Positions 1-39,538 of a stretch of 39,538 nt of DNA are shown here, piece after piece. Each line of letters begins with the position of its first letter. Within the stretch, counting starts at the first letter, position 1. The stretch is from a virus. The stretch is from IMG/VR virus record IMGVR_UViG_3300025087_000184, positions 1 through 39,538 of that record. The stretch is one strand, 5' to 3'. The notes under the pieces are model-generated. The model ran no database searches. It had not been told where the DNA came from and saw only the letters and a program-made list of their open reading frames with translations. The position numbers and the translations under genes were made by a program.

Positions 1-53
1 TTACAGATGATGAAATCGCAAGATTCTATGAAGAATACGAAAAAAACAACTAA
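1..53 (+). CDS. 3' end of the large internal-virion-like protein (partial)
   Basis: The last 16 codons and TAA of a gene cut by the window edge, reading TDDEIARFYEEYEKNN. They are identical to the end of the 777-aa gene at 36197-38530. If the contig is circular this is the same gene and not a second locus. Confidence 0.85.
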   Translation, partial: TDDEIARFYEEYEKNN

Positions 54-119
54 ATAACTTAATTTATTCAACCCCGTATGCAGTAATGGAAGAAAGACTA
101 ATTGAAAACACAAATGAAC
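1..119. repeat. Terminal direct repeat, left copy (matches 38478-38596)
   Basis: Bases 1-119 are identical to 38478-38596 and cover the last codons of the 777-aa virion gene, the intergenic spacer and the first two codons of the fibre gene. After base 119 the copies diverge into two fibre alleles. This is best explained by a contig that runs round a circular or terminally redundant genome of about 38,477 bp; a real tandem duplication is the alternative. Confidence 0.9.
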
Positions 120-127
120 CAAGATAA
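86..127 (+). CDS. Possible 13-codon ORF overlapping the fibre start
   Basis: ATG at 86 opens MEERLIENTNEPR and stops at 125-127, overlapping the fibre ATG at 114 in another frame. The same ORF, ending NER, is at 38563-38601 before the second fibre allele. No Shine-Dalgarno site precedes either start, so it might help translational coupling or be chance. It is too short to judge from coding signal. Confidence 0.25.
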   Translation: MEERLIENTNEPR

Positions 128-2393
128 AATAAAACAACTAAAAGACCTCTTAGAACTTTCAAACAAGCCGTATTTTTCTGTAGAAGCTGGTGCTAAAATG
201 TTTGCTGAACTCGCTAAATTCGTCAAGGATTTAAAGGTGGAGAACAACACTCGTTATTCTGAAATAATTGCTGTCGCCGACCGAATAATCCAAGACCACA
301 AATCTATTTCAAAAGATGCGGACTATGCTGTTAATTTTTTTAAGAACGAAATCTCCTCCCTTAAAAACGCCCTAGCTAAAATCAAAGAAACTAAAATTGA
401 CCGTATCATTGAGAAAACGGAGGTTATTCGTGAAACACAGACCATAGATACCGATAAAATAGTCTCTGACGCTTCACAGGAAGCCCTACAACGAACGAAA
501 GAACTGATTAAGGCAATTCCTGCACCCCTGACTGGAGAGGGTATAATTTTGGCAATAAACGACAATGAATCTGAACTAATCAAGCGTGAAAAAGTGGAAG
601 GTTTAGAGGAGATAGAAAGGAAAGCGGACTTTGCTCTTTCTCGTCCTTTAATGATGGGTGGAGGCGGAGAAGTTTTACAAATTAAAGATGGAACTAATAC
701 TACAGTTACTAAAGTGGGTGGTATTTACAGAATTAATGCTCAGGCTGGCACAGGTGGAGGAACTGTTACTTCTGTTGCTGCCATAACTCTCGGCACAACT
801 GGCACAGACCTTTCTTCAACAGTAGCTGACGGAACAACTACACCAGTTATCACTCTTCAAGTCCCAACCGCTTCAGCTACTAATCGTGGGGCTTTATCAT
901 CTGCTGATTGGTCTACTTTTAACGGAAAACAAGATGCTCTAACTTTTGGAATAGCCGATACTAATAAAGTTCAAATAAATGCTGCTGATGTCGCTGATAA
1001 TGATTACGCTAAATTCACTGCCACTGGTTTAGAGGGCAGGTCTTATGCAGAGGTTTTGTCAGACATAGGAGCACAGCCAGCAGGTTCTTATGCCGCTGCC
1101 CTTTCGGGGACTATAAATGAAATTGCTTACTTTAATTCAGCTTCAACTATTGCTTCACTCGCAGTTGCGACCTATCCTTCCCTAACAGAACTTTCTTATG
1201 TAAAAGGCGTAACTTCGGGTATACAAACACAACTTAATGGAAAACAAGCGTCAATGGGTGCTGACGATAACTATGTAACAGACGCTCAACTTATTGTAAT
1301 AGGAAATACCAGTGGAACTAATACAGGTGATAATTCTGCTAATTCACTTTATTCTGGTTTGGCTGCCTCTAAGGCAGATGTCGGACAGACATTCTACATA
1401 GGAACGACTCAGGTAGCGATAAATAGGGCTTCTGCTGCGTTAACTTTGGCAGGGCTGACACTTACTACTCCTGACATAGGAACTCCAAGTGCAGGTGTTC
1501 TTACTAATTGCACCTTTCCAACACTTAACCAAAACACTTCTGGGACTGCCGCCAATTTGTCAGGCACACCTGCTTTACCTGATGGGACAACCGCTACAAC
1601 TCAAGCAGCCGCAGATAACTCAACTAAACTGGCTACAACTGCTTATGCAGACGCTGCAGCCGCAGGTGGAGGAGCTACAACTACTTTAAATAACTTAGGG
1701 ACTACTGCCATAAATACGGCTTTACTTTTAGGAACTTCAGATGCTTTTGCTTTGGGTTCAGTAACTAAACAATGGTCTGACTTATTCCTTGCTGAAGGCG
1801 GAGTAATAAACTGGGACAATGGAGATGCTACTTTAACACAAGTGGGCGATGTTCTTACTTTAGCAGGAGCTGACTTAAAAATAACTACACATGGAACTGC
1901 TGCGACTTCAGTAGCAACCATAGACGGAACACAGATTTTAACTAACAAAACGATTGGTGGGGCTACTCCGATGTCAGGTTATATAGATTTAGATATTCCA
2001 GCAGCAGACCATACAGCGACAGGAATGACAACTAACGCCATTTTATCAGGATATACTGCTTCTGCTTTTGATTTGGTGTATTTAGGAACTGGTGGTAAAT
2101 GGCTTGAAGTAGATTCTAATGCCGTTGCCACCTGTAAAGGAATGATTGGTATAGCTTTGGAAGCTAAAAACGATACTGAAGCGATGCTTGTGGCTTTACC
2201 AGGGAGTTTTGTAAGAGATGATACTTGGGCCTGGACTATTGGTGATACTTTATATGCAGGAGAAACACTCGGAGCAATACAAAACACAATCCCAACAGGA
2301 GCAGATGCAATAATAAAAGTTGTCGGATTTGCAGTTTCAGCTGATGTTATTTTCTTCAATCCATCGCCTGACCAGCAATCCACAGTAGCTTAA
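114..2393 (+). CDS. Tail fibre / receptor-binding protein, allele A
   Basis: A 759-aa protein, presumably a trimeric fibre for host recognition. The N-terminal ~130 residues are charged and helical (probable virion attachment and coiled coil). The rest is Gly/Thr/Ser/Ala-rich with repeats typical of phage fibres (GTTGTDLSSTVADGTTTP, SSADWSTFNGKQDAL, DIGTPSAGVLTNC). The last ~130 residues look like a compact beta domain. ATG 114 is preferred to an in-frame TTG at 102 because the second copy (38591) aligns from this Met. It lies directly downstream of the 777-aa gene, when wrapped, and upstream of two small virion-like genes. Fibre identity rests on repeat style and context. Confidence 0.8.
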   Translation: MNQDKIKQLKDLLELSNKPYFSVEAGAKMFAELAKFVKDLKVENNTRYSEIIAVADRIIQDHKSISKDADYAVNFFKNEISSLKNALAKIKETKIDRIIEKTEVIRETQTIDTDKIVSDASQEALQRTKELIKAIPAPLTGEGIILAINDNESELIKREKVEGLEEIERKADFALSRPLMMGGGGEVLQIKDGTNTTVTKVGGIYRINAQAGTGGGTVTSVAAITLGTTGTDLSSTVADGTTTPVITLQVPTASATNRGALSSADWSTFNGKQDALTFGIADTNKVQINAADVADNDYAKFTATGLEGRSYAEVLSDIGAQPAGSYAAALSGTINEIAYFNSASTIASLAVATYPSLTELSYVKGVTSGIQTQLNGKQASMGADDNYVTDAQLIVIGNTSGTNTGDNSANSLYSGLAASKADVGQTFYIGTTQVAINRASAALTLAGLTLTTPDIGTPSAGVLTNCTFPTLNQNTSGTAANLSGTPALPDGTTATTQAAADNSTKLATTAYADAAAAGGGATTTLNNLGTTAINTALLLGTSDAFALGSVTKQWSDLFLAEGGVINWDNGDATLTQVGDVLTLAGADLKITTHGTAATSVATIDGTQILTNKTIGGATPMSGYIDLDIPAADHTATGMTTNAILSGYTASAFDLVYLGTGGKWLEVDSNAVATCKGMIGIALEAKNDTEAMLVALPGSFVRDDTWAWTIGDTLYAGETLGAIQNTIPTGADAIIKVVGFAVSADVIFFNPSPDQQSTVA

Positions 2394-2411
2394 TAATTAA
2401 ATTAAAAACTT

Positions 2412-2651
2412 ATGTTAATAAATATAAACCAAAACTTAGTAGAAACATTAAATCGATTAGCAACTTCACGAAGCACCACACCAGAACTTTATGTAGAAAA
2501 CTTTGTGAATAGTCATCTTATATCTCAGAGAAAACAACATCTGGTTGAAATAATAAACACCCAAAAAGAGGAAGACATAGGGGAATTAGAAACAGCAGTG
2601 AATATTGCCTTTGATAAGATAAAAGCAAATACAATTTTTATTAAACAATAA
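2412..2651 (+). CDS. Small helical protein downstream of fibre
   Basis: A 79-aa protein, not recognised. It is predicted all-helical and Asn/Glu/Lys-rich, with no membrane segment or cysteine motif. It sits 18 nt after the fibre stop and 1 nt before the next structural-type gene, so it is probably co-transcribed and may be a fibre chaperone or accessory protein (inference only). The leader is A-rich without Shine-Dalgarno. Confidence 0.7.
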   Translation: MLININQNLVETLNRLATSRSTTPELYVENFVNSHLISQRKQHLVEIINTQKEEDIGELETAVNIAFDKIKANTIFIKQ

Positions 2652-2652
2652 A

Positions 2653-3264
2653 ATGTCATTAGTTCTAGGCACAAACTGTGGTTTTGTTGATACAACTCCG
2701 ACTGCTGACCCAAATGGAGGTGGAGTTTTAGTTTGTGGAACAAGAGCTAATGCTTTAAAAGTTGTTGCTCCTGCGGGGTCTTCTGACATTACGGAGATAG
2801 GAATTTGGATAGCTCAAGTTACAGGAACGCCAGATTTTCAAGTCGGACTGTATGACCACGACAGCATAAACAACAAACCAAATAATCTTCTTAGTGTTGC
2901 TTCTGGTGTAATAGCTGGAGCTGGCTGGAACTCGGTAGCTATAAATTACGCTATTACAGCAGGGACTACTTACTGGATAGGTGTGCAAGTAGATGCTTCG
3001 GCGTTTAATGCTCGTTTAGATTATGACACTACTGGGGGAGACCAGTGGCATTATAAAAACACACAAACAGATTTAACAGACCCTTGGGGAACGACAAGCA
3101 CAAACCAGGGGGTTTTTCTGTGTTCAATTTATTCTGTTTATACTTCTAGTGGAGCAACTGGACCAGCTAATCTTAAAACCTATAATACAAATGTTAAAGC
3201 GAATATTAAGACGATAAATATAAATACGATAGAAAATTGCAAAAGTTTAAATACAAATGTTTAA
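2653..3264 (+). CDS. Virion-like beta-sandwich protein, possible receptor binding
   Basis: A 203-aa protein. Residues ~1-165 are rich in Gly, Thr, Asp and aromatics in a jelly-roll-like strand pattern (GVQVDASAFNARLDYDT, GGDQWHYKN), resembling carbohydrate-binding tail modules. The C-terminal ~35 residues carry degenerate repeats around LKTYNTNVKANIKTI, a style common at the ends of phage structural proteins. It is the last gene of the fibre cluster. A function in adsorption is inferred. Confidence 0.6.
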   Translation: MSLVLGTNCGFVDTTPTADPNGGGVLVCGTRANALKVVAPAGSSDITEIGIWIAQVTGTPDFQVGLYDHDSINNKPNNLLSVASGVIAGAGWNSVAINYAITAGTTYWIGVQVDASAFNARLDYDTTGGDQWHYKNTQTDLTDPWGTTSTNQGVFLCSIYSVYTSSGATGPANLKTYNTNVKANIKTININTIENCKSLNTNV

Positions 3265-3355
3265 TGTAACAGTTTAATTCCCGACCAGAGCCTGAATGTT
3301 CAGACTTTGATGGGGGATTGAAATCCTAACAGTTCTTTCAAAGAAAGGTAGCAAA

Positions 3356-3484
3356 ATGAAAAACAAACAGGAATGGAAATCACCGTATCACCAGTGGTCA
3401 CAGCGAGGTGACAAATGGGTGTGCCTCCAATGTGGCAAGGAACGCCCCAAAGATGGCAAGGAAGTCGGTAAGTGTCTCGTTTAG
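3356..3484 (+). CDS. 42-aa zinc-ribbon miniprotein
   Basis: ATG 3356 to TAG 3482-3484. The sequence contains VCLQCGKE followed by a later GKC, so three cysteines could bind a metal. Unlike most genes here it has a plausible Shine-Dalgarno (AAAGG about 8 nt upstream), placed in the 3' arm of a small CTTTC/GAAAG hairpin, so initiation may be structure-controlled. Base use is more GC-rich than its neighbours. Function unknown. Confidence 0.5.
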   Translation: MKNKQEWKSPYHQWSQRGDKWVCLQCGKERPKDGKEVGKCLV

Positions 3485-3826
3485 TCCTGCTACCTAGGAC
3501 GGGGGAGCGGTAACTCCCCCAATTATAGTTCTTTAGTGTTCGTAGGATAGCCCAATTAAGAGGCGAAGTTGAGTAATCAATAACACAAACCCGTAAGGGT
3601 AGAACGAGAGTGCAAATCTCTCAAGAACTGCACAAGTGCGGGGGCTTATCACTGACCTGCACTCGGTAATGGATAAGCGGTTGAACTAAAAGCTTCATTA
3701 CTTAAATTGCCAAGTGTTGACCATTTGGACAAGACTTGGATGCCGCCACATTAACTATAAACCCCTAGACCCGCAAGGGCATTTGATAAGATAGGGAGGT
3801 TAGTGTGATTATTAAAATCAAAAGCT
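3485..3826 (+). ncRNA. Hairpin-rich non-coding region, possible structured RNA
   Basis: There is no convincing ORF in about 340 nt. Several perfect hairpins are visible: GGGGGAG/CTCCCCC near 3500-3520, ACCC-GTAA-GGGT, GAGAG/CTCTC, GCTTATC/GATAAGC (about 3645-3680), CCAAGT/ACTTGG, and CCC-GCAA-GGG inside a CCCTA/TAGGG stem near 3760-3800. Two have GNRA loops. This may be a discrete RNA or a long leader of the 3827 operon. No known family was recognised, and no promoter or intrinsic terminator brackets it clearly. Confidence 0.4.
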
Positions 3827-4069
3827 ATGAAGCATAAACATAATTGGACAATTTATTATCAAAAAACAATCTTAATGAGTAACCATAATTATGAGGAATG
3901 TTCGTGTGGAAAGTTACAAGATTATTTAGAAACAGGAGATATTAAAGAGTTCTACACTAAAACAAAAAAAGAAACTATGTTAAAATTAAAAGAAAAAGTT
4001 AAAAATTGGGATAAACCAGTGCCAGATTTTGTTAAGACGAACTACTTTTGGGAAAGAACCAAACGATAA
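3827..4069 (+). CDS. Small Cys/His protein (MKHKH family, copy 1)
   Basis: An 80-aa protein starting MKHKH with a CSCG motif near residue 26, followed by a Lys-rich helix. It begins similarly to the next gene (4075), suggesting a tandem pair of small metal-binding proteins. It is the first gene after the structured region and before the lysis cassette. Function unknown. Confidence 0.6.
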   Translation: MKHKHNWTIYYQKTILMSNHNYEECSCGKLQDYLETGDIKEFYTKTKKETMLKLKEKVKNWDKPVPDFVKTNYFWERTKR

Positions 4070-4074
4070 AAAAA

Positions 4075-4251
4075 ATGAAACACAAACACAAATTTATAGA
4101 AATAGACCGTTATAAAATTGAAGAGGAATTGGATAATCCAATTTCGGTCGCTACTCTTAAAATCCGCACAATTTGTAAATGTGGTGCTGACCAACAAATT
4201 TATCAAAGTCCAACTGGAACTTGGAATTATGAAGCTTTAATTGAAAGATAA
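4075..4251 (+). CDS. Small Cys/His protein (MKHKH family, copy 2)
   Basis: A 58-aa protein. Start ATG 4075 is preferred to ATG 4048 because it gives MKHKHKF, parallel to the preceding gene's MKHKHNW, and avoids overlap. It has a CKCG motif. Its stop TAA overlaps the next ATG at 4251 by one base (TAATG), implying translational coupling to the lysis genes. Function unknown. Confidence 0.6.
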   Translation: MKHKHKFIEIDRYKIEEELDNPISVATLKIRTICKCGADQQIYQSPTGTWNYEALIER

Positions 4252-4652
4252 TGGAAGTATATAGAGGAAAAAACAGCAAGCCTAGAGATAGAATTGACGA
4301 AGAATCAATTATTTATCAGAATGGTTTCTCGGCAGGACAAGAACATCAAAAGTCCTCACCAGAAACTTTAATTAAATTAGCAAAAATGGGAGAAGATATA
4401 ACAACATTAAAAGTCGGGCAAGGAAGAGTAGAGGTAAAACTTGATAATATTATTAACATCATTGAAACTCACATTAGAGAAGAAACGGAATACCGAAGAA
4501 AACAAGATGAATATCATAAAGAATTTATTGAAACAAAAGCAGATAAATGGACAGAGGGAGTTTTAAGATGGACTGGAGGAGTAATCGGAGTATCGGTAAT
4601 TGGTTTTATTATTTGGTTTATCCAAAATTTATTAGATAAGTATATAATATGA
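4251..4652 (+). CDS. XhlA-like coiled-coil membrane protein (lysis accessory)
   Basis: A 133-aa protein. Residues ~45-105 are a heptad-like charged helix (GEDITTLKVGQGRVEVKLDN), followed by one C-terminal membrane segment at about 112-128 (GGVIGVSVIGFIIWFI). This layout matches hemolysin XhlA-type proteins of phage lysis cassettes. The TGA overlaps the lysin ATG by four bases. The assignment rests on topology and context, not family-specific residues. Confidence 0.6.
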   Translation: MEVYRGKNSKPRDRIDEESIIYQNGFSAGQEHQKSSPETLIKLAKMGEDITTLKVGQGRVEVKLDNIINIIETHIREETEYRRKQDEYHKEFIETKADKWTEGVLRWTGGVIGVSVIGFIIWFIQNLLDKYII

Positions 4653-5629
4653 ACGAAGAAACTTATTTAGGAGCAATAGATACTCAAACACCTGAACAAA
4701 AATCTCATAACTATTCTTTTAATGAGTTTGTGACGACTCCTAACCCTGTTACTTGGATTGAAAAAAAACAAGATAATAATTGGCGTTCTTTTCCAATTAG
4801 AGACCAAGATGGTAGTGGAACTTGTGTTTGCCAAACTTACGCCACTGAATTGGGAATAATTTTTAATGAAAAATATGGTAAATTTATTGATTTCTCGTCT
4901 TCCTTTCCTTATCAACAAAGAAAATATCCTGAAAATAGCGGATGCACATCAGAGGATATTTATGAAGTTTTTCCTAAAGTTGGTAATCTTTTTGAAAAAG
5001 ATATGCCGTCCCAAGAGATGACTGATGACCAAATAATGCTTGTCCCTAAAGAAAAATGGTTTGATGATATGGCTCGTAATTGGAATATTAAACGAATTTC
5101 TTTACCCATAGATTTTGAGACCATTGCTTCAACTATTCAATCAACAGGTAAAGGTATAATGGTCTGGTTTAAGTTTCATCCTAGTGAATGGATTGATATA
5201 CCTTTTGTTTCTGGCAAAACACCTACCAGTGGACACTCCGTAACTGTCACTGATTTTACTTTAGTTAAAGATAAAAAATATCTAGTAATTCAAGACAGTT
5301 GGGGACTACAGTATGCGATGAATGGACTCCGCCTAATTTCCGAAGAATACTTTTATGAGCGATGTTTTCAAGCAGGATACTTAATGAATTTTCAAATTCA
5401 AAATAACGATATTGTCCCCGAAAGACCAAAATTTGATGGTTCAATAATTTCAGCCCAAAAGTGTTTTAAGTGGGAAGGACTTTTTCCCGCAAACATTAAA
5501 GAAGTAGAATCGTGGGGAAATATCACAAGGTCGGCTTGTATCAAGTTTCAAAAAAGATACAATATATTTCCAACCTTAGGAAACTTTGGGAGTTTTACAA
5601 AAAATAAATTAAAAGAATTATATGAGTAA
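4649..5629 (+). CDS. Papain-like (C1A) peptidase with peptidoglycan-binding domain: putative endolysin
   Basis: A 326-aa protein. The N-terminal ~245 residues have the papain layout: oxyanion Gln53 and nucleophile Cys59 in RDQDGSGTC (normal six-residue spacing), His196 in GHSV, and DSWG at 216-219 where papains have NSWG, so the third catalytic residue is Asp. Residues ~255-326 resemble PG_binding_1 (IKFQKRYNIF...GSFTKNKLKEL). No signal peptide. It lies between an XhlA-like gene and a holin, which strongly suggests a peptidoglycan-peptide-cleaving lysin. The ATG overlaps the previous stop (ATGA). Confidence 0.78.
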   Translation: MNEETYLGAIDTQTPEQKSHNYSFNEFVTTPNPVTWIEKKQDNNWRSFPIRDQDGSGTCVCQTYATELGIIFNEKYGKFIDFSSSFPYQQRKYPENSGCTSEDIYEVFPKVGNLFEKDMPSQEMTDDQIMLVPKEKWFDDMARNWNIKRISLPIDFETIASTIQSTGKGIMVWFKFHPSEWIDIPFVSGKTPTSGHSVTVTDFTLVKDKKYLVIQDSWGLQYAMNGLRLISEEYFYERCFQAGYLMNFQIQNNDIVPERPKFDGSIISAQKCFKWEGLFPANIKEVESWGNITRSACIKFQKRYNIFPTLGNFGSFTKNKLKELYE

Positions 5630-5813
5630 AGAATATATTTCAGCCTTAGTCTTAATTTTAGTCGCCATTCTTCCTAGATTAGGTATTCAAATTGGAACCG
5701 AAGAATTAACAGTTTGGCTTCAAGCAATCATTACAGTTATTGGTGGTGGGTATTTAATGTATAAAAGGTTTAAGAAAGGTGGCATAACATTAGTAGGAGT
5801 AAAAAAGGCTTAA
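5622..5813 (+). CDS. Holin
   Basis: A 63-aa protein with two hydrophobic segments (about residues 6-22 and 30-48) joined by a short turn, and a basic Lys/Arg-rich C-terminus: the shape of small two-helix holins that release the lysin through the inner membrane. It overlaps the lysin stop by 8 bases and is the last gene before a terminator. Confidence 0.7.
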   Translation: MSKEYISALVLILVAILPRLGIQIGTEELTVWLQAIITVIGGGYLMYKRFKKGGITLVGVKKA

Positions 5814-5964
5814 CTCGTTTATTCCCCAGTGTTTTTTTTCTACGCTAAAGGAAAAGTAGTTATAAAAAAATACAGAGAAAAATTTGTTAAGAAATAGTTT
5901 ATTAGCGAGATTACTGGGAGATACTTAATCGTTAGTCCATTAGTAATTTCAAACTATAGCAGTC

Positions 5965-5985
5965 AAGCCCTTCGGGGCTTTTCTG
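5965..5985 (+). terminator. Intrinsic terminator after lysis cassette
   Basis: A perfect 6-bp stem AAGCCC/GGGCTT with a UUCG tetraloop, followed by TTCTGTT. It lies about 150 nt after the holin between convergent transcription units, so it would end the rightward late transcript. The preceding stretch 5814-5964 holds no convincing gene. Confidence 0.75.
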
Positions 5986-6006
5986 TTGCTATTTTATGCT
6001 AGACTA

Positions 6007-6135
6007 TTGTGCTTTTGTTTTAATTATGATATAGTTTAAAGTGTGTTAGAGATAACACCCGTTTACCTCGGATTTACGGATATATAATTCATCACTGTAG
6101 ATAGCCAGGGAGTCAGTGTTCTCTGGCTATTCTAA
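6007..6135 (+). ncRNA. Candidate small RNA with own promoter
   Basis: TTGTGC (6007-6012), 17 nt, TATAGT (6030-6035) resembles a sigma-70 promoter. The predicted transcript from about 6042 starts with hairpin GTGTTA-GAGA-TAACAC and ends near 6135 with a TAGCCAG/CTGGCTA stem (about 6101-6130) followed by TTCT. There is no ORF longer than 14 codons. It lies in the gap between the lysis operon and the leftward operon. The terminator is weak in U residues, so this is tentative. Confidence 0.35.
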
Positions 6136-6180
6136 TGCCTGTAGAACGCCCAAAATTGCGTCAGGACGCACGAAACTAGC

Positions 6181-6555
6181 CTATCGTAGTAAATCCTCGT
6201 ATTCAGCTTCTAACCTTGCTTTTACTGCTTGATACATAGCCACATTTACCTTATGATACATAACCGAGCGTCTTTTGAGTTCTTTGAACCAGTCCATACC
6301 TTTTATTTCAAGTATTCTAGCGTTTGTTGTAGGGTTGGGGGATTGATGTAGGCGACAATGTTCAGCGTTTGTGAGCGGAATTAAGTTATCCCAGTCATAA
6401 CGAAGCATTGATGATACACTTTTAGGCACAAAATGATGTAAAACTTGTGTTGGTAATCCTGATATTAAAGACTTAGGAAACTTTTTTCGCCCCAATTCTT
6501 GCATTAAACGGTCGGCTTCTCTCTGAAGTTTTCCTAAATTACTTGTTTTTTTCAT
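6181..6555 (-). CDS. HNH-like nuclease (NinG/Rap-type candidate)
   Basis: A 124-aa protein with a Lys/Arg-rich helical N-terminus, then an HNH-like block: HH in QVLHHFVPKS, Asn in WDNLIPL, and His in NAEHCRLHQ. This matches betabetaalpha-metal nucleases without the usual zinc cysteines. It could act in recombination like lambda NinG, or in packaging-related cleavage. It is last in a leftward three-gene operon and overlaps its upstream neighbour by four bases (ATGA). Confidence 0.6.
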   Translation of the reverse strand: MKKTSNLGKLQREADRLMQELGRKKFPKSLISGLPTQVLHHFVPKSVSSMLRYDWDNLIPLTNAEHCRLHQSPNPTTNARILEIKGMDWFKELKRRSVMYHKVNVAMYQAVKARLEAEYEDLLR

Positions 6556-6716
6556 TTTACTTCTTCTTTTATAATAATCTCTGCCTTAAAAGTCTTGTAG
6601 CCAAACTCACGACTATTTTTAATTTCTCTTTTAAGGGGTTTTTGCAAACTAACAGTTGGATACCAATCCTTTTGTTTTTGATTTATTTCTATCCAGCAAT
6701 TTATTTTCTTTTTCAT
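6552..6716 (-). CDS. Small basic protein, 54 aa
   Basis: ATG at 6716-6714, TGA at 6554-6552. Start MKKKINCWIEIN; lysine-rich, ending IIIKEEVK. The start overlaps the upstream TAA (TAATG) and its stop overlaps the next ATG (ATGA), so it is clearly the middle gene of a coupled operon even though it is short. It looks like a small beta-strand-rich protein. Function unknown. Confidence 0.65.
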   Translation of the reverse strand: MKKKINCWIEINQKQKDWYPTVSLQKPLKREIKNSREFGYKTFKAEIIIKEEVK

Positions 6717-7153
6717 TAAAATGTTGGTGTCCCGATGTCTTCGGGGTAGTTAGTGATAGGGGTGATTTTTTCATTTCCTCCAAGCCTTTTAATTACATTT
6801 CTTAAAATATTAGGTGTCATACCTATTACTTCGTTAGCGAAAGTATCATAGACCAAATTAAAGTCTTCCGAGTAGCCTTCTTCCGTATAAATCTTCCACA
6901 AATAATTCCGCATTTTCTGGGAGTTTTTACGTGGGTCTTTTGCTTTAATGATACTTCCATTATTCTTTAAAATCTCCACCGTCATTGGTTGAGCTTTGAA
7001 AGTAATATCATAAGTGCCGTTTTCATTTGAATCTTTAGACTCTTGAGTAATAGAACAGTCGCAAGCAATGTGATAGTTTTTATCTACTTCCAGTCTTTCG
7101 GGAATATTTGCCTTGCCTTGAATTTTTATAAAATAGGTATTTTCGTTCTCCAT
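6716..7153 (-). CDS. Leftward early protein, 145 aa
   Basis: The N-terminal ~75 residues are strand-rich (FIKIQGKANIPERLEVDKNYHIACDCSI), suggesting a small barrel, followed by a helical domain with a NVIKRLGG-like turn. The start lies 9 nt below a TATAAT box, implying a leaderless or near-leaderless mRNA. It is the first gene of the leftward operon diverging from the replication genes. OB-fold/DNA-binding is a guess from the beta-rich N-terminus; no family was recognised. Confidence 0.65.
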   Translation of the reverse strand: MENENTYFIKIQGKANIPERLEVDKNYHIACDCSITQESKDSNENGTYDITFKAQPMTVEILKNNGSIIKAKDPRKNSQKMRNYLWKIYTEEGYSEDFNLVYDTFANEVIGMTPNILRNVIKRLGGNEKITPITNYPEDIGTPTF

Positions 7154-7162
7154 ACTCCCTTA

Positions 7163-7190
7163 ATTATACTACAATTCTACATAATCGCAA
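7163..7190 (-). promoter_or_regulatory. Leftward early promoter
   Basis: On the minus strand: TTGCGA (7190-7185), 16 nt, TATAAT (7168-7163). The -10 ends 9 nt before the ATG of the gene at 7153. It is back-to-back with the rightward promoter at 7228-7255. Confidence 0.65.
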
Positions 7191-7199
7191 GTTATGGAC

Positions 7200-7208
7200 T
7201 TATCCACA
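7200..7208 (+). promoter_or_regulatory. DnaA-box-like TTATCCACA
   Basis: An exact match to the bacterial DnaA box consensus, located between the divergent early promoters and about 620 nt upstream of the iteron array. A second TTATCCACA is at 9435-9443 (inside a coding region) and TTATCCATA at 11311-11319 just before an early promoter. It may help host DnaA or be a regulatory site. Confidence 0.45.
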
Positions 7209-7227
7209 GCCCTTCCATTTTTTGGAC

Positions 7228-7255
7228 TTGCACTAATGTTTCAATTTGATACAAT
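7228..7255 (+). promoter_or_regulatory. Rightward early promoter
   Basis: TTGCAC (7228-7233), 16 nt, TACAAT (7250-7255), with only 6 nt to the ATG at 7262. This predicts transcription starting at or next to the start codon, so a leaderless mRNA for the replication operon. Confidence 0.65.
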
Positions 7256-7261
7256 ATCATT

Positions 7262-7534
7262 ATGAAACAAATTAAAAACAAAAAAAATCCACTCTCTGGT
7301 AAAAGTAATTTTGATAAAGATGGCAATTTATGGTTAGACAAAAGAATTCCTTTTGGTGGACAAATGAAACCATCAGTTACTCCAAGAGAATGGTTCTATC
7401 TTTTATACGAGGCTTGTAAAGAAGAGGGTTTGCCAGACAATGATAAAATACCAAAGTTTATAGCCAAAGATTTAGGAAGCAGGGCAACGCAATGGAGAAC
7501 GAGAAATATACTTATTAAAAAAGGTTATCTATAA
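7262..7534 (+). CDS. First early protein, 90 aa
   Basis: A basic N-terminus (KQIKNKKNPLSGKS), then a mixed domain with WLDKRIPFGG and a C-terminal helix-rich part (SRATQWRTRNILIKKGYL) resembling a winged-helix recognition end. It is first in the rightward early operon, 6 nt after the -10 box and 5 nt before the initiator gene. It could be an early regulator or replication accessory; this is inferred from position only. Confidence 0.6.
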   Translation: MKQIKNKKNPLSGKSNFDKDGNLWLDKRIPFGGQMKPSVTPREWFYLLYEACKEEGLPDNDKIPKFIAKDLGSRATQWRTRNILIKKGYL

Positions 7535-7539
7535 ATCAA

Positions 7540-8244
7540 ATGTTAAAACTACCAGACTTCATAATAATTCCATATCAACTCCTTGAAGATAATAAAATAT
7601 CTTTGGTTGATGAGAGATTATACGGAATTATTTATTGGCTTACAAAGTTAAAAAATGAAAAGTGTATGGCTAGTAATAAAACATTATCAGAACTGATAAA
7701 ATCAACAACGGGGACAGTTCAAAATTCACTAACAAAACTTGAAGAACTTGGTTATATTAAGAGAACTTTTAAAGACATATCAAAGAGAGTTAGAAAAGAA
7801 ATTATCCCATTAGTGGTCTTTTCAAAGGTATCATTTATTAGTGATACATCAAATAAGGTATCACCCAGCAATGATACAGTATCACCCACAGATGATACCC
7901 ACGTATCACCCACAAGTGAACAGAATAAGAATATACATAATAATAAAAGAAAAGAAGATAATGCGACAGAAACTGTCGCTCCCTTCTTTTTCAAAGATTA
8001 CTTAAAAGAACTAGAAGAAGACAAGAGAAGACACATAAATGTAATCGGACACTACTTTGAAGTTAAAGGTTTAAGGTTTGATACCCGCGAACAAGCTAAC
8101 TCCGCTCTTAAAAGACATTTACGAGCTTCGGTAGAGGTTGCGAAGTTTTCCGACCGAGAAATAGTTAAGGCAACAGAACAAGCTCGGCAAGAATATAAAG
8201 ACCTTTATACTATTGAAACTATACACAAAATACTTACTAGATAA
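7540..8244 (+). CDS. Replication initiator, lambda-O-like layout
   Basis: A 234-aa protein. Residues ~5-80 form a winged-helix/HTH_36-type DNA-binding domain (LVDERLYGIIYWLTKLKN, TTGTVQNSLTKLEELGYIK). Residues ~97-128 are a low-complexity linker (DTVSPTDDTHVSPTSE), whose repeats are imposed by DNA iterons in the gene. The C-terminal ~100 residues are charged and helical and may recruit host helicase or loader. The same arrangement (DNA-binding domain, iteron-coded linker, partner domain) is known for lambda O. No SD site. Confidence 0.72.
   Translation: MLKLPDFIIIPYQLLEDNKISLVDERLYGIIYWLTKLKNEKCMASNKTLSELIKSTTGTVQNSLTKLEELGYIKRTFKDISKRVRKEIIPLVVFSKVSFISDTSNKVSPSNDTVSPTDDTHVSPTSEQNKNIHNNKRKEDNATETVAPFFFKDYLKELEEDKRRHINVIGHYFEVKGLRFDTREQANSALKRHLRASVEVAKFSDREIVKATEQARQEYKDLYTIETIHKILTR
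7828..7966. other. Probable replication origin: four dyad iterons plus AT-rich stretch
   Basis: Four 20-bp dyads of form GTATCA-N8-TGATAC lie inside the initiator gene at 7828-7847, 7858-7877, 7879-7898 and 7903-7922. The first three have perfect outer arms; the fourth has TGAACA on the right. The next ~45 bases (7921-7966) are almost all A/T, a candidate unwinding element. This copies the plan of the lambda origin, which lies within gene O. Confidence 0.75.
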
Positions 8245-8255
8245 TAAATAAAATA

Positions 8256-8666
8256 ATGTCAAAATTTAAAGACGAAAGTGATTACGATGATGTGGTAGAA
8301 GTCGCAAAGGTTTTCCCAGATTATTCTAATCAAGAGTTACGAGTGTTTGAAAAGGAAATGGAAGCATACCGAGTAAATAAAACTGATAAAAAAGGTGCTT
8401 ATACTTATATAGATTTTTGGAAGTATTTACAAGATAAGGGTGCAGTGAAAGATAATGCTATCCAAGTCACAGGTTTCAAATATCTAAAATGCCACATACA
8501 CAAAGACTGCACTTACCCAACTTGCGACCAACCATTATACAAAGTGCTAAATGATAAATGGAATAAACTTTGTAAATTACAGGAACGAACAGAATTCGCT
8601 CAAAAGAAATCTTTAGAAGGTTATGAAGAAATGGCGGAAACTATTGCCACTAATTTTCAAGTTTAA
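8256..8666 (+). CDS. Early protein downstream of initiator, 136 aa
   Basis: An acidic N-terminus, a central helical region (NQELRVFEKEMEAYRVNK), a small Cys/His group (KCHIHKDCTYPTCD) that may bind zinc, and a C-terminal helix. Its position directly after the initiator is where helicase loaders often lie (lambda P analogue), but no ATPase motif is present. Function unknown. Confidence 0.6.
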   Translation: MSKFKDESDYDDVVEVAKVFPDYSNQELRVFEKEMEAYRVNKTDKKGAYTYIDFWKYLQDKGAVKDNAIQVTGFKYLKCHIHKDCTYPTCDQPLYKVLNDKWNKLCKLQERTEFAQKKSLEGYEEMAETIATNFQV

Positions 8667-8684
8667 AATCTAACAATAACTAAA

Positions 8685-9026
8685 ATGAACCTAAAACAAA
8701 AAGTATTTAATCTCTTAGATGAGAAAGGCTATATGACGGATAGCGATTTTGCCAAATTCTACAAGAAAGACGAACCTTGTTTTTGGACAAAACAGATATA
8801 TACAATGGCGTGGCGTAGACTTCAGGCGGATAGAGAGTATTTCAAGGATAAGAAGATAATCAAACTTTCTTATTACCGAAGACACAGACAAGCTAGTTTA
8901 GATGGCAATCTGTGGGTGAGAATTGGTAAAGACTATTTTGAAGAAATCTTGCCTAACTTTAAGGAAGACAAATCAAGACCAGACTTAACTCATTCTTTTA
9001 TGTATGACCTACTGGAAACCAATTAA
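8685..9026 (+). CDS. Early protein, 113 aa, possible winged helix
   Basis: N-terminal helices around KVFNLLDEKGYMTDSDFAKFY and a basic middle (WRRLQADREYFKDKKIIKLSYYRRHRQ) suggest a nucleic-acid-binding winged helix. It overlaps the downstream HNH gene by 23 nt. No family was recognised. Confidence 0.55.
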   Translation: MNLKQKVFNLLDEKGYMTDSDFAKFYKKDEPCFWTKQIYTMAWRRLQADREYFKDKKIIKLSYYRRHRQASLDGNLWVRIGKDYFEEILPNFKEDKSRPDLTHSFMYDLLETN

Positions 9027-9396
9027 AAATCTATTACATAAATACTGGCGAGGTGAAAGCCATATCGGTCGCTGGTATTATAAACAATGGTATATGAAAA
9101 AAATCGGCAAACCATTAAACCTCGCTTGTTATCGTAAATATATTCAAAAGAAAAGGCGAAGAAATAAACGACATCAAATTAAACTTTACGGACACGGAAT
9201 TTTACATTTATCAGGCTTCAAAAGAAAACTATTAAGAGAATCTAATCACTGCTGGCTATGTGGAAAATATTTTAATGATGGTGGTGAAATAAGTGTGGAC
9301 CACGTTAAGCCTAAGTCAAAATACCCAGAATTAGTCTATGATATTACAAATATGCGTTTAGCTCATTCAAAATGTAATTCCGAAAGACCCATATAA
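9004..9396 (+). CDS. HNH endonuclease
   Basis: A 130-aa protein with a very basic, aromatic N-terminus (residues ~1-70) and a C-terminal HNH domain: CWLCGKYF zinc knuckle, VDHVKPKSKYP catalytic block, then ITNMRLAHSKCNSERP with Asn, His and the second zinc Cys. Complete HNH core. Possibly a free-standing homing nuclease or phage DNA-processing enzyme. It overlaps the previous gene. Confidence 0.8.
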   Translation: MTYWKPIKNLLHKYWRGESHIGRWYYKQWYMKKIGKPLNLACYRKYIQKKRRRNKRHQIKLYGHGILHLSGFKRKLLRESNHCWLCGKYFNDGGEISVDHVKPKSKYPELVYDITNMRLAHSKCNSERPI

Positions 9397-9428
9397 TATA
9401 AGCATCATTTGACAATTAAAAACACGAA

Positions 9429-9566
9429 ATGGAGTTATCCACAGCCTTACCCTTGCATAATGGCGAGCCGTTCGCTATACTATCACTAAGCCAGATGAAA
9501 GGCGAAGGACATCACAGTGAAAGCTTTGGTTATCCTGAAATCGCCAGACCAACAGCCCTTTATTAA
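9429..9566 (+). CDS. Small protein, 45 aa
   Basis: ATG 9429 to TAA 9564-9566, start MELSTALPLHNGEPFAILSL, rich in Gly, His, Ser and Pro. An A-rich leader (AATTAAAAACACGAA) like that of other genes precedes it, and the frame stays open through the only sizeable gap in this region, so it is probably real. It contains a DnaA-box-like TTATCCACA in its coding sequence. Function unknown. Confidence 0.5.
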   Translation: MELSTALPLHNGEPFAILSLSQMKGEGHHSESFGYPEIARPTALY

Positions 9567-9601
9567 ATAACTTTCTGCGAAAGCAGATAATTAAAAACAA
9601 T

Positions 9602-9799
9602 ATGGAATATAAAGATACATTAGAAGAAAGAGAAAATGCTAAAGTTAACCCTTTTCTTAAAAAAGAAAGTCGTGCGGACTTAACCTATAGTCCAAAGTGC
9701 TGTGATTTAAAAGATGTAGTTTATACAGGTGATTTATCAAACCCTGATAGTCGTGACTTATTAGCAAAGATTATAAATAATAAATTAAAAACAATATGA
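9602..9799 (+). CDS. Small early protein, 65 aa
   Basis: A charged N-terminal helix (EYKDTLEERENAKVNPFLKK), a CCDLKDV segment, and a C-terminal NPDSRDLLAKI; a similar PDSRDL occurs near the end of the SSB-like protein at 12175. A TCTGC-GAAA-GCAGA hairpin stands 14 nt upstream. The stop overlaps the next ATG (ATGA). Function unknown. Confidence 0.6.
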   Translation: MEYKDTLEERENAKVNPFLKKESRADLTYSPKCCDLKDVVYTGDLSNPDSRDLLAKIINNKLKTI

Positions 9800-10056
9800 A
9801 TGATAAAAAAGGGTGCGGTTGTTATCCGAATACTGATATTATATGTTCTAAACACGAAGATATAAACAGTGCCTTGCGAGTAGAAGACTTTATGGACTTA
9901 GACTTAAAGCATATCAGTGAGTATGCCGAAGAAGTTCAAGGTCAGTGGAATGGCAAGGAAAGCGGTAGAGGTGAAGAGAGAGCTGACATCGCCAAAAATA
10001 TTGTTGAGAAAGTAGCCGAACTTAGGAAATTATTAGCCGAATTAGATAACTTTTAA
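9796..10056 (+). CDS. Small early protein, 86 aa
   Basis: The N-terminus CGCYPNTDIICSKH has three Cys and one His (possible metal site), followed by an acidic helical region ending AELRKLLAELDNF. Translationally coupled to the previous gene by ATGA. Function unknown. Confidence 0.6.
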   Translation: MNDKKGCGCYPNTDIICSKHEDINSALRVEDFMDLDLKHISEYAEEVQGQWNGKESGRGEERADIAKNIVEKVAELRKLLAELDNF

Positions 10057-10060
10057 TTAT

Positions 10061-10294
10061 ATGACAAAAATAAAAGACCAAATGTTAGAAGATAATCAAA
10101 AGAAAGCTGAATGGGCAGAAAAAGAATATCAGCACGGGCTAGATAAAATAGCAGAAGTAGATAGTGAAAATGATGGTGAAGTAAAGGCTAAAATGATTGG
10201 TGAATTATCCGACTCTGAACGAGCTACTTATTACCGAACTCACCCACAACAAGAAGACGGAGACTCTTATCAAGATAATGAAGAAGACAGATAA
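10061..10294 (+). CDS. Acidic helical protein, 77 aa
   Basis: Very acidic and helical (KDQMLEDNQKKAEWAEKEYQ), ending in EEDR, with a SDSERATYYRTHPQQ segment. It lies 4 nt after the previous gene and 1 nt before a broken small gene. Function unknown; DNA-mimic behaviour would be speculation. Confidence 0.55.
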   Translation: MTKIKDQMLEDNQKKAEWAEKEYQHGLDKIAEVDSENDGEVKAKMIGELSDSERATYYRTHPQQEDGDSYQDNEEDR

Positions 10295-10295
10295 T

Positions 10296-10493
10296 ATGCA
10301 CGTTCCAAAATCAAAAGAATATGTCGTCCCATTTAAAACTCACTTAATTGAAGGCACGCAATGAAACTTAACAGAAGCGGAACGGGACGAAATCTGTAAA
10401 AATATAATGGAGGGGTTTATGAGCGGACACATCACCTTTGGCACTTATAGTTTGTCTTATAATATAATCTCTACAAGAATTTCTAACAATTAA
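10296..10493 (+). pseudogene. Small gene with in-frame TGA
   Basis: ATG 10296 to TAA 10491-10493 gives 65 codons interrupted only by TGA at codon 23 (10362-10364). Both halves look protein-like in the same frame (SKEYVVPFKTHLIEGTQ, then NLTEAERDEICKNIMEGFMS). A single TGG-to-TGA change would explain it. TGA ends other genes here, so genome-wide recoding is unlikely. The part after the TGA could restart at an internal ATG. Confidence 0.55.
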
Positions 10494-10497
10494 AAAT

Positions 10498-10998
10498 ATG
10501 AAAAGTAAACGTGATAATAAAGGTCGTTTCATTATAGGAATTCATTACAGCTTAAAAACTGAATTTAAAAAGGGGCGTATATCTGAAAGAAGGGGTAAAA
10601 AACTTAGTTGGATTGGACACAATAAACCACATTCAGAAGAAACCAAAAGAAAGATTAGTATGAGTAGGAAAGGGTCTCATTTTTCAGTTGAAACTAGAAG
10701 AAAGATGAGTGATGGACATAAGGGAGAAAAAAGTCATTTTTGGAAAGGGGGGATACATCCAATTAATTTATTAGCTAGAAAATCAATTAAGTATAAATTA
10801 TGGCGAGAATCTGTATATAAAAGAGATAATTTTACTTGTGTTTTATGTGGTGACAATAAAGGGGGTAATTTACAAGCCGACCATATAAAACCTTTTTATA
10901 AATATCCTAAATTAAGATTTTCTCTTAAAAACGGTCAAACACTTTGTATATTTTGTCATCGTAAGACAAATACTTGGGGTAGACCAAAAAAATACTAA
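10498..10998 (+). CDS. NUMOD3-HNH homing endonuclease
   Basis: A 166-aa protein. Two NUMOD3-like DNA-binding repeats occur at residues ~48-80 (HSEETKRKISMSRKG, FSVETRRKMSDGHKG), then an HNH domain at ~100-160: CVLCG knuckle, ADHIKPFYKYP, NGQTLCIFCHRKT. This is the standard layout of selfish free-standing homing nucleases. It is not inside an evident intron; the adjacent broken gene (10296) might be a casualty or neighbour. Confidence 0.85.
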   Translation: MKSKRDNKGRFIIGIHYSLKTEFKKGRISERRGKKLSWIGHNKPHSEETKRKISMSRKGSHFSVETRRKMSDGHKGEKSHFWKGGIHPINLLARKSIKYKLWRESVYKRDNFTCVLCGDNKGGNLQADHIKPFYKYPKLRFSLKNGQTLCIFCHRKTNTWGRPKKY

Positions 10999-11000
10999 TT

Positions 11001-11177
11001 ATGAATAATCATAAAAATCGCGTAAAAAGTTTCATCGGGGGGTCGGTCTGTGGACTTATTATCGGCACAGTAGTCGGAAGCGTCGCAATGTTATTAATCT
11101 GTGGCACGGTTTTTATGAATTATTTAATTGAAAATGAAAAACCACTTCCGCTTTATCAATCAACCCTACAAAAATGA
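11001..11177 (+). CDS. Small membrane protein, 58 aa
   Basis: ATG 11001 to TGA 11175-11177. A basic N-terminus (NNHKNRVKSFIGG) is followed by one long hydrophobic Gly/Val/Leu-rich segment (about residues 13-40), then an acidic tail. Predicted single-pass inner-membrane protein, N-in. The stop overlaps the next ATG (ATGA). Function unknown. Confidence 0.55.
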   Translation: MNNHKNRVKSFIGGSVCGLIIGTVVGSVAMLLICGTVFMNYLIENEKPLPLYQSTLQK

Positions 11178-11302
11178 GTGAGCGTAAGAACGTAAAAAGG
11201 AATAAAACTAGAGTCCCCGCTAAAGACCGAGCCTTACATCAAAGTATACAGCACAATTATAATCAGAAACCAATAAATAAAGACCAATTAAAGCTCATTT
11301 AA
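11174..11302 (+). CDS. Small basic protein, 42 aa
   Basis: ATG 11174 overlaps the previous stop; TAA at 11300-11302. Strongly basic N-terminus (SERKNVKRNKTRVPAKDRA) and polar remainder, so possibly nucleic-acid binding. Its reality rests mainly on the ATGA coupling. Confidence 0.45.
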   Translation: MSERKNVKRNKTRVPAKDRALHQSIQHNYNQKPINKDQLKLI

Positions 11303-11328
11303 CACACAACTTATCCATAGCTAACGGC

Positions 11329-11357
11329 TCGCAAGTTTAATCAAAATAATATATAAT
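11329..11357 (+). promoter_or_regulatory. Early promoter before nuclease operon
   Basis: TATAAT (11352-11357) lies 6 nt before the ATG at 11364, with TCGCAA 17 nt upstream as a weak -35. TTATCCATA (11311-11319) lies just upstream. This predicts a leaderless mRNA. Confidence 0.55.
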
Positions 11358-11363
11358 AACAAC

Positions 11364-12173
11364 ATGAAATACCACTTTAATGACGAACTACACCTTCACC
11401 AAATTGATGACAAATCCCTGACAGGAACTTCATCGGTAATGGAAGTATTAAGCAAACCATTAACGTGGTGGGCATCGGGCTTAGCCGTTTCAAAACTTGG
11501 CTGGACAAAAGCTAAGGACTGGAAACTTCTAAAAACCGAAGAGCAAAAACAAGAAGACTTAAAAAGACGAGTAGATTTCACTTCACCTGTCTTTGAGATG
11601 ATAAAGGGAATGTCGGTTGAAGATTATATCTCATTATTAGATAGTGCTTATAAAGCTCACGCTGAAAAGCTAGACAAAAGTGCGGACGCTGGAACTGATT
11701 TACACGCTATCCTTGAAAAATATGTAAAAGGACATATGGAAGGTAAAGAGATAATTGAAGATGATAAAATCTTGCCATTTGTAAAATGGACTAAAGAAAA
11801 TGTTAAAAGATTTCTTGGCTCGGAAACTCACTGCTACTCGGAAACTTTATGGACTGGAGGTATCACAGACGCTGTGGCGGAACTTAATAACGGAGAAATA
11901 GCAATTATAGATTTCAAATCAGCCAAAGACGCCTATGCTTCACATTTCTTTCAAGCGGGCGGATATGATTTACAAATCACAGAAAATGGCGGATTTGATT
12001 TTGAAGGCAAGCAATTATTTAAGCTAGACAAGCCCATTACTCAACACATCATTGTCCCTTTCGGAGCTAAAGAACCCTATCCTGTCGTTAGCCGTTTAAT
12101 AGAAGAAAATAAGGAAGCGTTTAGGTCGGCACTATCCTTATATAGAATTATTAGTAAGTTAAATAAAGAATAA
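11364..12173 (+). CDS. PD-(D/E)XK (Cas4/RecB-like) nuclease
   Basis: A 269-aa protein. The core motif is GITDAVAEL at about residue 167 and AIIDFKSAK at about 180-188, giving the Asp...Asp-X-Lys pattern, followed by the motif-IV-like FQAGGYDLQ. An earlier AGTDLHAILEKYV resembles the RecB-family helix 1. Such phage enzymes act as 5' exonucleases in recombination or DNA-end processing. It stands 1 nt before an SSB-like gene, so the pair probably works on single-stranded or resected DNA. Confidence 0.72.
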   Translation: MKYHFNDELHLHQIDDKSLTGTSSVMEVLSKPLTWWASGLAVSKLGWTKAKDWKLLKTEEQKQEDLKRRVDFTSPVFEMIKGMSVEDYISLLDSAYKAHAEKLDKSADAGTDLHAILEKYVKGHMEGKEIIEDDKILPFVKWTKENVKRFLGSETHCYSETLWTGGITDAVAELNNGEIAIIDFKSAKDAYASHFFQAGGYDLQITENGGFDFEGKQLFKLDKPITQHIIVPFGAKEPYPVVSRLIEENKEAFRSALSLYRIISKLNKE

Positions 12174-12174
12174 T

Positions 12175-12603
12175 ATGAAAAATAGTAAAATCTTAGTATT
12201 GAATGCTGGTATTGTTCCCAAACTTCGCCTTGGCACAAAAACTGATAAAGGGGTAAAAAGTAATGGCTCGCACATTGTTAAAATTTTAGAAGATAAAATC
12301 GTCAAAGGTTTAGACATTAAAGGTAAAGAAATTGAATTTGTGGAATATATTGTAGAAGAAAATGGCGAAAAGAAAATGTATAAGACAAAATTAAGAGGTC
12401 AAGACGGCAAACCCTCATATCTCGTCCAAAGATTAGCGGAAATTGAAGAGGGGCAGGAAATCCGCCTTGAAATGAAAAAGAAAGGTATTAAAAACTATAT
12501 CTCCGTAGACGCTATTCATAGCGGTGATGATGTAGAAGTTCAAGAAGATGACGAAGAAAGTGAACCAGATAGTAGAGATTTAGAAGACACAATGGCAATG
12601 TAA
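12175..12603 (+). CDS. SSB-like protein with acidic tail
   Basis: A 142-aa protein. Residues ~1-112 are strand-rich and Lys-rich (GSHIVKILEDKIVKGLDIKG), consistent with an OB fold; residues ~113-142 are strongly acidic (EVQEDDEESEPDSRDLEDT), as in phage ssDNA-binding proteins such as T7 gp2.5. It is paired with a RecB-like nuclease. No signature residues can be named, so the call is structural inference. Confidence 0.5.
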   Translation: MKNSKILVLNAGIVPKLRLGTKTDKGVKSNGSHIVKILEDKIVKGLDIKGKEIEFVEYIVEENGEKKMYKTKLRGQDGKPSYLVQRLAEIEEGQEIRLEMKKKGIKNYISVDAIHSGDDVEVQEDDEESEPDSRDLEDTMAM

Positions 12604-12616
12604 TTAAAATCCACCA

Positions 12617-12838
12617 ATGACAAACCTAGTGAATACACCAAAAACCTATAAAGGAAACTTCAAGAAAGAACCGCTTACACTGGGTTTGCCCGTGTTGGAT
12701 AAAGATATAATCCGAGCCTATATGTCAGAACTAGGCAAAAGAAGTGTAGAGAAGAATAAAAAAAAGCGGACTAGTAAATACTATCAACTGCTCAATAAAA
12801 AGAGCCAAGAAGCAAAGAAACGAGCTAAGGTTATTTAA
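12617..12838 (+). CDS. Small basic protein, 73 aa
   Basis: Lys/Arg-rich, especially residues 45-73 (KKKRTSKYYQLLNKKSQEAKKR), likely nucleic-acid binding. The leader AATTAAAATCCACCA has no SD. It is the last gene before the structured RNA candidate at 12848. Function unknown. Confidence 0.6.
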   Translation: MTNLVNTPKTYKGNFKKEPLTLGLPVLDKDIIRAYMSELGKRSVEKNKKKRTSKYYQLLNKKSQEAKKRAKVI

Positions 12839-12847
12839 TAAATCAAA

Positions 12848-12996
12848 GAGGGTGGTAATCGGCTAGCGTAAAAATACAGGACTCTTGGGACACTACGAGT
12901 TCCAATAACGAACGAAACCCAATAAAATCGTTATCAACACTGTATCGGAAGGCGTTTCTGCAGAATGTTCCTTCCACCTAGCCGAATGCCACTCTC
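12848..12996 (+). ncRNA. Multibranched structured RNA candidate, ~149 nt
   Basis: Bases 12848-12866 pair with 12978-12996 in a 19-bp closing stem with two G-U pairs and one A-A mismatch. Inside are ATACAG/CTGTAT enclosing a GGACTC/GAGTTCC arm and a perfect ATAACGA/TCGTTAT hairpin, then a perfect GGAAGG/CCTTCC hairpin with a TTCTGCAGAA palindrome. No ORF with a start codon fits. The wobble pairs and nested arms look selected. No known family was recognised. Confidence 0.6.
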
Positions 12997-13026
12997 ACAA
13001 GTCTAGCAAGATAATAAAAAAATAAA

Positions 13027-13275
13027 ATGGAGAAGAAAAAGATTAGATTAGGAAAATTCTTTGGCAACTGGCTTCTGTTGGAATTAGATGAAAGCCAATA
13101 CCCGCCTTTTACTCCTGAAACTTGGACTAATAGGTGGCAAAACTGGCTGAAACAAGAAAGAAAAGATGCTGTTGATGAATATAAAGAACAAGAATTATTA
13201 AAAAGTATGGAAGATAAAAGTCGGGCGTTTGAAAAGACTTTTACATTTAAGTTTTGGAATATGTGGAAGTTTTAA
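13027..13275 (+). CDS. Small early protein, 82 aa
   Basis: Trp-rich (residues ~15-45 contain GNWLLLELDE and TWTNRWQNWLKQERK) and charged, ending in aromatic FKFWNMWKF. The leader is a run of A/T. It follows the structured RNA and precedes a small CCC-GAAA-GGG hairpin. Function unknown. Confidence 0.6.
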   Translation: MEKKKIRLGKFFGNWLLLELDESQYPPFTPETWTNRWQNWLKQERKDAVDEYKEQELLKSMEDKSRAFEKTFTFKFWNMWKF

Positions 13276-13312
13276 CCTCCCGAAAGGGCGTCAGATAAAA
13301 TAAATAAATAAG

Positions 13313-13471
13313 ATGGAGAAGAAAGATGAAGAAATACAAAAAGCGTGGCGTGAAGGTTTTGAAGCTGGAGTAAAAACATTTGAAAGACAAAACAATAGAG
13401 AAATCAAAATCGGCAAAGCCATCTTAGAAGTTTTATTTGAAACATTTGAAACCAGAAAAGAAGATTACTAA
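13313..13471 (+). CDS. Small helical protein, 52 aa
   Basis: ATG 13313 to TAA 13469-13471. Charged helix (EKKDEEIQKAWREGFEAGVK) followed by IKIGKAILEVLFETF. AATAAATAAG leader. A CTCCC-GAAA-GGGCG hairpin lies between it and the previous gene. Function unknown. Confidence 0.5.
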   Translation: MEKKDEEIQKAWREGFEAGVKTFERQNNREIKIGKAILEVLFETFETRKEDY

Positions 13472-13499
13472 CTAAGCCCTCGGGCAAATTAAAAAAAAG

Positions 13500-13691
13500 A
13501 TGAAAGAAGAAATAATTAAAAAATTAAGCGAGTATCATAAGAAACAAGGCATAGCTTTTATAAGTGAAGCAGATGCACTTGACTATTTTAAGGGATTGGT
13601 AGAACTTATAGAAAATTTAGTTGATGATGAAATAGAAGAAATACCACAGTTTAAGGGAACACTAAAAGAACTGGATAATATCCACCTCTAA
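13500..13691 (+). CDS. Small acidic helical protein, 63 aa
   Basis: Acidic two-helix protein (KLSEYHKKQGIAFISEADAL; LVELIENLVDDEIEEI). A GCCC-TC-GGGC mini-hairpin is in the spacer before it. Function unknown. Confidence 0.55.
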   Translation: MKEEIIKKLSEYHKKQGIAFISEADALDYFKGLVELIENLVDDEIEEIPQFKGTLKELDNIHL

Positions 13692-13708
13692 AGACATTAA
13701 AAATTGAA

Positions 13709-13894
13709 ATGCCAAAAACAACTAAGAAAATAAGGGGGGAGAAAGAAGTAAATAACCATACCCTTATTTGTGATATTTGTAGGCAAATGGCAAAACGGGG
13801 TTATACAAGTGAAGCAAAATACTGGGATGATTTCTTCTGTGATAAACTAAAACCAATTAAATATAAACTAATTAAAACCACCACCCAAAAATGA
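13709..13894 (+). CDS. Small Cys-containing protein, 61 aa
   Basis: Basic ends and a central LICDICRQMAKRGYTS with CxxC, plus a later FFCDK, so a possible small zinc knuckle. Its TGA overlaps the next ATG (ATGA). Function unknown. Confidence 0.55.
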   Translation: MPKTTKKIRGEKEVNNHTLICDICRQMAKRGYTSEAKYWDDFFCDKLKPIKYKLIKTTTQK

Positions 13895-14181
13895 AACATA
13901 TAGAAAAAATTGAGAAAGAGTTTGATTTGGAATATATCAAAGGTAATCTAAAAATTGAAAGAGAGGGAGATGGAGTTCCATTTAAAGAAATCAAATCCTT
14001 CCTTCGTCACTCTCACACCTCGTTCATCCAAAATCTCATCCAAAGAGTGGAGGGGGAGAAGGCTATAAAATCATATCCGACAGCAAATAACGGATATAAT
14101 ACAGAACTTACAGATGAAGAAAAAGCTGTGAACTCCGCCCTAGATACTATTATTAAAATGTTAAAAGAAGAAATATGTTAA
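13891..14181 (+). CDS. Small helical protein, 96 aa
   Basis: Mostly helical and charged; a middle segment FKEIKSFLRHSHTSFIQNLI and a C-terminal helix ending TIIKMLKEEIC. Coupled to both neighbours by overlapping start/stop codons. Function unknown. Confidence 0.55.
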   Translation: MKHIEKIEKEFDLEYIKGNLKIEREGDGVPFKEIKSFLRHSHTSFIQNLIQRVEGEKAIKSYPTANNGYNTELTDEEKAVNSALDTIIKMLKEEIC

Positions 14182-14627
14182 ACCATCAAAACCATAACGA
14201 ATGTAGACATTGCGGATTACAAAAAGGCACAGTAGAAGATACTGGCGTGCGTTGTGCTAATGGACACGAACACTATTGGGGTGTGCCAAGAGAAGAAAGC
14301 CCCACAGACCCTAGTTATCCCGACCTTGATATTTTAATCGCCCAAAACCTCGCTGACATCGCTGATGTGGTCAATGAAGGCACACCAACGGATATTAGAG
14401 ATTTAGTCAAAGCTCAAACGAAGATTGCTTATGAGGCAGGGCAAAAGAACCCAGCTTATATGGATGTGAGTAGCTGGAAGAATTATGGTGGAAAAATGGG
14501 ATTCTCGGATTTCTTCTTTAAACAAAAAGTAGAAAATCTATGTAATTTTATTGAGCAAACAGATATTAAAAAATGTTTGAATACCAACACTAAAATTATT
14601 AAACTTATTAAAGATAATATAAAATGA
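14175..14627 (+). CDS. Zinc-ribbon protein, 150 aa
   Basis: The N-terminus has a HNECRHCGLQK knuckle followed by GVRCANGHEH, a Cys/His set suited to one zinc. The rest is helical and acidic. It starts 7 nt inside the previous gene and ends with an ATGA overlap into the next, so the cluster 13709-15411 is one tightly coupled operon. Function unknown. Confidence 0.6.
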   Translation: MLNHQNHNECRHCGLQKGTVEDTGVRCANGHEHYWGVPREESPTDPSYPDLDILIAQNLADIADVVNEGTPTDIRDLVKAQTKIAYEAGQKNPAYMDVSSWKNYGGKMGFSDFFFKQKVENLCNFIEQTDIKKCLNTNTKIIKLIKDNIK

Positions 14628-14911
14628 AAAAATGTAATCATTTACCAAGCACAACACTAGCAACCCATAATGGGGTATGTGATGATTGTCTTAAAGAACA
14701 AAAACTCATAGACGGTATCTTTGAAATTAAAGAAAAAGAATTACAGGTTTATAAAGATACCTTATTAGAAAAGATAAAAGGAGTAAGAAGAGACGCATTA
14801 AGTCAATTTTGTTATCAAGGAGCACCAACTAAAGCTGAAGTTGCCCGACAAAAGTTAATCGGTGAAGGATATAAACAAGCCAAAGATGATATAATTAAAT
14901 TACTAAAATGA
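14624..14911 (+). CDS. Small Cys/helical protein, 95 aa
   Basis: The N-terminus (KKCNHLPS, GVCDDCLKEQ) has a possible zinc site, followed by a long charged helix and YKQAKDDIIKLLK at the end. Its TGA overlaps the start of the DGR-target-like gene (ATGA), so the two are translated together. Function unknown. Confidence 0.55.
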   Translation: MKKCNHLPSTTLATHNGVCDDCLKEQKLIDGIFEIKEKELQVYKDTLLEKIKGVRRDALSQFCYQGAPTKAEVARQKLIGEGYKQAKDDIIKLLK

Positions 14912-15411
14912 AAAAACAACAAATATTAGAGAAAATAAGTGACTTATTAGATAGCTATGATATTCCTAACACAATAGGTAAAAGTTTTGAAGACCATAAC
15001 TTCAAAGTAAATAGCAATGGTTGGAGGAAAATCACGGTAAATGATAAAATATATCTAGAAAATGACACTAAAGACATTTGGGAACTTTTAGAGGGATATT
15101 GTAAAGGAGAACAATTATTTACTTGGGACTCAGCAATGCGAGAAACCAAGAAAGCTGGTAAAACCATTCCTAGTGATGATGATTTTACTAGATTACTAAA
15201 GACTAAAGACGATATACTAAATGTTGTCTTCCCTGGCCACCGCGATACCAATGGTTCTTTCGACGGTCTTGGGGCGATCACGTACTTATGGTCTTCGCTT
15301 GAGAGTGGCGGTTCGGCTTGGACACGGGACTTGGGTTCGGGCTACGTCTCGGTGGGCCGGGGCACGGGCGGTAAGGCTTACGGTTTCTCGGTTCGTTGTT
15401 TGAAGGATTAA
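14908..15411 (+). CDS. C-type-lectin-fold protein, likely DGR target
   Basis: A 167-aa protein. Residues ~1-65 are helical and variable. Residues ~70-167 match the FGE-sulfatase/Fib_succ_major (CLec) fold used by diversity-generating retroelement targets: FTWDSAMRETKKAGKTIPSD, then PGHRDTNGSFDGLG, YLWSSLESG, and the C-terminal GFSVRCLKD. The last ~180 bases are A-poor and GC-rich, unlike the rest of the gene, as expected when template adenines have been mutagenised. No reverse transcriptase or template repeat is in the window. The ligand is unknown; such proteins usually bind variable surface targets. Confidence 0.75.
   Translation: MKKQQILEKISDLLDSYDIPNTIGKSFEDHNFKVNSNGWRKITVNDKIYLENDTKDIWELLEGYCKGEQLFTWDSAMRETKKAGKTIPSDDDFTRLLKTKDDILNVVFPGHRDTNGSFDGLGAITYLWSSLESGGSAWTRDLGSGYVSVGRGTGGKAYGFSVRCLKD
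15229..15408 (+). repeat. Putative DGR variable region (VR)
   Basis: In 15301-15400 I counted A 10, C 21, G 43 and T 26, against strongly A-rich flanks. A second reading frame is also open for 60 codons here because A-containing stop codons are scarce. The 3' end, coding GFSVRC, is where the initiation-of-mutagenic-homing element would sit. No adenine-rich template copy was found elsewhere in the window by eye. Confidence 0.65.
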
Positions 15412-15422
15412 AAAACAAAAAA

Positions 15423-15626
15423 ATGAAAAAACCAATAAAATCTCCCGAACTTAAAAGACATCACTGTGTAATGAATGATGGTTTTCAATCTTGCTTGTGC
15501 TTTATTGCGGGGCAAAAGGCGGAGAATAAGGCGTGGGTTAAGGGCAAGAGATGCCAAACTTGTGGTCGGAAGTTTGAGAATACCCCTACGACTTATAACT
15601 GCCAACGATGTTGGAAAATAAATTAA
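15423..15626 (+). CDS. Zinc-ribbon protein, 67 aa
   Basis: ATG 15423 (MKKPIKSPELK) is chosen over ATG 15396, which would overlap the preceding gene. C-terminal CQTCGRKFENTPTTYNCQRC is a clear four-cysteine ribbon; earlier HHC and CLC may add ligands. Possibly nucleic-acid binding. Function unknown. Confidence 0.6.
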   Translation: MKKPIKSPELKRHHCVMNDGFQSCLCFIAGQKAENKAWVKGKRCQTCGRKFENTPTTYNCQRCWKIN

Positions 15627-15630
15627 AAAA

Positions 15631-15792
15631 ATGAATAAATGTTCCAAATGTAATCAAATAGACGGACACCTTAAAACTTGTCTCAAAGACAATGACATTC
15701 CAGACTTCTTAAAAGAAATGGTCGGACTTAAAGAAGAGACAGAGTGGTTAAAAGAGATTAAAAGGTTAAATAAAAAAATACAAGAATTATGA
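15631..15792 (+). CDS. Small zinc-knuckle/coiled protein, 53 aa
   Basis: ATG 15631, TGA 15790-15792. KCSKCNQIDGHLKTCLK gives CxxC...H...C, then an acidic helix ending KRLNKKIQEL. The stop overlaps the next ATG (ATGA). Function unknown. Confidence 0.55.
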   Translation: MNKCSKCNQIDGHLKTCLKDNDIPDFLKEMVGLKEETEWLKEIKRLNKKIQEL

Positions 15793-15971
15793 AACTAACA
15801 GAAAAAAAGATAGTGCAGTTAATATTAGAAGACGAAGAGGTGGCAATGGTGTATCAGAGTATGAAATACGCCCTTCATCGCATTACCAGGCACGGTAAGG
15901 CAGGTTTAGTCGGCACAGAACCCCAAGTCAGGCAATTCTGTGAGGAGTTTGATAGGTTAATGAGGAGATAA
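15789..15971 (+). CDS. Small helical protein, 60 aa
   Basis: Helical with KKIVQLILEDEEVAMVYQSM and a basic middle (HRITRHGKAG). Coupled to the previous gene by ATGA. Function unknown. Confidence 0.5.
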   Translation: MKLTEKKIVQLILEDEEVAMVYQSMKYALHRITRHGKAGLVGTEPQVRQFCEEFDRLMRR

Positions 15972-15976
15972 ATAAT

Positions 15977-16207
15977 ATGCAAAATTATTGTAATATATGT
16001 GGTAAATACTATTATAATTGGCAACATACTTGTTATGGTGCAGGTGGAACAGCAAATCCTTATCCGTTTAATAATATTCCTGCTTCAGAAACTCACTACC
16101 ATTATGCCAAAGATTTATGTGGCGGACATTGCTGGTGTAAAGAAGAAATGGTCGGTGAAATAAAACATCGTGTTTGCTGTAATTGTGGACTTAGAGCAAA
16201 AATATAA
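15977..16207 (+). CDS. Cys/His-rich protein, 76 aa
   Basis: Contains CNICGKYY near the N-terminus, CGGHCWCKEE in the middle and RVCCNCGLRA at the end: enough Cys/His for two zinc sites. Likely a small structural zinc protein. Function unknown. Confidence 0.6.
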   Translation: MQNYCNICGKYYYNWQHTCYGAGGTANPYPFNNIPASETHYHYAKDLCGGHCWCKEEMVGEIKHRVCCNCGLRAKI

Positions 16208-16256
16208 CCCCCTTAACCCTACTGGCTACACCGTTTACTAGATAATAAATAATGAG

Positions 16257-16436
16257 ATGAACTGTGAACATAAAAATAAAGCATATAGTAGCACTGGAAT
16301 AACCTTAACGAGTTATCCTGCAATAAATATTTCCTATTGGATTTGTAAAGACTGCGGTTTTGAAGGACAAGATAGTATAAGAGAACCGTGCCCCAATCAA
16401 GAATTTTGGGAAACTAAAAGAAAGTTTAATAAATAA
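16257..16436 (+). CDS. Small zinc-binding protein, 59 aa
   Basis: ATG 16257 to TAA 16434-16436. CEH near the start, WICKDCGFEG in the middle and EPCPNQEFWE near the end give a plausible Cys3-His site. The upstream ATG at 16252 gives only two codons and is rejected. Function unknown. Confidence 0.5.
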   Translation: MNCEHKNKAYSSTGITLTSYPAINISYWICKDCGFEGQDSIREPCPNQEFWETKRKFNK

Positions 16437-16440
16437 AAAC

Positions 16441-16530
16441 TTGGAACAATTCGTTAAAATCATTCTCGGTGCAATGTATGTGTTAGCGGTAATGATGGTG
16501 CTTATTTTACTAGCATTACAATGGAGATGA
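16441..16530 (+). CDS. Small membrane peptide, 29 aa
   Basis: TTG start at 16441 after an AAATAAAAAC leader, or ATG 16474 if shorter. Nearly the whole peptide is one hydrophobic helix (FVKIILGAMYVLAVMMVLIL). Its TGA lies inside the start of the next ORF. Function unknown. Confidence 0.4.
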   Translation: MEQFVKIILGAMYVLAVMMVLILLALQWR

Positions 16531-16682
16531 TATGTATAAATTGCCACAAAAGGTCGGCTATAATCTTTTGTTCAGACAAGTGTAAGAAAGAAGATTATAG
16601 TAAGAGAATGATATTGCTTTATAAAAAGAATAATGTTAAAATTAAAACAAATGTTAAAACTAGAATCAAAAACAAGGGATGA
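16521..16682 (+). CDS. Small zinc-knuckle protein, 53 aa
   Basis: ATG 16521, TGA 16680-16682. ICINCHKRS followed by FCSDKCKKED gives CxxC-C-xxx-C, as in MYM or cytoplasmic zinc knuckles, followed by a basic tail. It overlaps both neighbours, the downstream one by 50 nt. Function unknown. Confidence 0.5.
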   Translation: MEMICINCHKRSAIIFCSDKCKKEDYSKRMILLYKKNNVKIKTNVKTRIKNKG

Positions 16683-16827
16683 GATAGTTCGCTTTTTACA
16701 AGCTCAAGTCGTGCCAGCTAGTGTGGGTGCAGGCTTAACGCAAGTAGCAAATATTCTCGCTAACTTAAAAGAAGAAGCTAAGGTGGAAGAGAAAACCGAT
16801 GACACTAATAAAGAGCCTAAAGTGTAA
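16633..16827 (+). CDS. Small helical protein, 64 aa
   Basis: A leucine-rich basic N-terminus (ATG 16633, or ATG 16651 giving MLKLESK), then RDEIVRFLQAQVVPASVGAG and an acidic tail. Overlaps the upstream ORF and the next gene (16799). Function unknown. Confidence 0.5.
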   Translation: MLKLKQMLKLESKTRDEIVRFLQAQVVPASVGAGLTQVANILANLKEEAKVEEKTDDTNKEPKV

Positions 16828-16969
16828 ATCAGGTCGCCCACATAGAATCCACAAAGCCAAGAAAAACCGCCGACCCTATCCTATATCTCTTAGCTGTAAA
16901 ACATATAAAGACAGACTACAGAGATTAAAGGAAGAAGAACTAGAAAATGAACTAAAAAAACTAAAATGA
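16799..16969 (+). CDS. Small basic protein, 56 aa
   Basis: ATG 16799, TGA 16967-16969. Highly basic N-terminal half (KSLKCKSGRPHRIHKAKKNR), then a charged helix ending ENELKKLK. The stop overlaps the next ATG (ATGA). Probably nucleic-acid binding. Function unknown. Confidence 0.5.
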   Translation: MTLIKSLKCKSGRPHRIHKAKKNRRPYPISLSCKTYKDRLQRLKEEELENELKKLK

Positions 16970-17139
16970 AAACAAAATTACCAAGAGACTTTCATAAGGT
17001 TAGTGAAAAAGAACTATTAGCTGGTGTTGTTAGAATGTTAGATGACCTCAATATCTGTGGTTCTCTAGCTGGAGAATATGATTTATATCAAGCTATATTT
17101 AAAGAACACGATAAATCAGTTGCACTAAATAAGAAGTAA
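16966..17139 (+). CDS. Small helical protein, 57 aa
   Basis: ATG 16966, TAA 17137-17139, 1 nt before TerS. FHKVSEKELLAGVVRMLDDL suggests a small helical bundle. Its position just upstream of the terminase genes could mean a packaging role, but nothing in the sequence proves this. Confidence 0.5.
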   Translation: MKTKLPRDFHKVSEKELLAGVVRMLDDLNICGSLAGEYDLYQAIFKEHDKSVALNKK

Positions 17140-17140
17140 A

Positions 17141-17536
17141 ATGGCTAGTGAAGATGCAAAAAATGTCGCAAAAGAAGTATTGGAAACTCTTGGAAGTGGT
17201 AAGAAGGTAATTTTAGGTGATATTTTAAGGAATAATGGCTATGCAGAGAAGACAGCTCTTAATCCTAAGAATGTTACAGAGACACAATCATTTCAAGATG
17301 TAATCAACCCAGTAGTTGAGAAAATGGAGAAGGAGCGGGACAGATTATTACTTGCTTTAGCCAATAAAGATTTAACCGAAGAGAAGTATCAAACAATGAT
17401 AGACGCTTTGGATAAGCTGACTAAGAACATTCAATTGCTTAATGGTGGTTCTACTGAAAGGTCATCGGTTGTTATATCTGGTTTTGATTATCTAGTCCCT
17501 AATAAAAATGAAACCACTAATAGCACCAACGCCTAA
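17141..17536 (+). CDS. terS: Terminase small subunit candidate
   Basis: A 131-aa protein. LGDILRNNGYAEKTALNPKNV resembles the DNA-binding N-terminal HTH of Terminase_2-type small subunits (GYS.KTA....), followed by a coiled helical region (VVEKMEKERDRLLLALANKD) suited to oligomerisation and a short tail. It lies directly before the large subunit and overlaps it by 29 nt. It would recognise the packaging site and load DNA on TerL. Confidence 0.65.
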   Translation: MASEDAKNVAKEVLETLGSGKKVILGDILRNNGYAEKTALNPKNVTETQSFQDVINPVVEKMEKERDRLLLALANKDLTEEKYQTMIDALDKLTKNIQLLNGGSTERSSVVISGFDYLVPNKNETTNSTNA

Positions 17537-18911
17537 ACAACACGAAGCCTACGAGGCTTTAAAAAATCCCGAAGTAGATACTATCTTTTTTGGTGGAAGT
17601 GCTGGCGGTGGAAAGTCTTGGCTTATCTGTGAATCTCGTTTGTGTAATGCTTACTTTTACCCTGGCTACCGCTCTTTCATTGCCCGTGAAGAACTTAAAC
17701 GCTTAATGCAGTCCACTTATGTGACTTGGACTAAAGTGTGCCAATTTCATAAAATCCCCCAGACTGACTGGAAACTAAACGGACAATATAATTACATAGA
17801 ATTTACTAATGGAAGTCGTATAGACTTACTAGATATTAAACTAATCCCATCAGACCAATTGTTTGAACGCTTTGGGTCTTTAGAATATACAGACGGGGCA
17901 ATAGAAGAAGCTGGAGAAACTGCATATCTCGCTTATGATGTTTTGAAATCTCGTATTGGTAGGCATAAGAATAAAGAGTTTGGACTACGCCCCACAATGC
18001 TTATAAGCGGAAACCCTAAAAAGAACTGGACATTTACCGAGTTTTATAAACCTTGGAAGAATGGAACACTACCTAGTAATGTTCGCTTTATCCAAGCCCT
18101 GTATTCTGATAACAAACACACTGCTGAAGAATATGGTAAGCAGTTATCTCAAATCCACGACCGCATTATGAAAGAGCGTTTGATGTATGGTAACTGGGAT
18201 TATGCTGATGATGATAACGCTTTGATGTCTTTTGATAATATTCAAGATTTATTTACAAATACAATATCCGAAACCAATGAAAGTTATCTCACAGTAGATG
18301 TGGCTCGCTATGGTTCGGACTCCACTGTCTTTAATTATTGGAAAGGTTTACACTCCTACAAAACTGAACGTTTTACTAAACTAGGCGTAGACCAAGTATC
18401 TGAAAAACTAAAGATTGCTTTAAGAGATGAGAAAATCCCTTACTCGCATTGTGGTGTGGACGATGACGGAATTGGTGGGGGTGTGACTGATACAGTTAAA
18501 GGTGTCCGTCCTTTTACCGCAAACAAAACGCCTTTTATGAACCGATACACTGGTAAGCCTGACAACTTTCGTAATCTTAAAACTCAATGTGCTTATTTAC
18601 TAGCTGAATTAGTCAATGCACATAAAATTAAAGTCACTTGTGATGACGCTACTAAGGAACTATTAAGTGAAGAACTCGCCCAGATTAAACGCAAGGACGC
18701 TGATAAGGAAGGAAAACTGGAGATTGAGCCTAAAGATAAACAAAAGGAAATGCTTGGACGCTCACCTGATGTTTGTGATACGATGATAATGCGTATGATG
18801 TTTGAACTTGAAAGACCTACTAAAGAGCCTTTAAGATTAGACCCTATTGCTATAATGCTACAGAACAAAGCCCCTAAAACTAGCGGTAGCGATGAACTTG
18901 ATTTTAAATAA
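17508..18911 (+). CDS. terL: Terminase large subunit
   Basis: A 467-aa protein of normal TerL length. Walker A GGSAGGGKS is at residues 29-37 with the adenine-binding PTPKQHEAYEAL before it. The YTDGAIEEAGE block (about 125-135) fits Walker B/catalytic Glu. The RNase-H-like nuclease half begins at about 258 with YLTVDVARYGSD, with a further acidic set in VDDDGIGGGVTD (about 315-328). It powers and cuts DNA during packaging at the portal. Confidence 0.93.
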   Translation: MKPLIAPTPKQHEAYEALKNPEVDTIFFGGSAGGGKSWLICESRLCNAYFYPGYRSFIAREELKRLMQSTYVTWTKVCQFHKIPQTDWKLNGQYNYIEFTNGSRIDLLDIKLIPSDQLFERFGSLEYTDGAIEEAGETAYLAYDVLKSRIGRHKNKEFGLRPTMLISGNPKKNWTFTEFYKPWKNGTLPSNVRFIQALYSDNKHTAEEYGKQLSQIHDRIMKERLMYGNWDYADDDNALMSFDNIQDLFTNTISETNESYLTVDVARYGSDSTVFNYWKGLHSYKTERFTKLGVDQVSEKLKIALRDEKIPYSHCGVDDDGIGGGVTDTVKGVRPFTANKTPFMNRYTGKPDNFRNLKTQCAYLLAELVNAHKIKVTCDDATKELLSEELAQIKRKDADKEGKLEIEPKDKQKEMLGRSPDVCDTMIMRMMFELERPTKEPLRLDPIAIMLQNKAPKTSGSDELDFK

Positions 18912-18912
18912 G

Positions 18913-19557
18913 ATGGAACTAAATAAAATATATAACACAGACTGCCTAGAATTTATGAAGACCTTACCTGATAAGTGTATTGATTTAGTGCTGACTGACC
19001 CACCTTATGGGATAGGAGCTTATAAAAACGGGACTATGGGAGGCGGAGTGCTAGCAAAGCAATCAACTTTCAGACCGATAGACTGGGATAATGCAATACC
19101 GAGTAAAGATATTTTTGATGAAATTAAGAGGGTGAGTAAAAATCAAATAATTTTTGGCGGCAATTATTTTGTATCTTATTTAGATAATTCCCCTTGTTGG
19201 ATAGTATGGGATAAAGATAACGGAGATAATAATTTTGCTGATTGTGAATTAGCTTGGACTTCTTTTAGAACTGCCGTTAGGAAGTTTAAATTCAAATGGC
19301 AAGGTATGTTGCAGGAAAATATGAAAGATAAGGAGGTTAAATTTCATCCCACTCAAAAACCTGTCGAACTTATGAAATGGTGTTTAGACAATTATTCTAA
19401 GGAGGGTGATATTATTTTAGATTGCTTCGCTGGGGGGGGTTCAACGCTTATAGCCTGTAAACATCTCAAACGCAATTATATTGGGTGTGAAATCAGTAAA
19501 GACTATTGCGACATAATCCAAAAACGGCTAGACGGAATGACACAAGGGCTATTTTAA
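18913..19557 (+). CDS. DNA adenine (N6/N4) methyltransferase, orphan
   Basis: Start ATG 18913 (MELNKIYNTDCLEF) is preferred to ATG 18892, which overlaps terL. Catalytic DPPY is at residues 29-32, and motif I comes late (DCFAGGGSTLIACKHLKRNY), so the motif order is IV then I: beta class. The HPTQKPVELMKW block is typical. No restriction endonuclease is adjacent, so it probably protects phage DNA from host restriction or marks DNA for packaging. It sits between terL and portal. Confidence 0.88.
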   Translation: MELNKIYNTDCLEFMKTLPDKCIDLVLTDPPYGIGAYKNGTMGGGVLAKQSTFRPIDWDNAIPSKDIFDEIKRVSKNQIIFGGNYFVSYLDNSPCWIVWDKDNGDNNFADCELAWTSFRTAVRKFKFKWQGMLQENMKDKEVKFHPTQKPVELMKWCLDNYSKEGDIILDCFAGGGSTLIACKHLKRNYIGCEISKDYCDIIQKRLDGMTQGLF

Positions 19558-19563
19558 GCATAA

Positions 19564-19594
19564 TTCTGCAATCTTTTTCTCTCTATGTTATTCT
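19564..19594 (+). promoter_or_regulatory. Late promoter 1 (portal)
   Basis: TTCTGCA (19564-19570), 15 nt, then TGTTATTCT (19586-19594). One of four sites with invariant spacing, 29 nt before the portal ATG. Confidence 0.7.
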
Positions 19595-19623
19595 TATCTC
19601 ATATCAGCCAACCATTTAAATAA

Positions 19624-21399
19624 ATGTCTAATAAAGATTTTAATATATTTGCTCGTTTGCAGGAGGAACTTGATGACTATTTTCAAAACAAAGTGAAAAT
19701 TGGTCAAGGTTCAAAGCAAAGCAAACGCTCACCCTATGAGTTCTCCCAGTTTGATACCCTTGAAACCATTGATTATTACTGTGGTTCAAAGTTTGAACGA
19801 GGTGAAAAGGACACTGACGGCACACCTAAAATCTTCCTAAACCTAGTATCTTTCCGTGCTGAAACTGCCTCCAAGAACATTGACCTTGATGTCAAAGACT
19901 TTACTTTTATCCCTGAATCAGATGATTCTATTTACGGGGCTTTACTTTTACGAAAGTTATTCAGACGCTGGGCTAAAGAGAAGTATTTTGGTGAAATGAT
20001 AAACGATATGGTAGATGACTTCCCTAAATATGGAACTATTGTTGTTAAACGAGCGGGACGGGACTTACAACGAGTTGACCTATGCACCCTACGCAACCAA
20101 CAGGACGCTGAAAGCCTAAACGAAGCCCGTTATGTTATTGAAGAGCATAAAGATATGCTACGAAGTGATATGGAAGCCTATAAGGATTGGGATTTGACTG
20201 ACTTAAAAGACGAATGGGACACTAAAACTACTGTCTATGAACGCTATGGTTATGTTCCACTTGATTGGTATAAAGAATATAAAAAGGAAGCGGTGCAACA
20301 AGATGACGACAAGAAATCTATCAAAGTAATTTCAATTCTAGCCCCTGACGCTGAATCTAAAGACCCTGACGGTGCTTTATTGTTCTGTGAAGAAGTAAAA
20401 GAACTCCCCTATCAAGAAGTGCATTACAAAAAACTAGCAGGACGCTGGCTTGGTGAGGGTGAAGTAGAAAAGAACTTTGGCAACCAAGTAGCAAGGAATA
20501 TGATTTTTAATTTAAGGAAACGTGCCTTAGCTTGGTCATCTAAAAATATATTCCAGTCTATGAGTGATGAAGTGGCTAATAACCTTGTCCGTGAAGTAAA
20601 AGACGGTGATGTTCTAAAGATTGAAGCCAATGGGGCTTTGACCCGTGTTGATACGGTGAATCGCTCTAACGCTGACGCTGGGGCTATTGATACGGCTGTG
20701 GAAGAAAACGCTAATCAACGTTCATTTACTTTTGAAAGTGCAACAGGTGAAGCTTTGCCTTCTGGCACGTCATTCCGTCTTGGGGCAATGATGACTAATA
20801 CCGTTCAATCCTACTACAAATTAAAACGACAGAAACTAGGTTTATTCTTTACTCGTTTAGTCACGGAAGATTTAATCCCTATCTTTGAACGAGATAACAA
20901 AGAAGCTGGTAAAGTAGGTTTTTTTGACGGTGAAGACGGCTTTGATACCCTCCGAATGGCTAAGAAAGAATATATGAAAGGTCAGATACTTGTAGAAAAG
21001 GTTTTGAAAGGTGATTTTGAAGGACTAGATACTCTAACCGAACAGGTAGATTTACTCCTATCCTTAAAAACTTCCGACTTTTATTCCTTTGAAGAAAACT
21101 ACTGGAAGAACCTTAAATACCAAGTAGGTATAGAAGTAACAGGAGAATCCACTGATGTCGTCAAGAAAATGGAAACACTTACAACTCTCTACACTTCAAT
21201 GGTTCAGACAGGTAATCCTAATGCCGAGAGTGTGTTGAAGCGTATTCTAGCCCTGACAGGCGAGAAAATGCCCCTACAAGCAGGTATTCAGTCCCCAATG
21301 GGTCAAATGGCTAATCCAATGCAACAGACTCAAGGTGGGGCAACTAGCGTGCCTAGCTCAATGAATATGGCAGAGAATATGGCTGGACTAAAAGCATAG
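19624..21399 (+). CDS. Portal protein
   Basis: A 591-aa protein; length, position after terminase and before scaffold/capsid, and composition (NLRKRALAWSSKNIFQSMSD; ARNMIFN) fit a podovirus-type portal, the dodecameric ring through which DNA enters and leaves. The C-terminal ~35 residues are Gln/Met/Gly-rich and probably disordered. Preceded by a late promoter. Stop TAG. Confidence 0.8.
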   Translation: MSNKDFNIFARLQEELDDYFQNKVKIGQGSKQSKRSPYEFSQFDTLETIDYYCGSKFERGEKDTDGTPKIFLNLVSFRAETASKNIDLDVKDFTFIPESDDSIYGALLLRKLFRRWAKEKYFGEMINDMVDDFPKYGTIVVKRAGRDLQRVDLCTLRNQQDAESLNEARYVIEEHKDMLRSDMEAYKDWDLTDLKDEWDTKTTVYERYGYVPLDWYKEYKKEAVQQDDDKKSIKVISILAPDAESKDPDGALLFCEEVKELPYQEVHYKKLAGRWLGEGEVEKNFGNQVARNMIFNLRKRALAWSSKNIFQSMSDEVANNLVREVKDGDVLKIEANGALTRVDTVNRSNADAGAIDTAVEENANQRSFTFESATGEALPSGTSFRLGAMMTNTVQSYYKLKRQKLGLFFTRLVTEDLIPIFERDNKEAGKVGFFDGEDGFDTLRMAKKEYMKGQILVEKVLKGDFEGLDTLTEQVDLLLSLKTSDFYSFEENYWKNLKYQVGIEVTGESTDVVKKMETLTTLYTSMVQTGNPNAESVLKRILALTGEKMPLQAGIQSPMGQMANPMQQTQGGATSVPSSMNMAENMAGLKA

Positions 21400-21411
21400 A
21401 AGTGATATAAT
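21384..21411 (+). promoter_or_regulatory. Sigma-70-like promoter within portal 3' end
   Basis: TGGACT (21384-21389), 16 nt, TATAAT (21406-21411), 7 nt before the ATG at 21419. It fits the leaderless promoter class, although the -35 lies in portal coding sequence. Confidence 0.5.
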
Positions 21412-21418
21412 TTAGATT

Positions 21419-21604
21419 ATGCTTACATATAAAGTAACTTTTGAATTAGTATATCCTGAAAGTGATAGTGATGTGAAAACTGCCTATGTCTTAGCTGATA
21501 GTTTCAAAGACGCTGAATACAAAACACTAGGTCGTTATAAAAAAGAATTTGAGCGTGCCTATGTTATGAGTATGGAAATGCTTAATGCAGATATTATTAT
21601 ATGA
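21419..21604 (+). CDS. Small protein between portal and scaffold, 61 aa
   Basis: Strand-rich N-terminus (LTYKVTFELVYPESDSDVKT) then a helix (FKDAEYKTLGRYKKEFERA). The stop overlaps the next ATG (ATGA). It may be transcribed leaderless from the TATAAT 7 nt upstream. Function unknown. Confidence 0.6.
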   Translation: MLTYKVTFELVYPESDSDVKTAYVLADSFKDAEYKTLGRYKKEFERAYVMSMEMLNADIII

Positions 21605-21816
21605 TAAATACAGAACTTATTCGCTTCATAGCCGAGAATGATGTTACCCGTAAAAATGTGATAGCTTATTTAAAGCAAGTGCAAGATGAAATAGCTGATG
21701 TCCGTCAAGGTGATTACTCTAAAGAAACCCGCCTACAATCTATTGAAGTGATAGAAACTCTTTTAATTAAAAAGCTAAACGCAATGTCTAATAGGGGAAA
21801 TAAAGATGAGGAGTAA
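21601..21816 (+). CDS. Small helical protein, 71 aa
   Basis: Helical (RFIAENDVTRKNVIAYLKQV; VIETLLIKKLNAMSN), ending in a charged tail. Coupled to the previous gene and overlapping the next by 11 nt. Function unknown. Confidence 0.55.
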   Translation: MINTELIRFIAENDVTRKNVIAYLKQVQDEIADVRQGDYSKETRLQSIEVIETLLIKKLNAMSNRGNKDEE

Positions 21817-21910
21817 GATAAAAAAAGCAATAAGGTTTGTAATAAAGATAATATGTTCACCAGTCTTGCTTGTTTGGTGGATTTTAGACTGGATTTATAG
21901 TGATAAGTAA
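21806..21910 (+). CDS. Small membrane protein, 34 aa
   Basis: ATG 21806 to TAA 21908-21910. A basic start (RSKIKKAIRFVIKIIC) followed by a Trp-rich hydrophobic stretch (SPVLLVWWILDWIY) predicts one membrane segment. It overlaps the preceding gene. Function unknown. Confidence 0.5.
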   Translation: MRSKIKKAIRFVIKIICSPVLLVWWILDWIYSDK

Positions 21911-21954
21911 TGTAATCGGAAAAGATGTGTAGGACAGAAAGTTTCCGTATTACA
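21911..21954. other. Inverted repeat before capsid-operon promoter
   Basis: TGTAATCGGAAA (21911-21922) pairs with TTTCCGTATTACA (21942-21954), a 12-bp stem with one bulged base. It lies 15 nt upstream of the late promoter at 21970. It could be a terminator for the upstream genes (no U run follows) or an operator. Confidence 0.5.
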
Positions 21955-21969
21955 CATAAATTCTCATAT

Positions 21970-22000
21970 TTCTGCACGAATTAAACACTCGTGTTATTAT
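21970..22000 (+). promoter_or_regulatory. Late promoter 2 (scaffold/capsid)
   Basis: TTCTGCA (21970-21976), 15 nt, TGTTATTAT (21992-22000), an extended -10. The match with promoter 3 reaches CATATTTCTGCA on the left and TGTTATTATTT on the right. The 74-nt leader to the ATG contains a CTCGCGAG palindrome. Confidence 0.75.
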
Positions 22001-22074
22001 TTTAATATATCAGCTCGCGAGTAAGCATATTCTCGCATAACAGCACGGAGGCTCTGCATAAACCTCTCAAAACA

Positions 22075-22608
22075 ATGGATGAAACCATTACAGGTCAGGA
22101 CTCAACCATAAATGAGACCCCAGTAGAGGAAACTACAGCACCAGAGCTTGAAATAAATCTGGATGAGGAAACAGCCGAACCTCAAGTGGAAACTGTGCCT
22201 AAAAGCCAGTATTCACAAGTGTTTGCTAGAGCTAAGAAAGCTGAAGAAGCTCTCAAAGCCTATCAGACAAAGAAGCCTTTAGAAGAGAAGCACGATGATA
22301 TACGGTCTACCGTGGCAGAACTCAAACTTGCTGAAACGAAAAGGCAGTTTGGATACGAGAACGGGCTTTCTCCCGAACAAACTGATTTTGTTTATAAAAT
22401 AAATACAAAACCCAGTAAAGAATTGCTAGAAGATGCCCCTATTAAAGCGGCTCTAAAAGCAATTGAAGATAAGAAGAAAGTAGCCGACAATACCCCACGT
22501 GCCTCACGCTCATCAGGATTTACCCTTCCAACTAAAAAAACTCCCTTAACAGCCGATGAAAAGCAAGAGGCTTTTGATAAGGCGAAAAGAGAAAAGATGG
22601 GAGAATAG
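22075..22608 (+). CDS. Scaffold protein candidate
   Basis: A 177-aa acidic protein: Thr/Glu-rich disordered N-terminus (residues 1-40), charged helices in the middle (FARAKKAEEALKAYQTKKP), and a Lys-rich C-terminal helix after a disordered RASRSSGFTLP linker. This composition and the position immediately before the capsid gene are typical of phage scaffolds. A protease was not seen. Confidence 0.7.
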   Translation: MDETITGQDSTINETPVEETTAPELEINLDEETAEPQVETVPKSQYSQVFARAKKAEEALKAYQTKKPLEEKHDDIRSTVAELKLAETKRQFGYENGLSPEQTDFVYKINTKPSKELLEDAPIKAALKAIEDKKKVADNTPRASRSSGFTLPTKKTPLTADEKQEAFDKAKREKMGE

Positions 22609-22614
22609 TCTTAA

Positions 22615-22629
22615 TGGGTTAATAACCCA
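22615..22629. other. Palindrome just before capsid ATG
   Basis: TGGGTTAATAACCCA is a perfect 7-bp inverted repeat around one base, ending 5 nt before the capsid start. It could fold in mRNA and tune capsid translation or bind a regulator; no U-tract, so it is not an intrinsic terminator. Confidence 0.5.
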
Positions 22630-22634
22630 ATAAA

Positions 22635-24271
22635 ATGGCTTTTGCATCCCCAACCGCAGCTTTTACCGCTGCTGATTCGGTCGCCTTCATTGGTGAAGTA
22701 TGGTCAGATTTAGTTCTGATGCCTAACTTCCCTAATGCTTGTGCCTCAAACTTCTTTACCGATTTATCGTCTTACGCCTCAGACGGCGGTGACATAATTC
22801 ACGTGCCAAATATCTATACCAACACCTTTACTGCTTCAACGCAGTCAACTCAAGGTAATGGTGTTGTAGACCAGTCACCTACATCCGTAGATGTGACCTT
22901 GACCATTAACACTCACGTGTATGTAGCTTGGATTATCGGTGATTTGGAAATGGTTCAAATGTTCAAGAAATACGCTATCAACGAGAAATACATTCAAGTC
23001 GCTAAGGAAGTCCTTATTGCCGCTTTGGAAGTATCACTCTTTGGTTTGTGGTCAAACCTTTCAACTAACGTAGTTGGAGATACTGCTACCGTGTTAACAG
23101 ATAACGAAATCGTCCAAGCTATTGAGAAACTTGATAGTTTGAACTACGATGTGATGAATAAGGCAGCCTTTTTCTTCCATCCCTTAACCCAAACAAAACA
23201 GGGGGATGTAAAATCTTTTTTAATTGACTTGAACGCTGAAATGCCAACAAGGGCGAACGTAGTATCAATCTACTATGACGCTGAGAGACTAAACAAAAAG
23301 ACACTGGAAACGGTGATGCGATAGTCCGACCTTATAGGAATTAAAAACTATAAGATGTAAGCAGAAATGACTTGCACTTTGAAAATTGATGTGATACACT
23401 GTATAGTATGTTAGACACAAAACAACTTACAGATGCAGAGTTTAGGGGTTTCTTCTATGCTGACGGTTGTGCTCAGATAGTTCGTTATAACCACAATTCT
23501 TACTACAAAGGAAAGAAAAGTGTATATGACAGCTTCCGATGCCAGCTCTCAATAATCCAAAGAGATGATAATAAAGCACTCTTGGAGAAAATAAAAGAAA
23601 TCTACGGTGGATTTATTTACTTGAAACGAGTAACGAAAAGTAATTATAAAAACTCTAACCCTTGCCTTTGTTGGGTTTCAACCAATGTTGAACTCAACGA
23701 CAAACTCTGCGAGATTTTACTAGACACTAAGTTTCCTTATAGAAATTATGATGCGGTCAAGGCTTGCTCTGAATACTGCAAGCACCGACTGAAAGAAGCC
23801 CGAAACGCTAAACATAAAGAAGGAGACAAAGAGTTCTATCAGGAACTAAGAGACCGAGTTGTAAAAGCACATCAATATCAATCGTAACAGAATGTTGTTT
23901 ACTGGAGACAAATAGCTACTATCGCTAAATACTACACCTTTAACACTTCTCAACTTCCAATCATCCGAGACGGTAACTTCGGTTCAATGGATAAGAGCCG
24001 TGGTCTAAGGGGTCAGTTGTATGGTATTCCTATTTACACATCTACAAATGTTGTAAAAGGTCTATCAACCTACCGAAACTTGTTAGCAATGCCTGAGGCT
24101 TTTGCCTTTGCAATGCAGACTCGTGGTGGTGGAAAGGTTCGTTCTCAAGTTGCTTACCAGTTGCAAAATCTTGGAACTCTTGCAGTCGTAGATTTAATCT
24201 ACGGTGTATGTGAGTTAAGAGATGCCGCCGCTGTGTTAATCAACAGCAATGATACCGACATAACTTCATAA
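22635..24271 (+). CDS. Major capsid protein, split by a group I intron
   Basis: Predicted join of 22635-23184 and 23895-24271, giving 308 aa. Exon 1 ends HP + T; exon 2 supplies TT then VYWRQIATIAKYY, so the junction codon is TTT and the frame is restored. The remainder (NTSQLPIIRDGNFGSM, RGLRGQLYGIPIY, AYQLQNLGTLAVVDLIYG) reads like a phage coat protein with C-terminal strands. Without splicing, translation would enter the intron and stop at 23322-23324. It is followed by a strong terminator, as expected for a highly expressed head gene. Confidence 0.8.
23185..23894 (+). mobile_element. Group I intron, 710 nt, in the capsid gene
   Basis: Core seen directly: P6 GTAGTA/TACTAT (23259-23264, 23271-23276); P7 GACTA/TAGTC (23287-23291, 23322-23326); P8 CACTG-GAAA-CGGTG (23302-23315); P9 CTTATAG/CTATAAG (23331-23337, 23348-23354). 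P1 pairs exon CATCCCT with GGGGATG (23202-23208), leaving U184-G202 wobble at the 5' site. The exon-2 start TTGTTT (23895-23900) pairs with AAACAG-side bases 23196-23201 as P10. The last intron base is G. P3-P5 were not fully drawn. Confidence 0.82.
23408..23887 (+). CDS. LAGLIDADG homing endonuclease in the intron
   Basis: A 159-aa single-motif enzyme; the LAGLIDADG helix is LTDAEFRGFFYADGC at residues 7-21 with catalytic Asp19. The rest (YDSFRCQLSIIQRDDNKALL, IYGGFIYLKRV, CWVSTNVEL) fits the alpha-beta-beta-alpha-beta-beta-alpha fold; it would act as a homodimer, cutting intron-less capsid genes. It lies after the P9 hairpin, starting 223 nt into the intron and ending 7 nt before the predicted 3' splice site. 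Confidence 0.88.
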   Translation: MLDTKQLTDAEFRGFFYADGCAQIVRYNHNSYYKGKKSVYDSFRCQLSIIQRDDNKALLEKIKEIYGGFIYLKRVTKSNYKNSNPCLCWVSTNVELNDKLCEILLDTKFPYRNYDAVKACSEYCKHRLKEARNAKHKEGDKEFYQELRDRVVKAHQYQS

Positions 24272-24292
24272 CCCTGTCAAGTATCTAAACAG

Positions 24293-24324
24293 AAAGGCTC
24301 ACAAATTGACTTGTGGGCTTTTTT
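24293..24324 (+). terminator. Intrinsic terminator after capsid gene
   Basis: GCTCACAA/TTGTGGGC 8-bp stem (one U-G), extended by AAAG/TTTT pairs, loop ATTGAC, followed by a T6 run. About 20 nt after the capsid stop. Confidence 0.85.
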
Positions 24325-24328
24325 GTAT

Positions 24329-24356
24329 TTGACATTAAATTGACACTTGTTATAAT
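24329..24356 (+). promoter_or_regulatory. Consensus sigma-70 promoter
   Basis: TTGACA (24329-24334), 16 nt, TATAAT (24351-24356): both hexamers perfect. The ATG at 24363 begins 6 nt after the -10, so the mRNA should be leaderless. It restarts transcription directly after the capsid terminator. Confidence 0.75.
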
Positions 24357-24362
24357 ATCTTA

Positions 24363-24461
24363 ATGAATATCCTAATTGCCTTATTTGTTCTCGTAGTCTA
24401 CTTCATTTCTATTTTAAATTGGCGAGATTTAGATAAGAGAATAACTAAACTAGAAAAATAA
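24363..24461 (+). CDS. Small membrane protein, 32 aa
   Basis: ATG 24363 to TAA 24459-24461. One hydrophobic helix (NILIALFVLVVYFISIL) then a charged tail (RDLDKRITKLEK). It is the first gene of a new leaderless transcript. Function unknown. Confidence 0.55.
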   Translation: MNILIALFVLVVYFISILNWRDLDKRITKLEK

Positions 24462-24462
24462 T

Positions 24463-25011
24463 ATGCAACTTGGTTCAACTAATTTAGACGGAGAAGTTAT
24501 GACCGCCCCACCAACTAAGGTGGAAAAAACTTGGTTCTTAGAACGAGAGAACGGACAAACTATTGCTGTTGGTGAAACTGAAGCCTATTCACTACTCCAC
24601 CCGACTCAAGCTAATTCTAAACGCTTTAAATTAGTAGGCACTTCTATGGGTAAAACCTATGTAGATATAATTAAAACTGCAGGGGCAGAAAAACAAACTA
24701 TTGAGGCTCAAGTAAGAAGTAAATCATCTGACATTACTCGCTATCTAAACACCCTAGATAAATTCAAGTTTGAAGAACTCCTAGAAGATACTGACCCTAA
24801 AGTAATTAGAGTAAGGGAGATTATGGCTAAATTACAAGGAGAGATAGACCAATTAAACGAAGGCTTGGCTAACATACAAAAGTTAGTGGTTGATAAAGCC
24901 TTTAATGCCGAATTAGAAATAGCCAGATTAACCCCAGAGCAACCTAGAAAGAATAATGTGTTTTGCCCAGGTGGAGATAACCAGCGTATCAATAAAATTT
25001 TAAACGTATAA
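24463..25011 (+). CDS. Protein after capsid gene, 182 aa, coiled coil
   Basis: The N-terminal third has WFLERENGQTIAVGETEAYSL, which looks like a small beta domain. Residues ~75-155 are a long charged helix (KLQGEIDQLNEGLANIQKLV). The C-terminus has an NNVFCPGG segment. The stop overlaps the next ATG (TAATG). Likely virion-associated or part of the adjoining modification cassette; no family recognised. Confidence 0.6.
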   Translation: MQLGSTNLDGEVMTAPPTKVEKTWFLERENGQTIAVGETEAYSLLHPTQANSKRFKLVGTSMGKTYVDIIKTAGAEKQTIEAQVRSKSSDITRYLNTLDKFKFEELLEDTDPKVIRVREIMAKLQGEIDQLNEGLANIQKLVVDKAFNAELEIARLTPEQPRKNNVFCPGGDNQRINKILNV

Positions 25012-25370
25012 TGGAAATTAAAAGATTAAGCCCTGAAATACAGGCAGAACTTTCAAGGATTCAAAACTCAATTCCCCCAGAATGGACAGCTAAATTAGTT
25101 ATCAAGGAAAATCCTACCAAGGAAATGCTTGAAGGTTTATTGAAAGCTGTAGCAGACCCCGAAGTAAGTAAAGAATTAAAGTATAAAGCCCAACTAATGA
25201 TTGACGCTGAATTATTTAGCAAGGAAGTAGATGTTGTGGACAAGAAAGTGGAAAAGCAAATCAATGACTTCATAGACGAGGAAATCAAGAAGTCCGTCAA
25301 ACGTGGCACTTTACCAAAAGGAAAGAAGTTTAGAAACTTAAAAAAGAAAATAAAAAATGAACGACTATAA
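25011..25370 (+). CDS. Helical charged protein, 119 aa
   Basis: Repeating helices (LSPEIQAELSRIQNSIPPEW; KEMLEGLLKAVADPEVSKEL) and a very basic C-terminus (KRGTLPKGKKFRNLKKKIKN). Overlaps the next gene by 14 nt. The shape resembles small-subunit terminase or head accessory proteins, but there is no diagnostic motif. Confidence 0.55.
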   Translation: MEIKRLSPEIQAELSRIQNSIPPEWTAKLVIKENPTKEMLEGLLKAVADPEVSKELKYKAQLMIDAELFSKEVDVVDKKVEKQINDFIDEEIKKSVKRGTLPKGKKFRNLKKKIKNERL

Positions 25371-25629
25371 AGATTTAGTAGAAGAGGACATTAAAATAAT
25401 AGACATTGAAGTTCGCAAAGCTAAGTATCATATTGCCCTGTTTGAATACATTGCTAGTAAAGAGAGTGACAAAAAGAAAAAAGCTGAAGTTCTTTTAAAA
25501 GCTGAAACCCTAAAGGACACTATTAAAAAAAATGAGAAGCATAAGACAATGGTTAGTGGGTTTTTAACCGCCACCGCTAGTATTCCTTCACCTTTTCCAG
25601 CTAGTGGCGACAACTTTGAAACAAAATGA
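25357..25629 (+). CDS. Helical protein, 90 aa
   Basis: Two charged helices (DIEVRKAKYHIALFEYIASK; DKKKKAEVLLKAETLKDTIK) and a low-complexity Ser/Pro tail. The stop overlaps the next ATG (ATGA). Function unknown. Confidence 0.55.
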   Translation: MNDYKDLVEEDIKIIDIEVRKAKYHIALFEYIASKESDKKKKAEVLLKAETLKDTIKKNEKHKTMVSGFLTATASIPSPFPASGDNFETK

Positions 25630-26657
25630 TTACTGGCTACTGTATTACTACTGCAGGTGAAGCCAACCGTTATCTAAGGGACACCTTTGACTGTTTACAG
25701 AAACTTTGTGATGAAGTGGTTATTGTCCTTAACCGGGCTGGGGCGGCAGAAATCGCACTGGTTGAAGAATATGGCTTTGACTCTTATGCTGACTCTGCTG
25801 AATGGGGACTTCACCAGCACGAAATCAAAGAACGCCTAATGAAGTGGCTCTCTCATAAACCCCGTGATTTAATGGTTTGTCTGGACTCGGATGAAGTTCT
25901 TTTAATGAGTAAAAAAGAAATCCAAGAACTAAAAGGCGATGCTTGGTATGTGTATGTAATGAATATGTGGGGTGATGGCTGGAATCGTAAATGGTCTTTT
26001 TGGAATATTAGAATCTGGCGGTGGAATAATATACTAGAGTTTCAACACACGCCCCTGCACTGTGGTCTAGCCCCGAAATGGTGCTACGAAGTCGGGCAAT
26101 ACATTCCTGTTATCCTTGAACACTATGGCTTAATGTTACGAGAAGATAGGCTGAAAAAGATTGCGAGATATGAGAAGTATGACCCTAAAGCTAAGTATAA
26201 GGATAGAGCCTATTACGAAGCCTTAAAGAGTGATGACTTTGACCATATCAATTACGAACATATTTATCAGGCTTTACACAAAGAGGTCGGAAAGTGTAAG
26301 GTAAAAACTTTAACAACAAAAAAACCAATGAAATATATATTTTTACGAAACAAACACGGCAATGTAGTAGATGTGCCTGAAGCCCAAGTCGCTGAAACTA
26401 TGAAACGAGGTGGCTTTACGATTGTGGGTGAAGTAAGCACAGGTAAGGTAGCTGAAGTGCCTACGATTGAACCTAAACTAGAAACTATTGAGCGAAAAGA
26501 GGTAAAGTTAGACCCACCTGTCGTTGAAGCACCTGTTGTCGCCCCTACAGACCCCGTAGGAGTGCCAAAAAGCCCCCTAGACTGCGAGATTTGTGGCTTT
26601 ACGGCAAAGAGTAAGTCGGGGTTAAAGGTTCACGCTAAGCGTCATTCTAAGGCATAA
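25626..26657 (+). CDS. GT2-like glycosyltransferase fused to a C2H2 zinc finger
   Basis: A 343-aa protein. Residues ~1-200 look like a GT-A transferase (ITTAGEANRYLRDTFDCLQK, CDEVVIVLNRAG) with a metal-binding DSDE at 87-90. Residues ~235-275 form a small phage-type segment (FLRNKHGNVVDVPEAQVAET), then a Pro/Val linker. C320, C323, H336 and H340 make a canonical C-x2-C-x12-H-x3-H finger at the extreme C-terminus. First gene of the cassette; stop 4 nt before the next start. Confidence 0.7.
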   Translation: MITGYCITTAGEANRYLRDTFDCLQKLCDEVVIVLNRAGAAEIALVEEYGFDSYADSAEWGLHQHEIKERLMKWLSHKPRDLMVCLDSDEVLLMSKKEIQELKGDAWYVYVMNMWGDGWNRKWSFWNIRIWRWNNILEFQHTPLHCGLAPKWCYEVGQYIPVILEHYGLMLREDRLKKIARYEKYDPKAKYKDRAYYEALKSDDFDHINYEHIYQALHKEVGKCKVKTLTTKKPMKYIFLRNKHGNVVDVPEAQVAETMKRGGFTIVGEVSTGKVAEVPTIEPKLETIERKEVKLDPPVVEAPVVAPTDPVGVPKSPLDCEICGFTAKSKSGLKVHAKRHSKA

Positions 26658-26661
26658 AACT

Positions 26662-27600
26662 ATGTTGCTTTTATATATTGGAAATTTTACAAAACCTTGG
26701 TGCACAGAAGTCCATATTAAAGCATCTTTTGAGTCTTTAGGACACACAGTCATTCCCCTGCAAGAAGGTAAAATAGATAATGAGATTATATTTAATGCTA
26801 TCAAAAAGCATAATCCTGATTTCTTACTCTACACAAAAACTTGGAATAAGGAATATGACTGGAAAGCAATTAAACGAAGAGTATTTACTGTGTCTTGGAC
26901 ACTAGACTTGTATCATAATTTAGACAGAAAAGACCAACTAGACAATAACCCATTCTTTCATACCCATTTAGTAATATCCCCTGATGGTGGACACGACAAG
27001 GAGTTTAAGGAGCATAAAGTTCATCACGCCTATGTTAAACCTGGTGTGTATGACAAGGAATGTTATATTGGCAAGTATGACGAAGAGTTTGATTATCCTA
27101 TTGTCTTCGTTGGCTCGTATCTTGTCTATCACAAAGAGTGGACACATCGCAAAGCCTTGATAGATTTCTTGTATAAAACCTATCCTGGCAAGTTTGAATG
27201 TTTTCCAAAGGATAGAGCAATAAGGGGTGATACCTTAAATAACTTATACGCTACTGCTAAAATTGTGGTTGGTGATTCACTTCACTCACCACATTACTGG
27301 TCTGATAGACTTTACGAAACAACAGGACGGGGAGGTTTTTTAATCCACCCTAAAGTTGAAGGTATTGACGAAGAGTTTGAATACGGCACGCATATTGTGG
27401 GATATAATTACTGGGACTTTGAAGGACTTAAAAAGAAAATAGATTATTATTTGGAAAATGAAAAAGAACGCAAGGAAATACAAATGGCTGGTCACCAGTT
27501 TGTAAAAGAAAACTGCACTTATGTTGAAAGATGTAAAACGGTGCTTAAACTTATAAATGATGAAAAAACTAAACTTTGGGGCGGGAAAAGACCTATTTGA
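26662..27600 (+). CDS. CgeB/GT1-like glycosyltransferase
   Basis: A 312-aa protein. The C-terminal half (AKIVVGDSLHSPHYWSDRLY, ETTGRGGFLIHPKVEGIDEE, FEGLKKKIDYYL, ERKEIQMAG) matches the Glyco_trans_1_2/CgeB pattern of GT-B enzymes. No membrane segment; cytoplasmic. It overlaps the next methyltransferase by 44 nt. Probably transfers a sugar to the virion, DNA or host surface glycan. Confidence 0.8.
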   Translation: MLLLYIGNFTKPWCTEVHIKASFESLGHTVIPLQEGKIDNEIIFNAIKKHNPDFLLYTKTWNKEYDWKAIKRRVFTVSWTLDLYHNLDRKDQLDNNPFFHTHLVISPDGGHDKEFKEHKVHHAYVKPGVYDKECYIGKYDEEFDYPIVFVGSYLVYHKEWTHRKALIDFLYKTYPGKFECFPKDRAIRGDTLNNLYATAKIVVGDSLHSPHYWSDRLYETTGRGGFLIHPKVEGIDEEFEYGTHIVGYNYWDFEGLKKKIDYYLENEKERKEIQMAGHQFVKENCTYVERCKTVLKLINDEKTKLWGGKRPI

Positions 27601-28000
27601 TAAGGAATTTACTACCCTTGACTGTGTAGATATGCCTGGAATTGACATCGTGCATAACGCTAATGTTTTTCCCTATCCGATTGCTTCTGATTTTTACGAT
27701 TACATTAAGGCTAATGATATTTTAGAGCATTTAGATGATGTAGTGAAAGTAGTGGAGGAACTGTATAGGGTTTTAAAAGTAGGGGGTGAATTATTTATCC
27801 GTGTCCCTGACGGGAGAATACCTGAAGCTATCTGGGCTGACCCCACCCATAAAAGGGGATTTGTGCCAGTGTCGTTTGATTATTTCTGCCCTGGAACACC
27901 TTCTTATAATAATTATGGCTTTTATACCACCGCCAAGTTTAAAAAGGTTTCGTGTGAAACAAAGAATAAAGGTCTAGAATATAAGTTAATAAAAATATGA
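27557..28000 (+). CDS. SAM-dependent methyltransferase (Methyltransf_11 type)
   Basis: A 147-aa compact class I enzyme. The glycine loop LNFGAGKDLF occurs at residues 5-14, the acidic end of strand 2 in FTTLDCVDMPG, and the catalytic region in KANDILEHLDDVVKVVEELY followed by LKVGGELFIRVPDG. Start is ATG 27557 or the adjacent ATG 27560. The stop overlaps the next ATG. Likely methylates the glycan or its precursor. Confidence 0.8.
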   Translation: MMKKLNFGAGKDLFDKEFTTLDCVDMPGIDIVHNANVFPYPIASDFYDYIKANDILEHLDDVVKVVEELYRVLKVGGELFIRVPDGRIPEAIWADPTHKRGFVPVSFDYFCPGTPSYNNYGFYTTAKFKKVSCETKNKGLEYKLIKI

Positions 28001-28986
28001 ATAATTTAATCAAATTAGCTAAAGAGGAAGGCGGTTATCAACCTATTGATATTAAGGGTGTCAGAGTTTTTCAGGGCTGGCGAGATTGTGACGAACGTTG
28101 GGAGATTTTAAAACCTTATCTGAAAATTGGGGATTCCTATATAGACATCGGTTCACACTACGGCTTTTTTGAAAATAAATTATCACCCTCACCGATTTTA
28201 TCTTTTGAAGCTGGTTCTAAACGAGCCGAGATTCAAAAACAAATGTTAGAACTCAATGATTTCAAGAATGTCTATTTATGCCAAGCTAAAGTTACCCCAT
28301 CTTTGTTAGAGTCTATTTCTAAAGTTGTAGAAGGATTTGATTGTATTTTAGCCTTAGCGGTTCTGCACTATTTCACCCCAGAAGATTTTGAAAAGATGAT
28401 TAAACTATTTTCTGTATTATCACCTAAGTTAATTATTGAACATCCTAACAAAAACGAATCCGCCCCCCAGAAGGAATGGACAAAACAAAAAGATGTTCTA
28501 AAAACCCTTAAAGAAAATTACTCCACAGTAGTGAAAATTGGTGAAGTTAAAATGAATGACGGGACGAGAGATATTTATTGTTGCAATAATGATAAACTGG
28601 AAAGAAAGGATTTATTATCTCATTTTTGGGGCAAAAAAACCCACAATCTAAAATATGCTGGTGGATGGTTAATGGATGATAGGAAAATTGAAAGTGGTTT
28701 TAATCTAGCAACACCAATAAGATTTAATTTAATTTATCCTAACTTTATTGATGAGTTAGCGGATACTTATTTTAAACTAAAAGAACAGGAATTAATTACT
28801 GATATTTCAGTGTATAATGTTATCAATACAGTTCACGGACTTAAAATAATAGACTTTAAAGAAATGACTGATGATGTAAAAATATACAATACCCACCGAG
28901 ATGTATATATTACTGACCTTAAAAAAATGACTAAAGAGCAAATTAAAAGTTTTTTATTAAGATATAAACAATGGCAAAACAAATAA
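27997..28986 (+). CDS. Two-domain methyltransferase-like protein
   Basis: A 329-aa protein. Residues ~40-190 have a Rossmann methyltransferase look (GDSYIDIGSHYGFFENKL, ILSFEAGSKRAEIQ, VEGFDCILALAVLHYF). The C-terminal ~130 residues are unrelated and may recognise substrate. It overlaps both neighbours, so the cassette is translated as a block. Confidence 0.65.
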   Translation: MNNLIKLAKEEGGYQPIDIKGVRVFQGWRDCDERWEILKPYLKIGDSYIDIGSHYGFFENKLSPSPILSFEAGSKRAEIQKQMLELNDFKNVYLCQAKVTPSLLESISKVVEGFDCILALAVLHYFTPEDFEKMIKLFSVLSPKLIIEHPNKNESAPQKEWTKQKDVLKTLKENYSTVVKIGEVKMNDGTRDIYCCNNDKLERKDLLSHFWGKKTHNLKYAGGWLMDDRKIESGFNLATPIRFNLIYPNFIDELADTYFKLKEQELITDISVYNVINTVHGLKIIDFKEMTDDVKIYNTHRDVYITDLKKMTKEQIKSFLLRYKQWQNK

Positions 28987-29951
28987 AGTGGGGAATAATT
29001 GGTAGAGCGGATTTAGGGGGATTAGGAATTGAAACTAAATACTTCACTAAACATTTTAAGCCTATCAAGATAATGCTAGTTTTAATCGGCAAGTATAAAC
29101 AGTTTCCTGAAAACTATCCCAACGCCACCATTGTAGAAAACTCCCCCACTGACGAACAATTAAGAGACTTCTGCAAAGACATTGATGTCCTATTCTGTTT
29201 TGAAACTCCATATAACTGGAACGCTTTTAGAATAGCTAAACAAATGGGCGTAAAGACTGGAATGTTCATAGATTACGAATGGCAACCCGACCCGTTTCCT
29301 TTTATCCCAGATGTCGTTATCAACCCGTCAAACTATCATATGAAAGATTTACCTGAACGAACTGTGCATATTACTTTTCCTGTTGACCGAGAAATCCACC
29401 CTTTTAAGTTAAGAACGAAAGCCCATACCTTTTTACACATTGTCGGACACGGAGGTGGTTATGGTAGAAACGGCACGGCTGAATTTTTAAAAGCTATCCC
29501 CCTCGTAAAAAACAAAGATATTAAATTCATCATTCACTCCCAGATACAAATTGAGAAAATAAACGACCCTAGAATTGAGTGGAGAGTCGGAAACTACCTA
29601 AACGAAGGTGAAATGTATCAAGACGCTGATGTTTTAGTGTCCCCTAGACGCTACGCCGCCCTTTCTTTACCCCTAAATGAAGCTATGAGCCACGGATTAG
29701 CTATAATTATGTCCGATATGAACCCCCAGAATCAGTTTTTACCTAAAGATTTACTAATTCCTGTCAAAGAAACGACTACGATTAAGATATGTAGGGAGAT
29801 AGAGTTAGGGTTTATTGAACCAAAAGATATAGCTGAACGCATTGATTTTTTGGCTAACAAAGACATTACAGAATACTCTAAATATAGTGATAAATGGGCT
29901 GAATCTATTTCTTGGAAGGAATTAAGACCTAAAATATTAGATTTGTTTTAG
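28971..29951 (+). CDS. GT4-type glycosyltransferase
   Basis: A 326-aa protein with a GT-B C-terminal half: FLHIVGHGGGYGRNGTAEFL, IKFIIHSQIQIE, YLNEGEMYQDADVLVSPRRY, and LPLNEAMSHGLAIIMSD (the GT4 E-x7-E region is relaxed). Last gene of the modification cassette; its end overlaps by 15 bases the tail of the leftward zinc-ribbon gene. Confidence 0.82.
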   Translation: MAKQIKWGIIGRADLGGLGIETKYFTKHFKPIKIMLVLIGKYKQFPENYPNATIVENSPTDEQLRDFCKDIDVLFCFETPYNWNAFRIAKQMGVKTGMFIDYEWQPDPFPFIPDVVINPSNYHMKDLPERTVHITFPVDREIHPFKLRTKAHTFLHIVGHGGGYGRNGTAEFLKAIPLVKNKDIKFIIHSQIQIEKINDPRIEWRVGNYLNEGEMYQDADVLVSPRRYAALSLPLNEAMSHGLAIIMSDMNPQNQFLPKDLLIPVKETTTIKICREIELGFIEPKDIAERIDFLANKDITEYSKYSDKWAESISWKELRPKILDLF

Positions 29952-30218
29952 AAAATCCATTCTTTCGTTATACTCTTCAAAGTCAGTTTGCGTTTTTTTA
30001 AAATCGTCCGCTCGTTTATTTTTATTCCACACTTTCTTATATTCATACATTTGGATATGTCCACAAGGTTTACAATAATCCCATTCGCTAAAATAGAATG
30101 GTTGATTTAAAATCTTTTCGGTTATTTTACTATGCTCTCTCCTTTCCATTGGCTTATTACACTTGGGACAGTTATTTCCTTCTCCTATTGATACTGAACT
30201 CTTATTTTTCTTTGACAT
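29937..30218 (-). CDS. Zinc-ribbon protein, 93 aa
   Basis: NNCPKCNKPMERREHSK at residues ~15-31 and DYCKPCGHIQ at ~47-56 make a four-Cys ribbon, followed by a basic helical tail. It is encoded opposite the cassette and behind a long leader (30219-30758). Such small ribbons are often transcription-associated; it could regulate late genes, but this is inference. Confidence 0.6.
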   Translation of the reverse strand: MSKKNKSSVSIGEGNNCPKCNKPMERREHSKITEKILNQPFYFSEWDYCKPCGHIQMYEYKKVWNKNKRADDFKKTQTDFEEYNERMDFLKQI

Positions 30219-30437
30219 TGTAGTTTAATTAGAAGTTCGGGGGTTATAGTTTATCCCGTTAAAAACAGTTAAATAAAAATTATAAAAACGAAAAAAGAAG
30301 TTTTTTTGAAGATTTTGGATGGTTCGGGGGAGGCTATTTTGAGCTAACCTGCCCAGCTATCCCTTTTCGGAACGGTTTTTGTAATCAGTATATTTGCTCT
30401 TGCATTATACTGTCGCTAATTTTTAACAGAAAAGAAC

Positions 30438-30548
30438 TTATACCCCAGTCGCGGTTCCTATATAAACTGAGAGTCTAACTTGTCCCGTCTTTACCACCAA
30501 GTCGCCAATGGCTTCAAATTCAGGTTGCAGGCTTGGTTTGCCCTTAAC
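30438..30548 (-). pseudogene. Possible leftward ORF remnant
   Basis: Between a TAG (30551-30549) and TAA (30440-30438) lies a 36-codon open frame reading PSLQPEFEAIGDLVVKTGQ and VRLSVYIGTATGV, which looks like a real protein end but has no ATG. It resembles the GELIENEGKLYIC-type end of the small tail protein at 34335. It may be a decayed duplicate or coincidence. Confidence 0.25.
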
Positions 30549-30613
30549 CTATACTGTTACTTCTTTTTTCTATGTTCGGTAAAATAGTTATTTCAGTTCC
30601 TACTTTACTTAAA

Positions 30614-30723
30614 TAAAAAAACCTCTTGGGAGAGGCAAGGAAGATTTCTCTTCCCCACGCTCTCCTAAAAGGTCTTTAATCTTTATTTGAACGTGTTTTG
30701 CTCTCCAGTAGACTTACTACTAT
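30614..30723 (-). ncRNA. Candidate leftward small RNA / attenuator
   Basis: From the promoter at 30758-30730 a transcript of about 110 nt would end at CCTCT-CCCA-AGAGG followed by T7 (minus strand), an intrinsic terminator. Just before it, GGAGAG...CTCTCC encloses GGAAGA-GAAA-TCTTCC (approx.). The outer stem shares bases with the terminator stem, so the two are mutually exclusive, as in attenuators. An AGTAG/CTACT hairpin is at the 5' end. Confidence 0.5.
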
Positions 30724-30729
30724 GTATCT

Positions 30730-30758
30730 ATATTAGCATAGACTTAAAATCTTTGCAA
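30730..30758 (-). promoter_or_regulatory. Leftward promoter
   Basis: Minus strand TTGCAA (30758-30753), 17 nt, TAATAT (30735-30730). It diverges from the late promoter whose conserved block starts at 30766. Confidence 0.5.
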
Positions 30759-30770
30759 TATTTCGCATAT

Positions 30771-30801
30771 TTCTGCAAACTATTTAAGTGTATGTTATTA
30801 T
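30771..30801 (+). promoter_or_regulatory. Late promoter 3 (adaptor operon)
   Basis: TTCTGCA (30771-30777), 15 nt, TGTTATTAT (30793-30801); 28 nt before ATG 30830. Matches promoter 2 over CATATTTCTGCA and TGTTATTATTT with identical spacing. Confidence 0.75.
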
Positions 30802-30829
30802 TTCTCTATAACAGTAATAACTTAAAACA

Positions 30830-31555
30830 ATGAAATTTTCTGATTCAGCTACATCACTAGGAATTTTGGAGAGAGTCAGGGCAAAATGCCGTGTAGACGC
30901 TACACAATGGCCTACTGCCCGTGTTGTAGGTTCTGTAAATGACTGTATGGACTGGCTAACAGGCGTGTTTATTAGTAAAGATAGACGCTTCCAATTTGAC
31001 GATACTAACCACTCAAAAATGCCGTTGGGGACGACCAACCTCGTTGCAAATCAGCGAGAGTATTCTTTTACTACCGATGAACAGGGTAATAAAATCTTAA
31101 CTTTAACCAGAATTGACGTCAAAGATGCTAACGGTAATTGGGAGCAACTAAAAGAAATAGACCAAGCCACAATTTCTCCCGAAGCCTTAGACGAATTTGA
31201 AGAAACTTCAGGTAATCCAATGTATTATGATAAAACTAATGATAATGTTATTAAGTTGTATCCTGCTTCTGATACCTCTGTTACTGCGGGACTAAAGTTT
31301 TATTTCCAACGCTCCCCTTCTTATGTTACTGACACCGACACAACAAAAGAGCCAGGTTTTCAATCAATTCCCCACTCTATATTCGTTACTTGGGCTTCCT
31401 ATGACTGTGCCGATACTTTAGGACTAGAAAATAGAGAGAGTTTATTTCGTGAACGAGAGTTAGAAAAACAAGCCGTTATGACTGGTATTTCTAATAGAAA
31501 TAAAGACAACCGACCAAATATCCGAGCAACCATAGACATCACTAATTATATGTAA
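30830..31555 (+). CDS. Head-tail adaptor / connector candidate
   Basis: A 241-aa protein. The N-terminal helices (ATSLGILERVRAKCRVDATQ; VNDCMDWLTGVFISKD) are followed by strands (VANQREYSFTTDEQGNKILT, LTRIDVKDANGNW) and a helical C-terminus. Size, position (first gene of the tail operon) and helix-strand-helix order resemble podovirus adaptor proteins that bind the portal. No diagnostic motif. Confidence 0.55.
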   Translation: MKFSDSATSLGILERVRAKCRVDATQWPTARVVGSVNDCMDWLTGVFISKDRRFQFDDTNHSKMPLGTTNLVANQREYSFTTDEQGNKILTLTRIDVKDANGNWEQLKEIDQATISPEALDEFEETSGNPMYYDKTNDNVIKLYPASDTSVTAGLKFYFQRSPSYVTDTDTTKEPGFQSIPHSIFVTWASYDCADTLGLENRESLFRERELEKQAVMTGISNRNKDNRPNIRATIDITNYM

Positions 31556-31556
31556 A

Positions 31557-31691
31557 ATGATAAATCAAGAAAGACAAACAAGCGAATATCCTATTGACAC
31601 TGAAGACGCAGTCAGTCTTTTGTGTGAAGATGGAGCAGAACTTTTAATAGAAAAATCATCTCAAGAGATGGTTAACCAAGATAAACCTTAA
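31557..31691 (+). CDS. Small acidic protein, 44 aa
   Basis: ATG 31557 to TAA 31689-31691. Acidic (SEYPIDTEDAVSLLCEDGAE). It fills the gap between adaptor and tail protein with 1- and 4-nt spacers. Function unknown. Confidence 0.5.
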   Translation: MINQERQTSEYPIDTEDAVSLLCEDGAELLIEKSSQEMVNQDKP

Positions 31692-31695
31692 ATTT

Positions 31696-32727
31696 ATGTC
31701 AAAAAAAATATCAGCCTTAACCGCCTTAACCACTCCAGCCGATGGAGATTTATTACCAATCGTTGACGTCAGTGACACCACCGATGCCGCTTCGGGCACA
31801 ACTAAGAAAATAGCTTTGTCTAACTTCTTCCCCTCCTCCTCCACCGACAACGCCATCGCTCGCTTTGACAGCACAACAGGTAAACTATTGCAGGATAGTG
31901 GAATTACGGTGAGTGATATTGGTGCAGTTACTGCTAATCAATTAGATATTACATCCCCAGCTGTATCGGGACAAGGAACGCACGTTACGATAAAAGCGGG
32001 CGAATCTACTGATGGTGGTGCTGTTGGATATTTTATTGCTAGAGGTGCTCACGCTACAAGTGGAAATATCGCTGGTGGTTATGGTCAAAATAAAGGAGGT
32101 AACGGTTTCGGTTCTGGTGTGGGTGGAGTAGGAGGAGTCTATGGCGGTGCTGGTGGTGCCACAGGTACTGGTGGAACCGCTATCGTTCAAGGAGGTGCTG
32201 GTGGAGCAACGAGTGGAAATGGAGGTGCGGTTTCTATTAAGGGAGGAAATGCAACTAACGGTGACGGAGTTGGTGGAGTGGTTTATATAATTCCTGGAAC
32301 AAAGTCTGGTTCAGGTTTTAACGGAACTATAAGATTACGCCCAACTGAGGCATCAACCTATGAATTCATACTAAATATTTCTAGTGTAGATTCATCATCT
32401 AAAACAATTACCTTTCCAAATGCCACGGGTGCTTTAGCTCTTCAAACAGGTGTGACTAATTATGCCGCTGACACAGCTTCAAATGATACTTACGTTATTA
32501 CCTTAGCCCCAGTTCCCGCTTCCTTAGTCGCTGGTATGGCTCTTTACTTCAAAGCAACCACAGCTAATACCACTGATGCTACCCTAAATGTAAACGGACT
32601 TGGTGCTGTGGCTATTGTCAAAGGAGTTAGCACCGCTCTTTCAACCAACGATATTCTAGCTGGTATGATGTGCCACGTGGTCTATGACGGCACCAATTTC
32701 ATACTCTTAAATCCTAGGGCTTTATAA
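31696..32727 (+). CDS. Tail fibre/appendage protein with glycine-rich domain
   Basis: A 343-aa protein. The N-terminus KKISALTALTTPADGDLLPI is a common start of phage fibre/appendage proteins. Residues ~110-200 are very Gly-rich (GGVGGVYGGAGGATGTGG), possibly a polyglycine-type or collagen-like shaft. The C-terminal ~90 residues form a beta domain (LALQTGVTNYAADTASNDTY; AGMMCHVVYDGTNFILLNP). Likely receptor-facing or decorating the tail. Confidence 0.65.
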   Translation: MSKKISALTALTTPADGDLLPIVDVSDTTDAASGTTKKIALSNFFPSSSTDNAIARFDSTTGKLLQDSGITVSDIGAVTANQLDITSPAVSGQGTHVTIKAGESTDGGAVGYFIARGAHATSGNIAGGYGQNKGGNGFGSGVGGVGGVYGGAGGATGTGGTAIVQGGAGGATSGNGGAVSIKGGNATNGDGVGGVVYIIPGTKSGSGFNGTIRLRPTEASTYEFILNISSVDSSSKTITFPNATGALALQTGVTNYAADTASNDTYVITLAPVPASLVAGMALYFKATTANTTDATLNVNGLGAVAIVKGVSTALSTNDILAGMMCHVVYDGTNFILLNPRAL

Positions 32728-32729
32728 AA

Positions 32730-32837
32730 ATGATTTACTTCATTGCTTACATAATAATATCCTTAATCTTCGCACTTGGTTTCGGTTGGTTATGTTATCT
32801 GGGCAGTGAAGAGTATGAAGAAAAAAACAATGGGTAA
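32730..32837 (+). CDS. Small membrane protein, 35 aa
   Basis: ATG 32730 to TAA 32835-32837; one hydrophobic helix (IYFIAYIIISLIFALGFGWL) and an acidic tail. It overlaps the next start (ATGGGTAA). A small holin-like or injection-related role is possible but unproven. Confidence 0.5.
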   Translation: MIYFIAYIIISLIFALGFGWLCYLGSEEYEEKNNG

Positions 32838-34332
32838 ACTAATACCACAACAGAATAACGACTTCTCTGGTGGAATTTCTGACGCACCTCGTATTCAAAG
32901 TTCTTCACAGTTTCAGATTGCTAAACACTTTGATTGTTTTACTGACCCTTCCCGTCTAATTCCTTATCGTTCCCTAGAAACTGATGCAACTAATGCTGTA
33001 GCTGGTGATATGAAGCAATATAAGATTAGAGATTTTAAATTTGCTACAACTTCGGCTAAACTTTATGGACTAGGACAAACTTCAATCGGACTGACTAAGA
33101 TACTTTACAAAGAAAACGCTACAATAGGAAACTGGTCAATTCCTGCCACTTCAGAAGGCAATGGTGCGGTGCAAAATGGTTGTTTCTTTGAATTTAAAGA
33201 TTATATGTGGGGCTTTCAAGGGACGAATCAAATCTTTAAATGGGGATTGCTTTCAGGGACACCAAGCATAACTAATAGCGTGGCGACTGTTGGGGCAACC
33301 ATAACAAGTGTGGCTGATGGAGTAATTAACTCTTTAGGTGATTTATATATCGCTTATAATAATATTATAGTTAGAATCGCACCAGACGGCACAACGATTA
33401 CCGACTCGGCTAAAACCGTTCCCACAAACTACAAAATTACCCAACTGACAAATATGGGAAACTATCTGGCTATCGGTTGCTCACCTGTCTCAAATTACAA
33501 CGGAGTGTCTAAAACTTTCTTATGGGATTACTCGGCTACCGAAAAGTTCCAAGAAATCATTGACTGGGGCGAAGGAGAATTACGAGTGCAGGAAGTGGTT
33601 GACGGCTACCTTGTGGCTATTATTGACCGTTATCTTAATTCCGCCAGCGGAGCGGGTAAGGGTTCAATGATTATTCAAACTTGGTCTGGTGGTATGCCAC
33701 AAGTGGTCAAGGAAGTTTTTACCCAGAAGTTAAATGGTAAATCAATTCCACTTTCAAAAGCTCTCCGTAATAACCGTGTATTCTGGTCTGCGAAGATTAT
33801 GGAAAATCAGGCGGGGACTGAATATTCTGAAGGTCTTTGGAGTTTTGGACGTAAAAACGTAAACTATCCGTGGGCATTGAACTTGGATATTATTTCAAGC
33901 CTAGTAGGCACTGACGGAATTGAAAGTTTTGGCACGGCAGGAAACTTCTTCTTCATCGCTTGTAATAATGATGGGACAGTTTTGAAAACTAATGATTCTG
34001 CTGTTTTTACTGACGAAAGTGTTTACGACTCACAAATTTTAAACTTTGGTGATGCTGATAATGATAAAAGATTAAAATCAGTCAAGGTATCTTTTACTCC
34101 TATTGTTTCAGGACACTCCTTAACAGCTCAATTAAAAACGGACGAAGATTCGGCTTGGACGACTATCGGGACTTTTACAACCGTGGGTGAAACTTCAAGG
34201 ACTTTCATAAATATAGAATCTACTGGTTTGGCTTTTCCCAGTGGACGAGAGTTTAAATTCCGCCTAAAAAGCACAGGTGGGCTGGAAATTACAGGCATTA
34301 AACTAACGGCTGATATATTAAGTAATCCATAA
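32830..34332 (+). CDS. Tail structural protein, ~500 aa
   Basis: Start ATG 32830 (MGKLIPQQNNDFSGG) is preferred because it overlaps the preceding TAA; ATG 32815 or 32776 would extend it by 5 or 18 residues. The protein is strand-rich with repeated blade-like units (LGDLYIAYNNIIVRIAPDGT, MGNYLAIGCSPVSN, AGNFFFIACNNDGTV), suggesting a beta-propeller, then a C-terminal beta domain with LKSVKVSFTPI and RSTGGLEITG-like strands. Probable tail tube or hub protein of a podovirus. Confidence 0.6.
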   Translation: MGKLIPQQNNDFSGGISDAPRIQSSSQFQIAKHFDCFTDPSRLIPYRSLETDATNAVAGDMKQYKIRDFKFATTSAKLYGLGQTSIGLTKILYKENATIGNWSIPATSEGNGAVQNGCFFEFKDYMWGFQGTNQIFKWGLLSGTPSITNSVATVGATITSVADGVINSLGDLYIAYNNIIVRIAPDGTTITDSAKTVPTNYKITQLTNMGNYLAIGCSPVSNYNGVSKTFLWDYSATEKFQEIIDWGEGELRVQEVVDGYLVAIIDRYLNSASGAGKGSMIIQTWSGGMPQVVKEVFTQKLNGKSIPLSKALRNNRVFWSAKIMENQAGTEYSEGLWSFGRKNVNYPWALNLDIISSLVGTDGIESFGTAGNFFFIACNNDGTVLKTNDSAVFTDESVYDSQILNFGDADNDKRLKSVKVSFTPIVSGHSLTAQLKTDEDSAWTTIGTFTTVGETSRTFINIESTGLAFPSGREFKFRLKSTGGLEITGIKLTADILSNP

Positions 34333-34334
34333 TT

Positions 34335-34589
34335 ATGAATGATGATTTACAAAACCAAATAGACCAGCTCAAAAGAGACCTCACGGAGTTGAACAACGAA
34401 GTGTATAAGACTAACTTTTCCGCTCAACAGGACTTTCCAAAGTATTCTAATTTTTCAAATCATTTACGAATACCCCATTATGATACACGCCCAGCCAAAT
34501 GTGATGTCGGTGAATTAATAGAAAATGAAGGTAAATTGTATATCTGCTCAGTGGCTGATACTTGGACTTTGGTGGGTGGTCAAACTTAA
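34335..34589 (+). CDS. Small tail-associated protein, 84 aa
   Basis: A coiled N-terminus (DLQNQIDQLKRDLTELNNEV), then a compact beta end CDVGELIENEGKLYICSVAD, a motif seen at the ends of phage tail and fibre proteins. 2 nt after the tail protein and directly before late promoter 4, so it ends the adaptor operon. Likely a trimeric coiled-coil appendage. Confidence 0.55.
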   Translation: MNDDLQNQIDQLKRDLTELNNEVYKTNFSAQQDFPKYSNFSNHLRIPHYDTRPAKCDVGELIENEGKLYICSVADTWTLVGGQT

Positions 34590-34620
34590 TTCTGCAATTT
34601 TTAATAAATAATGTAATAAT
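34590..34620 (+). promoter_or_regulatory. Late promoter 4 (ejection-protein operon)
   Basis: TTCTGCA (34590-34596), 15 nt, TGTAATAAT (34612-34620). The -10 ends 6 nt before the ATG at 34627, so this late mRNA may be leaderless. Confidence 0.65.
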
Positions 34621-34626
34621 ATCAAT

Positions 34627-36195
34627 ATGGCAAAAACAGTAGTAGGTTCATACGGCGGAACGGCAGCACTTCCAACTAAGGTGACTGTATATTCTGATGG
34701 GTCAACCAGTTCTTCAGGTGGCTCTTCTAGCTCTTCTAGCTCTTCTAGTTCATCAAGCAGTTCACCATCTAGTCGCTCTTCTGGTAGTTCTGGGAGTAGC
34801 TCAAGCAAGGCCGTAAAAGATATGACTGTGGCCGAAGCCGCTGCCGCTGGAAAGACCGCTGAGTATAATCAATTAGTATCAGGTTATTTCCCTGGGGGTG
34901 TAGTTCAACCACTAGACGCTGGTGGTGGTAAGACATACTCGCAACTAGCCACAACTCCAATTACTGCTATAACTAATAAACCACCTGTAGTAGTTCCAGA
35001 AGAGAAAAAAACACCAGTTCCACCAGTCACGACAATTCCAACGGTTACAACCACAAATGAAGATACCACTGCCAAAGATAATTTAACTGCGGTTACAGAT
35101 GAAATCAAAAAACTTTATGAGGATAAACCATCTAGCGAGCAAGCCTATTATGACGCTGAGAAAAAAGCTGGGTTAGAAGCTAAAAGACAAGAGGTTCAGA
35201 ATTACTCTGACCAACAGGATGTAATCATTGCCGAGCGAGATGCTGCCATCCAGCAAATTAGAAATCAATCATCGGTGGAAGGTGGAACTGTGGGTATTCT
35301 TTCGGCTCGTGAGGACGCACTTAATCGCAGTGCTAATATTAAATTGCTTCCTATCCAAGCTAAACTTGCTGCCGCCCAAGGCAACTTGGAATTAGCACAA
35401 GAAAGACTCAACACTATTTTTGATTTAATGATGAAGGATGCAGAACAGACATTTAACCGTGATATGAAAATACTTGAAGTCTCTTATGATTATATGAATA
35501 ATGAGCAAAAGAATAAGGCGGACGAAATCAAACAAGATAAACAAAACTCCTTTACTCTTTTTAATAATAAAATAAACGCTATTCAGAGTATGGCTAATGA
35601 TGCCTTAAAAGATAATCCAACTTTAGCCGCTAAACTTATGGAATATGCTGGTAGTCTAAACCTAAACACTATCACCACGACCGACACTAATTCAGAATTA
35701 AGTAGGATTATGAAGAATTATGGTGTAACGAGTGGGGGAGGAACGGGGACAGAAGCTGAAGGGGTTATCTCACCATACCAAGAGGAAAGATTGACTCGTA
35801 ATTTACAAAGTATCCAAGACTTAAAACCTCGTGCTACTTGGCAAACAGTTGGTGTCTTTGGAAAACCAGCGGGATATTTACCAGGCACAGTTGCTACAGA
35901 CTTTAAGAATGATGTAAACACCTTGATTGCTAACATAACATTCGGGGAATTAACCGCTATGCGTGAAGCCTCTAAAACTGGTGGTGCTTTAGGTCAAGTA
36001 TCTGATAGAGAAAATCAATTATTGGGTGCGGCACTTGGTTCTCTTAATACTTCACAAAGTCCAGCAAGTTTCCGTAAGAATCTACAAAAAATAGAAGATA
36101 GTATTAATCGTTGGAAAACAGTAATGCTCCAGTCTAGTGGTGGGGGAACTTCTGTGACTGCTCCAAATGGAGAACAGATAATAATTACAGACTAA
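34627..36195 (+). CDS. Internal virion/ejection protein candidate, 522 aa
   Basis: A short N-terminal segment, then a near-pure serine tract at about residues 27-60, a Pro/Val/Thr linker (residues ~115-150), and long helices (residues ~165-345; AERDAAIQQIRNQSSVEGG, LAAAQGNLELAQERLNTIFD, MKDAEQTFNRDMKILEVS). The C-terminal ~130 residues are helical again (TAMREASKTGGALGQVSDRE). This disorder-plus-coiled-coil architecture and place beside the 777-aa gene suggest an internal core protein ejected with DNA. Confidence 0.55.
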   Translation: MAKTVVGSYGGTAALPTKVTVYSDGSTSSSGGSSSSSSSSSSSSSSPSSRSSGSSGSSSSKAVKDMTVAEAAAAGKTAEYNQLVSGYFPGGVVQPLDAGGGKTYSQLATTPITAITNKPPVVVPEEKKTPVPPVTTIPTVTTTNEDTTAKDNLTAVTDEIKKLYEDKPSSEQAYYDAEKKAGLEAKRQEVQNYSDQQDVIIAERDAAIQQIRNQSSVEGGTVGILSAREDALNRSANIKLLPIQAKLAAAQGNLELAQERLNTIFDLMMKDAEQTFNRDMKILEVSYDYMNNEQKNKADEIKQDKQNSFTLFNNKINAIQSMANDALKDNPTLAAKLMEYAGSLNLNTITTTDTNSELSRIMKNYGVTSGGGTGTEAEGVISPYQEERLTRNLQSIQDLKPRATWQTVGVFGKPAGYLPGTVATDFKNDVNTLIANITFGELTAMREASKTGGALGQVSDRENQLLGAALGSLNTSQSPASFRKNLQKIEDSINRWKTVMLQSSGGGTSVTAPNGEQIIITD

Positions 36196-36196
36196 T

Positions 36197-38530
36197 ATGG
36201 TTAGAACAATGACCAGAGCCGAATATGAAAAGACTTATGGTGTAAAACCTGTTATTTCTCCAACTTCAACACTTGATACAAGCTTTGCTCCTCGTAAGAT
36301 GACCCGTTTAGAATATGACGCTGAATTTGGAAATTACCAAGCACCAGAAACCAAAAACATTTTTACTCCAGTTAAAGAAGCGATTAAAGGACTAGGAACT
36401 ACTTATCAAGAAGCACCTAGTAAATTTTTAGAAGACATAAAGGCTGGTGCGGAGGATTATCAAAAAGGAAATTATATTAAAGGAACAGTAAAATCAGGTG
36501 GAAGGTTAGCAGGAGATGTAGCAGGAGTTATTTTTGCTCCCATTGGAGCGGCAATTCAAGCCACTGGGGCTAACTATGTTTTTGACTGGATAGGAGAGCA
36601 ATCACAAAAACTCCCTGGAATAAAAGCTATAACAGATTTACCAGCCGTCCAAGATTTTGCTACCACACATCCTAACGCAGGTGAAGATTTTGGAAGAGTA
36701 TTAAACCTAGCACTATCAGCTGCTGAAACTGGAAAGATTGACCCAAAAACAGTAATTCCACGAACGATTGAGCAGGTAAAGACAGCCAAAGCTAATTTAG
36801 CCACTAAATATACTGATTATCAGAACGAAAAAGTGATGGCACAAAACGAAAAGGCTATAACAGGAATTGAATCAGAAATCTCAAATATACAAAATAATTA
36901 TTCTAAATTAAAAAAGATTAATCAGTTTTCTTCTGATGAGGGTAAGGCTTCACGGAGAAGAATTGCCGAAACTGATGTCTTGGTTGATTCTGTTGGTGTA
37001 GACGGGAAAATAGACACCACAGGAAAAGGAAGAGCAATAGACCAATATAAAGAACTCTTTTTAAACGGCAAAGAAAGTATTGTGAAAGATAATCTAGTTA
37101 GGGAGGGAAAATCAATCAATCTAAAGCAGGTAGAAAATGCTTTATATGAAGAGGTAAATAGTTCTGGTCTTGAGGGTTCTGATTTAGTTAGTGCTATAAA
37201 CGGTGTTAAAAACGAGATTGCTGGACTAAAGTTAAGAGCTGATGAATTGGGAAATATCAAACTGGATAAAATCCACGATGCTAAAATAAGCACCAATGAC
37301 AGTATAAATTACCGTATAGATGACAACCCAACAATCAAATACCGAAAGGCAAAAGCTAGAACCTATAAAAAACTGGTTGAGGATAATAGTAATACTAATG
37401 TTAAACAGATAAATGCCGAACTAAAAAAATACTATGATGATATTGATACTCTAAAAGATTTAGACGGCAGAAATGTAAAAGGTTCTAAATTGGGTAAATA
37501 CTTTGCTCAAATATCAGGTAATCTTGTTGGTGGTGCTGTGGGTGGTGCGATTGGCGGTCTTCCTGGTATGGCGATTGGAACAGTGCTTGGTGGTGAAACA
37601 GCTGGTTATATAAAAGGCAAACAAATGGCTGGAACTTTTGGCGAAGGTTCTGGTGCTGAAATTAAAGCAAATCCTATTTTAGAAAAAGCCAAAACTGAGT
37701 CTAAATTACCACCAAAAATTAATCTAAAAGTGTCTGACCCCGTTGTTGGAACTCCTAAAGGAATCACAAAAACAAAAGATATTTTAAAAATAGAAAATGA
37801 TATAAGAAAAAATGTAGAAGCCCAGAGAACAGCTATTAAGGCTGGGGATTTTACTTTAGTTGCTACTTTAAAAACTATTTATCAAGCACTTACCACCAAT
37901 TTAATAGAAAAAATAAAACAAACCAAAAATATTCAATCAAATAGTTTGGGCAAACGAAATGTGCAATATAAGATAGCTAAGACTACGAGTAAAAATGCCA
38001 TACCTAAGTCTAACATAAAAACACCCACAGAATCAAGTGCCGAGGTGATAAAGATGACCACTGATTTAAGAGATAATTATGCTAAAATTGGAGAAAAGGC
38101 AGAGGAGGAATTATTTAAAATCTATACCGAAATGGAATTATCAGAACCAGGTTATCGCCTGATTCAAGACTACGGGGTTGACAGAACTGTTATTGGTGTT
38201 CGTTCTACTTTTCCTAAGTGGTTGCCAGAAGAATACAGAAGCAGAGAATTATTTGATAATGTAATGCCAAACTTAACTGAAATTGCTAAACTGGAATATC
38301 CTAGTGGCAATCGTCCAGCACAAAGAAAATTCTATAACATTTTATTAGAACAGTTAGATGTAGAACTCGGGGTTGATACAAGTTCTATTAGAAATAAAAT
38401 TTTAAATTATTATGACAAAACAAAACAAAAAGAAACTAGCAATAGCGTTGATGCAAGCATTGAGAGAGGAGAAAGTTTTACAGATGATGAAATCGCAAGA
38501 TTCTATGAAGAATACGAAAAAAACAACTAA
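36197..38530 (+). CDS. Large internal virion/ejection protein candidate, 777 aa
   Basis: The N-terminus has two copies of a short motif (MTRAEYEKTYGV, MTRLEYDAEFGN). Residues ~90-125 are a Gly/Ala-rich amphipathic stretch (GRLAGDVAGVIFAPIGAAIQ) and ~433-470 a glycine-zipper helix (GNLVGGAVGGAIGGLPGMAI), both able to enter membranes. Between and after are long charged helices. Membrane-active helices plus large size fit a DNA-ejection channel protein. Directly precedes the fibre gene. Confidence 0.55.
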   Translation: MVRTMTRAEYEKTYGVKPVISPTSTLDTSFAPRKMTRLEYDAEFGNYQAPETKNIFTPVKEAIKGLGTTYQEAPSKFLEDIKAGAEDYQKGNYIKGTVKSGGRLAGDVAGVIFAPIGAAIQATGANYVFDWIGEQSQKLPGIKAITDLPAVQDFATTHPNAGEDFGRVLNLALSAAETGKIDPKTVIPRTIEQVKTAKANLATKYTDYQNEKVMAQNEKAITGIESEISNIQNNYSKLKKINQFSSDEGKASRRRIAETDVLVDSVGVDGKIDTTGKGRAIDQYKELFLNGKESIVKDNLVREGKSINLKQVENALYEEVNSSGLEGSDLVSAINGVKNEIAGLKLRADELGNIKLDKIHDAKISTNDSINYRIDDNPTIKYRKAKARTYKKLVEDNSNTNVKQINAELKKYYDDIDTLKDLDGRNVKGSKLGKYFAQISGNLVGGAVGGAIGGLPGMAIGTVLGGETAGYIKGKQMAGTFGEGSGAEIKANPILEKAKTESKLPPKINLKVSDPVVGTPKGITKTKDILKIENDIRKNVEAQRTAIKAGDFTLVATLKTIYQALTTNLIEKIKQTKNIQSNSLGKRNVQYKIAKTTSKNAIPKSNIKTPTESSAEVIKMTTDLRDNYAKIGEKAEEELFKIYTEMELSEPGYRLIQDYGVDRTVIGVRSTFPKWLPEEYRSRELFDNVMPNLTEIAKLEYPSGNRPAQRKFYNILLEQLDVELGVDTSSIRNKILNYYDKTKQKETSNSVDASIERGESFTDDEIARFYEEYEKNN

Positions 38531-38596
38531 ATAACTTAATTTATTCAACCCCGTATGCAGTAATGGAAGAAAGACTAATTGAAAACACAAATGAAC
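38478..38596. repeat. Terminal direct repeat, right copy (matches 1-119)
   Basis: Identical to bases 1-119. After 38596 the sequence continues as fibre allele B, which stays near-identical to allele A in several blocks but differs elsewhere, so the repeat is not a simple assembly echo of one molecule. Confidence 0.9.
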
Positions 38597-39538
38597 GATA
38601 AAATACAAAACTTAAAAGAACTACTCGCCCTAGCAAACAAGCCGTATTTTTCAGTATCGGAAGGGGCTAAAATGTTTGCCGAACTCGCTAAATTCGTCAA
38701 AGATTTAAAGGTGGAGAACAACACTCGTTATTCTGAAATAATTGCTGTCGCTGACCGAATAATCCAAGACCATAAATCTATCTCAAGGGATGCTGACTAT
38801 GCGGTGAATTTTTTTAAGAATGAAATATCCTCCTTAAAAAACGCTCTAGCTAAGATTAAAGAAACTAAAATTGACCGTATTATAGAGAAAACAGAAGTAA
38901 TTAAGGAAGTCCCGTTTGTAGATGCCCAACATATTGCCCAGAATGGGGCAAAAATAGCCCTAGAACAGCTTAAACCACTCATTCCGGAGATACTACCATT
39001 CCCCACTTCTACTGCTATAATTGAAGGCATAAACGAAGAAGAGGAAACTTTAATTAAGCGTGAAAAAGTGGAAGGCTTAGAGGAGATAGAAAGGAAAGCG
39101 GACTTTGCTCTTTCTCGTCCTTTAATGATGGGTGGGGGTGGGGAAGTTTTACAAATTAAAGATGGGACTAATACTACAGTTACTAAGGTGGGTGGTATTT
39201 ATCGTATCAACGCTTCTGGTGGTAGTGAATACACCCTCCCCACCGCCTCCGCTTCTGTCCTTGGTGGTGTAAAAATCGGTGCACGACTCACAATGACAGG
39301 TGATGTCTTGTCGGCTGATGTGCAAGCAGGAGGTGGAACTGTTACTTCTGTTGCTGCTCTAACTCTAGGCACAACAGGCACAGACCTTTCTTCAACAGTG
39401 GCAGATGGAACAACTACACCAGTTATCACCTTACAAGTTCCAACCGCTTCAGCTACTAATCGTGGGGCTTTATCATCTGCTGATTGGTCTACTTTTAACG
39501 GAAAACAAGATGCTCTAACTTTTGGAATAGCCGATACT
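38591..39538 (+). CDS. Tail fibre, allele B (partial, runs off window)
   Basis: Starts MNDKIQNLKELLALANKPYF and is open to the window end, about 316 codons. Compared with allele A, residues ~25-100 match closely, ~102-150 are replaced (KEVPFVDAQHIAQNG in place of RETQTIDTDKIVSD), ~160-210 match again, then about 35 residues containing YTLPTASASVLGG are inserted before the GGGTVTSVAA block. The pattern is that of recombining fibre alleles. Confidence 0.8.
   Translation, partial: MNDKIQNLKELLALANKPYFSVSEGAKMFAELAKFVKDLKVENNTRYSEIIAVADRIIQDHKSISRDADYAVNFFKNEISSLKNALAKIKETKIDRIIEKTEVIKEVPFVDAQHIAQNGAKIALEQLKPLIPEILPFPTSTAIIEGINEEEETLIKREKVEGLEEIERKADFALSRPLMMGGGGEVLQIKDGTNTTVTKVGGIYRINASGGSEYTLPTASASVLGGVKIGARLTMTGDVLSADVQAGGGTVTSVAALTLGTTGTDLSSTVADGTTTPVITLQVPTASATNRGALSSADWSTFNGKQDALTFGIADT

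Follow-up and report, generated by a model that had tools for sequence, protein, structure and literature searches.

The stretch analysed here (the window) comprises all 39,538 bases of an IMG/VR virus record. Its last open reading frame (from 38579 up to the end of the record) and the first one (102–2393) match one and the same 1,205-residue protein of a relative, and the record therefore probably represents an almost entire genome in circularly permuted form, with mostly structural gene content. A leftward gene pair (6181–7153) opposes a rightward early operon beginning at 7262; upstream of this operon lies a sequence match to a DnaA box (TTATCCACA, 7200–7208, plus strand). The second gene of the operon (7540–8244, plus strand) encodes a 234-residue protein, which was assigned as the replication initiator from its matches to HTH_36 and to phrog_270 and 428 (replication initiation protein) and from its AlphaFold model. 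Polymerase, primase and helicase families found no match among the record proteins scanned; the genes downstream of the initiator match no family, and no P-like helicase loader was recognised.

The initiator consists of a winged-helix domain (approximately residues 7–77), a disordered linker (residues 80–148) and a conserved C-terminal domain (residues 149–234; codons 7984–8244, plus strand). The protein scores 25.6 bits against Pfam HTH_36 (PF13730), above the curated cut-off of 25, with a second score of 28.1 bits, and has no profile match to Pfam Phage_rep_O (PF04492). PHROG 270 is matched with an E-value of 5.3e-11 over residues 7–140, which span the N-terminal domain and the linker, and phrog_678 (replication initiation O-like) with an E-value of 3e-7. 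In the AlphaFold model, the winged helix is predicted confidently and the linker has a pLDDT below 50; for the C-terminal domain, five helices are predicted with a pLDDT of 79. Fold searches with the N-terminal domain returned MarR-like matches. For the C-terminal domain, no fold match stood out, no Pfam, PHROG or PDB-sequence relative was found, and hhalign comparison with lambda O and two other initiators gave nothing; two scans of genome contigs with this domain found zero relatives.

The linker codons harbor a series of interrupted palindromes, each about 20 bp long and all on the plus strand. Three perfect copies of the dyad GTATCA-N8-TGATAC lie at 7828–7847 (spacer TTTATTAG), 7858–7877 (spacer CCCAGCAA) and 7879–7898 (spacer CCCACAGA), followed by a degenerate fourth unit at 7903–7922 (GTATCACCCACAAGTGAACA), in which the left arm GTATCA is perfect and the right arm reads TGAACA, with three mismatches. 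A preliminary description of this DNA had counted four dyads in the linker-coding part of a winged-helix protein gene; their placement is as described, between the codons of the DNA-binding and C-terminal domains, and the start-to-start distances of 30, 21 and 24 bp are correct if the fourth unit is included, but this unit contributes a left arm only, so that the series amounts to three and a half dyads. No perfect copy exists elsewhere in the 39.5-kb record. With up to two mismatches, the window contains seven matches to the dyad compared with 1.4 expected, a number reached in none of 100 shuffles. Counted as half-sites, the initiator gene has seven within 130 bp, the highest density of any open reading frame in the record, while codon-shuffled versions have a maximum of four.

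The left arms of all four units share one reading frame, in which GTA TCA encodes Val-Ser. When the linker was resampled synonymously with the protein held fixed, only 3 of 200,000 trials produced three dyads and not one produced seven half-sites; it is therefore the choice of codons, and not the VSP/DT peptide alone, that favors the dyads. The dyad arms are invariant whereas the 8-bp spacers diverge (2/8 and 5/8 positions identical), which identifies the arms as the part that is kept. The earlier proposal that the VSP/DT repeats of the protein are dictated by the DNA gains support from this codon choice and from the relatives described below, in which the linker peptides are unrelated.

Immediately 3′ of the dyads, at 7920–7962 (plus strand), lies an A-rich, purine-rich tract with 82% AT and the lowest duplex stability in the gene, which probably serves as the unwinding element. 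The AT-rich block noted previously is thus real (82% AT at 7920–7959); this 40-bp segment unwinds more easily than any other in the gene and ranks among the easiest 0.23% of the record. The interval first assigned to the origin, 7828–7966, is incomplete, as it cuts off a 17-nt GC hairpin at 7963–7979 that had been missed. This hairpin, GCGACAG-AAA-CTGTCGC, stands at the boundary to the C-domain codons and is the only one in 39.5 kb to combine a stem of 6 or more, 5 or more GC and a loop of 3–5.

Among 2.9 million viral contigs scanned, two phages (IMG/VR 3300019873_000002 and 3300034073_002127) share the C-terminal domain at 61–62% identity and carry a hairpin in the same slot, whereas their N-terminal domains and repeats are unrelated in sequence to those of the window. 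A further candidate relative of this domain, L008, was rejected as a spurious match within another protein. The GTATCA dyads themselves are kept in no close relative. The same protein without dyads, which would speak against an origin, was not encountered; the relatives carry other dyads instead. The linker of locus L001 encodes four copies of AAGTGGAACC at spacings of 23, 21 and 22, and that of L002 four copies of TTATC-N6-GATAA, with fewer than 0.05 expected in each case. The N-terminal domain of L002 is an authentic lambda O domain (Phage_rep_O E-value 2.8e-22, compared with 5.7e-36 for lambda O itself). The downstream genes of the window and L001 have no recognisable relationship, and the tract on the 3′ side of the repeats in genome G001 is unexceptional in its ease of unwinding (40th percentile).

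Phage G009 is closer to the window by its structural genes, with a portal identity of 94.8%, and its genes flanking the initiator locus are syntenic (identities of 52% and 34% for the left-hand genes and 59% for the right-hand side). At this same locus it encodes an unrelated initiator, with four copies of GCCTAMGTNG in the matching place (0.17 expected). A fourth phage (terminase identity 62%) differs again in its initiator, which contains repeats and a lambda-O-like C-terminal domain. As judged from these sequences, one C-terminal domain is combined with three sets of N-terminal domain and iterons, and one locus is occupied by two unrelated initiators, as expected if the binding domain and its sites travel together. 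Because a single DNA segment contains the binding domain, its sites and the tract, these move between phages as a matched cassette; module exchange is here visible in the act.

The GC hairpin follows the same pattern. In the window, L001 and L002, the hairpin with the best stem score of the initiator gene occupies the same place, after the AT tract and before the conserved C-domain codons. Ranked by folding energy, it is at the top in the window and L002, and in L001 it is surpassed only by a fold of the iteron region. All three hairpins are 17 nt long and fall in the same columns of the protein alignment, with different encoded residues (ATETVA, AETSSA and APASGA). Three of the six base pairs never vary, and the other three change on both sides, so that pairing is kept in all cells of the comparison. 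Hairpins of this class are also scarce in the relatives: they occur at three distinct places in G001 and at two in G002, each count including the hairpin in question. Synonymous resamples kept the pairing in 8–11% of cases in each phage (jointly about 7e-4); this test is weak on its own because the amino acids partly force the pairing, and the rarity of the hairpin in the records and its paired changes weigh more. The hairpin is probably a fourth part of the replication cassette. As an intrinsic terminator, it would fit G001, where the stem is followed by TTTTTGTTTTT, and weakly the window, but neither G002 nor the Lactobacillus phages discussed below, and this function was rejected.

The placement of an origin inside its own initiator gene has long been known, since lambda. 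The lambda iterons are hyphenated inverted repeats within gene O that are bound by O dimers, a 38–39 bp AT-rich region beside them is the place of unwinding, and the origin ends at 39160 (PMC6022878, PMC3349717, PMC5043065). Analyzed with the same tools, lambda O (NC_001416) has its four annotated iterons at 39034–39118, with spacings of 20, 24 and 23, followed by a purine-rich AT tract and a palindrome (39162–39189) with 12-bp arms and one mismatch. The region 39034–39189 of lambda thus resembles the window in its interrupted palindromes about 20 bp apart, its purine-rich AT tract and its palindrome, all within the initiator gene between the N- and C-terminal domains. The two differ in the sequences of iterons and palindrome and in both protein domains; the C-terminal domain of the window protein shows no relation to that of lambda O. 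The lambda O/ori plan proposed in the preliminary description is accordingly present, and it recurs with different repeats in the two phages that share the C-terminal domain and in the one that shares the locus. The accompanying remark that the phage bears no other sign of lambda ancestry was too strong, given that a relative has the same C-terminal domain fused to Phage_rep_O and that the window protein matches phrog_678.

Based on this organization and on the comparisons, which support it well, 7828–7979 is very probably a replication origin embedded in the gene of its own initiator. By analogy with lambda, binding, melting, helicase loading and firing would proceed as follows. The winged-helix domain, whose codons precede the sites, would occupy the GTATCA-N8-TGATAC dyads as dimers, giving rise to a wrapped complex, the strain of which would open the adjacent A-rich tract (7920–7962). 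Recruitment of the host helicase would then fall to the C-terminal domain, possibly aided by a small protein from a downstream gene, as suggested by the lack of a recognised polymerase, primase or helicase gene in the record, and theta replication would begin. An uncultivated phage group would then have a self-contained replicon in the style of lambda. A GC-skew analysis, suggested earlier as a check, gave no mark at 7.9 kb and is uninformative because the skew follows gene orientation.

The dyads could instead be operators through which the winged-helix protein regulates its own operon, with the origin located elsewhere. Initiators often autoregulate, the winged helix is MarR-like, and a TGATAC half-site at 7247–7252 overlaps a possible −10 element of the early promoter (see below). 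The dyads, however, lie 290 bp inside the gene rather than at a promoter, and are followed by the A-rich tract; the PHROG label is that of a replication initiation protein and the kin protein is a Phage_rep_O member; and relatives with other repeats show this arrangement within the linker again. We consider a purely regulatory role very unlikely. Still harder to sustain is the idea that the repeats have no DNA function and are a by-product of a low-complexity linker (VSPxxDT) that grew by codon duplication. It would account for the common reading frame of all copies, and the linkers of such proteins are disordered, but it is at odds with invariant palindromic arms beside diverging spacers, with the rarity of three dyads among synonymous resamples and with the reappearance of repeats in relatives whose linker peptides are unrelated; we regard it as highly improbable.

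Finally, replication might start at the DnaA box regions (for example 7200 or 9435), fired by host DnaA, with the in-gene sites only assisting. The box TTATCCACA is indeed enriched, with 12 copies in seven related records against an expectation of about 3.1, and three phages have it no more than 350 bp upstream of the initiator. These are single boxes at promoter-like positions, however, one of them at a promoter without an initiator behind it, and an effect of DnaA on the promoter, as reported for lambda (PMC3985674), fits better, which makes this possibility very unlikely. The embedded origin at 7828–7979 remains the preferred interpretation.

Outside the relatives of the window, hairpins were also found in the slot between AT tract and C-domain codons. 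In Lactobacillus phages with DnaD/O-like initiators (JNU_P1, TMW 1.706 P2 and IMG/VR kin), the N-terminal domain is of a type related to that of the window, and in-gene repeats, an AT tract and a GC hairpin again precede a conserved C-terminal domain, which belongs to a different family. The stem varies while pairing is kept, with the forms GTCGGG-CAAR-CCCGAC, GGTCAGGC-ACA-GCCTGACC or ACCCCCT-TAC-AGGGGGT. The gene 18 origin of P22 similarly combines repeats and a hairpin (CCCCCTT-N8-AAGGGGG) inside an initiator gene, with domains and sequences that differ from those of the window, and its annotated extent ends exactly at the hairpin. The corresponding slot of Erysipelothrix phage SE-1 holds GTTTTGGA-N7-TCCAAAAC, and 80 close relatives of lambda retain its palindrome with minor changes. 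In the same survey, the slot hairpin was not seen in G009 and not found in TP901-1, phi80 and a Butyrivibrio phage; the survey is descriptive, because the slot was defined after the first cases had been seen. The accepted minimal lambda origin (39034–39160) does not include a hairpin element (PMC3349717). Tentatively, and with somewhat more doubt than confidence, we propose that the hairpin is a selected fourth part of embedded phage origins generally, with compensatory change across unrelated initiator families, where it may mark the end of the melted region, the entry of helicase or primase, or the joint of cassette exchange. As a possibly overlooked cis element of embedded origins, the recurring hairpin is the part most worth pursuing.

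Several further features were observed around the initiator genes. In the window, the half-site at 7247–7252 overlaps a possible −10 element (TACAAT) of the early promoter, inside TGATACAATATCA, and the initiator may possibly regulate its own synthesis through it. DnaA boxes are located at 7200 (before the early operon) and 9435 (before the next operon) in the window, at 5414 in L002 and at 1872 and 703 (minus strand) in L045; a box also precedes the initiators of G002 and G009. The box usually reads GTTATCCACAGCC, a short distance upstream of a promoter-like site, and it flanks the swapped replication cassette in the window and G009. These positions suggest that host DnaA acts on the promoters, as in the lambda case (PMC3985674).

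In three related phages, a 5′ leader with two interleaved, pseudoknot-like helices (A..B..A′B′) ends 15–18 nt before the initiator start codon (L001 5868–5932; L002 5476–5574; L045 about 1750–1860, minus strand). Their sequences differ, and each score was reached by 0 of 200 Markov shuffles. The leader is absent in the window and gave no credible Rfam match; it may possibly exert translational control of the initiator. The initiator of phage G004 (L022 3183–4241) has an HNH endonuclease domain inserted between the N-terminal domain and the repeats. In a Lactobacillus-type phage (L138 960–1010), the N-domain frame stops right after the hairpin and the C-terminal domain continues in another frame, which may reflect a frameshift site, a split gene or a sequencing error.

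Elsewhere in the window, the protein encoded at 14908–15411 is Fib_succ_major-like, ends in SAWTRDLGSGYVSVGRGTGGKAYGFSVRCLKD and resembles the target of a diversity-generating retroelement; a search of the record found no template repeat for it. The major capsid gene (22635–24271) is apparently split by an insert that contains a LAGLIDADG endonuclease reading frame (23408–23887). As the capsid gene of G009 is single and uninterrupted, this insert is likely a group I intron or an intein.
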